From NCBI GenBank assembly GCA_022772475.1, contig JALEZQ010000064.1, positions 33,419 through 97,418 on the forward strand: a DNA stretch of 64,000 nucleotides. The letters run 5' to 3'. Made by a program: the position numbers and the translations under genes. The stretch is from Bacteroidales bacterium. Lineage in GTDB: Bacteria; Bacteroidota; Bacteroidia; Bacteroidales; Bacteroidaceae. Below, piece after piece: positions 1 through 64,000 of the stretch. The number at the start of each line of letters is the position of its first letter. Position 1 is the first letter of the stretch. The notes below the pieces were generated by a model that worked only from the letters and a program-made list of their open reading frames with translations, had not been told where the DNA came from and ran no database searches.

Positions 1-423
1 GAAAACTCGTGTCTGCTGGAAGCCCCCAACCGCACCCTCTGCGTCACCACCGAAGGGGAGATAAAGATAGACCTCGACGCACACATATTGAGAGACCATC
101 AGTACCCCTTAGACTACGACAAGTACATCGAGCTGTCGTTAGAGGCCAAAAACGGCAAGACGGGCATGACCATTACCCGCAAACATATCGCCGCCGACGG
201 CGCAATCACGGTGTGGAGTTCGCACGTACATCTTTCTGGGAGTATTACAACGAGTGCACGCATGTCATGCACAGCAACGATGAACGAATATGGAGGTTTC
301 ATCATTGACGCCACCATCATCGAGAAAGATGGCACTCAATGCGATTGCCACATCAACTTGAATGCTGAAACCGGCGAGGTCCTCTCATCCACTATTATTA
401 TTTCGTCCGTAATCCATCCGTAA
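1..423 (+). CDS. 3' part of an unrecognised protein (5' end outside window)
   Basis: The reading frame is open from the first base to a TAA stop at 421-423, giving at least 140 residues, so the true start lies to the left of the window. The visible part alternates short beta-type stretches with Gly/Asp turns and has a C-terminal segment rich in Thr, Ile and Ser. I recognise no family and see no catalytic motif or membrane segment. An internal TTG at 88 could be read as a start, but the upstream codons are sensible, so I treat the gene as partial. An alternative frame (9-308) is also open, but it stops early and is probably a shadow. Confidence 0.55.
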   Translation, partial: ENSCLLEAPNRTLCVTTEGEIKIDLDAHILRDHQYPLDYDKYIELSLEAKNGKTGMTITRKHIAADGAITVWSSHVHLSGSITTSARMSCTATMNEYGGFIIDATIIEKDGTQCDCHINLNAETGEVLSSTIIISSVIHP

Positions 424-1119
424 GTTCAGCAAACTTCGGTACAGGATGGCTGAAAGGCATTCGCAACCCGACGCAGGCGGGTTTGTGCCCGGCCCGGCGG
501 CAAGCGACTGAAAGGAGTGACGCCCCGGGCCTGTCGTTTGCGTGCTCGTGATCAATCGGGACCGGTTGCCGCTGCATCACGGCCGAAGCTGTCTGCCAAC
601 GGCAATGCAAAGTTACGCAACGCCCGGGCCGCCCTTCACGTTGTTACCGGCTGTGCAAGGGCAGCCCGCCACCAACCCCCCGTACTTTTCCCTGTGTCAA
701 AATACGCTGTGCTACAACCACTCACATGCTATCCCTACCTTAGTTCTTCCACGTTTCTTCTTTTGTAAAACTGAAAACTTACTTTCCATGATGCATTGCT
801 GATGCATAAGCGGAATAATGGACTGCCGCACTACAACTTCGAGCCGAAAGTTGCCCAAAGGTCTGAACCAATGTGTGGCGTATCGGAAAACGATAGAGTT
901 CTTTATCAAGACCAATGGGCTGCATGGTTTCTTTTAGCGCAATGGGGTAGTCCGGGAAAAGTTTTGGGCAATGCCAGTCGCTCAATGGAGGAGAAGTTGG
1001 GAAGCGGAAGAGATTATACTTTCTCAGATTCGGGTAGGTTAATAAAAAACTGAAAGTGTTAGAGAAACGATTAATATGGGAGAAACTGTAAAACAGGGTA
1101 GAGGAAATACTATGGATGG
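424..1119. other. Intergenic stretch with no convincing gene
   Basis: About 700 bases lie between the first gene fragment and the leftward phosphoesterase. A small stem (AACCCG/CGGGTT near 468-486) could terminate the first gene. A leftward TAACTTTG box at 607-614 resembles a Bacteroidota promoter but faces no gene. Short frames on both strands (for example 796-1053 plus, 779-1252 minus) have no recognisable content. Part of this may be decayed coding DNA. Confidence 0.5.
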
Positions 1120-1881
1120 CTATAAGGTCAGATGCTTGCCGTGGGAGAAGTGTTGATGCTCGTTGGAGAAAACATAACCTAACTGGTTGGACAGGCATTG
1201 GGTATGGCCTATCCTTGCATCGATGTTGGTGTGCGAGTGTCCGTATATCCAATAGTCAATGCCGCTGTCGGCGATATAGTCCTCCAGTTCCACAGTGAAC
1301 GCTCCGTTTGCCTTGCTGCCCTGAAACTTAGGGTGGAGCATACGGAACGACGGTACATGATGGGTGACGACAATCTTATGGGCGGCTTGCGAATGCACCA
1401 AAGTCTCTTTGATGAACGTGAGGCATCGCTCATGCTCAGCATTGAATTGTGCATGGGTCATCAGTTCTCCTTTATATAAAATACGGTGGAAATCGCTTAT
1501 CACTTGCTCAGTAAAGTAAGCGTCCTCCAATGGAATCCTCGACCAAAGGGTGGAGAGGATGATGTCGGTGTCGCCAATCTTCACAATACCGTTGTAATGG
1601 CTGAACACGTTGGGGCGTATCTCCAACAGATAACCGTCGGGCAGTGTCGTCACATCGTAGTATTTATAGAATTCATGGTTGCCCATGCAGCAATGCACCT
1701 CCTTGTAGTTCTCCGATGCCCAGTCCCAAAAGGGATGCCGGGAGTAGTTGTCATCGCTGAGATAGCCGATGTCGCCGGCAAGCAGCAGTATGTCGCCCGT
1801 TACTTCCAAGGGATGGGCTTTCAGATACCGCCAGTTGTCAGCAAACTCCAAATGCAGATCGGATGCGTATTGTATCTTCAT
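1120..1881 (-). CDS. Calcineurin-like metallophosphoesterase
   Basis: A 253-residue single-domain phosphoesterase with the full metal-binding set of the calcineurin superfamily: Asp8 and His10 in SDLH, Asp37 in GDIG, Asn68-His69 in GNHE, His174-His175 in THH, and His215/His217 in GHSH. It has no signal peptide, so it is cytoplasmic. Its substrate is not evident; members of this superfamily act on cyclic nucleotides, nucleotides, proteins or nucleic acids. It starts 5 bases after the stop of the nucleotidyltransferase gene and is surely in the same transcript. Downstream it runs into non-coding DNA. Functional coupling to the AbiE-like pair is inferred from position only. Confidence 0.85.
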   Translation of the reverse strand: MKIQYASDLHLEFADNWRYLKAHPLEVTGDILLLAGDIGYLSDDNYSRHPFWDWASENYKEVHCCMGNHEFYKYYDVTTLPDGYLLEIRPNVFSHYNGIVKIGDTDIILSTLWSRIPLEDAYFTEQVISDFHRILYKGELMTHAQFNAEHERCLTFIKETLVHSQAAHKIVVTHHVPSFRMLHPKFQGSKANGAFTVELEDYIADSGIDYWIYGHSHTNIDARIGHTQCLSNQLGYVFSNEHQHFSHGKHLTL

Positions 1882-1886
1882 ATTGA

Positions 1887-2672
1887 CTACTCTTTTATGA
1901 ACGCATTGCGCAGGATATCCAAATACACACGTATTTGTTCTTCCGTTCTACCTAATGCGTCTCTCAATGATTTGGAATTGGCAGACAGCTCTTCTTCTAT
2001 ACGCAGGACGAAGGATTGTACAGTGTCCCAAACAGACGGAACCACTGCCAGCGTCTCAGAGAAATCTGCTCCAGCAATCAGTTTCAGCACGTCATTGCGG
2101 TGTTTCTTGATGTCCTTGGTGTTTACCATGCGTCCAGCCTCGTGTTCTGCCAGCAGATTGAGGTAAGCCTTAGTCTTTAGGCAAACAAGGGCATAATGGG
2201 AGGCATAACGCAGACCGTTCTCCACGTAGCTATTGTTCACGGTCAGTTCATAGTATTCTTCGTCCATCATGATGGCACTGAGGCTTGACACGTCTTCTCC
2301 TGTAGGTATCGGCTCCAAATGGAAGCCTGAAGGTTCGCCAAGCAAGTCGGAATGTCTTGAAAGCAGTTCTATTTTGGCAGGGAATCCCGGTTTGCCGTTC
2401 TCAAAGCGGTACAGCGTGTACGCCGGTGCCATGTTTTCCCCACGTTTGCGCTTACCATTCCTGTATTGCCCTTCCTTTACGAAATTCCAAAAGGCATTTG
2501 CAAACTCCGCCGTCATCTTTTCAACCACCAGTATCATGTCAATATCGACCGTGGCGCGTGGTTCCACCATGGTCTTGCTCAGTACAGCATCACAGGCTGT
2601 ACCACCTATAATCACATAGTTTTCAGAAAACGCGCTGAATGCCTCCCTAAACTTTTCTATTCCCTTAACCAT
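1887..2672 (-). CDS. AbiEii-like nucleotidyltransferase (putative toxin)
   Basis: A 261-residue protein of the polymerase-beta-type nucleotidyltransferase superfamily. The N-terminus carries the Gly-Gly motif (residues 23-24, IIGGTA), then two metal-binding acids in TVDID (Asp43, Asp45) and a likely third acid at Glu102 in KIELL. The C-terminal half is helical. AbiEii toxins share this layout and act with an upstream winged-helix AbiEi antitoxin. The preceding gene fits that role, and the two overlap by 16 bases. An alternative is a housekeeping or resistance nucleotidyltransferase, but the tight pairing favours a toxin-antitoxin or abortive-infection module. Confidence 0.7.
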   Translation of the reverse strand: MVKGIEKFREAFSAFSENYVIIGGTACDAVLSKTMVEPRATVDIDMILVVEKMTAEFANAFWNFVKEGQYRNGKRKRGENMAPAYTLYRFENGKPGFPAKIELLSRHSDLLGEPSGFHLEPIPTGEDVSSLSAIMMDEEYYELTVNNSYVENGLRYASHYALVCLKTKAYLNLLAEHEAGRMVNTKDIKKHRNDVLKLIAGADFSETLAVVPSVWDTVQSFVLRIEEELSANSKSLRDALGRTEEQIRVYLDILRNAFIKE

Positions 2673-3613
2673 AATCTGTCAGTCATTAATTCAATTTCTT
2701 TTTCCACCCTCGGGTCATCGTCTTCCCTCAATGAGAGGACAAGAGAAAGGCGGTCCACAAAACCATCTTCCTTGTCTATGACCGGGGGATATTTCCACAC
2801 TTCTATTCTGGTGCCACCGTCCAAAATGTTCAGTTCCGGCAGCGCCCCCGCCTCTTTGGATTTTCTAAACTCTGGACCATAGATGACCTTTGTCTGCATC
2901 CGTTCCGGATTGAGAGCTGAATAATGCGACAGGGCATTGATGCCTCCAACCACACCCTGAGCCACTTCTTCGTCAGCGTACCATACGGATTTGATGGGAT
3001 TTTGCATCAACGGTTCTGCCTCTTTCCAGAGTCGTTTACCTTCTTTCTCAAAGTGTATGCGCTTCGTCCCGTTGTTGTTCACTTCCACATCAACCAAATA
3101 TGTGGCTTTCAATTGACGGACTGCACGACTGATGGCAAGATAGTTGTAGGGCAACAGCTTTTCCATGTCCGACAAGGTACAGCCTTCCAAACTCTTGCGC
3201 TGAAGATGATACAACAGCAGGTATTGGGCGGCAGGTTGCAGCCGTTCCTTGTTGATTGGTGCACTGTCTCTTGCATTGATAAGGAAGAACGGCAGAAAGA
3301 CATACTTGCCGCTCACCACAAAATACACGCCTTGCTCAATATACCTGTTACGCTCGTATGAAGCCAGTTGGTCGAACATTATCACGCATGGCTTCCCCAA
3401 GACCGCAGACAGGTTTGATGTCAGCTTCTTGCATTGCACGGGCGTGAGGTGTACAGCCGTTTTGCTTTCCAAAGCCACAAACTGAATCCCCATATACTCT
3501 ATGTCATAGAACGAAAACATAAGCAGTGCATCGGTAAACACACCTTTCAGTTCACTCCGATTCTTAAGTCGCATCGGAATTGCTTTGCCTGCTATAACTA
3601 CAGTCTTGTTCAT
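2657..3613 (-). CDS. Winged-helix protein, putative AbiEi-like antitoxin/regulator
   Basis: A 318-residue soluble protein, first gene of a leftward three-gene operon. The middle part (about 135-200) looks like a winged helix-turn-helix: helices around QYLLLYHLQRKS and LSDMEKLLPYNYLAISRAVR, then a wing with a basic strand. The N-terminal 130 residues read as an alpha/beta nuclease-like or restriction-like sensor fold, but I cannot assign it. AbiEi antitoxins combine an N-terminal wHTH with a C-terminal antitoxin domain, so the domain order here differs and the link to AbiEi rests mainly on the partner gene. A TATCTTTG promoter lies 46 bases upstream. Confidence 0.6.
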   Translation of the reverse strand: MNKTVVIAGKAIPMRLKNRSELKGVFTDALLMFSFYDIEYMGIQFVALESKTAVHLTPVQCKKLTSNLSAVLGKPCVIMFDQLASYERNRYIEQGVYFVVSGKYVFLPFFLINARDSAPINKERLQPAAQYLLLYHLQRKSLEGCTLSDMEKLLPYNYLAISRAVRQLKATYLVDVEVNNNGTKRIHFEKEGKRLWKEAEPLMQNPIKSVWYADEEVAQGVVGGINALSHYSALNPERMQTKVIYGPEFRKSKEAGALPELNILDGGTRIEVWKYPPVIDKEDGFVDRLSLVLSLREDDDPRVEKEIELMTDRLWLRE

Positions 3614-3658
3614 ATTTTAATCATATTTGCTCAATTATCAATACCAATGAAAACAGTG

Positions 3659-3666
3659 CAAAGATA
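3659..3666 (-). promoter_or_regulatory. Promoter -7 box of the AbiE-like operon
   Basis: Reading leftward the box is TATCTTTG, matching the Bacteroidota consensus TAnnTTTG. It sits 46 bases upstream of the ATG at 3613. I see no clear -33 TTTG. Confidence 0.55.
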
Positions 3667-3764
3667 ATGGTAATCGATGAAAATCGGGCATGTTTTGGAG
3701 AAAAGGCGAAGATTTGATAAAATCCTTGGTAAGAAAGTACGGGACGGACGTACATGCCGAGGAG

Positions 3765-3919
3765 GGTGTGTCAAAATGCAAATTTTGACGCACACGCGAA
3801 GGTGCGTCAGAATGGTTAAGATGCAAGGCGCTGAGGATGAGGGCGCCGGGAGTGTAGTGAAGTACATGACCAAGCCCGAAGACGATAGCAACGCAGCAGA
3901 TTGGCCATTATGACACACC
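3765..3919. repeat. Palindromic intergenic element, long form
   Basis: The outer arms are GGTGTGTCA (3765-3773) and TGACACACC (3911-3919). Inside, GGTGCGTCAGAATGGTTAA (from 3801) pairs, with G-T wobbles, with the right arm ending TTGGCCATTATGACACACC. A second inner hairpin, TGACGCAC/GTGCGTCA, sits at 3786-3809. The same arm sequence with a shorter loop occurs at 63510-63579. Confidence 0.7.
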
Positions 3920-4076
3920 GTCATTAGGTAAGCATACTATTTTGCCAATATGCCTATTGCGTCTCGCTCCACGAAATCAGCAATGGTCTGCACTCCGCCT
4001 GCACTTAGGGTTATTGCATTCCGACAAAAAACAACAAAAAAAGACATCACAAAGCTGGCATTTATTAAAATCTCCG

Positions 4077-4084
4077 TATATTTG
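4077..4084 (+). promoter_or_regulatory. Promoter -7 box ahead of the leader RNA and CXXX cassette
   Basis: TATATTTG matches the Bacteroidota -7 consensus TAnnTTTG. No open gene follows until 4673, so the first ~440 bases of the transcript would be untranslated and include the structured region and terminator ending near 4528. Confidence 0.55.
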
Positions 4085-4309
4085 CATTGAACTATCATTG
4101 CCATTGTTAGTTGTCATCATGAGACGCGCTCTTTCTTGGCAGCGAACAAGGCAGCCCACGCCGGGCAGAGTATGGCCAAGTCGTCAAGACGAAGCGGTAT
4201 GATGCGGGCATTGGGTGGGAAGCATAGTTCAGACATAATGAAGGCGTTTACTAACGCTTTGTTCTTGACGAGTCGAATCTAGCAAATTCAATTATCAAAG
4301 TCTGGAACT

Positions 4310-4528
4310 TAGCAACGGTAGATGCCCCGGGTGTGATTTGTCTAACCCGTTGAGACCTTGTAAGCACGAATTGTATCCTTTCGGGCACAAGTGAATGTAT
4401 ATATAGGTCTTTTCGTGGCAAAGATTTTTCATATCGGCGTGGGCTCTGACGTTGTCTGTTCAACTTTGATAGGCAATGCTAGAGCCTCGACTCGTGGAAC
4501 GGACAACTGACGTTTCCACGCTTTTTTT
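4310..4528 (+). ncRNA. Candidate structured RNA (leader or small RNA)
   Basis: This gene-free stretch contains a series of base-paired arms: CGGGT (4328-4332) with ACCCG (4345-4349); AGACCT (4353-4358) with AGGTCT (4405-4410), enclosing CTTGT (4357-4361) with ACAAG (4387-4391); GGCTCT near 4442 with AGAGCC near 4481; and the terminal hairpin at 4493-4520 followed by seven T. GTTGTC (4451-4456) can also pair with GACAAC (4502-4507) in the terminator loop, allowing an alternative or pseudoknot fold. I do not recognise it as 6S RNA, tmRNA, SRP RNA or RNase P RNA. It could be a regulatory leader of the peptide cassette or an independent small RNA. Confidence 0.5.
4493..4528 (+). terminator. Intrinsic terminator at the end of the candidate RNA
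   Basis: CGTGGAA (4493-4499) pairs with TTCCACG (4514-4520), followed by CTTTTTTT. It lies 145 bases before the peptide gene, so it would end a short RNA or act as an attenuator of the cassette. Confidence 0.7.
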
Positions 4529-4672
4529 ATGTCCGCAAGTGAATGGGACGGATTACCTCAATTGCCGTGGACACATACAACTGTCAGCGGCCATGCCACT
4601 CTTTCCTATTATACTTTCAGCGAATACAAATAATGCCGAAAGGCAAATCGTTTTAATTTTATACTTATCGTT

Positions 4673-4999
4673 ATGAACAAAAATGGAAAGAACGAAGAGC
4701 TCCAGTCAAGAAGAGAGTTCTTCAAGAAGGCGGCTAAACGTGCGCTGCCTATCTTAGGTGCTATCGTGCTGGCAAACGCTCCAGTTATTGCAAATGCTGC
4801 TGAGGAAGCTCCGATGGGATGTAATTACTTTTGCTCCGGAGGATGTAGTGGCAGTTGCGGCCGTTCATGCTCCTACGGTTGTTATGGAGGGTGTAAAGGA
4901 GGGTGTAGTGGAGCATGCTCCTATACATGTCAAAATACTTGTAAAGGTACTTGCCAAGGAAGATGTAGCGGAGGTTGTTCTAGTATGAATTCTTACTAA
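4673..4999 (+). CDS. CXXX-repeat Cys-rich peptide with twin-arginine signal (RiPP-like precursor)
   Basis: A 108-residue precursor. Residues 1-42 form a textbook twin-arginine signal: SRREFFK at 12-18, a hydrophobic core at 24-36 and a likely AxA cleavage site ANA at 40-42. After a short acidic linker, cysteines occur at every fourth residue from Cys50 to Cys102 (14 Cys), with mostly Gly, Ser, Tyr and Lys between them and a short SSMNSY tail. Cys-rich peptides of this kind are the targets in the CXXX-repeat radical SAM systems described bioinformatically in Bacteroidota. The maturase gene starts directly after the stop, and tatA and tatC follow. I infer that the peptide is modified in the cytoplasm, then exported folded by Tat. 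The mature activity is unknown. Confidence 0.85.
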   Translation: MNKNGKNEELQSRREFFKKAAKRALPILGAIVLANAPVIANAAEEAPMGCNYFCSGGCSGSCGRSCSYGCYGGCKGGCSGACSYTCQNTCKGTCQGRCSGGCSSMNSY

Positions 5000-6244
5000 A
5001 TGATTAATCAGGTAAAATTATGGCAATCTGGGGAAGCTAAGACCATAACATTCATTGTTACCAAGGACTGCCAGCTTGCCTGTAAATATTGCTACCTCGT
5101 AGGTAAAAACTCAAAAGAGAAAATGACCTGGGAGGTAGCAAAACAATTTGTTGACTACATCCTTACCCATGAGGATGATATGAAAGAGAAAAGCGTAATT
5201 TGGGATTTTATCGGTGGCGAACCATTCCTCGAAATCGATTTGATTGACAAAATATGCGATTATATAAAGACCGAGATGTTCAGACGTAATCATCATTGGT
5301 TTAATTCTTACCGTATCTCTTTCTCCACTAATGGCATAAACTACCATACAAAGCAAGTACAGGAGTTTATAAAGAAAAACCGAGAGCATCTCAGCATTGG
5401 CATAACAATTGATGGCACACAGAAGAAGCACGACCTAAACCGGATATGGAAAACTCCGGATATGGAACAGGGCATCATGCCCAAGCCTGAAGAAGAACGT
5501 GGCTCTTATGCTGATGTCGTGAAGAATATCCCGCTATGGCTTCAACAGTTTCCCGATGGAGCAACGAAGGTAACTATCAGCAGTGCAGACATTCCATATA
5601 TAAAAGAAAGCGTACTCCACCTTTATTCTCTTGGCATACATGAAGTGAATATCAATTGTGTGTTTGAAGATGTATGGCGTGAGGGTGATGACATGCTGTT
5701 TGAAGAACAATTGCTACAGCTTGCTGATGTCATTATTGAGGGTGGATATTATAATGATTATGCATGTTCCTTCTTTTCGGAAAGTATTGGCAAACCTCTT
5801 GACAGAATACTTGAAAACCAGAACTGGTGTGGCGCTGGCAAAATGTTGTCTATAGACGCCGCTGGTAATTTCTACCCCTGTACGCGATTCGCCCAATACT
5901 CTCTTCGCGATAAAAAGGCATGGATTATAGGTAATGTGCATGACGGTATCGACAAGAACAAATTACGCCCGTTCCTTACTCTTGACCGTTGCACGCAATC
6001 AAGACAAGAATGCATCGACTGCGAGGTGGCAAGTGGTTGTGCATGGTGCCAAGGCGAGAACTACGATGCAGCAGACACGCCAACGATTAACCAGCGCGCA
6101 GTGGCAATCTGTAAGATGCACAAGGCGAGAGTAAGGGCCAACAACTATTATTGGAACAAGCTGTACCGTAAACTCGAACTGGAAGGCATCACCAAAGAGG
6201 AGGCAAAAGAATACGTCAAAGAGTCGAATCCTAAAAACTGCTGA
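5000..6244 (+). CDS. Radical SAM/SPASM peptide maturase, CXXX-repeat target type
   Basis: A 414-residue enzyme. The radical SAM cluster motif is Cys24-x3-Cys28-x2-Cys31 (CQLACKYCY), and GGEP at 72-75 binds the methionine of SAM. The C-terminal SPASM-type region supplies Cys277, Cys294, Cys331, Cys338, Cys341, Cys347, Cys350 and Cys371, enough for two further Fe-S clusters. SPASM enzymes modify ribosomal peptides, for example by thioether or C-C cross-links. The ATG begins immediately after the stop of the Cys-rich peptide gene, so the peptide is the obvious substrate. The exact chemistry on the cysteines cannot be read from sequence. Confidence 0.88.
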   Translation: MINQVKLWQSGEAKTITFIVTKDCQLACKYCYLVGKNSKEKMTWEVAKQFVDYILTHEDDMKEKSVIWDFIGGEPFLEIDLIDKICDYIKTEMFRRNHHWFNSYRISFSTNGINYHTKQVQEFIKKNREHLSIGITIDGTQKKHDLNRIWKTPDMEQGIMPKPEEERGSYADVVKNIPLWLQQFPDGATKVTISSADIPYIKESVLHLYSLGIHEVNINCVFEDVWREGDDMLFEEQLLQLADVIIEGGYYNDYACSFFSESIGKPLDRILENQNWCGAGKMLSIDAAGNFYPCTRFAQYSLRDKKAWIIGNVHDGIDKNKLRPFLTLDRCTQSRQECIDCEVASGCAWCQGENYDAADTPTINQRAVAICKMHKARVRANNYYWNKLYRKLELEGITKEEAKEYVKESNPKNC

Positions 6245-6246
6245 TC

Positions 6247-7251
6247 ATGCTACAATACCTCGTTATATTACTGGATGATACGTCAACCTCATTCTGCCAT
6301 TACGACAATAGCCATATCAAGAGCAAACTCATCAGCCTTGAAGACTTGAAGGCCGGCATATTCTATGCCATGAAGGAAAACCTTATGATTCAGTTCGTAT
6401 ATCCTGATTACAAACTGCCGCAGGAGTACAAGGACGTTATCAACACGATTGACCACAGCGTCATTGTGTCTGCCTTATGCGAAGATTCTGAACTAAAAGA
6501 CAAGGCGGATGTGGTTGTGATGAACGGCTGGGATAGTTTAGGAAAGGTAAATTTCACTACGGATACGTCTTACGTTCTTCGCACGACCAAATCCGACCTA
6601 TTTGACAAATATCAGTCCCTCACGCACGCCCTTGGAAATGTGAGACGATTGAACATTGTCTTCACAGACGTGGAAAGCTTTACAGAGGAGGATTTTGACA
6701 AGTACAAAAATGTATTATCTTCGCTTTCCGAAGAAATTGAGAAACTGTATGTGGAGGGCAAATCTCCCCAGTTGAACCTGCTCACCGACCGCATGATGCT
6801 CGACAAGATGAACAACTGCAATGCCGGCTGGGAGAACATTACGCTCGCTCCCGATGGGAAGTTCTATGTATGTCCCGCGTTCTATCATGCACAGCAGGCA
6901 GACGGCAGCGAGCATTCTATCGGCGACGTTTGTAAAAAAGGCTATAGCATAGGCAGCTTGAAATCCGGATTGGAAATCAAAAATCCTCAGTTATATCACC
7001 TTGACCACGCAAAACTATGCCGCAATTGCGACGCCTTCCAATGCAAAAGGTGTATATGGCTCAACAGAAAGACTACCTATGAAGTCTGTACGCCAAGTCA
7101 TGAGCAGTGCGTGTTGGCCCATCTTGAGCGTAATGCCGGCAGGCTGTTGCTGAACAATATCCGCAAGCATGGAAGTTTTCTGCCCGAGAAAGATGAAATC
7201 AAAGAAATCGATTATTTAGACCCGTTTGAAAAGAAAGAAGAATATGAGTAA
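6247..7251 (+). CDS. CXXX-repeat peptide maturase partner (SPASM-only protein)
   Basis: A 334-residue protein that resembles the C-terminal half of the preceding enzyme but lacks any CxxxCxxC radical SAM cluster motif. The N-terminal 180 residues look like a degenerate alpha/beta barrel. From residue 191 it has SPASM-like cysteines: Cys191, Cys209, Cys258, Cys261, Cys266, Cys269, Cys281 and Cys288, including APDGKFYVCP typical of SPASM domains. It starts 2 bases after the previous stop. It may form a complex with the active maturase, supply electron-transfer clusters, or hold the peptide. This split arrangement matches the partner maturase known from CXXX-repeat cassettes. Confidence 0.75.
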   Translation: MLQYLVILLDDTSTSFCHYDNSHIKSKLISLEDLKAGIFYAMKENLMIQFVYPDYKLPQEYKDVINTIDHSVIVSALCEDSELKDKADVVVMNGWDSLGKVNFTTDTSYVLRTTKSDLFDKYQSLTHALGNVRRLNIVFTDVESFTEEDFDKYKNVLSSLSEEIEKLYVEGKSPQLNLLTDRMMLDKMNNCNAGWENITLAPDGKFYVCPAFYHAQQADGSEHSIGDVCKKGYSIGSLKSGLEIKNPQLYHLDHAKLCRNCDAFQCKRCIWLNRKTTYEVCTPSHEQCVLAHLERNAGRLLLNNIRKHGSFLPEKDEIKEIDYLDPFEKKEEYE

Positions 7252-7525
7252 CCTAACATTAGTCGGTCAAGTGACCGTAGAAGAAAAGAATGAGATTCAA
7301 ACATTGTTTGAACGTCGTAACGGACTGAACGAGTTGGCAAAGATTGTATCAGCTGACAATTCCGAACTGTATGAAAAATTGGTCAAGGACATGGGTGAGA
7401 CCGGCACTAAATTCCAAAACTGGTGGGATATGATGGCCTATAAGTACCAGTGGGAATCGGCAGAGAATGGCAATTGGCAAATAGACTTCGATACCTGTGA
7501 AATCTTCTTAGTAACAGAACAATGA
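7244..7525 (+). CDS. Small CXXX-repeat modification-system protein
   Basis: A 93-residue soluble protein. I take the ATG at 7244, which overlaps the previous stop by 8 bases; a TTG at 7226 would add six basic residues but is less likely. The protein is mixed alpha/beta with an aromatic stretch ([12 protein letters not shown]) in the middle and a beta-like end ([12 protein letters not shown]). No known catalytic motif is seen. Small proteins in this position belong to CXXX-repeat cassettes and may bind the leader peptide, although it does not look like a PqqD-type recognition element. It is translationally coupled to both neighbours (ATGA overlap with tatA). Confidence 0.7.
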
Positions 7526-7785
7526 TTATACAACCTCTGTTTATCGGTACTACCGAACTGCTCCTTATCGGGGGCATTGCTTTACTGCTATTTGGCGGCA
7601 AGAAACTGCCTGAAATGATGCGTGGTCTCGGACAGGGCGTCCGAGAATTCAAGAAGGGCGCAAATGAAGACAAGGAAGAAGACAAGGAAGAAGATACCCA
7701 TGAGGATGTATCAGAAAACACTTCGCCTCACCAGAAGGACTCATCGACATCTGACGTAAAGACCATCCATGGCAAAGAAAAGTGA
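7522..7785 (+). CDS. tatA: Sec-independent translocase subunit TatA
   Basis: An 87-residue TatA-type protein: one N-terminal membrane helix (about 5-24, [20 protein letters not shown]), the hinge FGGKKLPE (24-31), an amphipathic helix with [12 protein letters not shown], and a charged, disordered tail. TatA oligomers form the export pore of the twin-arginine system. The start overlaps the previous stop (ATGA) and its end overlaps tatC by 17 bases, so it is part of the peptide cassette. No TatB is present nearby, which fits minimal TatAC systems. Many Bacteroidales lack Tat, so this pair may be dedicated to the Cys-rich peptide. Confidence 0.92.
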
Positions 7786-8554
7786 CCCGGACCTATTGAC
7801 ATTCGGCGGACATTTGGAAGTGCTCCGCCGAATGCTTTTCCGAATCATAATCGTTACAGGTGCGATTGCTGTTGTGATATTCTGTTTCAAGGATACCACA
7901 TGGAAGATTCTGCTCGATCCAAGCGAGTGCTCGTTTGTGACCTATCGATGGATTGAAAATATGGCGGCTGCCTTTGGCATTGATTTTCGCTTTGATGACT
8001 TTTCTGTAGATTTGATTGCCACCGACTTGTCCAGCCAGTTCATGACACACATCACAACCTCCATCTATCTTGGCTTGCTCGGCGCATCACCATACATTCT
8101 ATACGAACTGTTTCGGTTTATCTCGCCTGCATTATACGAGAAGGAAAAGAAGTACTCCGTACAGGTGGTCGTGATTATCTATCTTCTTTTCATCATGGGG
8201 GTCCTGATGAGTTACTATATCCTGTTTCCCATCTCGTTTAGATTCTTGGGAACGTATAGTGTGGCGGAAAAGATTCACAGCACCATCACGCTCGATTCCT
8301 ATATCTCGACCTTCACCACACTTACGCTCTTAATGGGCGTGACGTTTCAACTCCCTGTAATAGCGTTTACACTTACCAAACTCGGATTCATTTCATCTGA
8401 AATGCTGGCAAAGTATCGCAAGCACTCTTTCCTTCTCATCATGCTTGTGGCCGCCATCATCACTCCACCGGATTTGATGACGCTTGTTTTAGTCACCATT
8501 CCCTTATACTTATTGTACGAGATAAGTATTCGCGTGGCCAAATGGGTGGAATGA
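7769..8554 (+). CDS. tatC: Sec-independent translocase subunit TatC
   Basis: A 261-residue polytopic membrane protein with about six membrane helices, the usual size for TatC. The signal-recognition tip is visible at the N-terminus ([12 protein letters not shown], residues 12-23, with Glu17), and a conserved periplasmic/first-loop segment reads [15 protein letters not shown]. TatC binds the RR signal and recruits TatA. The preceding gene in the cassette encodes TatA, and the only clear RR signal in this window is on the Cys-rich peptide four genes upstream. It is the last gene of the cassette; no obvious terminator follows. Confidence 0.92.
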
Positions 8555-8719
8555 CAGGACATCTTCAAGCGTCTCAATTTTCGTTCGCTGGCAGTAGAAG
8601 TAACCGCGTCGGTAATCGCTAATTATAAATTGCAGTATTTCTCTCGTCACAAGTAAATTTGCGCCAAAATTATATAACACAGACAATACACGGAGGCCTG
8701 TTTTTCCACAAATTTGTCT

Positions 8720-8727
8720 TACCTTTG
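8720..8727 (+). promoter_or_regulatory. Promoter -7 box of the 354-residue lipoprotein gene
   Basis: TACCTTTG matches the Bacteroidota consensus and lies 39 bases before the ATG at 8767. Confidence 0.6.
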
Positions 8728-8766
8728 CCCCACAGCCACCATACGGCTGTATAATAAACAAAGGAT

Positions 8767-9831
8767 ATGATGAAGTTTATGCTCGCTATACCGGCCACAT
8801 TGATGGTCAGCGCGCTCGCTGCATGCAACGGGCAGAAAGAAAACAATGGGACCAACGAACCTGACACTTGCAACGTGGATACGCTGGAATATCCTGCCTT
8901 CGTGATAGACGCTCAACGGGAAGACGTGAAGGTATGCGTCTCTGACGACGAGCGCCTTCGATTGTATTGCTGGTATCCCGATCCCGAATGGGGCGGGGGC
9001 GGCAACTGTCCCGAGCCTATCGTGATGGCGCAGTATCGCACGAAGAGCGGCGAGGTGAGGACGCGCAAAATAAGCGCTACCGCAATAGACCGGGCATGGG
9101 TCCGGATGCTACATACCATCACGAAGGACGACGGCCACACGTATTATCTGGCCGTGCGCAGTATGCGCGCCTCCAGCAACGACGGGTACACTCGGGTCAA
9201 TGCCTTCGCCATCGAGGGCGACTCGCTGATGGACGTGGCCGCCGTGGACGGCAGTGCGGACATCGACAACGGCAGTCTGCCGGACATCAACTATAACATC
9301 AGCGACTGGTACTTCAATACGAACGGCGAAGGCTACGAATGGATGTATGCGTATGACAAAGCGCAACGAAACCTCTACATCCCTGTCACTGAGGGGGAAC
9401 GGTGGCCGCAGATAATGACGGACCGCTACATGCTGTACCATTTCGACGGCAAGCGGTTTGTCAACAAGGGCGAGGTGGCGCACCGCGGACTGCACCCCTC
9501 GTTGCAGCAGTATAAGCGGTTGCGTTATTTCTTCCGGACCGCAGACTACACCCTGCGCGTGGACGAAATGGCGGACGGCACGCTGCGTTACGCGCAGTGG
9601 AAACAGCCTGCCACGCTCTCCCAAGAACCGGAGTTGGTCATCATGGGAGGAACGTGCAAAACCGTTGACTATCAAGATGTCTATACATTCCGGCACGACG
9701 GCGCAGCCTATGTAGTAGGCTACAGCGAGACGCACCATGAGGCAGATGGAGACATGACGCAACACGAGTATTTTATAATAAAAAAGGACGGCAAAGAGTT
9801 GGTCAAGCAAGAGCGTATAGAAGCACCATAA
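8767..9831 (+). CDS. Unrecognised lipoprotein
   Basis: A 354-residue protein with a lipoprotein signal: a hydrophobic segment and lipobox LAAC at 17-20, so Cys20 would be lipidated. The mature part has no membrane helix and is rich in beta-type stretches, Trp, Tyr and Asp, with many short Gly/Asn turns. I do not recognise the family. It stands alone with its own promoter and is followed directly by the ~395-bp repeat. GC content changes here from the AT-richer left arm to the GC-rich main part, so this gene may mark the resumption of the core chromosome. Confidence 0.8.
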   Translation: MMKFMLAIPATLMVSALAACNGQKENNGTNEPDTCNVDTLEYPAFVIDAQREDVKVCVSDDERLRLYCWYPDPEWGGGGNCPEPIVMAQYRTKSGEVRTRKISATAIDRAWVRMLHTITKDDGHTYYLAVRSMRASSNDGYTRVNAFAIEGDSLMDVAAVDGSADIDNGSLPDINYNISDWYFNTNGEGYEWMYAYDKAQRNLYIPVTEGERWPQIMTDRYMLYHFDGKRFVNKGEVAHRGLHPSLQQYKRLRYFFRTADYTLRVDEMADGTLRYAQWKQPATLSQEPELVIMGGTCKTVDYQDVYTFRHDGAAYVVGYSETHHEADGDMTQHEYFIIKKDGKELVKQERIEAP

Positions 9832-9834
9832 AAA

Positions 9835-10229
9835 TTGCACACACGGGCAAAAACGTGAATTTTGCCGCCCAAAACGTGAACGCCCGCCGCCGCGCAAATA
9901 GAAGCGGAAAGGTGCGGCGGAGGGCGAAAATCGCACAGTGGCCGCAGAGTTTGGGCGACAGAAATTCCTGTAAGCGTTACAGAAATTTCTGTCGCCCATA
10001 CAGTGAACGCCGAAACGCATACCCTGAGGCGGCGCGGCGGGGGCTATTTTCGGGTGTTTTCTAAAGAAAATTCAGAGTATTTAACTAACATACTACACAT
10101 AGAGCAAGAATATACCATATTCTGTCAAACACAAGCGCGCCATGCTTGCGATATTTTCGGCCGCGGGGCGGCCGGTGGATTTCGCGGGCCTTCTCGAGGT
10201 TAACAAATGTGAAAGGCGCGATTGCACAC
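9835..10229 (+). repeat. ~395-bp intergenic repeat, copy 1
   Basis: It begins and ends with TTGCACAC (9835-9842 and 10222-10229). Shared landmarks with the other copies are ACGTGAATTTTG and CAAATAGAAGCG near the left end, a central palindromic block (GGGCGAC at 9953-9959 with GTCGCCC at 9991-9997, and CTGTAAGCGTTACAG between), and a right end with CGGTGGATTT, TTCTCGA and TTAAC. It has no convincing gene; small open frames inside it look spurious. Confidence 0.85.
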
Positions 10230-10301
10230 TCCGCGGGCGGCCGGCGGGGACGATAGGAAAAAATAACACGCGTAAGGGGGTGCGCTACGCAAAATCTGCT
10301 T

Positions 10302-10309
10302 ACCTTTGA
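10302..10309 (+). promoter_or_regulatory. Promoter -7 box of the envelope-protein gene
   Basis: TACCTTTG, 22 bases upstream of the ATG at 10332, agrees with the Bacteroidota consensus. Confidence 0.6.
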
Positions 10310-10331
10310 ACCTCAAAACAATCGACGCGAT

Positions 10332-11033
10332 ATGACAATGCCTGTTTTCCGCCTTCTGGCCACGCTCGGCGCGGCCGCTTTCTGCACGACGCTCACGGCA
10401 CAACATGTGGCCGACGAGGTTCACGTGACCGTGGCCGACGATGTCCGCACCGTCGTGGCCGACTCGACGGCCGACGGACGGGCGCTGCCGCTGCCTGCCG
10501 ACAGTTGTCTTACGGACGGCAACCGCCGCATGGGGCTGCCGCTACAGCCGGCCGGGCCGAGGATGACGTTCCCCCTCAGTCCGCTGATGGGGATGGGCTG
10601 GTGGCCGCTGCACGAGGGGCTGAACGCACAGGTCGAACTGAGTTTGTCCACAGGTTTCGGTCACCACCGCCTGCGCGGCGTGGGCTTCGGACAGAGCACG
10701 GCGCTGGCTTATGCCATGCCACTGAACGAGCGTTTCTCGGTGGCGGCCGGACTCTATGCCATGCACATGGACTGGGACGGCATCAGTCGCACGCAGGGCG
10801 GCGTGGCGGCGGCGCTGTGCTACCGCCTGACCGACCGTGTCAACCTCTACGCCTACGGCAGCAAGGCCTTCACGCCCGACACGGGCCTCCTGCGCTATCC
10901 GCTCTACCACGCAGCCACGCTCTATGCCCCCTGGCCCTACGTCATCCCGCGCGAACGCATCGGCGCCATGGCCGAGTTTAAGATTGGCGAGGCGGCGACC
11001 ATCGCCGTCAGCGTAGAGCACCACAAGTATTGA
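10332..11033 (+). CDS. Exported beta-rich envelope protein, unrecognised
   Basis: A 233-residue protein with a cleavable signal peptide (about 1-23, ending LTAQ). After a Val/Asp-rich linker, residues 80-233 alternate hydrophobic and polar residues with Gly and aromatic positions (for example LSLSTGFGHHRLRGVGFGQS and RFSVAAGLYAMHMDW), as in small outer-membrane beta barrels, and the chain ends on a strand-like VSVEHHKY. I infer an outer-membrane or periplasmic location. No family is recognised. It has its own promoter and lies between repeat copy 1 and the helicase gene. Confidence 0.7.
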   Translation: MTMPVFRLLATLGAAAFCTTLTAQHVADEVHVTVADDVRTVVADSTADGRALPLPADSCLTDGNRRMGLPLQPAGPRMTFPLSPLMGMGWWPLHEGLNAQVELSLSTGFGHHRLRGVGFGQSTALAYAMPLNERFSVAAGLYAMHMDWDGISRTQGGVAAALCYRLTDRVNLYAYGSKAFTPDTGLLRYPLYHAATLYAPWPYVIPRERIGAMAEFKIGEAATIAVSVEHHKY

Positions 11034-11144
11034 CGACAGACGCTGCGGTGTGCCCGTCGGCAGCCCACACCTTATATATCCTATGTACGTCTGTCCTTTT
11101 TCTAACCTCTCCATCCCTTCACCTTCATCCTGCCACCCCTACCC

Positions 11145-13061
11145 ATGCCCACCCTGCTGCGCCAGCGCGCCCTCTTACGCTTGGAATATGAACACGAGAA
11201 AGAAGCCTTCCGCCGCGCGACGGAGGTGATGAGCGTCGGCCGCAAGGTGAAGCGTGGCGAGTGCTGGTATCCCGTGACGGCGGGCCGCAGCAGTTACAAC
11301 GCGCTGGACCGCCTGGTGGTACCCCTGACGCGCAGCACCGACACGGACATTGAACACGCCTTCGAGTACGGCCGCCCGGTATGCTTCTTCACGATGGACG
11401 GGGCGGACAACCTGCAGTGGCTGCCGTTCACGGCCACGGTGAGTTATGCCGAGGCGGACCGCATGGTGGTGACGGTGCCCGACGAGAGCGCCGCCGCCCG
11501 CCTGCAGAGCGCGGAGCGTCTGGGCGTGCAGCTCCACTTCGACGAGACGACCTACCGCCTGATGTTCGACGCCATCGACCGCACGCTGGCGGCGCGCGAC
11601 AACCGGCTGGCGCACTTGCGCGACATTGTGCACGGCACGCTCCACCCACAGTTTGCCGCAGGCAGCAGTATGCCGCCGAGCCTGCCCTGGCTCAACAAGG
11701 CCCAGGAGGCGGCGGTGGCCGATGCCCTGCGGGCGCGCGACGTGATGGTGGTGCACGGACCGCCGGGGACGGGTAAGACGACGACGCTCGTGGAGACGGT
11801 ATGCGAGGTGCTGCGCCGCGAGCCGCAGGTGCTGGTGTGCGCACAGAGCAACACGGCGGTCGATTGGATTTCGTCGCAACTGGCGGCACGCGGCCTGAGC
11901 GTCCTGCGCATCGGCAACCCCACCCGCGTGACGGACGATATGCTGGCCCACACCTACGAGCGGCGCTTCGAGAGCCATCCGGACTATCCCGCGCTGTGGC
12001 AAATCAGGCGCACCATACGCCAGATGTACGCCCTGCCGCGGCGTCAGCGCCCGGCATCGTTCCACCAGAAGATGGCACGGCTGCGCGAACGGGCAGACGA
12101 GATGGAGATTGGCATACGCCACAGCCTCTTCGACACCACACGCGTGGTGGCGGCGACGCTGGCGGGCACGGCCAACCCTGTGCTGACGGGCCACCACTTC
12201 CACACGCTCTTCATCGACGAGGCGGCACAGGCGCTCGAGGCGGCCTGCTGGATAGCCCTGCAACATGCCGACCGCGTCATCCTGGCGGGCGACCACTGCC
12301 AGTTGCCGCCAACGGTGAAGTGTTACGAGGCACAGCGCGAGGGCCTGGCGGTGACGATGATGGAGGTGCTGGCGCGCGAACGCCCGGAGTGTGTGCGGCT
12401 GCTGTCGGTACAATACCGCATGAGCGAGGCGCTGATGCGCTTCTCGTCGGATTGGTTTTACGACGGCCGCCTGACGGCTGCGCCCGAGGTGCAGCAGCGC
12501 TCCATGCTGGAGCAGATTGACAACGCGATGGTCTGGATCGACACCGACGACCCGCGCCATGCCGGCCCTGCCGGTGGCGATGATGACGCAGAGAGCGGGC
12601 ACGACCGCGAGCCACTGCGCGAAGCCTATGTGGCGGCATCGTACGGCCGCATCAACAAGGGCGAGGCGCGCCTGACCATCGAGGCGTTGACGGCCTATGT
12701 GGAGCGTCTCGGCCGCCAGCGCCTCATCGACGAGGGCACGGACTTCGGCATCATCTCGCCCTACAAGGCGCAGGTGCAGTATCTGCGCCATCTGGTGCGG
12801 CGCAACGAGGTGCTGCGCCCCCTGGCCCGCCGCATCACGGTCAACACCGTCGATGCCTTCCAGGGGCAGGAGCGCGACGTCATCCTGGTGTCGCTGGTGC
12901 GCGCCAACGACGAAGGCCAGATTGGTTTCCTCACGGACCTGCGCCGCATGAACGTGGCCATCACGCGGGCACGCAGCAAACTGATTCTCATCGGCTCGGG
13001 CGAGACGCTGGGCCACCACCGCTTCTACCGCGAACTCTACAAGCGCTGCGCCGTGGAATAG
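11145..13061 (+). CDS. Superfamily 1 DNA/RNA helicase (UPF1/DNA2-like)
   Basis: A 638-residue helicase. After an N-terminal beta-barrel-like region, motif I (Walker A) HGPPGTGKTT lies at 204-213, motif II DEAAQ at 358-362, then QLPPT (motif III), QYRM (motif IV), and near the C-terminus TVDAFQGQERDVI (motif V) and NVAITRARS (motif VI). This set is typical of the UPF1-like SF1B group, including IGHMBP2, SMUBP-2 and Dna2, which unwind DNA or RNA 5' to 3'. Bacterial members are widespread in Bacteroidota, with roles not well established. It appears monocistronic. Confidence 0.9.
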   Translation: MPTLLRQRALLRLEYEHEKEAFRRATEVMSVGRKVKRGECWYPVTAGRSSYNALDRLVVPLTRSTDTDIEHAFEYGRPVCFFTMDGADNLQWLPFTATVSYAEADRMVVTVPDESAAARLQSAERLGVQLHFDETTYRLMFDAIDRTLAARDNRLAHLRDIVHGTLHPQFAAGSSMPPSLPWLNKAQEAAVADALRARDVMVVHGPPGTGKTTTLVETVCEVLRREPQVLVCAQSNTAVDWISSQLAARGLSVLRIGNPTRVTDDMLAHTYERRFESHPDYPALWQIRRTIRQMYALPRRQRPASFHQKMARLRERADEMEIGIRHSLFDTTRVVAATLAGTANPVLTGHHFHTLFIDEAAQALEAACWIALQHADRVILAGDHCQLPPTVKCYEAQREGLAVTMMEVLARERPECVRLLSVQYRMSEALMRFSSDWFYDGRLTAAPEVQQRSMLEQIDNAMVWIDTDDPRHAGPAGGDDDAESGHDREPLREAYVAASYGRINKGEARLTIEALTAYVERLGRQRLIDEGTDFGIISPYKAQVQYLRHLVRRNEVLRPLARRITVNTVDAFQGQERDVILVSLVRANDEGQIGFLTDLRRMNVAITRARSKLILIGSGETLGHHRFYRELYKRCAVE

Positions 13062-13161
13062 GCGTGGAATAGGCGGCCCACGACTTCGCTCCGGACATCC
13101 CCCAATCACCCTACCGCAGGCACTTCTCTGCCCTGCCCTATCCCCCTTTCTCAACAACCCC

Positions 13162-13416
13162 ATGAGCCAATACTTTTTCAAGAGAAACTATACGCCGGCC
13201 GACATCGCCGAAGTGAAGGAATGGTTTGACGCCCGTTGGGACCGCCTGCCGCGCAGGCTGGACCTCAACGAGGCCACCGTCTATGAGGACCTGCCCGCCA
13301 CGCTGCAGGCCTACTTCGAGATCTACAAAATTCACGGCGAAAAACCCGCCTTCGCCGGACAACTGCACCAGATATTCCTCATCCGCGACCGCCTTATCGC
13401 CAACGGCATGGAGTGA
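13162..13416 (+). CDS. Small conserved-looking hypothetical protein
   Basis: An 84-residue soluble protein with no signal peptide or membrane segment. It is mostly helical, with a basic N-terminal segment followed by VKEWFDARWDRLPRRLDLNE and a C-terminal helix with HQIFLIRDRLIANGME. Codon use matches its GC-rich neighbours, so I judge it real. I cannot name the family; Bacteroidota carry similar small proteins of unknown function. It lies 100 bases after the helicase gene and may share its transcript. Confidence 0.65.
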   Translation: MSQYFFKRNYTPADIAEVKEWFDARWDRLPRRLDLNEATVYEDLPATLQAYFEIYKIHGEKPAFAGQLHQIFLIRDRLIANGME

Positions 13417-13500
13417 CGGCGGCCGGCGCAACGGTGGTTGTCTGAAACGTTGCCATTTGTTAAAACGATGGGGCTGCTTGGCACAACGGCGCGTTTTCCC

Positions 13501-13508
13501 TACTTTTG
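13501..13508 (+). promoter_or_regulatory. Promoter -7 box of the thioredoxin-like gene
   Basis: TACTTTTG, 41 bases before the ATG at 13549, matches TAnnTTTG. It supports the downstream start rather than the longer frame opening at 13438. Confidence 0.65.
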
Positions 13509-13548
13509 CACGGAATTTTATACAACACTCATCATACACCAACACCCA

Positions 13549-14625
13549 ATGCTTAAGAAAGTCTTTACACTGATGGCTGTCGGCACGATGGCCCTCGGTG
13601 CCACTGCCCAGCAGTACACGCTCAAGGGCGCGGTAAAGAGCGATGCCAAGTACATCTACCTCCGCAACGCCGAGTCGCGCGTGAACGACAGCGTGGCCGT
13701 CGTCAACGGCCAGTTCACCATCAAGGGCGATGCCCAGGGCCGCCCCTTCGCCTACGTCATGGACATGCAGGCCCGCAAGTCGGCCTTGGTCTATCTGCAG
13801 GGCAACGTCACGGTTGACCTGGAGAACGGCAAGGCCGGCGGCACGGCCGAGAACGATGCCCTGAGCGCTGCCGTCGACAAGATTGCGGAGAAGCAACAGG
13901 CATACAACACCTTCATGCAGGCCAACTACGGCGTGCTGTCGGGCCGCGACACCACGGCCACCAAAGAGGCCAAAGAGGCTGCCGAGAAGGAGTACATGGC
14001 CCACAGAGAGCAATATATGGTCGTTGTCAAGGACATACTCATGACCAACAAGACGGCCAAGTGGCCCGCCATCATCCTGCGCAACTACAGTTCGCTGCTC
14101 AGCGACGAGGAAATGGTCAATATCTTCGATGCCAAGGCAGCCTATACCGAACTGGGTGTGGTCAAGCCCATGCAAAAGAAGATTGAAGGCTTGCGCCGCC
14201 GCCTCATCGGCAAGCCTGTGACCGACTTCGTCATGGCCGACACGACGGGCGTGGAGCACCACCTGACCGAATACGTTGGCCACGGCAAGTATGTGCTGGT
14301 TGACTTCTGGGCTTCGTGGTGCGGTCCCTGCCGCGCTGAGATGCCCCACGTCAAGGCCGCCTACGACAAGTATCACACCAAGGGCTTCGACGTGGTCGGC
14401 GTATCGTTCGACAGCGACGGCGAGGCCTGGAAGGCTGCCATCAAGAAACTCAACCTGACGTGGCACCACATCTCCGACCTCAAGGGCTGGGAGTGTGCCG
14501 CCGGCAGCCTCTACGGCGTGACGGGCATCCCCGCTTCGGTGCTCTTCGACCCCGAGGGCAAGGTGGTGGCCAACGACCTGCGTGGCGACGACCTGAGCAA
14601 GAAACTCGAAGAACTGCTGAAGTAA
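13549..14625 (+). CDS. Exported TlpA-like thiol-disulfide oxidoreductase with DUF4369-type N-domain
   Basis: A 358-residue protein. The signal peptide is about residues 1-20 (MLKKVFTLMAVGTMALGATA). The N-terminal domain (about 22-120) is a beta-sandwich resembling DUF4369, followed by a helical spacer, then a thioredoxin fold from about 225 with the redox motif WASWCGPC (Cys258, Cys261) and the cis-proline GIPAS. Proteins of this type act in the periplasm, attached to disulfide reduction or cytochrome maturation. The in-frame upstream start at 13438 is rejected because the promoter lies downstream of it. A strong terminator follows. Confidence 0.88.
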   Translation: MLKKVFTLMAVGTMALGATAQQYTLKGAVKSDAKYIYLRNAESRVNDSVAVVNGQFTIKGDAQGRPFAYVMDMQARKSALVYLQGNVTVDLENGKAGGTAENDALSAAVDKIAEKQQAYNTFMQANYGVLSGRDTTATKEAKEAAEKEYMAHREQYMVVVKDILMTNKTAKWPAIILRNYSSLLSDEEMVNIFDAKAAYTELGVVKPMQKKIEGLRRRLIGKPVTDFVMADTTGVEHHLTEYVGHGKYVLVDFWASWCGPCRAEMPHVKAAYDKYHTKGFDVVGVSFDSDGEAWKAAIKKLNLTWHHISDLKGWECAAGSLYGVTGIPASVLFDPEGKVVANDLRGDDLSKKLEELLK

Positions 14626-14654
14626 GTCCCCTACCCTTACACCTACATTGACGA

Positions 14655-14698
14655 AGAACGGCCCAAACGGAACATCGCGCTTCCGTTTGGGCCGTTCT
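14655..14698. terminator. Terminator between convergent genes
   Basis: AGAACGGCCCAAACGGAA and TTCCGTTTGGGCCGTTCT form an 18-bp perfect stem with an 8-base loop, placed between the thioredoxin-like gene and the convergent nuclease gene. Confidence 0.8.
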
Positions 14699-14772
14699 CG
14701 CATGTAATGGGAGGGGAGAGGGGGATTTGCGGGGCGGCGCCTCTGTACTTCTATCGGCATCCCTGCCGCCGC

Positions 14773-15627
14773 TCACACCGGCCACTGGTCCACGTCGCAT
14801 CGGGCCTCGATGGCGGCCTCGACATCGTCGGGAAGGGCGGAGAAAAAGTCGAGGCCGGTGCGCTCCTCGACGTCATCGACGCTGCAGGCATACGAGGCCA
14901 TGGGCTTGTGGCCGGCGACATTGTCATAGACAAAGCCGATGCAGCGGGCATCGCTTCCGCTGCCCGTGAGAACCACCTTGAAGAAGGCGTCGGGCACAGC
15001 GACACGGTGGGGACCGACGCGGCGGGGGCGCTTACGGCGGTAGATGGGGCCGCAGACAATATGGACAGCGCCCCAGCGGGTGGCCCATGTGCGGCAGGCG
15101 TCCTCGAGCACCTTCCAGTCGCGGCCGTTCAGGTCGCCGTTCTGCGGACAGATGTTCGTCATGAGGAACGACTCGTCCTGGGCCTGGCGCGACCATTTGT
15201 TGTCGGCCGCCGGACACATGTGGCCGCGCTGGTAGCCGCACTCGCTCTCGCGGATGTCGGAATAGAGGGCGCGGGGCTCGGGCACGTCGGTGTCTTCGTA
15301 AAACTTGTGGCCCTTGCGCTCGTGCGGCCCGTCGGTATGGGCCGCCGTGAGCGTCCACCCCACCCACATGGGGGTCAGGCGGCGGGCGTCATAGGCGGTG
15401 ACGTAGGCCGTGCGGCGGAGCAACTGGCCCTCGTCGCCACCGTCGGTGCGGCGGCACAGCAGGTATGCGCTGCCCGAGGCGCTGAGGGTATCGGCGGCCT
15501 CGGGGGCGGCAGTTGTTTGTGACTCAGCGACAGCGGCCTTGGGCGTAGCGGCCTTGGGCGTGCTCATCCGGCAGCCGCCGGCGGTAAGGGCCACGAAGGC
15601 CAGGGAAAGGAGGCAGGAGGTATTCAT
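14773..15627 (-). CDS. Secreted DNA/RNA non-specific endonuclease (NUC1 type), lipoprotein
   Basis: I start at the ATG at 15627, which gives a 284-residue protein with a lipoprotein-type signal MNTSCLLSLAFVALTAGGC; a longer frame starts at 15669. A low-complexity Thr/Ala/Pro linker follows. The catalytic core has YQRGHMCPAADN (the DRGH-type motif with the general-base His), then the metal-binding Asn in FLMTNICPQ. Such enzymes cut DNA and RNA outside the cytoplasm for nutrient use or competition. It is probably the last gene of the leftward run starting at the acyltransferase. Confidence 0.88.
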   Translation of the reverse strand: MNTSCLLSLAFVALTAGGCRMSTPKAATPKAAVAESQTTAAPEAADTLSASGSAYLLCRRTDGGDEGQLLRRTAYVTAYDARRLTPMWVGWTLTAAHTDGPHERKGHKFYEDTDVPEPRALYSDIRESECGYQRGHMCPAADNKWSRQAQDESFLMTNICPQNGDLNGRDWKVLEDACRTWATRWGAVHIVCGPIYRRKRPRRVGPHRVAVPDAFFKVVLTGSGSDARCIGFVYDNVAGHKPMASYACSVDDVEERTGLDFFSALPDDVEAAIEARCDVDQWPV

Positions 15628-15675
15628 CGCAGAGAAAGGTCTGAGGGGGAACTTCGGAGGCGGCATCATGCTTCT

Positions 15676-16575
15676 TTATTCATCATCACCCACTCCCCGT
15701 CCGGTTTCGTCCTCCTCACCCATGAGTTGGCGGACGGCGCGGCTGCAGTCTTCCATCAGCCACTTGGGCGTGGACGTGGCGCCGCAGACACCGACGGACT
15801 GTGCGCCGTCAAACCACTCGCGCTGCAGGGCGGCCGGCGTATCGACCAGATAGGACCGCGGGTTGACGCGGCGGCAGGCTTCGTAGAGCACGCGGCCGTT
15901 GCTGCTCTTCAGCCCGGAGACGAAGAGCACCACGTCGTGGCGCGTGGCGAAGGCCTGGATGTTGGGCAGGCGGTTGGCCACCTGGCGGCATATGGTGTCG
16001 AAGTAGCGGAAGGTGGCCGGCGGCTGGATGTGCGCCGTGATGTAATCGACAATCTCGCGAAAGCCGTCCAGCGACTTGGTGGTCTGCGAGAACAGGCAGA
16101 TGGAGCGTGAGAAGTCGAGCGTCTGCGCTTCCGACAAGCATTCGATGACGATGGCGTTGCCCTCAGTCTGTCCCACCAGTCCGAGCACCTCTGCATGGCC
16201 GCGCTTGCCGTAGATGACAATCTGCGGGCGTTGCGGTTCGCAATAGACGCGCTTGATGCGCTGCTGGAGGTTGAGGACCACAGGGCAGGTGGCGTCGATG
16301 ATGTCTATGCGGCGCTCGCAGGCCAGGGCATAGGTGGCGGGGGGCTCGCCGTGGGCACGCAGCAGCACCTTGGCGTCACGCAGCGAGCGGAAGGTGTCGT
16401 GGTCGATGGTGACCAGCCCCAGAGCGCGCAGGCGCTCGCATTCGCTGCCGTTGTGGACGATGTCGCCCAGACAGTAGAGGGCACGGCTCTTGGCCAGTTC
16501 CTCCTCGGCCTTGCCGATGGCCGTCGTCACGCCGAAGCAGAAGCCCGACCGGGCATCGATTTCTATCTTTAGCAT
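15676..16575 (-). CDS. ispH: 4-Hydroxy-3-methylbut-2-enyl diphosphate reductase
   Basis: A 299-residue IspH/LytB protein, started at MLKIEID rather than the 14-residue longer frame. It catalyses the last step of the MEP isoprenoid pathway, making IPP and DMAPP. Its three Fe-S ligands are visible: Cys13 in GFCFGV, a Cys in ATCPVV and one in DTICRQVANR. HGEPP and SNG-type segments (LKSSNGRVL) of the active site are present. An acidic tail ends the protein. It lies downstream of cmk in the same direction, a common Bacteroidota arrangement. Confidence 0.93.
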   Translation of the reverse strand: MLKIEIDARSGFCFGVTTAIGKAEEELAKSRALYCLGDIVHNGSECERLRALGLVTIDHDTFRSLRDAKVLLRAHGEPPATYALACERRIDIIDATCPVVLNLQQRIKRVYCEPQRPQIVIYGKRGHAEVLGLVGQTEGNAIVIECLSEAQTLDFSRSICLFSQTTKSLDGFREIVDYITAHIQPPATFRYFDTICRQVANRLPNIQAFATRHDVVLFVSGLKSSNGRVLYEACRRVNPRSYLVDTPAALQREWFDGAQSVGVCGATSTPKWLMEDCSRAVRQLMGEEDETGRGVGDDE

Positions 16576-16676
16576 ACGGGTAAGTTGGTGGTATAGAGTG
16601 GTGTGATGATGGAACAATACGTTGCTACGCTTTGGGATTCATTTGACATAACGTGAAAGGGCCCGTCGAAGCACGC

Positions 16677-16684
16677 TATCTTTG
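16677..16684 (+). promoter_or_regulatory. Possible rightward promoter box antisense to cmk
   Basis: TATCTTTG with an upstream TTTG at 16652-16655 faces right, into the 3' end of the leftward cmk gene. No rightward gene follows, so it is either chance or an antisense promoter. Confidence 0.3.
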
Positions 16685-16689
16685 CATCA

Positions 16690-17385
16690 TCACTGTGCCT
16701 GCGTAGCCTCTGCAAAGCGTTCGCGGAGCCACTGCTGCTGCTCGTCGGGCGTGAGGTGGCTGTTGTCTAAGAGCAGGGCATCGGGCGCCTGGCGCAGAGG
16801 GGCTACCTCGCGGTGCGAATCGATGTAGTCGCGCTCCTGCACGTTGCGCAGGATGTCGGCATAGTCGGCCGGCATGCCCTTGGCCTGCAGTTCGTCGTAG
16901 CGTCGCTGCGCACGCACCTCGGCCGAGGCGGTGACGAAGACTTTGAGTTCGGCATCGGGGAAGACGACGGTGGCGATGTCGCGGCCGTCCATGACGATGC
17001 CGCGCTCACGGCCCATGGCCTGCTGCTGGGCGGTCATGGCCTGACGGACGAAGGGCAGGGCGGCCACCTGACTGACGTGAGACGACACTTCCAACGTGCG
17101 GATGTCGCGCTCCACCACCTCGCCGTTGAGGCAGGTGAGGGGCAGGTGCGTCTCGGGGTCGAGGCGGAAATTAATGGTCACGCCGTCCATGAGGCGCTCC
17201 AGGGCTTCGGCGTCCAGATGGCCGTCGGCATCGAAAAGGCCGGCACGCAGGGCGGCCAGCGCTACGGCGCGGTACATGGCGCCGGTATCGACATAGACGT
17301 AGCCCACTTCCTTGGCCAGGCGCTTGGCCATCGTGCTCTTGCCGCACGACGAATGGCCGTCGATGGCCACGATTATTCTTTTCAT
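16690..17385 (-). CDS. cmk: Cytidylate kinase
   Basis: A 231-residue P-loop kinase with GHSSCGKS at 10-17 (Walker A), VDTGAMYRA and the [11 protein letters not shown] segment typical of bacterial CMP kinases. It phosphorylates CMP and dCMP in the cytoplasm as part of pyrimidine salvage and RNA turnover. The start ATG is well placed and the length is normal. It sits between the large amidase-like gene (64 bases upstream) and ispH, probably in one leftward transcript. Confidence 0.94.
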
Positions 17386-17449
17386 AGTTGCTGTGCTTGA
17401 AGGGTTATTGCTGTGAAAGGTTTGCCGCGAGGCGGCTATTTAGCGGCGG

Positions 17450-20389
17450 CTATTTCGTAAGGAAATCGACGAGGGCGCGGATGGTCTGGCGGCGCAGGTC
17501 GGCATCGGCGATGCCCTCGAAGGGGAAGCCCATGGCCACCACGCGGCAGTCTTTGCCGCTGTAGGCGATGCCGGCGCTCTGTCCCTGACCGTAGGCGAAG
17601 GCCGTGAAGGCGCCGTTGCCTACAGGCATCAGGGCGTCGGGGGCGATGACGGCATAGGTGTCGCCGCCCTTGTCGCGCTGCAGGGGCAGGTTGAGGTTGA
17701 GACCGCGCACGATGCCTGTGGAGTCGGCGCGGGCGCTGCCGGCGAAGTCGTAGTGCAGCACCTCGCGGGTGAAGCGGCGCTCGTCGTCACGCTGCATGTC
17801 GCTGCCGATGAAACTGCCGCTGACCAGCAGGCGGCCGCCATGCTGCATATAGTCGGTCAGCACACGGCGCACGCCGTCGGGGAAGGTCTTGAAGGGCTTG
17901 AGGTTGTACGGCACGTCGCGCTGCAGGCCGCAGATGTAATCGACCATGTCGTAGTCGGCGGGGCGCACCTGTCCGCTGACCATGGCGTCGCGGCTGCACG
18001 AGACGATGGTATAGTCGCCCGCGGCCGAGAGGTCGGCGGCATGGCGCACGGGATAGTCGAAGGTGTTGCCCGTGAGGCGGTCGCCGGTGTATTCCAGACC
18101 GCTGTGGCCAAGCCAGAGCGGGGCGTCGGTGGCCGTGGAGTGGGCATCGAAGACCTGCTGGCGGCCACAGAGGGCGTAGCTGGCGCCGTAGGGCACGCCG
18201 GGGTCAACGTCGAGCAGGAAGCCCACGCTGTCGGGCGTCTCGATGCGCGCCGGTCCGCTCAGACGGTCGAAGCCGTTGACGATGAGCACGCGGGGGGCGC
18301 CGGCCTTGGTGGCCTGACGCACGGCCAACTGCTCACCGGGGAAACTCTCGCCGCCGGCATTGACGGCCGTCACCTGAAAACTGTAGGTCTGCCCCGGACT
18401 GACGGGAATCTGCACGGACTGCCCGTCGCTGACCAAGCGGCCATTGTCGTAGCCCTCGTCGCCCACCTTGGTATAGACGACGTAGGCCGTCGGAGCGGCG
18501 TTGTCGCCCGTTACACTATCGGTCTGCGTACGCCACGACAGGCGCACATGGTTGTCGGCTGTCAGCGTGGCGGCCAGGTGGGTGGGGGGTAGCGGAGCCA
18601 CCATACTGTGCTTCTCGCCATGCTGGTAGGCAACGAAGCGGAGCACGGCCTTGTAGATGGCGCGGGCCAGAGAGAACTTGAACAGCGGGTCGTGGGCATA
18701 CTTCATGTCGCCAAAGTTCTGGTGCGAGAACATCTCGAGGATGACGGCGGGGAGGTCGGGCGTGCGCGTCTCGCCGTAGTTGCGGTCCCACAGTTCGCGC
18801 TGTGTCCACTGGGTGCCCCATGTGCGCGACATGTCGGCCGTCACCTGCGATAGGAGCATGGCCGCCATATCTTCGGAAGCACGGCGCGACATACCGGCGG
18901 GAAACTCGGTCTGTCCGAGCCCATCGACGGTGGTACAGATGGCCAGCGTGCCATAGATGCCGTGGTCGGGCCGCGTGCCGGCATCGCTGTGCAGCGACAG
19001 CACCATCTCGAGGGGCACGCCCATGCCCTTGGTGCCGGGCATGTAGGCGCTGCCGCCGGCCATGTGGTTGAGCATGTTGCTGCGGGCGCGGATATCGCTC
19101 TTGTAGTCGTTGCTGTCGTCGGGGTCGGTGCCGAGGAGGGTATCGGGCAGTCCGCTCCATTGGGCGTGATAGCGGGCACCCTCGAGGAAGCGGGCGAAGC
19201 CGCTCGTATTTCCTCCACGCTCCACCATGCCCACGCCGCCGCCGAAGCGCACGCCGTCGGCGGTGACGAAGCCGCGGTAATTGCTCTGGTTGGTGAGGAC
19301 CACGCGGCCCTGGCTGCTCTCGCCTTCGTCAAAGTCGAACGTGCCGAGATACACCCACGTGCCACCGCCCATCTGCTGGTTCACGCGGAAGGACGTGCGG
19401 CCGCCTTTGTGATAGACGGTGTAGTGGGCGTCGGGCACGCTGCCCGGCACGGTGGCGTAACTGACATATACGGCGTAGCGGCCCGTGCGCGGCAGGCGCG
19501 GCGTCCATGTGGCGGTGGCCAAGCGGGTGCGGCGGCTGACGCTGGCAATCTTGCGGGCCGTTCCGGTGCGGAAGGGCTGTATGCTGTCGTGGCGGATGAT
19601 GGGCACGGGGGCGAAGCCTGTGCCGTCGGGCGTAGAGGTCCAAGCGCCTTCGTCGCGGACAGCCTCGCTGTAGGTGCCCATACCGGTTACGGCATCGTTA
19701 TCGACGATGGCCTCGGCCGTCTGATAGTCGCGCTCGCGGGCCGATACCACCACGGCACCGGCTTTCTCGAGCATCGGGATGAGGTAGGGGAAGACGATGG
19801 ACTGAGTGAGCAGGTCTTCGGTGGTGCAGAAGAGTGCCGGGCGCTGCCAGCGCCAGCGTGCGCCGTTCCAGTAGCGGCCGTGGCTGGGGTTGATCATGAG
19901 GTGGCGCCCCTGCAGACCGCGGCTCACCTCATAGGGTTGCGACAGGGGCGTGACCCAGGCGTAGCCCTTGTACTCGACGTCGCCCCATAGGCGCGAGCGG
20001 TCAGCACGGCCTTCGCGGAAGATGTTGGGCACGAGGTCCTCGATGCGCTGTCCGCTCTTGCCGTAGATGGCCAAGCGGTAGGTGTTGTAGGGATTAGGCA
20101 GCCGGCGGCTGAGGCCCTTGTAGATGTCGGCCACGCGGCCGTCGGTCAGGGGCTGCGAAGTGAAGGGCTCGTTGGCGTAGATACTGAGCGTACGACTGTC
20201 GTCGTCGCAGCGCAGGCTGTCGCAGCCCATCGCGTCGTGGGGCCGGTAGCCCTCGACATGATAGTTCTGGAAATACTGGGCCACGGCGGTGCGCACGGCC
20301 GGGCTTACACCACGCTGAGCGGCGGCGGGCGGCACGGCCAGGGCAAAGGCCAGGGCAAGGATGACGGTCAGTTTGTTGCGGTAAATCAT
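17450..20389 (-). CDS. Large exported multidomain amidase-like protein (often annotated xanthan lyase)
   Basis: A 979-residue secreted protein with a signal peptide ending near residue 25 (AAAQ). The order is: N-terminal region; an N-acetylmuramoyl-L-alanine-amidase-like fold with a metal-type His in INPSHG, LSLHSDAG and a Glu in VILEMFSHQ; an inserted beta-sandwich of the golvesin/xanthan-lyase type (about 280-390); a fibronectin-III-like module (about 610-705); and a C-terminal alpha/beta domain beginning VLIVNGFDR. The domains suggest binding to and cleavage of cell-wall peptidoglycan, but the substrate is not established. The name xanthan lyase comes from the beta-sandwich, not from a demonstrated activity. 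Confidence 0.75.
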   Translation of the reverse strand: MIYRNKLTVILALAFALAVPPAAAQRGVSPAVRTAVAQYFQNYHVEGYRPHDAMGCDSLRCDDDSRTLSIYANEPFTSQPLTDGRVADIYKGLSRRLPNPYNTYRLAIYGKSGQRIEDLVPNIFREGRADRSRLWGDVEYKGYAWVTPLSQPYEVSRGLQGRHLMINPSHGRYWNGARWRWQRPALFCTTEDLLTQSIVFPYLIPMLEKAGAVVVSARERDYQTAEAIVDNDAVTGMGTYSEAVRDEGAWTSTPDGTGFAPVPIIRHDSIQPFRTGTARKIASVSRRTRLATATWTPRLPRTGRYAVYVSYATVPGSVPDAHYTVYHKGGRTSFRVNQQMGGGTWVYLGTFDFDEGESSQGRVVLTNQSNYRGFVTADGVRFGGGVGMVERGGNTSGFARFLEGARYHAQWSGLPDTLLGTDPDDSNDYKSDIRARSNMLNHMAGGSAYMPGTKGMGVPLEMVLSLHSDAGTRPDHGIYGTLAICTTVDGLGQTEFPAGMSRRASEDMAAMLLSQVTADMSRTWGTQWTQRELWDRNYGETRTPDLPAVILEMFSHQNFGDMKYAHDPLFKFSLARAIYKAVLRFVAYQHGEKHSMVAPLPPTHLAATLTADNHVRLSWRTQTDSVTGDNAAPTAYVVYTKVGDEGYDNGRLVSDGQSVQIPVSPGQTYSFQVTAVNAGGESFPGEQLAVRQATKAGAPRVLIVNGFDRLSGPARIETPDSVGFLLDVDPGVPYGASYALCGRQQVFDAHSTATDAPLWLGHSGLEYTGDRLTGNTFDYPVRHAADLSAAGDYTIVSCSRDAMVSGQVRPADYDMVDYICGLQRDVPYNLKPFKTFPDGVRRVLTDYMQHGGRLLVSGSFIGSDMQRDDERRFTREVLHYDFAGSARADSTGIVRGLNLNLPLQRDKGGDTYAVIAPDALMPVGNGAFTAFAYGQGQSAGIAYSGKDCRVVAMGFPFEGIADADLRRQTIRALVDFLTK

Positions 20390-20415
20390 CTCTAAGGTTC
20401 TTTCTTCCGAGGAGG

Positions 20416-20979
20416 TCAGACGGGCTGTCCAATCTCCTCGACGGCAAATTTCTCGGGGTGGCGTCCCTCGAAGGGGCGGTAGTAGTCCATGATGGTCTTC
20501 ATGTCTTCGTCAATGCGTCCGGAGGGGATGATGGTCTTGGTGCAGACGATGGTTTTGTGGGCAAAGTCGATGGCGTAGAGCATGATGGGCAGGTTGGCCT
20601 TGAGGGCGATGTAGTAGAAGCCGCGCTTCCATGTGGTGACGCGGGAGCGTGTGCCTTCGGGCGTCAGGGCCAGTTCGAAATGGTCGGCTTCAAGGGCCTG
20701 CTGCGCCATCTGGTCGGTCAGACTGGTTTTCTTGCTGCGCACCACGGGCACACCGCCGATGTGGCGCAGCCAGAGGCCAAGGGGGAAGAAGAACCACTCC
20801 TTCTTCATCATGAAGCGGGCCTTGCGGCCGATGGCATAGTAGTAGAGTTTGGCTATGATGAAGTCCCAATTGCTGGTATGCGGGGCGACGCAGATGACAC
20901 ACTTGTCGTGTCGGGGCACGGTGACGTGCTCTTTCCAGCCCATGAGGCCGAACAGCAGTTTGCGGGCTATGGCAGACAT
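20416..20979 (-). CDS. 1-Acyl-sn-glycerol-3-phosphate acyltransferase-like protein
   Basis: A 187-residue member of the PlsC/LPLAT family. The acyltransferase motif HTSNWD (residues 34-39, H-x4-D) lies early, and the phosphate-binding motif is LTPEGTRS. It is shorter than most PlsC proteins, as in a small LPLAT subgroup of Bacteroidota. The likely role is acylation of a glycerol-phosphate or lyso-lipid at the inner membrane; the aromatic KKEWFFFPLGLWLRHIG stretch would lie on the membrane. It starts the leftward run towards cmk and ispH. Confidence 0.82.
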   Translation of the reverse strand: MSAIARKLLFGLMGWKEHVTVPRHDKCVICVAPHTSNWDFIIAKLYYYAIGRKARFMMKKEWFFFPLGLWLRHIGGVPVVRSKKTSLTDQMAQQALEADHFELALTPEGTRSRVTTWKRGFYYIALKANLPIMLYAIDFAHKTIVCTKTIIPSGRIDEDMKTIMDYYRPFEGRHPEKFAVEEIGQPV

Positions 20980-21048
20980 ATTCTAAAGGGGTGTTGCGAG
21001 GGATGAAGAAAAGAGAGGGGGCGCATAGCAGGCTGTATGCAACAGCAA

Positions 21049-21126
21049 AATGAGGAACTGGAAGCGTGCGTTCCGTGCCGTCTCCATGTGGGGAGCAGGC
21101 CGTACAGCGGTTTCCAATTCCTCATT
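21049..21126 (-). terminator. Long-stem terminator-like structure
   Basis: AATGAGGAACTGGAA (21049-21063) pairs with TTCCAATTCCTCATT (21112-21126); reading leftward the stem is followed by TTTTG. It lies just downstream of the 87-residue gene. Confidence 0.6.
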
Positions 21127-21150
21127 CTTATCTCTGCGGTCTGCCGACCG

Positions 21151-21414
21151 TCAGATGCTGACGATGCGCTCTGCCAGGTCGTTGATGCTGGTGGTGAAGT
21201 CCTGATGCAGACGTTTGAAGAAGAGGCGTTCAGAGCCTTTCTCGACGTGCGACAGACGCGACACGTAGTCGGTATGCAACTGGAGCAGTTCGGCCATCAG
21301 CGGCTGGTATTTGTCGGCTGCATTGGGCGTGCAGGCGTTGAGCACGACGCAGTCGGTCATCAGTTCGCCGGTGATGCGCTTGATAGATTTCTTGAGTTGT
21401 TTGCGTGAAGCCAT
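21151..21414 (-). CDS. Small helical hypothetical protein
   Basis: An 87-residue soluble protein, mostly helical with a basic N-terminus (MASRKQLKKSIKRITGEL) and paired charged helices after it. There is no signal peptide or metal motif. Codon use matches the core region. I do not recognise a named family. It lies 35 bases downstream of korC and may be co-transcribed with the kor operon, ahead of the long-stem terminator. Confidence 0.7.
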   Translation of the reverse strand: MASRKQLKKSIKRITGELMTDCVVLNACTPNAADKYQPLMAELLQLHTDYVSRLSHVEKGSERLFFKRLHQDFTTSINDLAERIVSI

Positions 21415-21449
21415 AGTATATTCTGTTGTTAAGGTAAGGGGGCGCTGTG

Positions 21450-21986
21450 CTATTGTATGATTTCCATGCCCTTCCGTATGGCCTCCTCGTTCATGGGCAG
21501 GAGGTTGTGGTGGCGCTCGGGCAGCGTTTTACGCAGGGCTTTCATGACGCTCTCCATGCTGACGATGGGGTGAATCTTGAGCAGTCCGCCGAGCACCATC
21601 ATGTTGAAGCACTTCACCATCTTCATCTCGGCGGCCATTTCCATGGCGTTGATTTGATGGGCGATGATGTCGGTACGCGTGGGGGGCTCCATGATGCCGA
21701 AGCCGTCGTAGATAAGGTGTCCGCCGGGCTTGACCTTAGGCTGAAACTTGTCGAGCGAGGGCTGGTTGAGGACGATGGCGGTGTCGTAGGCGCTGAGGAT
21801 GGGCGAGGATATGGGGTCGTCGCTGACGATGACGGTGACGTTGGCCGTGCCGCCGCGCTGCTCTGGTCCGTAGGCCGGCATCCACGTCACTTCCTTGCCC
21901 TCCATGAGTCCGGCGTAGGCCAGAATCTTTCCCATCGAGAGGACGCCCTGTCCGCCGAAGCCGGATATGATGATTTCTTGTTTCAT
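21450..21986 (-). CDS. korC: 2-Oxoacid:ferredoxin oxidoreductase, gamma subunit
   Basis: A 178-residue gamma-type subunit with the Gly-rich GFGGQGV near residue 9-15 and PAYGPEQRGG, the conserved CoA-side motif of KorC/PorG proteins. It is the last of the kor genes: ferredoxin, alpha, membrane protein, beta, gamma. The complex oxidises 2-oxoglutarate (or a branched-chain 2-oxoacid) to the acyl-CoA with reduction of ferredoxin, and works in the reverse direction in anaerobic biosynthesis. Substrate choice cannot be read here; 2-oxoglutarate is the usual annotation for this operon. Confidence 0.9.
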   Translation of the reverse strand: MKQEIIISGFGGQGVLSMGKILAYAGLMEGKEVTWMPAYGPEQRGGTANVTVIVSDDPISSPILSAYDTAIVLNQPSLDKFQPKVKPGGHLIYDGFGIMEPPTRTDIIAHQINAMEMAAEMKMVKCFNMMVLGGLLKIHPIVSMESVMKALRKTLPERHHNLLPMNEEAIRKGMEIIQ

Positions 21987-22025
21987 GATGCTGTGGGGTT
22001 GATGGCTGTGGTGGTCGTGGCGGGT

Positions 22026-22835
22026 CTATTTGCCGCCCTGCGCGGTGACGTCCTTGAGGTCGCCGGGGGGATAGAAGGCAAACATCTTGTCGGCCATCCA
22101 TTCGTTGGCCTTGGCGGGGGTCATCTTCCATCCTGACGAGCAGGTGCCGACAATCTCTACCAAACTGGAGCCGATGCCCTTCATGGAGCACTCGAAGGCC
22201 TTGCGTATGGCGGCCTTGGCCTTGCGTATGGCGGGGACGCTGTGCACGCTCTGGCGGGTGACGTAGGCGGTGCCCTCAAGGCTGGCTGCTATCTCAGTGA
22301 TTTTGATGGGATAGCCGTGGAGGTCGGCCTGGCGTCCGTAGGGGCAGGTGGCGGTCTTCATGCCCATGAGGGTGGTGGGTGCCATCTGTCCGCCGGTCAT
22401 GCCGTAGATGGCGTTGTTGACGAAGATGATGGTGATGTTGTCGCCGCGGTTGAGGGCGTGTATGCTTTCGGCGGTGCCGATGCAGGCCAGGTCGCCGTCA
22501 CCCTGGTAGGTGAACACCAGGCGGTCGGGCCAAAGGCGCTTGGCGGCGCAGGCCAGGGCGGGTGCGCGGCCGTGGGCAGCCTCCTGCCAGTCGATGTCGA
22601 TATAGCGGTAGGCGAACACGGCGCAGCCCACGGGGCTTATGCCGATGGCGCGTTCCTGCATACCCATTTCTTCGATGACCTCGGCGATGAGCTTGTGCAC
22701 CACGCCGTGCGAACATCCCGGGCAGTAGTGCATGGGGGTGTCGTTCATCAGCGCGGGCTTGGCGTACACCAGATTCTCGGCGCTGATTATATCCTGCTTG
22801 GCGGCCACGCCGGCCGTCTTATCTTGTTCTGTCAT
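22026..22835 (-). CDS. korB: 2-Oxoacid:ferredoxin oxidoreductase, beta subunit (ThDP-binding)
   Basis: A 269-residue beta subunit. I start at the ATG at 22835; a longer frame to 23024 would add 63 basic, Pro-rich residues that are the shadow of the upstream gene. It contains YCPGCSHG near residue 38, the ThDP-binding region GDGD with IGTAESIHALNRGDNIT, and NAIYGMTGGQ, all typical of the 2-oxoglutarate and indolepyruvate beta subunits. It pairs with KorA to form the catalytic core. The membrane-protein gene lies just upstream. Confidence 0.92.
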   Translation of the reverse strand: MTEQDKTAGVAAKQDIISAENLVYAKPALMNDTPMHYCPGCSHGVVHKLIAEVIEEMGMQERAIGISPVGCAVFAYRYIDIDWQEAAHGRAPALACAAKRLWPDRLVFTYQGDGDLACIGTAESIHALNRGDNITIIFVNNAIYGMTGGQMAPTTLMGMKTATCPYGRQADLHGYPIKITEIAASLEGTAYVTRQSVHSVPAIRKAKAAIRKAFECSMKGIGSSLVEIVGTCSSGWKMTPAKANEWMADKMFAFYPPGDLKDVTAQGGK

Positions 22836-22848
22836 AATCGGGAAAGTG

Positions 22849-23286
22849 TCAGTCTTGTTGTTGGGGCGCGGGCTTTTGCGGGGCGGCCGGATGTTCCGGG
22901 ATTTCCGGAAGGTCCGGCTTTTCCAGATGTTCCGGGATTTCCGGAGAGTCCGGGGTTTCCGGGGTGGTTTGTCGGCGGTCGGCGAAATCGTCCATGGTGT
23001 AGGCCTTGCGTTGCCGGCGGTCATTGCCTTCCTTTCGGTGGAGCATGACGGGCATGCGCAGGGCCACCTCTACCATCTTGATGATGACGGCCACGACGCA
23101 GAGGTGCGTGGGCCATGTGGGCGCCGGTCCGTCGCCTATCCAAGCGCAGGCTACGCCACCTATGGAGATGGCGGCCATGAGGATAAAGATGGCGTTGAGC
23201 CAGTTTCGCAGAACGAAGAGGCGGTCGCGCTCGTGCGCTGCCTTCTGTCCGTCACGCCGGGGGCGCTGATGGGGTACGGCGCTCAT
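22849..23286 (-). CDS. Small membrane protein with Pro-rich repeat tail within the kor operon
   Basis: A 145-residue protein lying between korA and korB. Its start overlaps the korA stop (ATGA) and it ends 13 bases before korB. It has two membrane helices (about 28-48 NWLNAIFILMAAISIGGVA and 58-78 HLCVVAVIIKMVEVALRM). The C-terminus repeats Pro-Glu segments (PEIPEHLEKP, LPEIPEHP) and is likely disordered. I do not know its function. The position suggests a link to membrane anchoring of the oxidoreductase or ferredoxin, but no motif proves it. Confidence 0.75.
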   Translation of the reverse strand: MSAVPHQRPRRDGQKAAHERDRLFVLRNWLNAIFILMAAISIGGVACAWIGDGPAPTWPTHLCVVAVIIKMVEVALRMPVMLHRKEGNDRRQRKAYTMDDFADRRQTTPETPDSPEIPEHLEKPDLPEIPEHPAAPQKPAPQQQD

Positions 23287-24368
23287 GCCAGATCGAATTT
23301 ATCGAGTTCGGCAATGATTTCGTCGGGGTCGGGCACGATGCCGCCCAGACGGCCGTAGTGGTTGACGGGCACGCGGCCGGCGGCGGCGTAGCGCACGTCG
23401 AAGACCATCTGGCCGGCATTGATTTCGACGGTGAGCAGCCCCTTGACGCGGTCGCACAGGGCGGAGATGGCGTCGGTGGGGAAGGGCCAGAGGGTGATGG
23501 GGCGGAACAGGCCGACGCGGCGGCCCTGCTCGCGGGCGGTCTCCATGGCTTTGTGGGAGATGCGGGCGGCTGAGCCGAAGGCCACGATGACGATGTCGGC
23601 GTCGTCGCAGTTGACCATCTCGTAGCGCACCTCATTGTCGGCGATGAGGCGGTATTTGGCCTGCAACTGCTGGTTTTTCTTCTCCATCTCGGCGGGGTCG
23701 AGCTCGAGCGAGGTGATGACGTTCACGCCGCGACTTTTCAGCCCATGGCCGTTGGCGGCCCAGGGGCATTCGCGGGCTATCTCCTCTTCGGTGCGGCGGG
23801 GCTTGAAGGGCGGCAGCACCACCTTTTCCATCATCTGGCCGATGACGCCGTCGGAGAGAATCATCACGGGAGTGCGATACTTGAAGGCCAGGCGGAAGCC
23901 CTCATCCACGAAGTCGGCCATCTCCTGCACAGAGTTGGGGGCCAAGACGATAACGTTGTAGTCGCCGTTGCCGCCGCCGCGCGTGGCCTGGTTGTAGTCG
24001 CTCTGCGAGGGCTGTATGGTACCCAGTCCGGGACCGCCACGCTGCACGTTGACGATGAGGCCGGGCACCTCGGCGCCGGCCATGTAACTGATGCCTTCCT
24101 GCATCAGGGCGATACCCACGCTCGACGACGAGGTCATGACGCGCTTTCCCGTGCCACCGCCGCCGTAGAGCATGTTAATCGAGGCCACTTCGCTCTCGGC
24201 CTGGAGCACCACCATGCCGGTCGTTTCCCAGGGTTTGATTTCGGCCAGTGTTTCGAGCACCTCGCTCTGGGGCGTGATGGGATAGCCGAAATAGCCATCG
24301 CAGCCGCAGCGTACCGCGGCATGGGCTATGGCTTCGTTGCCTTTAAGTAAAAGTATTTCTTTTTCCAT
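23283..24368 (-). CDS. korA: 2-Oxoacid:ferredoxin oxidoreductase, alpha subunit
   Basis: A 361-residue alpha subunit started at MEKEILLLKGNEA, with the longer frame to 24413 rejected because of its unlikely N-terminal extension. It shows the alpha-subunit hallmarks GYPITPQSEVLE, the QAESEVASIN loop that meets ThDP, and the SSVGIALMQEGISYMAGAE segment. The C-terminal domain ends with the EINAGQM segment. It follows korD by 78 bases and precedes the membrane-protein gene with a 4-base overlap. Confidence 0.92.
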   Translation of the reverse strand: MEKEILLLKGNEAIAHAAVRCGCDGYFGYPITPQSEVLETLAEIKPWETTGMVVLQAESEVASINMLYGGGGTGKRVMTSSSSVGIALMQEGISYMAGAEVPGLIVNVQRGGPGLGTIQPSQSDYNQATRGGGNGDYNVIVLAPNSVQEMADFVDEGFRLAFKYRTPVMILSDGVIGQMMEKVVLPPFKPRRTEEEIARECPWAANGHGLKSRGVNVITSLELDPAEMEKKNQQLQAKYRLIADNEVRYEMVNCDDADIVIVAFGSAARISHKAMETAREQGRRVGLFRPITLWPFPTDAISALCDRVKGLLTVEINAGQMVFDVRYAAAGRVPVNHYGRLGGIVPDPDEIIAELDKFDLA

Positions 24369-24446
24369 TGCTTTTTGTAGAGAGGGCGGCGCGGACAGCG
24401 TGCTTGCCTTCACCCGCAGAGCCCAATGGCATGGGGCGCCTTGGGC

Positions 24447-24677
24447 TTATTCGTTGACTTTCTTCTTATATACCGTGATGCAGGCGTCGGGACAGACGAT
24501 GGCGCACGAGGCGCAACCTATACACTTGTCTGCCACGTTGCGACAAAAGGCGTAACCTTTGTGGTTCACTTCGCCTATGGTGAGCGCCAGCGTCTTTGTG
24601 GGACAGGCCACGACGCAGAGGTTGCACCCCTTGCAGCGGGCTTCGTCAACGACGACGGCTCCAATAATTTTGCTCAT
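24447..24677 (-). CDS. korD: 4Fe-4S ferredoxin subunit of the kor complex
   Basis: A 76-residue two-cluster ferredoxin. The first cluster motif begins at Cys15 (CKGCNLCVVACP) and the second near residue 52 (CIGCASCAIVCP), each CxxCxxCxxxC with a following Pro. It lies directly upstream of korA in the same direction and would carry electrons from the oxidoreductase. Length and spacing are normal for KorD and PorD subunits. Confidence 0.92.
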   Translation of the reverse strand: MSKIIGAVVVDEARCKGCNLCVVACPTKTLALTIGEVNHKGYAFCRNVADKCIGCASCAIVCPDACITVYKKKVNE

Positions 24678-24770
24678 CTTTTTTTCTAATCGGGGTTTGG
24701 GGCGTCCGCATGGGTGCGGTGCGCCATCGTTCTTGGTGCGTTTTTGCCGAGGAGGCGGGGCGAGGAGGCG

Positions 24771-25043
24771 TCAGGGGTTGTACATATCCTTGCAGTAAAA
24801 GTCCATGATGCCGCGCCACAGGGCCAGCGCTTCGACGGCCGGACTGTCGGGGTCGAGCCTGCTGGCGTGCAGGTAGGCGTTCATGGCTTCGGTGCGCCGA
24901 CCGGCTTTCACCAGGGCGTTGCCGCGCAGGTAGTGCAGGCCGGCATCGTCCTGTTTTTGCAGCCATTCGTCGGCCAGCGCCAGAGCGCCTGCGGTGTCGC
25001 CGCGGGCGGTCAATGCCCTTATTTTGCCATATACGCCTTGCAT
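24771..25043 (-). CDS. TPR-like protein, first gene of the kor transcript
   Basis: A 90-residue helical protein with tetratricopeptide-like repeats (for example AGLHYLRGNALVKAGRRTEAMNAYLHASRLDPDSP). I start at the ATG at 25043. The promoter box ends at 25071, so the transcript would begin near 25065, and the ATG at 25061 would leave only a few bases of leader. It is therefore likely an assembly or scaffold partner at the head of the kor operon, but no direct role is known. An earlier start at 25094 is excluded by the promoter. Confidence 0.7.
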   Translation of the reverse strand: MQGVYGKIRALTARGDTAGALALADEWLQKQDDAGLHYLRGNALVKAGRRTEAMNAYLHASRLDPDSPAVEALALWRGIMDFYCKDMYNP

Positions 25044-25070
25044 TCTTCGTTCCTTAGCCATTTCGCAATG

Positions 25071-25078
25071 CAAAGTTA
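25071..25078 (-). promoter_or_regulatory. Promoter -7 box of the kor operon
   Basis: Leftward TAACTTTG at 25071-25078 matches TAnnTTTG and lies 28 bases from the chosen ATG at 25043. Confidence 0.6.
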
Positions 25079-25363
25079 TCTTTTTTCCCTGCAACCCTTG
25101 TCTATTTAGCCTTGTTTAGGTTGTTCTGCGAGTCATTAATTATGTTAAACAATCTACTTTCAAAGCCAAACACCTAATTTTCAATACCATTCATTTCTCG
25201 CCCTGTTTAATTGTAAAACCAACTAACTGCCGCGCGTGTATTTATTCCGCCTGCCAAATATGCACACCATAGCGCAGTGTGTGCTTTTGAGAGCGAAAAA
25301 AAGCGGGGCGGCGAAAAGGTGGCGGGCGGACCGTGGCAGGCCGTACAACAGGGCCTTATTTTT

Positions 25364-25759
25364 TTGCACACTATGTCAACAACGTGAATTTTGCGTCCGA
25401 AAACGTGAACAGCGTCAGTCCTCCAAATAGAAGCGAAAAAGCGGGGCGCGGTACTGAAAACGCATTCCGACGCCACACTTTGGGCGAGAGAAAATCCTGT
25501 TTGGGCGAGAGAAAATCCTGACGCCCAAACAGTGATGCCCGTTCCGCCCTCCTCTTCAGCGTACTGAAGAGGGCGTGTTTCGGGTAAAACATGCGGAAAT
25601 TTTAGAGAATTTAACCGACAACAAGCATTTCTCCCAAATTCTCGCAATATACTATCAAACTCTATCGCGCCATACTTGCGTTATTTCCGCCTGCCGTCCG
25701 GCCGGTGGATTTGGCGGGCATTCTCGACGTTAACGTATGTGAAATACACGATTGCACAC
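25364..25759 (+). repeat. ~395-bp intergenic repeat, copy 2
   Basis: Bounded by TTGCACAC at 25364-25371 and 25752-25759, 396 bases. It carries the same landmarks as copy 1 (ACGTGAATTTTG, CAAATAGAAGCG, CCGGCCGGTGGATTT, TTCTCGACGTTAAC, CGATTGCACAC). Its central block differs: TTTGGGCGAGAGAAAATCC occurs twice in tandem (near 25480 and 25500) instead of the CTGTAAGCGTTACAG palindrome. The 25095-25363 stretch before it holds only a short GCACAC/GTGTGC hairpin near 25262-25284. Confidence 0.85.
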
Positions 25760-25819
25760 TGCCGCGGCGCTGACCGCGGCAGTGTGACATTCGGGCGTCA
25801 ACCCGGACTATGCTTTGTT

Positions 25820-25879
25820 CCGCCCGGGCTAACTCCGTCCGGGCTAATTCCGTCCGGGCTAATTCCGCCCGGGCTACAC
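25820..25879. repeat. 15-bp tandem repeat, four units
   Basis: Four 15-base units of CCGYCCGGGCTAAYT type run from 25820 to 25879, the last one ending TACAC. Each contains a CCGGG core. They sit between repeat copy 2 and the 3' end of the PepSY gene; a small stem ACCTTA/TAAGGT overlaps the end. Confidence 0.75.
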
Positions 25880-25883
25880 CTTA

Positions 25884-26714
25884 TTAATAAGTAAGGTGCG
25901 CGCGCGAGGCACGGCGCTTGCGGTGCTTGAGCCACATCCAGTAGCCGGACCATGGCAGCAGGGCGCCGATGAGGGCGCTAAGGAAGTAGAGGGTCTTGGT
26001 GAGGAGGCCGCCCCACTGGCCGGTGTGGAGGCTGTAGAACAGGCGGCGCACCTCGTCGGCGGGCATGAGGCCGTCGAAGAGGCCGTAGGCCATCTGGCGA
26101 TACCAGCCGAAGGACCACGTCAGCCCGGTGAGGGCCATGAGCAGCAGGAAGGCGGTGGCATAGATGCCGAGGGCGACGTGGCTGTCGTAGAAGGCGGGGC
26201 GCCAGCCCTGCCGCCAGCGCAGGGTGAGGCGGCGCCGCCACTGTCCGGCATGGCGGGGCCACCACACCACGACGCCGCTGATGAGGACGATGACCATCAT
26301 GAGCGTCGAGATGCCCACCACCCATTTGCCCACAGAGGGCTCGCCCTTTTTCGCCGGGGCATCGAGCAGCCAGCGGTGCAGTTTGCGCACCTCGCGGAAG
26401 AAGGGCAGTTGCGGCGGGCGGGCATGGCCGGCGCGCGCGGTCCCAGTCTGCGGGACGTGGGCGGTGGCAGGACGGTCGGCAGCCGAAGCCGTCTGCGCAT
26501 CCTGACGCGACGGGCGGGCGTGGGCATGGCCGGCGGCATCGGGACGGCCGGCGCCATCGTGCCGCACCGCATCGGCCGTGGCCGGTACGGGGGCTATGGC
26601 GGCGGTAATCTCTTTCTCAAAGACCAGGAGGGCACCCGTCAGGCAGATGATGGAAAACACGATGCCGAAGGGCAGCGAGAGCCAGAGGTGGAGGCGACGG
26701 AAGAGTGTTTTCAT
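25884..26714 (-). CDS. xusC: PepSY-associated inner-membrane protein (XusC-like)
   Basis: A 276-residue membrane protein, started at MKTLFRRLHLWLSLPFG (ATG at 26714); the longer frame to 26810 adds an unlikely extension. It has about four membrane helices (near 11-33, 130-150, 185-205, 240-260) of the PepSY_TM type, with paired His residues typical of heme or iron reductases, and a His/Ala/Pro-rich periplasmic insert at about 55-105. PepSY_TM proteins in siderophore loci act as ferric reductases. It is the third gene of a leftward operon with the DUF4374 lipoprotein and TonB receptor, matching the XusABC order of Bacteroides. Confidence 0.75.
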   Translation of the reverse strand: MKTLFRRLHLWLSLPFGIVFSIICLTGALLVFEKEITAAIAPVPATADAVRHDGAGRPDAAGHAHARPSRQDAQTASAADRPATAHVPQTGTARAGHARPPQLPFFREVRKLHRWLLDAPAKKGEPSVGKWVVGISTLMMVIVLISGVVVWWPRHAGQWRRRLTLRWRQGWRPAFYDSHVALGIYATAFLLLMALTGLTWSFGWYRQMAYGLFDGLMPADEVRRLFYSLHTGQWGGLLTKTLYFLSALIGALLPWSGYWMWLKHRKRRASRAHLTY

Positions 26715-26760
26715 AATCGTATAGGACGTTTGAGGGTGAAACAGGCGGGTGGCGGGCGGT

Positions 26761-28176
26761 TTAGCGTTGCATCTCCAGCACGCCGGCGGTCTGGAGGGCA
26801 TCGGCCTCAACGGTCAGCCCCTTGACGGCGCGGCCGGTGGCGGCATCGATCTCATAGAAGGCGGGGTAGTCGCCGCCCGTCACACTTACGGCGATGTACA
26901 TCTTGCCATTCTCGCCATAGGGCTCGCCGCCAAAGCCAGCCAGGTCGTCGGGCAGGCCGGTGACGGGGATGAGGGTGCGGGCTTCGGCATGGAAGATGGC
27001 CAGTTCGCTGACGTCGGCTTCCTTGCCCTTCTTCATCTCGTCCACGCCACCGCGGTAGAGTTGCAGCAGGAAACTGTCGCCCGAGATATGCCAGCAGCGG
27101 AACATGGGATGCTGCGTGCCGAGGGCTTCGAGGTTGACATAGTAGGTGTCGTCAAACGTGGTCTGTCCGGCCTTGATGCGCACCACGCCCGAGGGTTTCG
27201 TGCCCACCACGCGCTTGAGGTCGTCCGTCGATTCGACGGTACGGCCGTAGCCGGGCGAGAAGACGTAGAGGTCGCCGTTGTCGGCCGGCCAGATGGTCTG
27301 GTAGTACTGCGAGCGGTAGCGTCCGCAGGCGTAGCCTATGCGTCCGGTGCGGGCGATGTGGGGCGTCTGCTGGAGCAAATTGCCGGTGTAGATGGCCACG
27401 TAGGCGCTGTCGGGATACTGCGTCGAGGGAATCTCGCCAGCCGTATAGGCGCTGCTGGCGCTGCCGCCGTCGGCCGTGGCGATGAGGGCAGGGTCGGTGA
27501 CGCACTGGGGCCAGCGGGCTATGCCGTAGCGGCTCATGCCGCCGGGGATGACGGAGGCATAGAGGCGGCCGTCGGCCTCGGCCAAGCCGGCCAGGTGGAC
27601 CTTCTCGCCGTTGCCCAGAAAGTTTTCGGCCATGACAGAGGCCGTGGTCTGCGAACCGTCTTCGGCATTGAGCAGGTTGAACAGCAGCACCTGCGGCAGG
27701 TTGCCCTCGGCGTCGGCCTGCGTGGCGGGGGCGCTGCCCGTCGAGGCGGTGACGACGTGCTGGCCCCAGGTGCCGTAGGTGGTGATGCGGTTGTACTCGT
27801 AGAGGTATTTCTCGCGGATGGTGCCGGCGGCGTCGAGGTAGTAGGAGGCGCCGGTGCCGTTGCCGCCCTGATTATATACCAGACCGAAGAGGTACTTCTG
27901 CCCCTTGAACACCCAGTAGGTGGCAGCGTTGACCTCGGTGCCGTGGCCCTTGACGCTGAGCGTGCCTTCCGACAGACTGGGAGTGGTGAGCAGATAACTG
28001 GTGCCATCGACGGTGGCGGCCACGACATAGGCGGTGGCGGGGATGGTGTCGGTGGCGTCGCCGGGGTTGATGGGCATGGTTTCGGGGTCGTCGCTGCTGC
28101 AAGCGGTGGCGGCGAGGGTGAGGCCTGCTGCCGTCAGGACGGCGAGCAGGGCGTGGGGACGTGCGGTTTTTTTCAT
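26761..28176 (-). CDS. xusB: DUF4374 siderophore-binding-type lipoprotein (XusB-like)
   Basis: A 471-residue lipoprotein with the lipobox region LAATACSS near residue 20-28. The mature part is a DUF4374-type beta-propeller: repeated strands with Gly and Trp (for example [19 protein letters not shown] and [12 protein letters not shown]). XusB of Bacteroides, a protein of this kind, binds enterobactin at the cell surface. Here it lies between a TonB receptor and a PepSY membrane protein, in the same order. The ligand is inferred, not seen. Confidence 0.75.
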
Positions 28177-28256
28177 CGTTATATAAGGGTTGAGGGTTGA
28201 AATTTGGGAATGGCTGAGGGATTGGGAGGCCTGCAGGCCCAGGGCGGTGGCATTTC

Positions 28257-30440
28257 CTACAGGCTCACCCTGGCCTTGACGTAGAGGGCGCGGCCGGGCT
28301 TTTGCAGACTGAAGTTGTCGTAGAGCCGGGCGTCGGTCAGGTTGTCACACTGCAGGGTGAAGGTCCACCGCCCCTGGCCCAGCCCGAGGGTGAGGGCCAC
28401 GTTATGGCTCCACTGCTCAGGGACATAACTCTTGGTGTCGGCATGGCCGATGCTCTCCCAGTAGAGGGGAAAGGCGTGCTGCCACGACGTGTCGTAGGTC
28501 AGGGCCAGCGAGGTGCCCTGACCCAGGGCGCCGGGCCAGCGGAGGGTGAGGTCGCCGCCGGCATAGCGGTAGGGGATGTTGGGCAGGCGGTCGCCGTAGT
28601 GGACGTTGACCTGTCCGGAGCCGCCGGTGTAGCGGGGCTCGTTGTCGCGGGTGTCGGTGTTGTTGTAGGTCAGGCCGGCGGCGAGCCATTGGCCGTAGGC
28701 ATAGCGCAGAGCCATACTGTAGCCACGTGTGCGCACCCGACCGTGGTTTTCGTAGATGCCATACTGTAGAGCGCCGCGCTTGCCGATGCCGCGCTTGATG
28801 AAGTCTTTCGTGTCGCGGTAGAGCAGCGTGCCCTCGGCCCTCAGGCTGTGGCGTCCGAAGCGGCGGGTGTAGGCCAGGTCGAGGTTGACATTGTGGCTGT
28901 GCTCGGGCCGGAGGTCGGTGCGCCCGGCCTCCAGATCCTCGTCGCCGAAGAGTTCGTCGTAGGTGGGCAGGCGGCAGGCGCGTTCGTACGACGCCTTGGC
29001 CTGCAGGCCGTCGAGGGGGAACCAGGTCAGGGCGGCCCCGGTGCCCCAGATGCGCACGGTGTGGCTGCGGTCCTCATAGTTGCCCACGCCGTCCGTACTG
29101 GTCGAGACGGCACCGCGCACGCTCTGGGCATAGTGCTTGGCAAAGACGGTGGCGTTCCACCGCGCAGAGGGCATCACCTTCCATGCCAGGCCGGTGATGT
29201 GCTTGGCCGAGCGCTTGGGGATGGTGTAGTCGGTCAGCGTGGCGGTGGCGCCGATGTAGTTGCGACTGGTGCGGCGGAAGGCGCTATAGACGTGGTTCAG
29301 ACTGACCTCGTGCCAATGTGCGGGCCGCCATACGAGGCCGGCGGTGGCGTTCCAAGCGTCGTTGCGTTGCTGCGCGTGCTGGTAGGATTGCTCGCCCTGC
29401 GTAGCGGTAACGTAGTAGTTGCCCAGCCAGTTGTAGTAGCGTGCGGCGGTATCGACGTTGGTGGTGAGGTTGCGGGTGTAGTCGGCATGCAGACTGACGT
29501 CCAGTACGCCGCCGATGCGGCGCTTGCTGTAGTCGATGGCTGGCGACAGACTGTAGCCGTGACGGTGCTTCTGCCCGAAGACGATGTCCTGATAGACGCC
29601 GGTCTGAATCTCCTTATAAAACTGGCTGGCGGTCATCGTGACCCACAGGCGGTCGGCCCACGAGGTGCCGGTCAGGCCGGCGCGCGCCGTGACGGCCTCG
29701 TTGTGGAAGGTGTCGTTGAAGCGACGCACGCGGCGCAGGTCATTCTGATCCACGGGGTGGCGGGTGACCGTGCCATCGTCGTTGACGGTGAAGGTGCGCA
29801 CCCAGTTGTCGATGCGGTAGTCGTTGTCGGAATAGTTTTGAAAGGCAGTCAGTGCGAAGGTCCATCCGCCGGCCGTGCGGCGCAGCAGGCGCAAGTGGCT
29901 CTTGTGGGTGTTGAACGAGCCATAGGTATAGGCGGCATCGAGGGCGAAGGGCCGGGGGTCCTGCGCGGTGACGACGTTGATGACGCCGCCTATGGCATCG
30001 GCGCCGAAGGTGACGGGCACGACGCCCTTGTACACCTCGACACGTTCGGCATAATCGACGGGCAGGTTGTTCAGGCTCATGGCCGTGCCGCTGCCTTCGT
30101 GGGGCACGCCGTCCACGAAGATGCGGACGTGGCGGCCGCCGAAGCCGTCGATGAGCAGGTGGCTGTCGGAGCCCACGCCGCCGCTCTGCCGCAGTTGGAG
30201 GCCGGGCAGGGTGCCGACGGTCTGGCCCAGACTGAGGTTGCGGTGCTGCAGAGCCCGGGTGTCGGCCACGACGGCGCTGTAGGCCGAGCGGCGCACGCGG
30301 TCGCGCCGCGTGGTGGTGACGGTGGCCTCGCCCAGGGTGGTCTGCTCCATCGGGCGCAGGCTGTCAGCGGGCAGGGTGGGCTCGGCGGACATGGCGGGAA
30401 GGGCCAGCAGGAGGGAGAGAAGGGGGTGCAATCGGTTCAT
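28257..30440 (-). CDS. xusA: TonB-dependent outer-membrane receptor (XusA-like)
   Basis: A 727-residue receptor with a signal peptide (about 1-18). The plug is visible as [40 protein letters not shown] and so on, and a long beta barrel ends with the strand [10 protein letters not shown], with a final aromatic-free L as the last residue. It would carry iron-siderophore or another chelate across the outer membrane with TonB energy. It is the first gene of the leftward trio and has its own promoter. It is divergent from the hemerythrin-LuxR regulator, which may respond to the metal or redox state. Confidence 0.88.
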
Positions 30441-30471
30441 CGTTCTGTGAGGTCTTGTCGGTTTCGGACTG

Positions 30472-30479
30472 CAAAGGTA
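30472..30479 (-). promoter_or_regulatory. Promoter -7 box of the xus-like operon
   Basis: Leftward TACCTTTG lies 32 bases upstream of the receptor ATG at 30440. Confidence 0.65.
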
Positions 30480-30649
30480 GGGGCTTGCCGCCGGCGCGGC
30501 AATACGCAGAAATGGGGGTTTTGCGCGGCCGCCGCGGCACGTCTGCCCCCACTGGTGAGGAGCGCGCTACCCGCAAAGCATGAGGGGGAGAAGGGGACGG
30601 AAAAGGGCGATACCCACTATTGGGGATTGCACGGACGGGAAAAAATGGG

Positions 30650-30657
30650 TTACTTTG
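30650..30657 (+). promoter_or_regulatory. Possible promoter -7 box of the hemerythrin regulator
   Basis: TTACTTTG is one base off TAnnTTTG and lies 22 bases before the ATG at 30679. About 170 bases separate it from the divergent xus-like promoter. Confidence 0.4.
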
Positions 30658-30678
30658 CAGCCATAAATACGATGCGCC

Positions 30679-31635
30679 ATGAAACGGATGAAACTCTACG
30701 AGGCCGACGACAAGATGATCGACCTCATCAGCGACAACTATAGCATGCTGCAGGGCCTGAGCGCCTTTGGCATACGCCTGGGCTTCGGCGACAAAACGGT
30801 GGACGAGGTATGCCGCGAGCAGGACGTGGATGCCTACACGTTCCTGGCCGTGGTCAACTTCGTCATCAACGGCTACGCGCCCAAGACCACGGACGAGCGA
30901 CTCAGCGTGCGCACGCTGCTGGGCTACCTGCGGGCCTCGCACCGCTTCTTCCTGGACTTCCAACTGCCGTCCATCCGCCAGAAACTGGAACAGACGCTGT
31001 GCAGCAACGACCACCTGGCACCGCTCATCCTCCAGCTCTACGACGCCTACGCCCACGACATCCGCAAGCACATGACCTACGAGGAGAAGACGCTCTTCCC
31101 CTACGTCGAGGCCCTGCTGCGCGGCGAACAGACGGCGAAGTACAACGTGGACATCTTCTCCAAGCACCACAGCGACACCACGGGCAAGTTTCACGAACTG
31201 AAGAGCATCATCATCAAATACCTGCCGCACGACGGACTGGCCAACAGCCGGCTGACCGACACGCTCTACGACCTATATAATAATGAGGAGTGGATACGCA
31301 ACCACAGCATGGTGGAAGACCTCATCTTCGTGCCGGCCATCCGCTGCCTCGAGAAGAAGGTCAAGGACGAGGAGGTATCCACACGCCTGCAAGACATGAT
31401 CAAGCCGATGGAGGGCCGCGAGACCCTGTCGGAACGCGAGAAGGACATCATCATCTGCCTGGTGCAGGGCATGTCGAACAAGGAGATTGCCAGCCACCTC
31501 TTCATCTCGGTCAACACCGTCATCACCCACCGGCGCAACATCGCCCGCAAACTGCAAATCCACTCCGTGGCCGGCCTGACCATCTACGCCATCGCCAACA
31601 ACCTTATCGACAGCAAATGCTTCAGCGCCATGTAG
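30679..31635 (+). CDS. ScdA_N-hemerythrin-LuxR fusion regulator
   Basis: A 318-residue protein with three parts. Residues 12-60 resemble the ScdA_N/DUF542 domain of YtfE/ScdA Fe-S repair proteins (GIRLGFGDKTVDEVC). Residues 80-225 are a hemerythrin-like four-helix bundle with candidate di-iron ligands His88, His126, His131, Glu135, His163/164, His209 and Glu213. Residues 248-312 are a LuxR/GerE helix-turn-helix (LSEREKDIIICLVQGMSNKEIASHL). The bundle would sense O2, NO or iron and the C-terminus bind DNA. It is divergent from the siderophore-like operon, its most likely target. No receiver domain is present. Confidence 0.8.
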   Translation: MKRMKLYEADDKMIDLISDNYSMLQGLSAFGIRLGFGDKTVDEVCREQDVDAYTFLAVVNFVINGYAPKTTDERLSVRTLLGYLRASHRFFLDFQLPSIRQKLEQTLCSNDHLAPLILQLYDAYAHDIRKHMTYEEKTLFPYVEALLRGEQTAKYNVDIFSKHHSDTTGKFHELKSIIIKYLPHDGLANSRLTDTLYDLYNNEEWIRNHSMVEDLIFVPAIRCLEKKVKDEEVSTRLQDMIKPMEGRETLSEREKDIIICLVQGMSNKEIASHLFISVNTVITHRRNIARKLQIHSVAGLTIYAIANNLIDSKCFSAM

Positions 31636-31664
31636 GCGCAAGGCCGGCGGCCGTCCCAGATTTT

Positions 31665-31772
31665 TTCCCAGCCCTTGGGAATCATGTTCCCAGCCGCTGG
31701 GAATTCTGTTCCCAGCCCTTGGGAATTGTGTTCCCAGCCCTTGGGAATCGTGTTCCCAGCCGCTGGGTGTCG
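31665..31772 (+). repeat. 22-bp palindromic tandem array, five units
   Basis: Units begin at 31665, 31687, 31709, 31731 and 31753. Each reads TTCCCAGCCCTTGGGAA or TTCCCAGCCGCTGGGAA followed by a 5-base spacer (TCATG, TTCTG, TTGTG, TCGTG), and the last unit is degenerate. TTCCCA and TGGGAA pair within each unit. It starts 30 bases after the regulator stop. It is not a CRISPR array: the spacers are 5 bases. Confidence 0.85.
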
Positions 31773-31889
31773 AAGTGCCACGCCGTCGGGCAAACACGCT
31801 TGCGGGCCGGACACGATTACACACGGCAAGGGGAATTGGGCAAAAACTGAAAGATTAGGACGAAAAAGAGGCAAAACTATTACAAAATG

Positions 31890-31920
31890 TTTGTCGTCTG
31901 CACTTTTATCCATATATTTG
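31890..31920 (+). promoter_or_regulatory. Promoter of the ilv operon
   Basis: TTTG at 31890-31893 and TATATTTG at 31913-31920 with a 19-base spacer fit both boxes of the Bacteroidota sigma factor consensus. The leader to the ilvD ATG is about 140 bases. Confidence 0.7.
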
Positions 31921-31955
31921 CCAACGCTAAGGCTAAAAGTAGGCTTTACAACCAG

Positions 31956-32002
31956 AGGTGTCGCCGGCGCGATAACCCCAAGCCCACGACACCTGTTTTT
32001 TG
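31956..32002 (+). terminator. Leader terminator or attenuator before ilvD
   Basis: AGGTGTCG (31956-31963) pairs with CGACACCT (31987-31994), followed by GTTTTTTG. It sits in the untranslated leader between the promoter and ilvD, so it can only work as a premature terminator. No leader peptide with obvious Leu/Ile/Val runs is seen in the transcript. Confidence 0.6.
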
Positions 32003-32068
32003 TATAGTCTGCCCGCTGCCTACTTAACCTACCAAGAACCCTCAAACAGCAACGCACCACATCACCAT

Positions 32069-33871
32069 ATGAAGCATCCATTGCGCAGTGCACAGTGCAC
32101 CGAAGGCCGCAGAATGGCCGGCGCCCGCGCCCTATGGGTGGCCACGGGCATGAAAAGAGAGCAGATGGGACGTCCCATCATCGCCATTGCCAACAGTTTT
32201 ACCCAATTCGTTCCCGGACACACACACCTGCACGAGGTGGGACAGCTGGTCAAGCACCAGATAGAACGCCTGGGATGCTACGCGGCCGAGTTTAACACCA
32301 TCGCCATCGACGACGGCATTGCCATGGGCCACGACGGCATGCTCTACTCCCTGCCCTCGCGCGACATCATCGCCGACAGCGTAGAGTATATGTGCAACGC
32401 CCACAAGGCCGATGCCCTGGTGTGCATCTCCAACTGCGACAAGGTGACGCCGGGCATGCTCATGGCCGCCATGCGCCTGAACATCCCCACCGTCTTCGTC
32501 AGCGGCGGACCGATGGAGGCCGGACAGTGGAAAGGGGAAAACCTGGACCTCATCACGGCTATGGTCAAAGGCGCCGACCAGACGGTGACGGACGACGAAC
32601 TGGCGGAGGTGGAGCAGCGCGCATGCCCCGGATGCGGCTCGTGCTCGGGCATGTTCACCGCCAACTCGATGAACTGCCTCACCGAGGCGCTGGGCCTCTC
32701 CCTGCCGGGCAACGGTACCATCCTGGCCACACACGCCAACCGCCGACGCCTCTTCGAAGATGCCGCACGCCTCATCGTGCGCAATGCCGAACGCTACTAT
32801 AACGAGGGCGACGACAGCGTACTGCCCCTGAGCATCGCCACACGTCAGGCCTTCCTCAACGCCATGACCCTGGACATCGCCATGGGCGGCTCGACCAACA
32901 CGGTGCTCCACCTGCTGGCCGTGGCCCACGAGGCGGGCGTCGATTTCCGCATGGCCGACATAGACCGCCTAAGCCGCCACGTGCCCTGTCTGTGCAAACT
33001 GGCGCCTAACACGCAGAAGTATTCCGTACAGGAGTGCAACCGCGCCGGCGGCGTGATGGGCATTCTGGGCGAACTGGCACAGGGCAACCTGCTCGACCTC
33101 GACGCAAAGCGCGTAGATGGCCTGTCGCTCGGCGCGGCCATCAGCAAGTACTCCATCATGACCGACAATATCGACCCCGAGGCCGACCGCATCTACCACA
33201 GCGCGCCCGCCGGACGCTTCTCCACACAGATGGGCTCGCAGGACACGCAGTGGGAAACCCTCGACACCGACCGCGAAAACGGCTGCATTCGCTCCATCGC
33301 CCATGCCTACTCGGCCGACGGCGGACTGGCCGTGCTCTTCGGCAACATCGCTGCCGACGGCTGCGTAGTCAAGACGGCGGGCGTCGATGAGAGCCTCTGG
33401 CACTTCAGCGGACCGGCCAAGGTGTTCGACTCGCAAGAGGATGCCTGCGAGGGCATTCTCAACGGCAGCGTCGTGGCGGGCGACGTGGTGGTCATCACCC
33501 ACGAAGGACCGAAGGGCGGACCGGGCATGCAGGAAATGCTCTACCCCACCTCCTACATCAAGAGCCGCCACCTGGGCAAGGCTTGCGCCCTCATCACCGA
33601 CGGACGCTTCTCGGGCGGCACGTCGGGCCTGAGCATCGGACACATCTCGCCCGAGGCTGCGGCCGGCGGCGCCATCGGCAAGGTGGTGGATGGCGACATC
33701 ATCGAGATAGACATCCCCTCGCGCTCCATCCGCGTCTGTCTGAGCGACGACGAACTGGCAGCACGCCCCATGCGCCCCATGAAGCGCCAACGCCAGGTGT
33801 CGAAGGCCCTCCGCGCCTATGCCGCCATGGTGGCCAGCGCCGACAAGGGCGGCGTACGCATCGTGCCCTGA
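32069..33871 (+). CDS. ilvD: Dihydroxy-acid dehydratase
   Basis: A 600-residue IlvD protein, started at [18 protein letters not shown]; the longer frame to 32000 would lie inside the leader terminator. Fe-S ligands are visible in [10 protein letters not shown] and in [16 protein letters not shown], and FSGGTSG and the DIPSRSI end fit the family. It forms 2-oxo-isovalerate and 2-oxo-3-methylvalerate in valine and isoleucine synthesis. It is the first gene of the five-gene operon. Confidence 0.94.
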
Positions 33872-33995
33872 CACCGCACACGGGCGGCAACCGCTCCGCC
33901 CCCCTACCCTACCGAACATTACCCACGACGGCAGGCGCCAAGCCCCCCTCTGGCGGCGGCCCTGCCCGACCAACCCCCACATGATACCCACAGAT

Positions 33996-35744
33996 ATGGC
34001 CAATCATCCCCAATCCACTATGCCACCCTCCCAGACGTCCGCCACAATGAAGGGCGAGATGCTCACCGGAGCCGAAATACTGATGCGTGCGCTGGTTGAC
34101 GAAGGTGTGAAAACGCTCTTCGGCTACCCCGGCGGCAGCATCATGCCCGTTTACGATGCGCTGTACGACTACCGTCAGGTGCTGAACCATGTGCTGGTGC
34201 GCCACGAACAGGCTGCCGCACATGCCGCCGAGGGCTTCGCCCGAGTCAGCGGCGAGGTGGGCGTATGTCTGGTGACGAGCGGCCCGGGTGCCACCAACAC
34301 CATCACGGGCATCGCCGATGCCATGATGGACAGCACGCCCATCGTCGTCATCGCCGGACAGGTGGGCGCCGGTATGCTGGGCAGCGACGCTTTCCAGGAG
34401 TGTGACCTGGTGGACATCACACAGCCTATCTGCAAATGGGCCTACCAGATACGCTCGGCCAAGGACGTGGCATGGGCGGTGAGCCGCGCCTTCTACATTG
34501 CGCGCAGCGGACGCCCGGGCCCCGTCGTCCTCGACTTCGCCAAGAACGCTCAGGTGGACCGCGCACCCTACGTCCCCGCCCGCGTTGACTTCATCCGCAG
34601 TTATGTGCCGGTGCCCAAGACCAAGGCCTCGGCCATCGAGGAGGCGGTAGCGCTCATCAACAGCGCCAAACGCCCCCTGGTACTCGTCGGTCAGGGCGTC
34701 GAACTGGGCAATGCGCAGGACGAACTGCGCCAGTTCATCGAGAAGGCCGACATGCCGGCCGGATGCACCCTGCTGGGCCTCTCGGCGCTGCCGTCGGACC
34801 ACCCGCTCAACGTGGGTATGCTGGGCATGCACGGCAGCCTGGGGGCCAACAAAAATACGCAGCAGTGTGACCTGCTCATCGCCGTGGGCATGCGCTTCGA
34901 CGACCGCATCACGGGCAAACTGGACACCTATGCCAAGCAGGCCAAGAAGATACACTTCGACATCGACCGCTCGGAGGTCAACAAGAATGTCAAGGTGGAT
35001 GTAGCCGTCAAGGGCGACTGCAAGACCACGCTCCCTGCCGTCACTGCCCTGCTGCAGCAGGCTTCGCACAAGGAATGGCGCGAGTCGTTCCGCCCCTTCG
35101 ACGAGGAGGAGGACCGCGTCGTCATCCAGCCGCAGATACACCCCGCCGAGGGTCCGCTGCGAATGGGCGAGGTGGTGCGCCGCGTGTCGGAGAAGACAAA
35201 CCACGAGGCCATCCTCGTCACCGACGTGGGCCAGAACCAGATGTTCGCCGCACGCTACTTCAAGTTCACCAAGCCTCGCAGCATGGTGTCGTCGGGCGGT
35301 ATGGGCACGATGGGCTACGGCCTGCCGGCTGCCATCGGCGCCACCTTCGGACGCCCCGACCGCACGGTATGCCTCTTCCTCGGCGACGGCGGACTGCAGA
35401 TGACCATCGAAGAACTGGGCACCATCATGGAGCAGGGCGCGCCGGTGAAGATTATCCTGCTCAACAACAACTACCTGGGCAACGTGCGCCAGTGGCAGCA
35501 GATGTTCTTCCGTCACCGCTACTCGTTCACGCCGATGATGAACCCCGACTACGAACTCATCGCCCAAGCCTACCGCATCCCTGTGCGCACCGTCACCGAC
35601 CGCAAAGACCTCGACAGCGCCATCGACGAGATGCTGGCCACGCCGGGAGCCTTCCTCCTGCAGGCCGCCGTGCTCGAAGAGGACAACGTCATGCCCATGT
35701 GCGCACCGGGCCACGACGTCGATGACATGATTCTCAGCATCTAA
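33996..35744 (+). CDS. ilvB: Acetolactate synthase, large catalytic subunit
   Basis: A 582-residue ThDP enzyme with the expected motifs: GYPGGSIMPVYDAL near the N-terminus, the catalytic Glu in VRHEQAAAHAAEGFAR, GPGATNTITGIADA and the ThDP motif GDGGLQMTIEEL with NNNYLGNVRQWQ. It condenses two pyruvates, or pyruvate with 2-oxobutyrate. The start is uncertain: ATG codons at 33981, 33996, 34020 and 34047 are in frame, and I take 33996. The leader of about 50 residues is poor in secondary structure. It is coupled to ilvN 34 bases downstream. Confidence 0.93.
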   Translation: MANHPQSTMPPSQTSATMKGEMLTGAEILMRALVDEGVKTLFGYPGGSIMPVYDALYDYRQVLNHVLVRHEQAAAHAAEGFARVSGEVGVCLVTSGPGATNTITGIADAMMDSTPIVVIAGQVGAGMLGSDAFQECDLVDITQPICKWAYQIRSAKDVAWAVSRAFYIARSGRPGPVVLDFAKNAQVDRAPYVPARVDFIRSYVPVPKTKASAIEEAVALINSAKRPLVLVGQGVELGNAQDELRQFIEKADMPAGCTLLGLSALPSDHPLNVGMLGMHGSLGANKNTQQCDLLIAVGMRFDDRITGKLDTYAKQAKKIHFDIDRSEVNKNVKVDVAVKGDCKTTLPAVTALLQQASHKEWRESFRPFDEEEDRVVIQPQIHPAEGPLRMGEVVRRVSEKTNHEAILVTDVGQNQMFAARYFKFTKPRSMVSSGGMGTMGYGLPAAIGATFGRPDRTVCLFLGDGGLQMTIEELGTIMEQGAPVKIILLNNNYLGNVRQWQQMFFRHRYSFTPMMNPDYELIAQAYRIPVRTVTDRKDLDSAIDEMLATPGAFLLQAAVLEEDNVMPMCAPGHDVDDMILSI

Positions 35745-35778
35745 CAGCCGCTTACCACAATCTCCCGAACACCACACC

Positions 35779-36378
35779 ATGAACATACAGCAATCCCCAC
35801 AGCCGGCCAACGGCCAGACGCCGGACGGCAAGACCCTCTACACCATCATCGTGTTCTCGGAAAACCTGGCCGGCGTGCTCAACCAGGTGACCAACGTCTT
35901 CACCCGCCGACAGCTGAACATCGAGAGCCTCAACGTATCGCCCTCGGGCATATCGCACGTCCACCGCTACACCATCACCTGCTATGCCGACGAGGCCTGC
36001 ATACGCACCGTCACCAAGCAGATTGAGAAGAAGATCGACGTCATCCAGGCCCGCTACTACACGGCCGACGACATCTACGTCATGGAGCAGGCACTCTATA
36101 AGGTGGCCACGGCCAAACTGCTGGAGAACAAGGAAATCTCGAAGGCCATCCGCTTCCACGACAGCAAAATTGTCGAAGTCAATGCCACCTACTCCATCGT
36201 GTCGAAAGAGGGCCTGCCCGACGACATCATGGAGCTCTACCGCAAACTCAAGGGCTACGACTGCCTGCTGCAGTTTGTCAGCTCGGGCGTCATCGCTGTG
36301 AGCAAGAGCCACCGCGAACAGCTGAGCGAGTTCCTCCACCTGCGTGAAGAGGAATACCGCGTGCACAGCAACGAATGA
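35779..36378 (+). CDS. ilvN: Acetolactate synthase, small regulatory subunit
   Basis: A 199-residue protein with an N-terminal ACT domain (about 18-95, YTIIVFSENLAGVLNQVTN) that binds valine, and a C-terminal domain seen in longer IlvH/IlvN proteins. It restores full activity and feedback control to the large subunit encoded just upstream. Length is normal for the Bacteroidota form. The next gene, an acyl-ACP thioesterase, follows after 67 bases. Confidence 0.92.
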   Translation: MNIQQSPQPANGQTPDGKTLYTIIVFSENLAGVLNQVTNVFTRRQLNIESLNVSPSGISHVHRYTITCYADEACIRTVTKQIEKKIDVIQARYYTADDIYVMEQALYKVATAKLLENKEISKAIRFHDSKIVEVNATYSIVSKEGLPDDIMELYRKLKGYDCLLQFVSSGVIAVSKSHREQLSEFLHLREEEYRVHSNE

Positions 36379-36445
36379 TGCCGACGCTGCACCTCTGATG
36401 CCCTACGCCATCTCCCCCCACCCCAAACGTTCATCCCCCTATCCC

Positions 36446-37198
36446 ATGACCACACCCCTCGTCGAAGACCCCCGCATCGGACGGTTCCCCTTCGTGGTGG
36501 AGCCTTTCTCTGAAGACTGTGCCGGACGCCTGTCGTGGCGCTTCCTGGGCAACCACCTGCTGCGCTGCGCCAGCCTCCATGCCGGCGCCCACGGCTTCGG
36601 CTTCGACGACATGATTGGCAAGCGGCTGGTATGGGTGCTGTCGCGCCTGGTGGTGGAGATGCCCAACATGCCCACCACGGGCCAGCACTACGACATCCAC
36701 ACCTGGGTGGCGCGCATCTACCGGCAGTTTACCGACCGCCACTTCGCCATCACCGCCCCCGACGGCACGCCCTACGGCCACGCCTTCAGCACGTGGGCGC
36801 TCATTAACCTCGACTCGCGCGAGCCGGTTGACCTGACGGACAGCCGCATGGCGGGCCTCAGCGACGTCTGCACGGAGCGCCCGCTGCCCATCGCGCCGCC
36901 GGGGCGCCTCCGGCTGACACAGCCCGAAGCGCTGGGCGAAACGGTGGCCAGTTATACCGACCTGGACATCAACGGCCACGTCAACTCCATACGCTACATC
37001 GAGATGATGCTCGACCGCCTGAAGGACCACGACTTTGCCGCACAGCCTGTGCGCCGCATCGAGGTGGCCTACAGCGCCGAAGCCTACCGCGGCGACCGCC
37101 TGACGTTCTACCGCCAGACGGCGACGGACGGCCGCCAACTGATGGAGATTCGCCGCGACGACACCCTGCCCGTCGTCAAGGCGGCCATCGCCTTCTGA
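36446..37198 (+). CDS. Acyl-ACP thioesterase
   Basis: A 250-residue protein of the FatA-type family with two hotdog folds. The second fold carries DLDINGHVNSIRYIEMMLD with the conserved Asn and His of the active site. It cuts acyl-ACP to free fatty acid. Starting at 36446 gives a normal length; in-frame ATGs at 36344 and 36398 would overlap ilvN or add a Pro-rich leader. Its position between ilvN and ilvC is also seen in Bacteroides ilv operons, where it may supply branched-chain fatty acid metabolism, but the reason is not known. Confidence 0.88.
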   Translation: MTTPLVEDPRIGRFPFVVEPFSEDCAGRLSWRFLGNHLLRCASLHAGAHGFGFDDMIGKRLVWVLSRLVVEMPNMPTTGQHYDIHTWVARIYRQFTDRHFAITAPDGTPYGHAFSTWALINLDSREPVDLTDSRMAGLSDVCTERPLPIAPPGRLRLTQPEALGETVASYTDLDINGHVNSIRYIEMMLDRLKDHDFAAQPVRRIEVAYSAEAYRGDRLTFYRQTATDGRQLMEIRRDDTLPVVKAAIAF

Positions 37199-37270
37199 AA
37201 TCTGCGGGAAATGCCAAAGCGCCCCGCACTACCCCACCCCAAGCAATAACCCTTAAAACAACATAACACA

Positions 37271-38314
37271 ATGGCAAAAATGAATTTTGGCGGCGTCATC
37301 GAAGAGGTGATGACCCGCGAAGAGTTCCCCTTGGAAAAAGCACGCGAAGTGCTGAAGAACGAAACCATCGCCGTCCTGGGCTACGGCGTACAGGGCCCCG
37401 GCCAGGCTTGCAACCTGCGCGACAACGGCTTCAACGTCATCGTCGGCCAGCGTCAGGGCAAGACCTTCGAGAAGGCCGTTGCCGACGGATGGGTACCCGG
37501 TGAGACGCTCTTCAGCCTGGAAGAGGCTGCCCAGCGCGGCACCATCGTCTGCATGCTGCTGTCGGACGCCGCACAGATGCAGCTCTGGCCCACTATCAAG
37601 CCCTACCTCACCGCTGGTAAGACGCTCTACTTCTCGCACGGCTTCGCCATCAACTGGAGCGACCGCACGGGTGTCGTTCCCCCCGCCGACATCGACGTCA
37701 TCATGGTAGCCCCCAAGGGTTCGGGCACCTCGCTCCGCACCATGTTCCTCGAAGGCCGCGGCCTCAACTCGTCCTACGCCATCTATCAGGACGCTTCGGG
37801 CAAGGCCCTCGACAAGGTGCTGGCCTTCGGCGTAGGCATCGGCTCGGGCTACATGTTTGAGACCACCTTCAAGCGCGAAGCCACCAGCGACCTGACGGGC
37901 GAGCGCGGCTCGCTCATGGGCGCCATCCAGGGCCTCTTCCTGGCACAGTATGAGGTGCTCCGCGAGAATGGCCACACGCCCTCCGAAGCCTTCAACGAGA
38001 CCATCGAAGAGTTCACCCAGTCGCTCCTCCCCATGGTGGGCAAGAACGGTATGGACTGGATGTACGCCAACTGCTCGACAACGGCACAGCGCGGCGCACT
38101 CGACTGGATGACGCCCTTCCACGACGCCATCAAGCCCGTCGTAGAGAAACTCTACCACAGCGTCGTCACGGGTAACGAGGCCCAGATTTCTATCGACAGC
38201 AACTCCAAGCCTGACTACCGCGAGAAGCTCGAGGCCGAACTCAAGGCGCTCCACGAGAGCGAGATGTGGCGCACGGGCGAGGTGGTACGCCAGCTCCGTC
38301 CGGAGAACAACTAA
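37271..38314 (+). CDS. ilvC: Ketol-acid reductoisomerase
   Basis: A 347-residue class I KARI. The nucleotide-binding motif GYGVQGPGQACNLRDNG lies near residue 36, and the catalytic segments (GSGTSLRTMF, ETTFKREATSDLTGERGSLMG) and the C-terminal knotted domain are complete. It converts 2-acetolactate to 2,3-dihydroxy-isovalerate, the step between IlvBN and IlvD. It is the last gene of the operon and is followed by a strong terminator. Confidence 0.95.
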   Translation: MAKMNFGGVIEEVMTREEFPLEKAREVLKNETIAVLGYGVQGPGQACNLRDNGFNVIVGQRQGKTFEKAVADGWVPGETLFSLEEAAQRGTIVCMLLSDAAQMQLWPTIKPYLTAGKTLYFSHGFAINWSDRTGVVPPADIDVIMVAPKGSGTSLRTMFLEGRGLNSSYAIYQDASGKALDKVLAFGVGIGSGYMFETTFKREATSDLTGERGSLMGAIQGLFLAQYEVLRENGHTPSEAFNETIEEFTQSLLPMVGKNGMDWMYANCSTTAQRGALDWMTPFHDAIKPVVEKLYHSVVTGNEAQISIDSNSKPDYREKLEAELKALHESEMWRTGEVVRQLRPENN

Positions 38315-38383
38315 TACAGGAGAACAACGAATACATAGGTAGGCCACCTCTCCGGCCAACCCATAACCGACCATCATCATGAC

Positions 38384-38458
38384 GACAGCGTGGACACAGG
38401 CACGCGCCTTCTCTCGTTGAGAAAAGGACGCCGGGCTTGTCTCCACGCTGTCTTTTTT
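38384..38458 (+). terminator. Terminator of the ilv operon
   Basis: GACAGCGTGGA (38384-38394) pairs with TCCACGCTGTC (38442-38452), followed by six T. Confidence 0.85.
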
Positions 38459-38474
38459 CTCCCCCCATCCCCCT

Positions 38475-38990
38475 ATGTCCACCACCCTTGCCATCATACG
38501 CCACGGACAGACGGAAGAGAATGTCCGCGGCTTACTCCAGGGCCACATGCCGGGCCATCTCACGCCCGAGGGCATCGCCATGGCCGAGGCGCTGGCCCGC
38601 CGCTTGGCTGCCGGCGAGCACTTCGACGCCCTGCTGTGCAGCGACCTGGCCCGCGCCCGCCATACGGCCGACATCATCGCCCGCCATACGGGTCTCGTGC
38701 CGCAGCCCTCGCCGCTCTTCCGCGAGCGTGACCAGGGACCGTGGACGGGGCGCCCGGCGGCCGAGGTGCGCGGCCTGCCCCTGCCCGAGGGCATGGAGAC
38801 GCAGGCGCAACTCTACGACCGCGCCCGGCACGTCCTGGACACCATCGCCCACACTTTTCCCGGCCGGCGCGTACTGCTGGTGACGCACGGCTTCTTCGCC
38901 CGCTTCATCCTGGCCACACACGCCGGCACGGGATTCCGCAGCATCACGCCCATGGACAACGCCGAGGTGCGTTGCATCACCTTGCCTTGA
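38475..38990 (+). CDS. Histidine phosphatase family protein (phosphoglycerate-mutase-like)
   Basis: A 171-residue protein with the phosphohistidine motif RHGQTEEN at 9-16, the Arg in SDLARARHTADII, and the second catalytic His in LLVTHGFFAR. It is cytoplasmic and close in length to single-domain phosphatases such as GpmB or CobC. The substrate is not evident from the sequence. It stands apart from its neighbours, after the ilv terminator. Confidence 0.85.
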   Translation: MSTTLAIIRHGQTEENVRGLLQGHMPGHLTPEGIAMAEALARRLAAGEHFDALLCSDLARARHTADIIARHTGLVPQPSPLFRERDQGPWTGRPAAEVRGLPLPEGMETQAQLYDRARHVLDTIAHTFPGRRVLLVTHGFFARFILATHAGTGFRSITPMDNAEVRCITLP

Positions 38991-39030
38991 GGGCGGACGG
39001 GTAAATACAAAACAACTGACTGCTTGACAC

Positions 39031-41130
39031 ATGACTCTGAAATCCTTACTTCCCCTGCTCGCCGCGCTCTGTCTGACAGCCCATGCGCAGCAGCACATCC
39101 ATGTCAGCCCCACGGGCCACGACGGCCGTGGCAACGGCAGCGCCGCCCGCCCCTTCGCCTCGCTCCAGCGGGCCTACAGCAAGGCCCTGACCTGCCAGGG
39201 CTCAGACACCGTCTTTATCGACATGGGGCCCGGCACCTACGTCCTGACCGAGCCCGTCATCATCAGAGAGTCGCCGCAGGCACCCGTCGTCATCAGCGGC
39301 AGCACGGAGGGCCTGTGGCCGGCCACCCGCCTGAGCGGCGGCGTCAGCATCACGGGCTGGGAGAAGACCCCGCGCGGCTACTGGCGCGCCAAGGTGCCGC
39401 AGGTGGTGCAGTATGGCTTCACCTTCGAGCAACTCTACGTCAACGGTCGCCGTGCCCGGCGGGCACGCACGCCGGACACGGGCTGGTTCTTCGTCAAGGA
39501 CGCGCAGGAAACCGTACACCTCCGCGGCACGGACCGTAGTCCGGAGTATGCCACACAGCGCATCCTGGCCGACACGGCCGACCTGAAGTCGCTCCGAGGC
39601 ATCGATGCCGAAGCAAAGAGCGAGGTGATGGCCATGTTCTTCCACAAATGGGACAACACGCGCAAGCACTTTGCCCACATCGTCCCCGACTCGGGCTTCC
39701 TCTTCCTCAACGGCGGCGGCATGAAGCCGTGGAACCCGATAGCAAAGGGCAGCCGCTTCGTGCTGGAGAACTACCGGGCGGCGCTCACCGCACCGGGCGA
39801 ATGGTTCCTCGACCGGGCATCGGGCTACCTGCTCTACATTCCTCGCGAGGGGGAAGACATGACGCGCGCCGAGGTCCACGCGCCCTGCGTGCCGATGCTC
39901 CTGCTGGTGCAGGGTGAGAAAGGAAGGCCGGTACGTAACGTCACCTTCCGCCACCTGGCCTTCGAGCATGCGGCGTATGTCATGCCCTCTACGGGCAACG
40001 ACCCCGAACAGGCGGCGGCCAGCATACCGGCGGCCATCCATCTGGTCCATGCCAACGGCTGCCGCATAGACAACTGCCGCATAGCCCACACGGGCAACTA
40101 CGGCGTATGGTTCAGAAGCGGCTGCACCGACTGCGCCCTGACGGGCTCCCTGCTGACCGACCTGGGCGCCGGCGGCGTCAAGATTGGCGAGGGCACCCTG
40201 CCGCGTGAGGGCACGGAGACGCAGCGCATCACCGTAGAGAACAACATCATCCGGGAGACGGGCCGCGTGCTGCCCTGCGGCGTGGGCGTGGCCATCTTCC
40301 AGTCGGCGCACAACCGCGTGCTCCACAACGAGATTTCCAACCTCTTGTACTCGGGCGTATCGGTGGGATGGACCTGGGGCTACGGCACCTGTGCGGCCCA
40401 CCACAACGAGGTGGCCTACAACCACATCCATCACATAGGCTGGGGCGAACTCTCCGACATGGGGGCCGTCTATACCCTGGGCATCCAGCCGGGCACGCAC
40501 ATCCACCACAACGTCATCCACGACGTCTATTCTTACGACTACGGCGGATGGGGCCTCTACACCGACGAGGGCAGTACGGGCATCGTCATGGAGAACAATC
40601 TGGTGTACGGCTGCAAGAGCGGCGCCTTCCACCAGCACTACGGTCGCGACAACATCATCCGCAACAACATCTTTGCCTTCAGCCAGTATCACCAGGTGCA
40701 ACTGACCATCGCCGAGAAGCACCGCTCGTTCACCTTCACCGGCAACATCGTCCTGGCCGACTGCGGCGACATGCTACGCGGCCCTTGGACCAAGGCCAAC
40801 CTCGACATGTCGCGCAACCTCTACTGGGACCTGCGCACCGCCCAACCTGAATTTCTCAAGATGGCCTTCGGCGAATGGCGCAGCCAGCGCGACAAGGGTG
40901 CCGTCCTGGCTGACCCTCTCTTTGTCAATCCCCAAGCGGGCAACTTCTCCCTCAAGAGCCTTAAGAACGTGCGCCGGGTGGGCTTCGTCCCCTTCGACTA
41001 CACCCGGGCGGGCGTCTATGGCCCTGAGGAATGGAGGGCACAGGCCAAGATGAGCGACGAGGACATCCGCCGCTTCAACGACATCGTCAAAGGCCGCGAA
41101 AAGGCCCACAGCCGCTACTACGACCGCTGA
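39031..41130 (+). CDS. Secreted right-handed beta-helix protein, possible glycoside hydrolase
   Basis: A 699-residue protein with a signal peptide (about 1-19, ending AHA). The N-terminal domain (21-130) has the DGRGNGSAARPFASLQRAY pattern that often opens right-handed parallel beta-helix enzymes. The central part (300-590) has repeated helix turns such as NNIIRETG, NRVLHNEISN and HHNVIHDVYS, as in polysaccharide lyases and the GH141-type fucosidases. Surface His and Asp residues near 455-480 could be catalytic. The substrate is not assigned, and a fucosidase or pectic role is only one option. It has no obvious partner genes. Confidence 0.6.
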   Translation: MTLKSLLPLLAALCLTAHAQQHIHVSPTGHDGRGNGSAARPFASLQRAYSKALTCQGSDTVFIDMGPGTYVLTEPVIIRESPQAPVVISGSTEGLWPATRLSGGVSITGWEKTPRGYWRAKVPQVVQYGFTFEQLYVNGRRARRARTPDTGWFFVKDAQETVHLRGTDRSPEYATQRILADTADLKSLRGIDAEAKSEVMAMFFHKWDNTRKHFAHIVPDSGFLFLNGGGMKPWNPIAKGSRFVLENYRAALTAPGEWFLDRASGYLLYIPREGEDMTRAEVHAPCVPMLLLVQGEKGRPVRNVTFRHLAFEHAAYVMPSTGNDPEQAAASIPAAIHLVHANGCRIDNCRIAHTGNYGVWFRSGCTDCALTGSLLTDLGAGGVKIGEGTLPREGTETQRITVENNIIRETGRVLPCGVGVAIFQSAHNRVLHNEISNLLYSGVSVGWTWGYGTCAAHHNEVAYNHIHHIGWGELSDMGAVYTLGIQPGTHIHHNVIHDVYSYDYGGWGLYTDEGSTGIVMENNLVYGCKSGAFHQHYGRDNIIRNNIFAFSQYHQVQLTIAEKHRSFTFTGNIVLADCGDMLRGPWTKANLDMSRNLYWDLRTAQPEFLKMAFGEWRSQRDKGAVLADPLFVNPQAGNFSLKSLKNVRRVGFVPFDYTRAGVYGPEEWRAQAKMSDEDIRRFNDIVKGREKAHSRYYDR

Positions 41131-41199
41131 CGACGGCACGCTGTTCAATAGTGTAGATGCGCAGTCAGTTTCAAGAGCGTTGAAGCATCCTCAGCAGAA

Positions 41200-41255
41200 A
41201 AAGTGCGCCGTTAGGAAGCGCCGTCAATGGACGGTATCTCCTAACGGCGCACTTT
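41200..41255. terminator. Bidirectional terminator
   Basis: AAAGTGCGCCGTTAGG (41200-41215) pairs perfectly with CCTAACGGCGCACTTT (41240-41255), and the A and T ends serve both strands. It lies between the convergent beta-helix and permease genes. Confidence 0.85.
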
Positions 41256-41313
41256 GTCTCGCCGCTCATTAGATGCGGAAGCTGCGGCAGGGCGGCACGT
41301 TCCCGCCTCGCCG

Positions 41314-42612
41314 CTAATTAGCCGCCACTTCCTCGCAGGTGAAGCCCACCTCGCTGACGGCGCGGCAGATGGCCTCGGCCGGGGCTGTGCCCTCGACACG
41401 GGCCTCCTGCGTCTGGAGGTTGACGGTGGCGGCAGTGACGCCCTCGACGGCGAGGATGGCGCGTTCGGCCGACTGGCGGCAGTGGTTGCAGTTCATGCCC
41501 TGAATGTGATATACTTTCATGGTGGTAGAGGTTGAAGAGGGTTGCGGTTCGTTGTCTGCGCCCTGCGCATGGTGATGGTGGCGCTGCAGGATGAGGGCGT
41601 TGACGAGCAGGAGCAGCAGCACGATGCCCGAGACGATGGCGTACCACGGCGTGTCGGCCATGCAGCAGGCATCGGCACCGCTGATGGGGCCGAGAAAATC
41701 GACGACGGCGCCATAGTGCAGGGCATCGACCACGATGCCGCAGCCCACGGCGCCAAGGATGATGGACGCCAGATAGACCATCATGGTGCGCGTGCCGAGC
41801 ACCTTGCGCACCACCAGGATGGACGCCATGTTGCACGCCGGACCGGCCATGAGCAGCACCAGGGCGGCGCCGGGCGTAAGGCCCTTGAGCATCAGGGCCA
41901 CGGCGATGGGAATGCTGCCGGTGGCACAGACATACATCGGGATGGCGATGGCCAGCACGAGCAGCATCGAGGCCCAGGTGTTGCCCTCGAAGAGGGTGAA
42001 CCACGACGCGGGGATGGCGATGGTGATGACGGCGGCGATGAGCAGGCCGAGCACGAGCCAGCGGCCTATGTCCTGCATCATCTCGACGAAGCCGTAGCGC
42101 AGGGCTTCGGCCAGACGTCCGCCCAACGTAGTGGCCGTCGGCGCGGGGGCGGCGCAGCCTTGGGCGGCACGTCCTTTGGTGGCACATGGCGCCGCGACTG
42201 CTGACTCTTGCGCCGCCGCCCGGCGGTCGGCTGCCATGACGAGGGTGCCGCCGAAGAGGGCCGTCAGCAGGGCCACGATGGGCCGCGTGATGGCGAAGGG
42301 CAGGCCCATCAGACCGTAGGTGGCGGCGATGCTGTCCACGCCGGTCTGCGGCGTGGCGATGAGGAACGACACCACCGCGCCGCGCGAGGCGCCCTCCTTG
42401 CGCAGCGACATGGCGGTGGGGATGACACCGCACGAACAGAGGGGCAGGGGGATGCCGAACAGGGCGGCGTTGACCACCGAACGGAAACGGTTGGCCGAAA
42501 GATACCGGCTATAGAAACGGCCGGGGATGAAGGCGTGCATCAAGCCTGCCAGCAGAAAACCGAGCAGGAGAAAGGGCGCCATCTCGCAGACCAGATGAAG
42601 GAATGACTCCAT
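41314..42612 (-). CDS. SO_0444-type Cu/Zn efflux permease with C-terminal HMA domain
   Basis: A 432-residue protein. The N-terminal ~350 residues form a permease (DUF318-like) with about eight membrane helices, the CSCG motif at Cys59-Cys61, TPQTGVDS and AGPACNMAS. A cytoplasmic Ala/Pro/Thr-rich loop lies near 130-160. The last 68 residues are a heavy-metal-associated domain with GMNCNHC (Cys375, Cys378). Family members export copper or zinc. The fusion of transporter and metal chaperone domain is unusual in length but in frame; the HMA could also start alone at 41517. The His-rich stretch HHHHAQG at about 345 fits metal binding. Confidence 0.8.
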   Translation of the reverse strand: MESFLHLVCEMAPFLLLGFLLAGLMHAFIPGRFYSRYLSANRFRSVVNAALFGIPLPLCSCGVIPTAMSLRKEGASRGAVVSFLIATPQTGVDSIAATYGLMGLPFAITRPIVALLTALFGGTLVMAADRRAAAQESAVAAPCATKGRAAQGCAAPAPTATTLGGRLAEALRYGFVEMMQDIGRWLVLGLLIAAVITIAIPASWFTLFEGNTWASMLLVLAIAIPMYVCATGSIPIAVALMLKGLTPGAALVLLMAGPACNMASILVVRKVLGTRTMMVYLASIILGAVGCGIVVDALHYGAVVDFLGPISGADACCMADTPWYAIVSGIVLLLLLVNALILQRHHHHAQGADNEPQPSSTSTTMKVYHIQGMNCNHCRQSAERAILAVEGVTAATVNLQTQEARVEGTAPAEAICRAVSEVGFTCEEVAAN

Positions 42613-42677
42613 TGTATGAAAGAAGAATTGAGGTAAACTGTGGATTGACGTTGTTGTGGCGAGCAGCGCGCCACCGG

Positions 42678-43217
42678 TCAGCAGAAGCGTCGGTGCCAGG
42701 CCATGAACGTGGCCAGACAGTCGTCGCCCCAGCGGGCCACGCTGCGGCAGGTCTGCTCGTAGGTGCGCTCAACGTCGGGGTGGCTCTTCGAGAAATACTT
42801 GTCGGCATAGCAGATGATCTGCTCCTCGACGGTGACGGGGACGTAGATGCCCGTGGGCAGGGGGATGTTCTGCCGCTCTATGGTCTCGGCGGTCAGCCCG
42901 GTGCCCGTATGGCGCTCACAGACGCGGGCCACGGCTTCGTCGCCCTCGCGCCGCATGAGCTGTGCGCCGAGATGGCCGTGCAGCAGATAGGGATGCGTGC
43001 CGTGGCAGTGGATGCCCGGCGCGTCGGTCAGGAATATGCCGATGTCGTGCAGCATGGCGGCACGCTCGACAAAGGCGGCGTTGACGTGCAGTTCGGGATG
43101 GGCGGCCGCGATGCGCAGGGCCTTGTCGGCCACCATCCGGCTGTGGCCCACGAGCAAGCGGCGCAGGGCGTCGTCGGCAGAATAGTACTTGCAGATAATC
43201 TCTTCGGCAGTAAGCAT
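42678..43217 (-). CDS. HD-domain hydrolase
   Basis: A 179-residue HD-superfamily protein started at MLTAEEIICKYY (ATG at 43217), with the longer frame to 43265 rejected as out of context. The metal ligands are His in GHSRMV, the HD pair in MLHDIG and the following His in CERHTG. Such proteins act as phosphohydrolases on nucleotides. It lies 65 bases upstream of the permease, in the same direction, and its substrate is unknown. Confidence 0.85.
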   Translation of the reverse strand: MLTAEEIICKYYSADDALRRLLVGHSRMVADKALRIAAAHPELHVNAAFVERAAMLHDIGIFLTDAPGIHCHGTHPYLLHGHLGAQLMRREGDEAVARVCERHTGTGLTAETIERQNIPLPTGIYVPVTVEEQIICYADKYFSKSHPDVERTYEQTCRSVARWGDDCLATFMAWHRRFC

Positions 43218-43352
43218 AAGGGCTGTATGGTTTTGTGTGACATACATGTCAGAACCCCGCACCATCGCCTCGGCGCGGGCATGACATGCCTATTGCTGAG
43301 CAAATGTACAACATTTTTGGCGATTGCTGTTTTCCGCTCTGAAATTAAACGT

Positions 43353-43360
43353 TAACTTTG
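43353..43360 (+). promoter_or_regulatory. Promoter -7 box of uridine kinase
   Basis: TAACTTTG, 39 bases before the ATG at 43399, supports the shorter start of udk. Confidence 0.65.
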
Positions 43361-43398
43361 GCGAACAAACCTTTTTATTCCGAACATACCCTACGCCC

Positions 43399-44016
43399 AT
43401 GCTCATCATCGGTATCGCCGGCGGCACCGGATCAGGCAAGACCACCGTTGTCCGCAAAATTCAGGAGACCCTACCCGAAGGGTCGGTGGCGGTCATTCCC
43501 CTCGACTCCTACTATAACGACCAGTCGCACCTGCCTCTCGAGGTACGTAAGCGCACCAACTTCGACCACCCCGACGCCTTCGAATGGACGCTGCTCGCCC
43601 ACCAGATCGCCGAACTGCGGCAGGGGCGGCCCATCGACCAGCCCACCTACTCTTACATCACCTGCACGCGTCTAGAGGAGACCGTCCGCGTCAACCCCTG
43701 CGAGGTCATCATCATCGAGGGCATCATGGTGCTCTACGACAAGAGTCTGCGCGACCTGATGGACCTCAAGATATTTGTCGATGCCGGGGCCGACGAGCGT
43801 TTCCTGCGTGTGCTGGAGCGCGACATCGCCGAGCGTGGCCACCCGCTGGAGATGCTCATCGACAAGTATCGCAACGTGCTCAAGCCCATGCACGACGAAT
43901 TCATCGAGCCCTCCAAGCAGTTTGCCGACATCATCATCCCCAACGGCGGCAGCAATGCGCGCGCTATCCGCATGATGCAGCTCTACATCCGCTCGGCCCT
44001 CTCGGGCCTGGAGTGA
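43399..44016 (+). CDS. udk: Uridine kinase
   Basis: A 205-residue P-loop kinase. Walker A is GGTGSGKTT (residues 8-16). The uridine/cytidine-binding segments DSYYNDQSHL and FDHPDAF and the EGIMVLYD motif are typical of Udk. It phosphorylates uridine and cytidine in pyrimidine salvage. I start at MLIIGIAGG; the frame to 43324 would begin upstream of the promoter. The next element is the leftward copy 3 of the ~395-bp repeat. Confidence 0.94.
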   Translation: MLIIGIAGGTGSGKTTVVRKIQETLPEGSVAVIPLDSYYNDQSHLPLEVRKRTNFDHPDAFEWTLLAHQIAELRQGRPIDQPTYSYITCTRLEETVRVNPCEVIIIEGIMVLYDKSLRDLMDLKIFVDAGADERFLRVLERDIAERGHPLEMLIDKYRNVLKPMHDEFIEPSKQFADIIIPNGGSNARAIRMMQLYIRSALSGLE

Positions 44017-44042
44017 GGCCGGCGGCCGCCCCATCGATGCGT

Positions 44043-44437
44043 GTGTGCAATGACGCCTTTTACATTTGTTAACCTCGAGAATGCCCGCGAAATCCACCGC
44101 CTGCCCCGCGCTTGAAAATAGCGCAAGTATGGCGCCTTTGGTTTTGACAGTATGCGATATATTCTTGGGACACATGCCACGCTTTAGTTAAATCCTCTGA
44201 ATTTTCTATAGAAAACGCCCGAAAAGCGCCCTCATTCGTCCGCGGCAGGGTATGCGTTTCGGCGGTCACTGTAAGCGTTACAGGATTTTCTGTAACGCTT
44301 ACAGGAAAATCTGTCGCCCTTACAGTGGGAAGGCCATGCGTTTTCCGTCCTCCGCGCCGCCATGCCGCTTCTCTTTGCGCGGCCGGCGGCGTTAACGTTT
44401 TTGGCGGGAAAATTCACGTTATTGGCAGGGTGTGCAA
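44043..44437 (-). repeat. ~395-bp intergenic repeat, copy 3
   Basis: Read leftward it is bounded by TTGCACAC at both ends (GTGTGCAA at 44043-44050 and 44430-44437 in the given strand). Shared landmarks are CGGTGGATTT, TTCTCGAGGTTAAC, ACGTGAATTTT and a central palindromic block CACTGTAAGGGCGACAG...CTGTAACGCTTACAGTG. Like the other copies it is 395-396 bases long. Open frames inside it are judged spurious. Confidence 0.85.
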
Positions 44438-44548
44438 TTTTTTCACACAGCCCGACCTCAGGCTAGTGAGGCTCTCCAAAAGGCTCCCGGTGCAGCTTCT
44501 GTAAGAGCAATCTACGCTGCGGTGAATGCCATGAACCAATTGGGATGA
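44438..44548 (+). other. Possible 3' remnant of a lost gene
   Basis: One plus-strand frame beginning at the edge of repeat copy 3 reads HTARPQASEALQKAPGAASV and on to AIYAAVNAMNQLG with a TGA at 44546-44548. It looks like a protein C-terminus, but with no start or upstream half. The gene may have been cut where the repeat sits. It is also near the large hairpin at 44589-44661. Confidence 0.3.
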
Positions 44549-44588
44549 GTGCATACAACAGTGCGCCCCATCCATAGCATCACACAAC

Positions 44589-44661
44589 GCCATCGCGGCG
44601 CAACGCCGACACTACTTTCAAAACCGAAAGTGCGGTGTCGGGGCTGCGCTGCGATGGCGTT
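44589..44661. terminator. Large terminator-like hairpin
   Basis: ACGCCATCGC (44589-44598) pairs with GCGATGGCGT (44652-44661), with further pairing of GCCGACAC and GTGTCGGG inside. It lies just downstream of the leftward 192-residue gene and is likely its terminator. Confidence 0.7.
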
Positions 44662-44682
44662 CTATTGGGATGTGATGGGCCC

Positions 44683-45261
44683 TTATTCTTCTGCGGTTTC
44701 CTTATACTTCTCGCCAAAGCGGCGGAGGTCTTCCACCAAATCCTTGTAGGCGTCCATCTTTTCGGGGGCGGCATTGGCGGGCATACCGCGGTGCGTACAG
44801 CGCAGCATGCGCATCCGGTGACCATCGACGTTGACATAGACGTATTCGCTGTCGAGGCCTTTGTAGAGCAGTTTGTGGCTGCGCACCAGGCCGGTACCAT
44901 CGGCGGTGGGCATGCCGCGCGCCTTCATGATGAACGACGGACTGCCCACGGGCAGGCCGCTACGGCAGAAGAAGCGGTAGCCCTCGGCGTAGAGGACGTG
45001 GGCTATCTCCTCACGGGTCAGGATGATGCCACACGCCTGGCGCAGCGTCGTGCGCAGGGTGGTGGCGACATAGCATATCTCGTTGCCACTGTTGCGGTGG
45101 TTGTTGTTGACAGGGGGCAGCAACGTGGCGAGCAGATCGTGCAGGCAAGCCACTTCGCGTGCCTTGCACTTTAGGCCGTGGACGACGCTCCAGTCGGCCT
45201 CTGTGAAAACGTCTGTGGGAACGCGGCCCGCGGGGGCCAGGTTTAACAGGGGGTCTGTCAT
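44683..45261 (-). CDS. Hypothetical protein, 192 residues
   Basis: A 192-residue soluble protein with no signal peptide. It has a hydrophobic helix region around LLATLLPPVN, a possible nucleic-acid-binding central part (TTLRTTLRQACGIILTREEIAHVLYAEGYRFF) resembling a winged-helix, and a C-terminal half rich in Met, Arg and Lys. Codon use is normal for the core region. I do not recognise a family. It ends at the large hairpin and has the 165-base gap 45262-45426 upstream, where I see no promoter or gene. Confidence 0.65.
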   Translation of the reverse strand: MTDPLLNLAPAGRVPTDVFTEADWSVVHGLKCKAREVACLHDLLATLLPPVNNNHRNSGNEICYVATTLRTTLRQACGIILTREEIAHVLYAEGYRFFCRSGLPVGSPSFIMKARGMPTADGTGLVRSHKLLYKGLDSEYVYVNVDGHRMRMLRCTHRGMPANAAPEKMDAYKDLVEDLRRFGEKYKETAEE

Positions 45262-45426
45262 CTGTCTGCTTATTGTGCTTAGGTTCGTGTCATATACTTC
45301 TGTGCCGCGCGCTCCCCTGCGTCTGCGCCTTTGGAAGGGGGCACAGGCGCAGGGAGTGTGCTGACAAAGGTTTAGGAAAAAAGGGGGAGAGTGTCACAGC
45401 GCCGCGGCGCGGTGTGCCGGCTGCCG

Positions 45427-47484
45427 TCAGAAGGGCGCCTTCGGGCAGTGGGGCAGCGTGCGGTAGTCGCGGCTGTAGCGCAGCATCTGGGCATCGTAGG
45501 CTTCGCCGTAGGTCAGACGCACGTCGGTGATATGTCCCTCGGCGTCGCGCACGGCCTCATAGACGGGGTTGATGAAGCCCTTGTAGGGCGAGAGGTGCAG
45601 GCGCTCGTAGCGCTCGAGAATCTCCTTGTGCAGGGTGGCATCCACCTTGACGCCATAGTCCTCGACGAGGCGGCGTGCGGCCTCAAATTCGCCCTCGCTC
45701 TTGATGCGCTGCACCTCGGAGAGCAGTTGGCCGAAGAGGCCGCGCAGGGCGTCGTAGTCGTTGATGCGCACGTAGGTCTTGCCCTTGCGCTTGACGAGCT
45801 GCACGACGTTGTCTTTCTGTCCTTTCTCATATACCCAGCGGGCAATGAGGGCGCGGTTGCGCATGTGGGCTTCTTCGATGTTGGCGCCCGGACGGATGCG
45901 CACGAGCTGGGTGAGCAGGCCGTTCATCATGTAGGTGTAGTACTGGCTCTTGTAGGCCTCGGCATCGGGCGTGAGGCCCAGTTCCACCAGTTTGGCGTCG
46001 GGCAGGTAATAGAGGCCGAAGAGGTCGGCGCGTGCCTCCTCGATGGTCGAGCCGTAGGCGCGCAGGGTGTCGGGGTCGGTGTCCGGCAGAAGTTTGCCGC
46101 TGCCGTGTCCGAGGCATTCATGGAGGTCAGTGTGCAGGTCGTCGCAGATGTCGCCGTAGCGGCTGATGAGGCTGCGCGTGGCGTCGTCGATGACAAACTC
46201 GCGGTCCATGCCGCTGCCATGTGCGGCTTTGGCGTAGGCGCCGGTGAGGTTGCCGATGGTGACGCTCTTCGAGCCGTGCTCGCGGCGCACCCAGTCGGAG
46301 TTGGGCAGGTTGATGCCGATGGCCGTCGAGGGGTAGAGGTCGCCGCCGAGGATGGCCGCGGTGATGACCTTGGCCGATACGCCGCGCACCTTCTCCTTCT
46401 TGAAGCGGTCATCGACGGGCGAATGGTCCTCAAACCACTGGGCGTTGGCCGAGAGTTTCTCGGTGCGCTCGGTGGCCGCCAGGTCCTTGAAGTTGACGAT
46501 GCTCTCCCACGACGCCTTCAGACCGAGGGGGTCGCCGTAGGTTTCGGTGAAGCCGATATTGAAGTCGATGCGGCTCTCGGTGTCCTTGAGCCAGTTGATG
46601 GAATAGCGGTCGAAGAGGCGCAGGTCGCCCGTGCGGTAGAAGGCCACGAGCAGGTCGATGGTGCGCTGCTGCTGCGGCGTGTCGGCATAGGGGCGTGCCT
46701 TCTCCAGGTTGTCCACGATGCGGTCGATGGCCTCGCCGTAGAGTCCGCCCGAGCGCCACACCTGCTCGAAGAGCATGCCGTCGGCATCGCGCTCCAGACG
46801 GCTGTTCATGCCCGTCATGACGGGTGTGGGGTCGAGGGGCGCCTTGCGTTGGGCATAGAAGGCCTCGGCTTCGGCCTGCGTGATGCCCGGGGCGTAGTAG
46901 TTGGCTGCCGAGGTGGCCACCAGGTCGTCGCCATCGCGCTGGTTGACGCGCATGGGCATGACGGCGGGGTCGAACATGACGGGGAAGAGTTCGTCGCAGA
47001 GGGCCTGCACCGTCTGTCCCTTCTCCAGCGGCAGGGCTTCGGCGGGCACGGCGGCGAGGGCGGCGCGGAGGTCGTCAGCGCTGAACTCGGGGAGGAATTT
47101 CTCGCAGCCGTAGTGGTGGTGTATGCCCGACGAGAACCACACGCGCTTGAGGTAGGTGGTCAGCGCGGTGAAGAAGGCGCTCCGGCGGTCGCCCCGGTAG
47201 TGGGTATAGACGGCCTCGAGCAGGCGCACGATGCGCAGGTTGTAGCGGCCGTTCTGGTCGAAGAGGATGTCGCGGCCGGAGAGGGCGGCTTCCTGCAGGT
47301 AGTAGATAAAGGTCTTCTCGCGCAGCGACAGACGCTCGAAGCCGTCAACGCGGTAGCGAAGCATCTGGATGTCGGCAAACTGCTCGTCGGTGTAGCGGAA
47401 GCCGTCGTCGGCCGTGGCGCTCTGAGCGTCGGCCAGCGTGGGGGCAGCCATGCACAGGGCTGCGGTAATCAGGGTCTTTTTCAT
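45427..47484 (-). CDS. Dipeptidyl peptidase III (M49)
   Basis: A 685-residue zinc peptidase with a signal peptide (about 1-20, ending ALADAQ). The zinc motif is HECLGH at 455-460, the Bacteroidota variant of HELLGH, with the third ligand Glu in EEARADLFGLYY. The enzyme removes dipeptides from the N-terminus of short peptides in the periplasm. Homologues are sometimes misannotated as dihydrofolate reductase; no folate motif exists here. It is the last gene of the leftward run rsmG, MBL, DPP III. Confidence 0.9.
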   Translation of the reverse strand: MKKTLITAALCMAAPTLADAQSATADDGFRYTDEQFADIQMLRYRVDGFERLSLREKTFIYYLQEAALSGRDILFDQNGRYNLRIVRLLEAVYTHYRGDRRSAFFTALTTYLKRVWFSSGIHHHYGCEKFLPEFSADDLRAALAAVPAEALPLEKGQTVQALCDELFPVMFDPAVMPMRVNQRDGDDLVATSAANYYAPGITQAEAEAFYAQRKAPLDPTPVMTGMNSRLERDADGMLFEQVWRSGGLYGEAIDRIVDNLEKARPYADTPQQQRTIDLLVAFYRTGDLRLFDRYSINWLKDTESRIDFNIGFTETYGDPLGLKASWESIVNFKDLAATERTEKLSANAQWFEDHSPVDDRFKKEKVRGVSAKVITAAILGGDLYPSTAIGINLPNSDWVRREHGSKSVTIGNLTGAYAKAAHGSGMDREFVIDDATRSLISRYGDICDDLHTDLHECLGHGSGKLLPDTDPDTLRAYGSTIEEARADLFGLYYLPDAKLVELGLTPDAEAYKSQYYTYMMNGLLTQLVRIRPGANIEEAHMRNRALIARWVYEKGQKDNVVQLVKRKGKTYVRINDYDALRGLFGQLLSEVQRIKSEGEFEAARRLVEDYGVKVDATLHKEILERYERLHLSPYKGFINPVYEAVRDAEGHITDVRLTYGEAYDAQMLRYSRDYRTLPHCPKAPF

Positions 47485-47507
47485 CAGAAGTTCGTGGGGA
47501 TAATGTG

Positions 47508-48149
47508 TTATCTCAAGTGGCGGTTATATCTTTTCTCTCGGCCTACGGTGGTGGCGTCGCCGTGTCCGGGCAGCACCGTGACGTCCTCGGGCAGGGTGAG
47601 CACCTTGCGTTGCAGCACGCTGACGAGGGTATCCTCGTCGCCGCCGGGGAGGTCGCAGCGGCCTATCTCGCCGTCGAAGAGGCTGTCGCCGCTCAGCAGG
47701 ACGCCCTCGCTCTCTTCATAGAAGCATACGCCGCCGGGCGTATGACCGGGCGTGGCGATGACGCGCAGCCGCAGGGTGCCCACGGCGATGACGTCGCCTT
47801 CGGCAAAGGGTGCGCCGGGTGTGGGCAGGAGCAGGGGGAAGTCGCGGTGCAGGAACATGCGCATCTGCTCGGCCGCTGCGGCATAGGTGGCCTGCTCGTC
47901 GGTGGAGAGGCGCGGCAGGAGACCGTAGGTGGTGTGGACGAAGTCGGCCCCGAAGACGTGGTCGAAGTGGCCGTGGGTATAGAGGTTCTCCACGAGGGTC
48001 AGGCCGTGGTCGCTGACGTAGCGGGCGATGGCCTGCTTCTCTTCGGGGAAGTAGGCGCCGCAGTCGATGATGGCGGCCTGTCCGTGGTCGTCGCTCACGA
48101 TGTAGCAGTTCTCCTCAATGAAGTTGCAAATGAAGCGCTGTATGGTCAT
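47508..48149 (-). CDS. MBL-fold metallo-hydrolase (glyoxalase II-like)
   Basis: A 213-residue metallo-beta-lactamase-fold protein, started at MTIQRFICNFIEENCY. The zinc ligands are His, His, Asp and His in YTHGHFDHVFG, then His in PGHTPGG, Asp in SGDSLFDGEIG and His in LPGHGDATTV. Its length and GHTPGG motif fit hydroxyacylglutathione hydrolase-like proteins. The substrate, a thioester, is not known. The frame to 48215 is rejected as it adds a Pro-rich leader overlapping rsmG. Confidence 0.88.
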   Translation of the reverse strand: MTIQRFICNFIEENCYIVSDDHGQAAIIDCGAYFPEEKQAIARYVSDHGLTLVENLYTHGHFDHVFGADFVHTTYGLLPRLSTDEQATYAAAAEQMRMFLHRDFPLLLPTPGAPFAEGDVIAVGTLRLRVIATPGHTPGGVCFYEESEGVLLSGDSLFDGEIGRCDLPGGDEDTLVSVLQRKVLTLPEDVTVLPGHGDATTVGREKRYNRHLR

Positions 48150-48202
48150 GGCTTGTGCGTAGGTTGAATTTCTTTTAAGAAAAGGCGTGGGCGGCGTGGG
48201 CG

Positions 48203-48832
48203 TCAGGGGCAGCACACATAGACCACCTTCTTCGTTTCAAAGAAGGGGTCGTCGAAGACCGAGGCCAGGTCCCACGTCTCGGCCTGCTTCTTGAAGGGCA
48301 GCAGTTCGGCGTGGAGGTCGCCGCCCTTGAGGCATATCAGGCCGTTGGGCAGGGCGTTCTGCCCGCCCTTTTGTATATTCTTGCGCACCAGGCGCATCAG
48401 TTCGTCGGTCTGCATCACGGCGCGCGACACGACGAAGTCGTACTTTCCCTTCTCCTCGATGACATTGCGGTGGACGGCCACGGCGTTCTTCAGGCCGATG
48501 GCGTCGATGACGGCCTGCGCCACGCGAATCTTCTTGCCTATGCTGTCGAGCAGGGTAAACTGCACCTCGGGGAAGAGGATGGCCAGGGGGATGCCCGGAA
48601 AGCCGCCGCCCGTGCCGATATCCATCACGGTGGTGCCCGGGCGGAAGGAGATGACCTTGGCTATGCCCAGACTGTGCAGGACGTGGTGCAGGTAGAGGTT
48701 GTCGATGTCCTTGCGCGAGATGACGTTGATCTTGGCGTTCCACTCGCGGTAGAGGGCGCCGAGCTGTTCCATCTGCGCCTTCTGCTCAGCGCTGAGGTCG
48801 GGAAAGTATCTGTAGATTTGGTCTGCGGTCAT
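48203..48832 (-). CDS. rsmG: 16S rRNA (guanine-N7) methyltransferase
   Basis: A 209-residue RsmG. The SAM-binding motif is VMDIGTGGGFPGIPLA, and VSRAVMQT and the RKNIQKGG segment fit the family. It methylates G527 of 16S rRNA. Its length is normal. It lies 54 bases upstream of the MBL gene in the same direction and follows the nitrilase gene, so these may share one transcript. Confidence 0.93.
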   Translation of the reverse strand: MTADQIYRYFPDLSAEQKAQMEQLGALYREWNAKINVISRKDIDNLYLHHVLHSLGIAKVISFRPGTTVMDIGTGGGFPGIPLAILFPEVQFTLLDSIGKKIRVAQAVIDAIGLKNAVAVHRNVIEEKGKYDFVVSRAVMQTDELMRLVRKNIQKGGQNALPNGLICLKGGDLHAELLPFKKQAETWDLASVFDDPFFETKKVVYVCCP

Positions 48833-48945
48833 GGGGATGGTGGGGGATATGGTGGGGGAATTGGGGAAAGGGCGAGGGGGGAATTGGGGAAAGGATGGGA
48901 GGGCTTAGGCGCCGCCGGCGTCAGCCCAAAGTGAAGGCGTCGGCA

Positions 48946-49758
48946 TCAGCCCAGGGTGAAGGCGTCGGCGTCAGCAAGGACGGCAAACTTGCTGCGGAAG
49001 GCCGTGAGGCGCTCCATGTCTATCCGGGCGCTGACGACGGCTTCGGGCTCGGGAGCGCCATCGCCGAGGCGGGCCACGGCGGCCACGTCGCGACCATAGG
49101 CATCGACCACGACGGTGCCGCCATCGTAGGCGCAGAGGGGGTCGTTACCCGTGCGGTTGACGGCGCAGACGTAACACTGGTTTTCGATGGCGCGGGCACG
49201 GACCAGGGTGTCCCAGGCGCGGCGTCGGCTGGCGGGCCAGTTGGCCACATAGACCAGCACATCATAGTCGCCGCGGTTGCGGGCGAAGACGGGGAAGCGC
49301 AGGTCGTAGCATATCTGCCACATGAAGCGCACGCCGTCGATGGTCACCACCGTGCGGCTGTGGCCGGGGCGGTAGTGGGCGGGCTCGCCGCCGTAGGTGA
49401 AGAGGTGCACCTTGTCGTAGGTGGCGCAAAGGCCCTCGGGCCCGGCCACCACCAGACGGTTGACGGCTTGCGGGGCATCGGCGGCGGTCTGCGGGGCAGC
49501 GTCGGTCTCGGCGGCTATGGGCAGCGAGCCGGCGATATAGACGCCGCGGCGGCGGGCCTCGGCCTCCATCCACGTCAGGGCGTGGCGGCCTTGCTCGAGA
49601 GTGTGGGCATCGGGCTGCGTGTTGAAACCTGTGGCCCACATTTCGGGCAGCACATACAGGCGGGCGCCGGGGTGACGGTCCATGAGGGCTGCCACGCGGC
49701 GGATATTGGCGTCGGCGTCGCCCCAGACAATGTCGGTCTGCAGCAGGGCTATTTCCAT
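48946..49758 (-). CDS. Carbon-nitrogen hydrolase (nitrilase family, omega-amidase-like)
   Basis: A 270-residue nitrilase-superfamily protein. Its catalytic triad is Glu in LPEMWATGF, Lys in YDKVHLF and Cys in QICYDLRFP. It resembles YafV omega-amidases, which hydrolyse 2-oxoglutaramate-type amides. The ATG at 49758 overlaps the 3' end of the YgiQ gene by 10 bases, so it is coupled; a longer frame to 50082 is the shadow of YgiQ. An Ala/Pro/Thr-rich insert lies at about 95-105. Confidence 0.88.
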   Translation of the reverse strand: MEIALLQTDIVWGDADANIRRVAALMDRHPGARLYVLPEMWATGFNTQPDAHTLEQGRHALTWMEAEARRRGVYIAGSLPIAAETDAAPQTAADAPQAVNRLVVAGPEGLCATYDKVHLFTYGGEPAHYRPGHSRTVVTIDGVRFMWQICYDLRFPVFARNRGDYDVLVYVANWPASRRRAWDTLVRARAIENQCYVCAVNRTGNDPLCAYDGGTVVVDAYGRDVAAVARLGDGAPEPEAVVSARIDMERLTAFRSKFAVLADADAFTLG

Positions 49759-51767
49759 CGTTTCGGTTTTTTCTGAGGTGTGGCGGCCGGACGGCCGGCG
49801 GCATTCTGGCGGGCGGCGGCGTTTTTTTGGCGGCCGCCGGCGGGCGTGGCGGGACGACCATTGCCATGGCCGTTGCCGCGCGGGCTGTCGCCATGGCCGG
49901 CAGTGCCCCCGAACAGGCGGGGGATGAGGTCGGCGCGGCCCATGCGGCGCAGTTCGGCCATGATGGGGCCACGCTCTTCGGGCTTGTACCAGAAGAAGAA
50001 CATGCGCTGGCGCTGCTTCTCCTCGTCGGTGCGGGCGGAGAACACGGGGGCCAGGGTGTAGGGGTGGTAGCCGCTGTACCACGCGTCGGTGGCCAGGGTC
50101 ATAGGCGTGGGGGTGAAGTCCTGCACCTGCTCCAGACGGAAGTCCATATCCTTCGTCTCGACGGCGAGCATGGCCATGTCTTCGGCCGTACAGCCGGGAT
50201 GGGACGAGATGAAATAGGGGATGACCTGCTGGCGCAGACCGGCCTCGCGACAGATGCGGTCGAAGTGGGCCTTGAAGGTGTGGAACAGGGCGAAGGGGGG
50301 CTTGCGCATCAGGCGCAGCACGTCGGGGGCGGTGTGCTCGGGGGCCACCTTCAGACGGCCCGACACGTGGTTGACGATGAGTTCGCGCATATAGGCTTGG
50401 GCGGCCTTCTGCAGCGCGGGGTCTTTATAGGGGTGGAGCAGCAGGTCGTAGCGCACGCCGCTGCCAATGAAACTCTTCTTGATGCCGGGCAAGGCATCGA
50501 CGGCGCGGTAGATGTCGAGCAGGGGCCGGTGGTCGGCGTCGAGGTTGGGACAGACGGTGGGGGCCAGGCACGAGGGCTTGCGACATACGGCGCAAAGACT
50601 GGCGTCGCGGCCGTGCATGCCGTACATATTGGCCGACGGACCGCCCAGGTCGGAGAGATAGCCCTTGAAGTCGGGCATGGCGATGACCTGCTTCACCTCG
50701 GCCAGGATGCTCTCTTTGGAACGGCTGGAGATGAACTTGCCCTGGTGGGCGGAGATGGTGCAGAAGGCGCAGCCGCCGAAACACCCGCGATGCAGGTTGA
50801 CGGAGAAGCGGATCATCTCGAAGGCCGGTATGCGCTTGCCGCGGTATTTGGGATGGGGCAGCCGCGTATAGGGGAAACTGAACGAGCGGTCTATCTCGGC
50901 CGTGGTCATGGGCGGGAAGGGGGGATGGACAACGGTCCAACGGTCGCCCACACGCTGCAGCAGGCGCTGGGGGTGCAAGCGGTTGCTCTCCTCCTCGATA
51001 TGGCGGAAGTTGGCGGCGTATTTCTTGCGGTCGGCCAGGCAGTCTTCGTGACTGTTCAGCACGATGTCGTCGTCGCAGATGCCGCCGGGGATGTCGGCTT
51101 CGCGCTCGAGCACGACGGTCTGGCGCACGGGCTTGCGGCGCACGGCCTTTCGGAAGGTCTGCACGGTGCAGCGGCCCGTGGCATCGAGCCCCTCGCTGTC
51201 GATGAGGCGCAGCAGGGCCGCCATGGGCAGTTCGCCCATGCCGTAGATGACCATGTCGGCCCCGGCGTCGCTCAGTATGCCGGGGCGCAGGCGCTGCTGG
51301 ATATAGTCGTAGTGGGTCAGACGACGCAGCGATGCCTCGATGCCGCCGAGCACCACGGGGACATCGGGCCAGAGCTGCTTGAGAATCTGCGTATAGACGA
51401 TGGTGGGATATTCGGGCCGCTGGTCGTGGCGCCCGTCGGGACTGTAGGCGTCCTCAGAACGCAGGCGGCGGGCGGCGGTATATTTGTTCACCATCGAGTC
51501 CATCGCTCCCGGCGCGACGGCAAAGAACAGGCGCGGACGCCCCAACTTCTTGAAGTCGCGGTAGTCGCCATGCCACGAGGGCTGCGGCACGATGGCGATG
51601 CGGTAGCCCTCGGCCTCGATCAGGCGGCCGATGACGGCAGCGCCGAACGAGGGGTGATCGACGTAGGCATCGGCTGAGAAGAGGATGACGTCGGCCTCGT
51701 CCCATCCGCGCAGGTCCATCTCTTTGCGCGTGACGGGAAGCCAGTCGGTGAGTTGCAGTTCGGGCAT
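49749..51767 (-). CDS. ygiQ: YgiQ-family radical SAM protein
   Basis: A 672-residue radical SAM protein. The cluster motif is Cys329-x3-Cys333-x2-Cys336 (CFGGCAFC), preceded by a B12-binding-like N-terminal fold with DVILFSADAYVDHPSFG. YgiQ proteins are conserved, but their substrate is not known. A C-terminal tail (about 610-672) is rich in Gly, Asn, Arg and Ala (for example GHGDSPRGNGHGNGRP) and looks disordered. Its end overlaps the nitrilase gene. Confidence 0.9.
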   Translation of the reverse strand: MPELQLTDWLPVTRKEMDLRGWDEADVILFSADAYVDHPSFGAAVIGRLIEAEGYRIAIVPQPSWHGDYRDFKKLGRPRLFFAVAPGAMDSMVNKYTAARRLRSEDAYSPDGRHDQRPEYPTIVYTQILKQLWPDVPVVLGGIEASLRRLTHYDYIQQRLRPGILSDAGADMVIYGMGELPMAALLRLIDSEGLDATGRCTVQTFRKAVRRKPVRQTVVLEREADIPGGICDDDIVLNSHEDCLADRKKYAANFRHIEEESNRLHPQRLLQRVGDRWTVVHPPFPPMTTAEIDRSFSFPYTRLPHPKYRGKRIPAFEMIRFSVNLHRGCFGGCAFCTISAHQGKFISSRSKESILAEVKQVIAMPDFKGYLSDLGGPSANMYGMHGRDASLCAVCRKPSCLAPTVCPNLDADHRPLLDIYRAVDALPGIKKSFIGSGVRYDLLLHPYKDPALQKAAQAYMRELIVNHVSGRLKVAPEHTAPDVLRLMRKPPFALFHTFKAHFDRICREAGLRQQVIPYFISSHPGCTAEDMAMLAVETKDMDFRLEQVQDFTPTPMTLATDAWYSGYHPYTLAPVFSARTDEEKQRQRMFFFWYKPEERGPIMAELRRMGRADLIPRLFGGTAGHGDSPRGNGHGNGRPATPAGGRQKNAAARQNAAGRPAATPQKKPKRWK

Positions 51768-51820
51768 AACGGGGGATGACAGGAGAAGGGAGGAGGGGGA
51801 ATAAAAGGGTCTTGCGCGGC

Positions 51821-52177
51821 TCAGGCTTCGGCGGCTTCGGCAGCTTCGGCGGCTTCGGCGGCTTCGGCAGCATCGGCCGGCGCCAGACTGTCCTTCTGCT
51901 TGTTGTAGAGGGCGATGAGGTTGCGCAGGCCGTAGGCTTTCATCTTATCGTGGTAGATGACGTCGATACAGAGGTCGAGCAGGTCCTTGCTGTCTTCGCT
52001 GCTGTGGGCGATGAGGGCGCGGATGGTCATCTTGAGTTTGTCGAGCACGGTTTCGTCCACGATGCCCGTCGAACCGACGAGGCCGTCAAACAGACTGTAT
52101 TTCTTTATCGTGCTGAGGTTCTCGGCGGTAATCTGCAGGTGTCGCGTGCCGCTCTCGTTGAGTTGGATGTCGAACAT
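51821..52177 (-). CDS. Small hypothetical protein with an Ala-Glu repeat tail
   Basis: A 118-residue protein started at MFDIQLNES (ATG at 52177), preceded by a good promoter. Residues 1-95 form a helical domain with no known motif. The last ~20 residues are AEAAEAAEA repeats encoded by a 9-base tandem repeat. The tail length could vary by slippage in multiples of three residues. I do not recognise the family. It lies 53 bases upstream of the YgiQ gene. Confidence 0.75.
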   Translation of the reverse strand: MFDIQLNESGTRHLQITAENLSTIKKYSLFDGLVGSTGIVDETVLDKLKMTIRALIAHSSEDSKDLLDLCIDVIYHDKMKAYGLRNLIALYNKQKDSLAPADAAEAAEAAEAAEAAEA

Positions 52178-52255
52178 GGCAATAGAGGGGAAGTGAAAGG
52201 TCTGTGTCTTTGCAAAACGTTTTAGGGCGCCGGCATGCGCCGCTTGCCCGTGGGG

Positions 52256-52263
52256 CAAAAATA
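52256..52263 (-). promoter_or_regulatory. Promoter -7 box of the 118-residue protein gene
   Basis: Leftward TATTTTTG lies 79 bases upstream of the ATG at 52177. The surrounding 52264-52521 stretch holds no gene that I can support. Confidence 0.45.
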
Positions 52264-52521
52264 CAAAAAAATTGGGACCGAGGGCGCGATGGCCCGCCCT
52301 ATTCTTCCCCATGCCCGCGTCCTTTCATGCTTTCCTCTCTACCGAGGCGGCGCCTCCTCACTGCTCCCGCCTCAGTTCTTCATACAAATATACCGGGCCC
52401 AAGTGCCAGTATTTGGTGCTCTCGGGGGATACTCGAATACTCTCGGGGAGTACTTTGCCGTCCAGCCGCATACTATTTTGACCCCGCGTCAGTCATGTAG
52501 CCGCTATACGCCTTCTTCTCT

Positions 52522-52529
52522 TATCTTTG
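52522..52529 (+). promoter_or_regulatory. Possible rightward promoter box
   Basis: TATCTTTG on the plus strand, followed 14 bases later by the 16-bp hairpin. No rightward gene follows, so a short RNA or chance are the options. Confidence 0.25.
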
Positions 52530-52542
52530 GTCCCTTACGACA

Positions 52543-52583
52543 ACACCTGCCGGCCGCGCTATGATGTCGCGGCCGGCAGGTGT
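52543..52583. terminator. Terminator of asnA
   Basis: ACACCTGCCGGCCGCG and CGCGGCCGGCAGGTGT form a perfect 16-bp stem with a 9-base loop, about 50 bases downstream of the leftward asnA stop. No long T-run follows. Confidence 0.7.
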
Positions 52584-52632
52584 GTATGTGAGCGGCTTTT
52601 GCTGTGAGAAGGCGCCTTCGTGGCGCGTGGCG

Positions 52633-53670
52633 TCAGATGAGGGGGATGCCGTGGGCGGCACATTCCTGACGCATGCTGTCGGGCCAGAGGCCGGCCTGTA
52701 TCTCGCCGATGTGGGCCTTGCGCAGGTAGAGCATGCAGAGGCGCGACTGGCCGATACCGCCGCCGACGCTCAGCGGGAGCGAGCCCTCGACAAGGCGGCG
52801 GTGGAAATAGAGATTGAGGCGCTCCTCCTTGCCGCTGTCGTGAAGCTGGCGCAGCAGGGCCTCGCGATCGACGCGGATGCCCATCGACGAGAGTTCGAAC
52901 GAGCGGCCCAGCACGTCGTTCCAGACCATGAGGTCGCCGTTCAGACCGGCCATGCCGGCCTCGTTGACGGTGGAGTAGTCGTCGTAGTCGGGGGCACGCA
53001 GGTCGTGCGGCTGTCCGTCGCCGAGCGGTCCGCCGATGCCGATGATGAAGACGGCGCCGTGCTCGCGGGTGATGCGGTCTTCACGCTCACGCGGCGTGAG
53101 CGTGGGATAGCGGCGGCGCAGTTCTTCGGCATGGATAAAGACCACCTCTTCGGGCAGCGTGGGCTTGAGTTGGGGGAAGCGCTCGCAGACCAAGAACTCC
53201 GTGCGGAGCATGGCGGCATAGATGCAGCGCACGGTGCGCTTGAGGTAGGCCAGGGTGCGGTCGGCGGGGGTGATGACCTTCTCCCAGTCCCACTGGTCGA
53301 CGTAGAGCGAGTGGATGTTGTCCAGTTCCTCGTCGGCGCGGATGGCGTTCATGTCGGTATAGATGCCGTAGCCGGGCTTCACCTCATAGTCGGCCAGCGT
53401 CAGGCGTTTCCATTTGGCCAGCGAGTGGACCACCTCGGCCTGTGCGTCGCCCAGGTCCTTGATGGGGAAGGTGACGGGGCGCTCCTTGCCGCTAAGGTCG
53501 TCGTTGATACCCAGACCGCGCAGCACGAACAGGGGACCCGTCACGCGGCGAAGGCGAAGGCCCGTGGCCAGGTTGTCCTGAAAGAAGTCTTTGATGACTT
53601 TGATACCCTGCTCGGTTTCATACTTGTCGAGCAGGGGGTTGTAGTTTGTGGGGATGATGAGTTGACTCAT
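52633..53670 (-). CDS. asnA: Aspartate-ammonia ligase (asparagine synthetase A)
   Basis: A 345-residue AsnA, started at MSQLIIPTNYNP (ATG at 53670). It shows the class II tRNA-synthetase-like fold motifs (GLRLRRVTGPLFV, YTDMNAIRADEELDN, GGGIGQSRLCML). It makes asparagine from aspartate and ammonia with ATP. A TATCTTTG promoter lies just upstream. It is monocistronic, and terminated by the hairpin at 52543. Confidence 0.94.
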   Translation of the reverse strand: MSQLIIPTNYNPLLDKYETEQGIKVIKDFFQDNLATGLRLRRVTGPLFVLRGLGINDDLSGKERPVTFPIKDLGDAQAEVVHSLAKWKRLTLADYEVKPGYGIYTDMNAIRADEELDNIHSLYVDQWDWEKVITPADRTLAYLKRTVRCIYAAMLRTEFLVCERFPQLKPTLPEEVVFIHAEELRRRYPTLTPREREDRITREHGAVFIIGIGGPLGDGQPHDLRAPDYDDYSTVNEAGMAGLNGDLMVWNDVLGRSFELSSMGIRVDREALLRQLHDSGKEERLNLYFHRRLVEGSLPLSVGGGIGQSRLCMLYLRKAHIGEIQAGLWPDSMRQECAAHGIPLI

Positions 53671-53697
53671 TGTTTCATTCTGCAAATATGAGCGCAA

Positions 53698-53705
53698 AGA
53701 TACGC
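53698..53705 (-). promoter_or_regulatory. Promoter -7 box of asnA
   Basis: Leftward TATCTTTG lies 28 bases from the chosen asnA ATG at 53670 and would exclude the upstream in-frame start at 53697. Confidence 0.65.
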
Positions 53706-53778
53706 CTTTATTTGATAGTACAAAGCCTTTCCCGCTGTTATTTTGCTATTTTCTCAGCATTGACACCTATGCCGGCGC

Positions 53779-56598
53779 CTACCCCCGAGCGGCGTCGTCG
53801 GTAGGGGTGCAGCCAAACTCCTCGCGGTAGCATTTGCTGAAATAGGACGGCGAGGAGAAGCCCGTGGCATAGGCCACTTCGGCGGAAGCCATGCCGCGCT
53901 GCAGGCATTCGCGGGCCCGGTTGAGGCGTGCCTTGCGCAGGAGATCGAGGGGGGCCAAGCCGGTGAGGGCCTTCACCTTACGGTAGAGTTGCGTGCGGCT
54001 GTAGGCCATGTCGCGCGCCATCTCCTCGACGCCATAATCGGCATCGGCCAGGTGCTGCTCGATGTGGCAGCGCAACTTGGTGGCGAAGTCCTTGTCGGCG
54101 TTCGGCACGACCAGTTTTTCGGGCAATCCGGTGCCCTGTGCCATCAGGGCGCGTAGCCGGCGCCGGTTTTCGCAGAGCGCCAGCAGGCGTGCCCGCAGCA
54201 TGGCGCAACTGAACGGTTTGGCGATGTAGGCGTCGGCCCCACCCTCGTAGCCCGCGATGCGCTCCTCGTCGAGGGCGCAGGCCGTGAGCATCACGACGGG
54301 CGTGCAGCCTATCTCTTCGTCCCGGCGTATGGCCTTGAGGCAGGCCATGCCGTCCATCACGGGCATCATCATGTCGCAGACGATGAGGTCGGGGCGCAGT
54401 TTGCGGGCCTGCTCCAGACCGTCGGCCCCGTTGGCCGCCGCTGCCACGCGAAATTGGGCCGCCAGCATCATGGCCAGATAGCGCCGGATGTCCTCGTTGT
54501 CGTCGATGACCAGCAGCAGGGGGCGGTTGGCGTCGGCCTCCTCCGTACCGGGGGCGGCGGCTATGGCGGCGGTGTTGGCCGTGTTGGCCGTGTCGCCGGC
54601 GGCGGCTTCGCAAGCCGTGGCCGCCGCGGCGTCCGACAAGAGTTCTACGGGATTGATGTGCATCGCGCCGGGCCCTGCCGCCTGCTCCACACCGTCGGGC
54701 GGCGCCGGCTGTTCGTAGAGCGTGGCCACGAAGGTAGCGCCTTGGCCGGGTCCTGCGCTTTCGGCCTTGATGTCGCCGCCGTGCATCTGGGCGAAGCCCT
54801 GGGCCACGGTCAGGCCTATGCCCGAGCCTCCGGCCAGGTCGTCGGTCTGATAGAAGCGGTCGAACACGCGGTCAACCTGCTCGGCGGTCATGCCGCGCCC
54901 GCTGTCGGAGAGGCGCAGGGTCAGCAGGCGGCTGCTGCCGGGGGTGCCGGTCGTCGCGGCGGTGAGGCTGATGTGCCCGCCGTCGGGGGTGAACTTGAAG
55001 GCGTTGCTCAGCAGGTTGAAGCAGATGCGCTCCACCTTCTCCTCATCGAGCCAGAGCACGTCGCCGTCGGCACTGAGCGACGAGGTATCGGCGGTGAGGC
55101 TGATGTGGTGGGCCGTGGCCATGGGCTGAAACTGGCGTGTCCACTCGTCCAACCGTTGCGCCAGCGGCACGCGGCTCAGGTGCATCGCCATGCGGCCCGA
55201 CTCCATGCGGCGCACATCGAGAATCTGCGAGACGAGGCGCAGCATCACCGCCACGTTGCGCCGTGCGATGGCCAGGAGGGCTTGCGCCTCGCCGTCGGTC
55301 TGCGCCTTGGCCTGCAACTGTTCGAGCGGCCCGGCGATGAGGGTGAGCGGCGTGCGGAAGTCGTGCGAGACATTGGTGAAGAAGTTCAGTTTCGACTGTG
55401 TGACCTCCTCCACATGCCGCGCCATGCGCACCAGTTCGTCGCGCTGCTCCTCGAGCAGTCGGTTCTGCTGCGCCAAGCGCTCGTTCCACTTCACCTTCAG
55501 CCAATAGGCGCGCAGGGTCACGCCGAAGAGGGCCAGCGCCAGGAGCACGGCCCCCACGGCCAGGAAGAGCAGGAGGCGCTGCGCGTGATACTGGCTCAGG
55601 GTGGTGTTGAGCTGCGAGCCGAGGCGTGTGAGGCGCATCTCGCGCTCCTCCATCTGTTGCTCCTGCTGGCGAAAGAGGCTCACATTGTCCTTGGTCACCA
55701 AGGCGGTGGTCAGGGCCTGGTGGCGTTCATAGGGTTGGCCTTCGAGTATATTGAGGGCCACGTCCATCACGCGGTCGCCCGCCGTGGGGTAGATGAGGGT
55801 GGCCGCTATGCGTCCCTGCTCCACGAGGTCCAGGCCCAGTCCGCCCACATTGAGCGCGTCCACGCCGACAATCACGGGCTGATGCCCCCGGGCCTGCATC
55901 TCCCGGGCCACGGCAGCCGCCATGGGGTCGTTGTGGGCAAAGATGAAGTCGGGGCGTTGGCCCTCAGCCAGCATACGGCGCGCGGCCTCTGCCGCCCCGT
56001 GGGCATTCCATCCGCCATCGGCGGGCGGGAGCAGGCGAAACTGCGGATGGCGGGCCATCTCGTCGGCGAAGCCGCGGGCACGGTCGGCTGCGGGCGTGCT
56101 TCCGGCCAGTCCCGTGACCTGCCACACCGTACCGCCCTCGGGGTGGGTCGCCACGAAATAGCGGGCGGCATCGCGCCCCACCTTGAGGTTGTCGCCGCCC
56201 ACAAAGGCCGTATAGCGTGCCGTGCGCACCTGACGGTCCACCACCAAGACGGGGATGCCTGCGGCCTCGGCGCGCTCGATGGCGGCGCCCACGGTGTCGG
56301 CCTCGTTGGGGGCCACTATAATAAGGTTGACCCCTTCGCTCACAAAACTGTCTATCTGGGCCACCTGGCGGCTGCTGTGGTCGGCGGCATGGCGGAAGTG
56401 GAGTTGCACATCGGAGCGGACAGCGGCCACGGCGCGCATCTCGCGGTTCATCTGGCTGCGCCAATCGTCGTCGCTGCACTGCGACACGCCGATGCGGTAG
56501 CGGGGCTCGGCCTTGCGGCAGCCCGTCAGCACCGCACAGGCGCAGAGGGCAACCAAGGCCAAACCGGTAATCCAAGAGCGGAAGGGACGAGTAAACAT
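53779..56598 (-). CDS. Hybrid two-component system regulator with periplasmic sugar-binding sensor (fructan-type)
   Basis: A 939-residue single-chain regulator. An N-terminal anchor (about 1-27) leads to a PBP1-like sugar-binding domain (33-310, with VVDRQ, GDNLKVG, GVDALN), then a membrane helix (342-362), a histidine-kinase core with His412 in NVSHDFRTPLTLI, an ATPase domain (NLLSNAFKFTP, GSGIGLTVA), a receiver (about 700-815, VIDDNEDIRRYL, DMMMPVMDG) and an AraC-type HTH (about 840-939). It belongs to the BT1754-type fructose sensors. It is divergent from the receptor and fructanase genes, which it likely activates. It has an upstream promoter with both boxes. Confidence 0.9.
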   Translation of the reverse strand: MFTRPFRSWITGLALVALCACAVLTGCRKAEPRYRIGVSQCSDDDWRSQMNREMRAVAAVRSDVQLHFRHAADHSSRQVAQIDSFVSEGVNLIIVAPNEADTVGAAIERAEAAGIPVLVVDRQVRTARYTAFVGGDNLKVGRDAARYFVATHPEGGTVWQVTGLAGSTPAADRARGFADEMARHPQFRLLPPADGGWNAHGAAEAARRMLAEGQRPDFIFAHNDPMAAAVAREMQARGHQPVIVGVDALNVGGLGLDLVEQGRIAATLIYPTAGDRVMDVALNILEGQPYERHQALTTALVTKDNVSLFRQQEQQMEEREMRLTRLGSQLNTTLSQYHAQRLLLFLAVGAVLLALALFGVTLRAYWLKVKWNERLAQQNRLLEEQRDELVRMARHVEEVTQSKLNFFTNVSHDFRTPLTLIAGPLEQLQAKAQTDGEAQALLAIARRNVAVMLRLVSQILDVRRMESGRMAMHLSRVPLAQRLDEWTRQFQPMATAHHISLTADTSSLSADGDVLWLDEEKVERICFNLLSNAFKFTPDGGHISLTAATTGTPGSSRLLTLRLSDSGRGMTAEQVDRVFDRFYQTDDLAGGSGIGLTVAQGFAQMHGGDIKAESAGPGQGATFVATLYEQPAPPDGVEQAAGPGAMHINPVELLSDAAAATACEAAAGDTANTANTAAIAAAPGTEEADANRPLLLVIDDNEDIRRYLAMMLAAQFRVAAAANGADGLEQARKLRPDLIVCDMMMPVMDGMACLKAIRRDEEIGCTPVVMLTACALDEERIAGYEGGADAYIAKPFSCAMLRARLLALCENRRRLRALMAQGTGLPEKLVVPNADKDFATKLRCHIEQHLADADYGVEEMARDMAYSRTQLYRKVKALTGLAPLDLLRKARLNRARECLQRGMASAEVAYATGFSSPSYFSKCYREEFGCTPTDDAARG

Positions 56599-56633
56599 GG
56601 TTCGGGGGATAGTCTGATTTAAGGTTATCGCCG

Positions 56634-56665
56634 CAAAGGTAGCGGTTTTGCCCAAAATACACAAA
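56634..56665 (-). promoter_or_regulatory. Promoter of the hybrid two-component regulator
   Basis: Leftward TTTG (56662-56665) and TACCTTTG (56634-56641) are separated by 20 bases, a good Bacteroidota promoter. The gene starts at 56598. Confidence 0.65.
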
Positions 56666-56857
56666 GTCCCTCGGAGCGGAATTTGCGGCGCCGGCGGCCT
56701 GCGTCCCGCCAAAGGGGGAGGCGCATGAGCGGCGAGGGCGGGCGAAGGGCGGGCGAAGGACTGTCAATGGCGTTGCAAAGGCTGTCAATGGCGTTGCATC
56801 GCACCATTTCTTACAGTGGATGAAGCATTTATGACAGCGTCGGCTGGCCGGCCGTTC

Positions 56858-56865
56858 TACTTTTG
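56858..56865 (+). promoter_or_regulatory. Promoter -7 box of the fructan operon
   Basis: TACTTTTG lies 95 bases before the receptor ATG at 56960 and supports that start over the longer frame at 56816. The intervening DNA is a likely binding site of the divergent regulator. Confidence 0.6.
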
Positions 56866-56959
56866 CACCGTCGGAAGCGGCCAAGTGGAGCCGCCCCGGC
56901 AGTCACCACACCTCCTAAACTTTTTTTTCAACAAGCACCTTAAATCTTTCTTATTGCTT

Positions 56960-59293
56960 ATGAAAAACTCATCTCCCTTCCATGCCTTGTGTCTGAAGGC
57001 CATCCCCCTCATGGCGGCGGCCAACCTGACGCTTCCGGCCATGGCGCAGAGCGAAAGCAAGGACTCCCTGCGCACACCATCGAAAGAAGAAAACGGGCGC
57101 AACGTCATGCTCAACGCGGCCAGTGCCAACGGTCCGCGCGAAATCTCCATCGGTCTGCCCGGCGGCGACGTCAACGTGCTGGAGAACGGCCTGCCCGTGG
57201 TCTATAACAACAATCCGCACAACATCAACACCCACTGGCGCGGCGACGGCAGCCTGGGGCACACAGGACTGCTCAAAATCTCGGAGACGGCCATCACCAC
57301 GGGCAACATTGGCTACGCCGTCAATTCGTTTGACCAACTGGGAACGGACGCCACACAACCGTTTGGCGGCCTCGTCAACTACAACACCAACCACTTTGGC
57401 AAGCAGCAGTTTGACGTCAATGTCAACGGCGCCCTGGGCAACGGCTGGTATTACAGCGGCAGCACCTACCAGAATTTTGACCCGGGCAGCTTCAAACTCC
57501 GCTTTGCGCAGTATCAGGATCGCACAGAGATTTATAAATTTGCCCTCAGTAAGGTCTATGCCGGCGGCCGCGGCCGTCTGTCGGCCATCTACCACTACAG
57601 CAACTCCCACTGGCTCTCGAACGCCACGACGGGGGCGCCCTTCATCTACGTGGGCGATGGCTCGGTGAAGGAGATACCGGGCTTCTCGCTCGGCACGTCG
57701 TCTTATCTGCCCAACCAGTCGAACATCCTCTATATGGACATGCGCGACGGACAGGTCAAGCAGACCAGCCTCTACGACGCCACCGCCAGCCGGGGCAACC
57801 AGATCACCCTGCTCAACACCTACAAGTGGGACAACGGCCTGGAGTGGGACACGCGCCTCAAGTATGACCACGCGATGGGCTCCTACCTCTACCAGACGCC
57901 CATGGCCATGTCGGAGGTGGACGCCTCGGCGGGCTACATGCTGAAAGCGGCCGACGGCTCGCTCTCGCCCTATGCCGGACACGTGCAGAGCCGCATGTCG
58001 TGCTTCAACCGGGGCTATATGGACGAACTCTTCCTCACCTCCGAGCTTAGCCGCAAGCTGCACAACATGACCTGGCGCGTGGGACTGAACCAGTGGCACT
58101 ACAAGGTGGACTACGCTTCGTGCACCACCATGTACGACCACACCGTCGAGGCTAACCCGCAGATGCTCTACGGCTCATCGACCGACAAGACGCACTACTA
58201 TGGCAACACGCCCTACTACAACTTCAACCAGAATGCCTCAGAGTACTATAAAGGAGATGAAAACAAACTGGCGCTCTATGCCACCCACGAGTGGGACATC
58301 ACGCCCAAGTGGAACGCCTACTACGGCGCACGCCTGGAATGGCAGCACACGCAGGGCGAGAACGCTGCCGTGCGCAATGCCGACGGCAACTATGTAGGGC
58401 GCTTTGCCAACTACCACCTGGGGGCCACTGCCGCCGACGGCACGCTCATTGCCCCCACGCCCTACGAATACGACTGGCTCAACATGGCCTTCACCGCGGC
58501 ACTGACGTATAAGGTGAACAGCCGGTTTGGCTTCACGGGCGACTTCACCTACAACACCCAGCGGCCCAAGATGAACGACTTCTCGCCGGCCGAGATGCCC
58601 AACACGGGGCGCATCGCCATCCCCCTCGGGCGTGTGGGTATCTACTACAACAACGACTGGCTCAGCCTGACCTCGCTCGTCTCCTACATTGGCAAGACCA
58701 ACAACAACTCTACGCTCAACCTCATCAACCCCAACGATGACCACGACGTAAAGGCTTCGGCCCTCACCTACGACATCGAGACCATCGGCTGGACCACCGA
58801 CGCCGTCGTCAAGCCTTTCAAGGGCTTCGACCTGCACTTCCTCTTCACCTACCAGCGGCCGAAGTATAAGAAGTACGAAACGAGCGTCACCTTCAGCGAC
58901 GGTACGGTCAGCGGCATCAATGCCACGGGCAACATCGTGACGGAGATTCCCAAGGTGCTCATCGAGCTCGACCCGTCCTACACCTTCCTGAACGACAACC
59001 TGCGCGTGTGGGCCTCCTTCCGCTACTTCTCGAAGACCTACGCCAACATCAAGAATGCCTACTACTTCAACGGCCGCTGGGAGACCTTCGGCGGCGTAGA
59101 ATGGAAGGCCGGCAAGCGCCTCACGCTCGGTGCCACGGCCATCAACTTCCTCAACCAGACGGGTGCCAAGGGCAGCATTGCCGGTGCTGAACTCGTGGAC
59201 AAGGAGGATGCGGCCCGGTATAACGGCACATGGATGTCGGGCAGCTATATCCGCCCCTTCACCGTGGAATTTTCTGCCAAAATAACCTTCTGA
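56960..59293 (+). CDS. TonB-dependent outer-membrane receptor of the fructan locus
   Basis: A 777-residue receptor started at MKNSSPFHAL, with a signal peptide ending near residue 29 (PAMAQ). The plug region reads GGDVNVLENGLPVVY, then GGLVNYNTNHFGK, and a barrel follows to the C-terminal strand FTVEFSAKITF with the final Phe. It is not a SusC type: no carboxypeptidase-like N-domain is seen, and no SusD gene follows. It probably imports fructan fragments released by the next gene, a fructanase. Confidence 0.85.
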   Translation: MKNSSPFHALCLKAIPLMAAANLTLPAMAQSESKDSLRTPSKEENGRNVMLNAASANGPREISIGLPGGDVNVLENGLPVVYNNNPHNINTHWRGDGSLGHTGLLKISETAITTGNIGYAVNSFDQLGTDATQPFGGLVNYNTNHFGKQQFDVNVNGALGNGWYYSGSTYQNFDPGSFKLRFAQYQDRTEIYKFALSKVYAGGRGRLSAIYHYSNSHWLSNATTGAPFIYVGDGSVKEIPGFSLGTSSYLPNQSNILYMDMRDGQVKQTSLYDATASRGNQITLLNTYKWDNGLEWDTRLKYDHAMGSYLYQTPMAMSEVDASAGYMLKAADGSLSPYAGHVQSRMSCFNRGYMDELFLTSELSRKLHNMTWRVGLNQWHYKVDYASCTTMYDHTVEANPQMLYGSSTDKTHYYGNTPYYNFNQNASEYYKGDENKLALYATHEWDITPKWNAYYGARLEWQHTQGENAAVRNADGNYVGRFANYHLGATAADGTLIAPTPYEYDWLNMAFTAALTYKVNSRFGFTGDFTYNTQRPKMNDFSPAEMPNTGRIAIPLGRVGIYYNNDWLSLTSLVSYIGKTNNNSTLNLINPNDDHDVKASALTYDIETIGWTTDAVVKPFKGFDLHFLFTYQRPKYKKYETSVTFSDGTVSGINATGNIVTEIPKVLIELDPSYTFLNDNLRVWASFRYFSKTYANIKNAYYFNGRWETFGGVEWKAGKRLTLGATAINFLNQTGAKGSIAGAELVDKEDAARYNGTWMSGSYIRPFTVEFSAKITF

Positions 59294-59359
59294 CCTTCTA
59301 TCTTTCAAAACCATTCCACCTCTTCGCGCCATCGATGGCGCCTCATACACACTATCACC

Positions 59360-61228
59360 ATGACTACTCCTCATATTCTCCCCTCCACCCTCCTTCTTTC
59401 GGCAGCATCGCTCTGCCTCGCCTCCTGCCACAACGCCGGCGACGACCTCTCCTTTGCCCATCAGGGCGACACGCTCACCGTGGTCCACGTGGGCCGCGAG
59501 GCCCGGTTTGTCCTCCTGCCTGTTCAGGAGAACCAACCCGAAGCCCAGGTCATGCTCGGCGACGTACCGATGGACGTGCGCCTGGCAGTCGATAAGGTCG
59601 ATTACACCGTGCCTTTCCCCCTGCGCGACGGTGCCGACAGCCTCGTCGTGCGCGGCCTGGCGGCCAACGCCGTGGCCTGGCAGCAGATGGCTCTGGCCGA
59701 CACCTTCGACGTGGCCAACCGCGAAACTTTCCGTCCGCTCTACCACCATACGCCGGCCTACGGCTGGATGAACGACGCCAATGGCCTGGTATATAAGGAT
59801 GGGGAATATCACCTCTACTTCCAGTACAATCCCTACGGCTCTGTCTGGGGCAACATGCACTGGGGCCACTCCGTCAGCCGCGACCTCGTCCACTGGCAGC
59901 ACCTGCCTGCCGCCATCGAGCGCGACACGATGGGCCATATCTTCAGCGGCTCGTGCGTGGTTGACAGCAAAAACTCGGCCTCGACGGGCAAGGACAACAT
60001 CATCGCCTTCTACACCTCGCACCGCAACACCACGCCGGGCCACCAGCGCCAGCAGCAGTGCATGGCCTACAGCTCTGACAACGGCCGCACCTTCACCAAG
60101 TATGAGGGCAACCCCATCGTCACGCCCTTCGACGGCTTGGAGAACTTCCGCGACCCGAAGGTCTTCTGGTATGCGCCGGAGGAGAAATGGGTGATGATTG
60201 TCAGCGCCGACAAGAACATGCGCTTCTACGAGAGCCACGACCTCAAGCAGTGGGCGTACATGAGCGAATGGGGCGAGGGCTACGGACCGCAGCCCAACCA
60301 GTTTGAGTGCCCCGACTTCATCCAGCTTCCTGTGGATGGCGACGAGCAGAACCAAAAGTGGGTGATGATTGTCAACATCAACCCGGGCTTCGTCTCGGGC
60401 GGCAGCGGCACAATGTACTTCACGGGCGACTTCGACGGCCACCGCTTCACGCCCGACACCGCACCGAACGTCACCAAGTGGCTCGACTGGGGCAAGGACC
60501 ATTACGCCACCGTGTGCTACTCCAACACGCCGGGACGCACCATCGCCATGCCGTGGATGAGCAACTGGCAGTATGCCAACCTCACGCCCTCGAACGGACA
60601 GTTCCGCTCGGCCAACGCCCTGCCCCGCGAACTCAAACTTTACACTGCTGCCGACGGCCAGCTCCTCCTCAGCGCTGCCCCCGTGGCCGAACTGGAGGCC
60701 CTGCGCGGTGAGGCGCAGCAGGTAGGTGATTTCACGCTGGGTGAGAAGAAGGTGAATGCCGTGGGCAAGGACGGCGCCTTCGAACTGGTCTTCACCATCC
60801 GGCCTTCTGACAAAGGACGCAGCGGTGTGGAAATCTACAACGAAAAGGGCGAAAAGACGCTCGTCTATTTCGACGCCGAAAAGCAGCGCGTGGTGATGGA
60901 CCGCGCCGAGAGCGGCATCATAGACTTTGGCAAGGGCGTTCAGCCGCACCAGTTGGAAACCGATGCCTCCAAACGGGCCTGCGTGGATGGCCTGATCCAC
61001 TTCGTCAACGACTTTGCCCATGCCACCTGCGCTCCCGTCGAGAAGAAGGCCGAGGGTCACGAGGTGCGCATCTTCGCCGACCGCTCTTCCATCGAACTCT
61101 TCGTCGATGGCGGCCGCGTGGCCATGACCAACCTCGTGTTCCCCACCAAGCCCTACGACCGTCTGCGCTTCTTCAGCGACGGCGAAGCCCATGTGGAGAA
61201 TGCCACCATTTACACCATAAAACTCTAA
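59360..61228 (+). CDS. GH32 fructanase lipoprotein
   Basis: A 622-residue lipoprotein (lipobox LASC, Cys23). An N-terminal beta domain (about 30-120) precedes the GH32 five-blade propeller. Its catalytic residues are all present: nucleophile Asp139 in WMNDANG, transition-state stabiliser Asp265 in FRDPK and acid-base Glu316 in ECPD. The Pro of the usual NDPNG is Ala here. A C-terminal sandwich (about 440-622) ends with EVRIFADRSSIELFVDGG. It would cut inulin or levan at the cell surface. It follows the receptor by 66 bases. Confidence 0.93.
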   Translation: MTTPHILPSTLLLSAASLCLASCHNAGDDLSFAHQGDTLTVVHVGREARFVLLPVQENQPEAQVMLGDVPMDVRLAVDKVDYTVPFPLRDGADSLVVRGLAANAVAWQQMALADTFDVANRETFRPLYHHTPAYGWMNDANGLVYKDGEYHLYFQYNPYGSVWGNMHWGHSVSRDLVHWQHLPAAIERDTMGHIFSGSCVVDSKNSASTGKDNIIAFYTSHRNTTPGHQRQQQCMAYSSDNGRTFTKYEGNPIVTPFDGLENFRDPKVFWYAPEEKWVMIVSADKNMRFYESHDLKQWAYMSEWGEGYGPQPNQFECPDFIQLPVDGDEQNQKWVMIVNINPGFVSGGSGTMYFTGDFDGHRFTPDTAPNVTKWLDWGKDHYATVCYSNTPGRTIAMPWMSNWQYANLTPSNGQFRSANALPRELKLYTAADGQLLLSAAPVAELEALRGEAQQVGDFTLGEKKVNAVGKDGAFELVFTIRPSDKGRSGVEIYNEKGEKTLVYFDAEKQRVVMDRAESGIIDFGKGVQPHQLETDASKRACVDGLIHFVNDFAHATCAPVEKKAEGHEVRIFADRSSIELFVDGGRVAMTNLVFPTKPYDRLRFFSDGEAHVENATIYTIKL

Positions 61229-61242
61229 CCACTCCCCCCCAC

Positions 61243-61367
61243 TGCGAAGCCTGTAGGCCGATAAGCCGGCCGGCCCTGAGCCGCCCGCTGCCAGACTGAT
61301 GACAGATACCGGATGACAGATTATTGATGAAACATGAGATTGAAGGGCCTCACAGGCTTCGCATTTT
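61243..61367 (+). terminator. Terminator-like inverted repeat between GH32 and MFS genes
   Basis: TGCGAAGCCTGT (61243-61254) pairs with ACAGGCTTCGCA (61352-61363), followed by TTTT. The loop of almost 100 bases is long, so it may act as a partial terminator that lowers expression of the permease and kinase. Confidence 0.5.
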
Positions 61368-61395
61368 CCCCATCCTTCCCAACAACCATACCGCC

Positions 61396-62553
61396 ATGTC
61401 CAAACGCCATAAACTTGTCCTGCTGCCCGTGCTGCTGTGCTTCTTCACCATGGGCTTCGTTGACCTCGTAGGCATCGCCTCAAACTACGTACAGAAAGAC
61501 CTTAATCTCACCGATGCCGAGGCCAACCTCTTCCCCTCGCTCGTGTTCTTCTGGTTCCTGCTGTTCTCCGTGCCCACGGGCATCCTCATGAACCGCATCG
61601 GCCGCAAGCGCACCGTGCTCCTCTCGCTCGCCGTGACCTTCGTGTCGCTGCTGCTCCCCCTCTTCGGCGAGAGCTACGCCCTGATGCTCGCCGCCTTCTC
61701 GCTGCTGGGCATCGGCAATGCGCTCATGCAGACCTCGCTCAATCCTCTGGTGAGCAACGTGGTGAGCGGCGAGGCCCTCACCTCCACCCTCACCTTCGGG
61801 CAGTTTGTCAAGGCCATCGCCTCGTTCGTGGCCCCGCTGCTGGCTGCCTGGGGTGCTACGGGCGGTCTGCCCATCGCGGGCCTCGACTGGCGCATCCTCT
61901 TCGCCGTATATGGCATCATTGCCGTAGGCGCGGTCTTTGCCCTCTCGGCAACGCCCATCGACGAGCAGCAGGCCGACGAAGCCTGCGGTTTCACTGCCAC
62001 ACTGGCTCTGCTGCGCCAGCCCTTCGTGCTGCTGGCTTTCTGCGGTATCATGTGTCATGTGGGCATCGACGTGGGCACCAACACCACGGCGCCGCGCCTG
62101 CTCATGGAGTATGCTGGGCACAGCCTCGAGACGGCGAGCTTCGCCACCAGCATCTACTTCGTGTGCCGTACGCTGGGCTGCCTGCTCGGCAGCGGTCTGC
62201 TGAGACGATTCCAGCCCCGTAGCATCCTCGCCGTGAGCGCCTGCCTCATGCTCGCCGCCCTGGTCGGACTCCTCACGCTGCGCACCGAAACGGCCCTCTA
62301 TGTGTGCATCGGCCTCATCGGCCTGGGCAACAGCAACGTCTTCCCCATCATCTTTGCCCAAGCCCTGCGACGCAATCCGCGCCAAGCCAACGCCGTCAGT
62401 GCGCTCATGATTATGGGCCTTATCGGCGGCACCATCTTCCCCCTGCTCATGGGGGCCGCCTCCGACGCCATCGGACAACAGGGGGCCGTGGCCGTCATGC
62501 TGGTGGCTGCCATCTACCTTTGCTTCTTCCAGTCGCGCATCGGGCGCTGCTGA
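61396..62553 (+). CDS. MFS sugar permease (fructose-type)
   Basis: A 385-residue 12-helix MFS transporter started at MSKRHKLVLLPVLL (ATG at 61396). The signature NRIGRKRTVL lies after the second helix. It resembles the glucose/galactose/fucose group of sugar:H+ symporters used by Bacteroides for monosaccharides. With the fructokinase downstream, fructose is the probable substrate. It lies in the same operon, after the GH32 gene. Confidence 0.88.
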   Translation: MSKRHKLVLLPVLLCFFTMGFVDLVGIASNYVQKDLNLTDAEANLFPSLVFFWFLLFSVPTGILMNRIGRKRTVLLSLAVTFVSLLLPLFGESYALMLAAFSLLGIGNALMQTSLNPLVSNVVSGEALTSTLTFGQFVKAIASFVAPLLAAWGATGGLPIAGLDWRILFAVYGIIAVGAVFALSATPIDEQQADEACGFTATLALLRQPFVLLAFCGIMCHVGIDVGTNTTAPRLLMEYAGHSLETASFATSIYFVCRTLGCLLGSGLLRRFQPRSILAVSACLMLAALVGLLTLRTETALYVCIGLIGLGNSNVFPIIFAQALRRNPRQANAVSALMIMGLIGGTIFPLLMGAASDAIGQQGAVAVMLVAAIYLCFFQSRIGRC

Positions 62554-62599
62554 CCGTATAATCTTATCTTCTCACTCTGAAAAAAAACAAGACCAATCT

Positions 62600-63481
62600 A
62601 TGAAACGACCGATTGTTGTAGGTATGGGCGAAGCGCTCTGGGATGTGCTGCCCGATGGTAAACAGATAGGCGGCGCACCCGCCAACTTCGCCTTCCACGC
62701 CGGACAGGCCGGCATGGATGCCCGCGTGGTCAGTGCCGTGGGCAACGATGCCCTGGGCTCCGAAACGCTCGACGCCCTGCGCGGCAAGCAGCTGAACGTC
62801 GAGGCCGTGGCGCGTGTGGACTTCCCCACGGGGGTCGTCAACGTCACGCTCAGCGAGCAGGGCATTCCGCAGTATGACATTCTCCAAGGGGTGGCCTGGG
62901 ACAACATCCCCTTCACGCCGCAACTCGAAGCCCTGGCCCGCGAGGCACAGGCCGTATGCTGGGGTTCACTCGCGCAGCGCAGCCCCGTAACGGCCGCCAC
63001 CATCCTGCGCTTCCTCGATGCCATGCCCTCGGACGACGGCCGCCTGAAGGTCTTCGACATCAACCTGCGCCAGCAGTTCTACTCGCTCGAAGTCATCGAG
63101 GCCTCGGCGCAGCGGGCCAACATCATGAAGCTCAACGACGAGGAACTGGTCATCCTGAGCCACATGCTCCAGTTGGGCACGACAGACGTGGAGACGCAGT
63201 GCCGCACGCTGCTGTCACGCTACGCGCTGCACATGCTGGTGCTCACCTGCGGCACCAACGGCAGCTATATCTATACGGCCGACGAGACGTATTTCCGCAA
63301 GACGCCCCTCGTGCAGGTGGCCGACACCGTGGGCGCGGGCGACAGTTTCACCGCCACCTTGGTGAGCGACCTGCTCCGTGGCACGCCCATCGCCGAGGCT
63401 CACGAACACGCCGTCAAAGTGGCGGCCTTCGTCTGCACGCAGAAAGGCGCCATGGCCGAATGGCCGGCACAGGGTTTTTGA
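62600..63481 (+). CDS. PfkB-family carbohydrate kinase (fructokinase)
   Basis: A 293-residue kinase of the PfkB family. The N-terminal signature is GGAPANFAFHAGQAG, and the C-terminal active site is DTVGAGDSFTA with the catalytic Asp. It phosphorylates fructose taken up by the MFS gene product, linking fructan breakdown with glycolysis. It lies 47 bases after the permease and is the last gene of the fructan locus. Confidence 0.92.
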   Translation: MKRPIVVGMGEALWDVLPDGKQIGGAPANFAFHAGQAGMDARVVSAVGNDALGSETLDALRGKQLNVEAVARVDFPTGVVNVTLSEQGIPQYDILQGVAWDNIPFTPQLEALAREAQAVCWGSLAQRSPVTAATILRFLDAMPSDDGRLKVFDINLRQQFYSLEVIEASAQRANIMKLNDEELVILSHMLQLGTTDVETQCRTLLSRYALHMLVLTCGTNGSYIYTADETYFRKTPLVQVADTVGAGDSFTATLVSDLLRGTPIAEAHEHAVKVAAFVCTQKGAMAEWPAQGF

Positions 63482-63509
63482 CATGGCTTCCACATGGCTG
63501 TAACATGAG

Positions 63510-63579
63510 GGGGCGCGTCAGAATGGTCAAGCGGCAACGGCAATAGCCACGCCGCAGATTGGCCATTCCGGCGCGCCCC
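63510..63579. repeat. Palindromic intergenic element, short form
   Basis: GGGGCGCGTCAGAATGGTCAA (63510-63530) pairs with the right arm TTGGCCATTCCGGCGCGCCCC (63559-63579), with four mismatched or wobble positions. The loop holds a small GCGGCAA/GCCGC hairpin. The same arms appear at 3801-3919 with a longer loop. Confidence 0.7.
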
Positions 63580-63598
63580 GCTCTATAAGCAACATAAA

Positions 63599-64000
63599 TT
63601 ATGCCACGGCAACAAACTCGTTATTGTCCACCGTGGCAAAATCCACCACGCGGGCCCGCACCTGCTCCGTCTCGCCATTGGACTTCAGGCGTGTCACCGG
63701 CACGCCATCTCGCAGATACCCATACTTCTCCTCATTGATCTGCATGAGTGTCTGCGAGCTCATATAGCCTGTCATGCGCTCTATGGCCTCTGCCAGCTGT
63801 TTGTCTGTCATCCATGCGTTGAGGCGTTTCAGTGCCAGCCGCAGGTGGCGGGTCAGCACCACGTCATGTTGGCTCTTTCGCCCGAGCGTCCCATGTTCGC
63901 CGAGCACCTCGCTGTCGAAGGCATACACCGACTTCCAGCCGAGCTCCTTCTCCAGGAGCTCAGCCGTCGATTGCTGTATCAGCAGGTCTTCGCTATAGTC
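63599..64000 (-). pseudogene. hsdR: Truncated type I restriction subunit HsdR, N-terminal fragment (partial at window edge)
   Basis: The frame is open from the right edge (64000) leftwards to a stop at 63599, giving 133 residues: DYSEDLLIQQSTAELLEKEL, then a piece with LGRKSQHDVVLTRHLRLALKRL and ending with VDNNEFVAVA. HsdR proteins have this N-terminus and run on for many hundreds of residues with a nuclease and helicase core. Here the frame ends at the point where the conserved NEFVAV would normally lead into the nuclease domain. Only the end is visible, and the true start lies outside. It is therefore a truncated, probably non-functional copy next to the palindromic element. Confidence 0.75.

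Follow-up and report, generated by a model that had tools for sequence, protein, structure and literature searches.

Bacteria commonly carry small interspersed repeats, which are poorly explained and have mostly been read as dead MITEs. Short recombination boxes together with an accessory protein array, in an arrangement sensitive to helical phase, make up the accessory-site recombination modules of the cer/res/Xer type. The pneumococcal BOX elements (boxA-boxBn-boxC), with RUP and SPRITE, are modular intergenic repeats present in many copies, with a tandem internal unit, and have been judged parasitic in origin; BOX measures 67–637 bp and shows terminal inverted repeats, target duplications and a predicted RNA structure (PMC3049150). 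Among the Bacteroidales, Porphyromonas gingivalis has the intergenic families BrickBuilt, MITE464 and MITE239, with ~20 copies per family, of which BrickBuilt contains 23-bp internal tandem repeats in variable number, terminal inverted repeats matching IS5-family ISPg elements, and some target duplications (PMC4596501). The staphylococcal STAR elements are described as an interspersed intergenic direct-repeat family that differs between related species (PMC3532100). The repeat studied here, found in three copies (R1, R2 and R3) in a window of 64 kb, which is the whole stretch of DNA analyzed, is best read as a previously uncharacterized variant of this bacterial interspersed-repeat (BOX/MITE-like) class, and not as a true MITE.

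The window belongs to the host genome G000, a MAG of 2.38 Mb in 104 contigs that is 86.8% complete and represents an uncultured gut bacterium; judged from one protein, the closest named relatives are gut Bacteroidaceae/Prevotellaceae MAGs. It was compared with the genome of a sister species, G052. All three copies lie exactly where the original prediction had placed them (Table 1), with TTGCACAC intact at both ends and in direct orientation, and their mutual likeness in whole-genome BLAST is far beyond chance (R1/R3 78%, E = 1e-91; R2/R3 68%, E = 1.7e-31). The last ~60 bases had been singled out as strongly alike, which is correct, yet the central array (~116–172) and the left AACGTGA words are equally strong. 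It had also been proposed to look for more genome copies and for presence or absence among close relatives, and both were found: G000 holds ~57 copies, spread over the whole genome in a BLAST search with R3, and the family is present, in the same orientation, at four of 17 comparable G052 sites and not at the others. A content-free pattern, TTGCACAC-N365-395-TTGCACAC, matched 50 copies in G000 (split 27 to 23 between the two strands) and 4 in G052, while its reversed control gave 0 in both. Beyond these 50 exact matches, G000 copies were recovered with one changed end base (L009, L017 and C38:3102), with a length of 375 bp (C81:1056) or truncated by contig ends (three). Apart from the 4 copies in the sister species, no element was present in 56 other genomes of the genus; the remaining matches of the end pattern across 399 family genomes were at control level, and the element was not found elsewhere in the family (~450 genomes). 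Phage records, plasmid records and viral contigs gave no match or chance matches, those in viral contigs not fitting the element profile, and a junction search revealed no copies nested inside other repeats.

Table 1. Positions of the repeat copies and their parts in the window, and loci of the second array-bearing family
Feature	Position	Strand	Remarks
R1, element copy, 395 bp	9835..10229	+	left gene stop 9831; next gene start 10332
R1 left terminal box TTGCACAC	9835..9842	+	
R1 AACGTGA words	9852..9879	+	two, 21 bp apart
R1 central array, 21-bp units	9950..10005	+	TTTGGGCGACAG-N6-CTGT AAGCGTTACAG-N6-CTGT CGCCCATACAGTG
R1 right terminal box TTGCACAC	10222..10229	+	direct orientation
R2, element copy, 396 bp	25364..25759	+	counterpart region in G052 C80 holds a second-family element
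R2 left terminal box TTGCACAC	25364..25371	+	
R2 central array	25479..25533	+	
R2 right terminal box TTGCACAC	25752..25759	+	
R3, element copy, 395 bp	44043..44437	-	counterpart G052 region without element, one isolated GTTTGGGCGAC
R3 left terminal box TTGCACAC	44430..44437	-	
R3 central array	44267..44323	-	AAGCGTTACAG-AAAATC-CTGTAACGCTT palindrome
R3 right terminal box TTGCACAC	44043..44050	-	
Second-family loci, G052	C5, C9, C13, C22, C27, C34, C38, C44, C53, C58, C73, C80		
Second-family loci, G000	L297, L304, L343, L351		

According to an alignment of 36 copies, the element opens with the left box (1–8). Next come the two AACGTGA words, set 21 bp apart, then CAAATAGAAGC and the central array, after which a TTTAACTAA word, CTGTCAAAA and GCGCCATGCTTGCGTTATTTCCG lead up to a ~58-bp right end (GGTGGATTTCGCGGGCATTCTCGAGGTTAACAAATGTGAA...) that finishes with the right box. 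Units of 21 bp, CTGT-N7-ACAG, make up the array, with AAAATC-like spacers between them; for N7, TTGGGCG or AAGCGTT is usual, each in either orientation. In the majority of copies the two final units make a perfect palindrome, either TTTGGGCGACAG-N6-CTGTCGCCCAAA or a AAGCGTTA version; the spacer inside these palindromes is conserved, and the bases just within the left box are variable. Fifty-one of the 52 full-length G000 copies measure 395–398 bp (395 bp, 8 copies; 396, 31; 397, 11; 398, 1), the last one being of 409 bp, and those of G052 measure 395, 395, 396 and 407 bp. Mean identity among G000 copies is 64%, and conservation reaches 95% or more at 64 columns of the alignment, whereas uniform decay would leave 0 such columns. 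The box-to-box spacing falls into classes of ~367, ~388 and ~400 bp, roughly one or two helical turns apart; the boxes may have to lie in helical phase, or these classes could reflect descent. End tags and length vary by no more than one or two bases while the stretches separating the conserved blocks drift widely, a combination that points to a mechanical requirement (protein assembly and DNA phase) and not to coding or RNA folding. Some copies are mosaic: within L022/L270 and L023, one pair has an identical left 113 bp and differs in the rest, and L031 and L032 have the right part and right flank in common, with a different left 46 bp.

The copies are intergenic, none of 52 overlapping a gene called by a home-made, codon-usage gene caller. 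Flanking genes are found in mixed orientations (-+ 15, ++ 10, -- 10, +- 6), and the distance is as short as 3–20 bp to gene ends (minimum 3) and never less than 107 bp to gene starts. The copies show no replication-strand polarity and no preferred neighbor genes, and their spacing along the genome is irregular. In the window the neighbors are ordinary (uridine kinase family, pyruvate:ferredoxin oxidoreductase, a PepSY membrane protein and others), and the statement that no transposase is near was borne out by a Pfam scan of 26 proteins of the window, among which there was neither a transposase nor an integrase. Other repeats were seen in the vicinity of some copies. Directly to the right of R2 (window positions 25806–25875) there is a short tandem repeat of ~16 bp (CCGGGCTAATTCCGTC), not seen at the matching G052 region; beside the copy at L264 (G000:C92, 4514–4635) an inverted pair, CATTGTGTGCAAGC ... 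GCTTGCACACAATG, ~100 bp apart and containing a TTGCACAC word, is perhaps another small element; and a short repeat, AGTAGTGCCATGTCCATTGACGTGGCACTCAG..., turns up repeatedly close to array elements, in many cases by a contig end (L031, L032, L304 and L182 flanks).

For the sister species, 1.57 Mb of G052 sequence was compared, with one genome per species, and 17 G000 sites had both flanks on a single G052 contig. The slots of R2 and of C47:1419 hold an intact element of a second family (see below), that of C99:19604 an apparent decayed one, and at least eight of the 17 have no recognizable array element. There is one clean single-box junction: where G000 has C13:79016–79410 (box-379 bp-box), G052 reads CCAAGCATTGCACACGGTGTAAAAAATCC, with one TTGCACAC and 94% identity over 408 bp. 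Because a 12-bp direct repeat, TTGCACACGGTG, lies at this site, slippage deletion in G052 explains the junction as well as insertion in G000 does, and the single box could be its product and not an unoccupied target. L263/L187 is the one clear same-insertion pair across the two species, 89% alike (flank identity 99% on the left, 88% on the right), and its 44 substitutions are located in columns that also vary among the other copies (p = 4e-5), which argues for constraint acting after insertion, in one pair and in a region part of which was apparently exchanged recently between the species. At the other shared sites the elements are only ~50–57% alike and the near flanks also fail to align. A clean replacement at three shared G052 sites was considered and rejected, since the adjoining 50–200 bp are unalignable and the position differs at one of them; exact site identity is not claimed. 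Along the syntenic flanks, identity between the genomes switches between ~85–88% and 97–99% over short distances, with one switch inside the L263/L187 element, suggesting recent recombination between the two species.

The array is not restricted to the 395-bp element. Its palindrome, written as TTGGGCGAC-N10-GTCGCCCAA, was located 48 times in G000, 40 times in G052 and never in the rest of the genus or family sample (~450 other family genomes searched); many of these occurrences lie in another intergenic repeat. One subfamily of this second family is bounded on either side by direct boxes, GAGTTTTCTATC, and its copies measure either 312–314 bp (nine) or 324–325 bp (six), with nothing between; clear direct boxes were not seen in the other subfamilies. 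Its box-to-box spacings, 301 and 313 bp, like those of the TTGCACAC family, differ by steps of about one or two helical turns. The second family carries a putative Bacteroidetes-type promoter (TTTG-N20-TATCTTTG) reading into a terminator-like hairpin (GGGCCC...GGGCCCTTTTTT), and it occupies two, perhaps three, G052 slots where G000 has the first family. That two families follow one plan, with boxes of their own but an array in common, hints more strongly than anything else that one protein may read both. We also put forward, as a speculation that is rather doubtful, that these two sister gut Bacteroidaceae might possess a superfamily of phased nucleoprotein elements, with family-specific direct boxes (TTGCACAC; GAGTTTTCTATC), fixed stepwise spacing and a shared 21-bp operator array, whose families would be interchangeable in intergenic slots and form a lineage-specific, exchangeable chromosome-organizing or mobile-cassette system with a master protein.

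A structured noncoding RNA or riboregulator present in many genomic copies would be in keeping with single-sequence folds that beat shuffles in stability (R1, z = -5.4) and with a hairpin-like segment following the array. However, consensus folding, mutual information, sliding-window folding and arm swapping detected no compensatory base-pair changes beyond the DNA-symmetric array palindrome: the covariation term in alignment folding is a penalty, with no bonus, on both strands; mutual information is dominated by array modules swapped locally; exchanging arms between copies alters stability for the array palindrome (p = 0.005) but for no further arm pair among those tested (p ≥ 0.48); and in window-wise folding only the center (~122–176) gives a signal. 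With no match in an Rfam scan of the window either, an RNA is very improbable, and since the tests of RNA structure are negative except at the palindrome, the element looks like DNA read by proteins. The folding signal being central only, the subterminal hairpins at both ends of an IS200/IS605-derived element (REP/PATE) are also missing. What the repeat does share with a classical MITE derived by truncation of an IS/DDE transposon is that it is short, noncoding by the gene calls, multicopy and without transposase (~57 copies of 375–409 bp), and TTGCACAC as the target duplication would agree with a direct 8-bp repeat at both ends and with one matching single-copy site. Nevertheless, the 8 bases are identical throughout 50 copies and also in the sister species while the interior has diverged by ~36%, and because duplications differ between insertions and decay, TTGCACAC does not look like a target duplication; invariant from copy to copy, it behaves like a component of the element. 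By inspection, terminal inverted repeats are absent, the ends being direct TTGCACAC boxes and the inner ends having no inverted repeat, and outside the boxes none of 52 copies has a suffix–prefix match reaching 3 bp, hence no target-site duplication. The classical MITE is therefore largely refuted, and we give it hardly any credence.

Site-specific integration of a small circle at pre-existing TTGCACAC sites, as in an integrase-type cassette, would suit the direct identical boxes, the single-box empty site, the variable bases just inside the left box and the conserved spacer of the array palindromes. Such sites are unlikely targets judging from the count of solo boxes: the ~57 intergenic copies exceed the ~11 intergenic 8-mers expected by chance, and 508 kb contain only ~8 intergenic boxes that are not part of a complete element (two of these being cut-off copies), which is too low a density; no linked integrase was found, and the cassette is improbable. 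A host-maintained element, though still on the unlikely side, is a possible explanation. The copies, scattered over the chromosome, would be bound by a lineage-specific nucleoid, segregation or global regulatory protein recognizing TTTGGGCGACAG/AAGCGTTACAG arrays and would be kept in place by selection, with losses and replacements making up the species differences. It is favored by the confinement of the L263/L187 substitutions to variable columns, by the length retained despite ~36% divergence, by the second-family array elements, two of them intact and one decayed, that hold three of the 13 G052 slots lacking the first family, and by the lone GTTTGGGCGAC in the G052 slot of R3. The lack of orientation or replication bias and of favored neighbor genes, the irregular spacing, and the eight or more of 17 G052 slots without a recognizable array element all speak against it, and one would expect to meet a host function in a wider set of species than these two. 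The "repeated structural or regulatory element" of the original prediction is still alive, because of the conserved length, the central palindromic array and the constraint within a resident copy, and its "non-autonomous mobile element" remains reasonable in view of copy number and presence/absence, a classical MITE being unsupported; the two ideas are compatible, not exclusive.

We propose, with about even confidence for and against, that the repeat is a non-autonomous, modular, noncoding interspersed unit that spreads, or once spread, as a whole and works as a protein-binding DNA platform. The number of copies, their scatter between genes and their presence/absence in relatives speak for past mobility, and the invariant end boxes, invariant length and central array suggest that it must be assembled by proteins, whether to move or be removed or to serve the host. 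In the mechanism we envisage, proteins would bind the two direct terminal TTGCACAC boxes and, at the center, the array of palindromic 21-bp units, each two turns long; the near-constant ~388 bp between the boxes would give a constant rotational angle, allowing the ends to be brought together over the center by looping; and a recombinase or transposase supplied in trans may move or remove the unit, the joining of box to box leaving one box, as at the single site in G052. Neither a mobilizing enzyme nor an autonomous copy was found: searches with the end patterns in the 86.8%-complete MAG gave no lone left or right end marking a larger autonomous element and no gene-bearing larger copy, all matches being full, slightly altered or contig-end copies. 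Recent activity is argued against by the fact that most copies sit on long branches.

Since two families in two species share one operator array, the responsible protein can be searched for by comparative genomics. The findings suggest small mobile or chromosome-organizing DNA units working by protein binding. We found no description of the element in an open-access library, and one may exist outside it. The likeness to the cer/res/Xer modules is an analogy of working only, neither a recombinase nor a defined core site having been found here. STAR elements are likewise interspersed, intergenic and different between related species, but by their description they are a direct-repeat family and not a fixed-length unit with terminal boxes. 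With the BrickBuilt group our repeat has in common the order Bacteroidales, the intergenic position and the multiple copies, whereas the ISPg-matching inverted ends, the variable repeat number and the target duplications of BrickBuilt are all inapplicable to it. Compared with BOX, it differs in its fixed length and direct-box ends, and no RNA covariation or target duplication was found; like small mobile sequences of the BOX/RUP kind, however, it is multicopy, intergenic, lineage-restricted and present or absent between relatives, and it shares with BOX itself the modular build, the tandem internal unit and a distribution limited to one or two close species.
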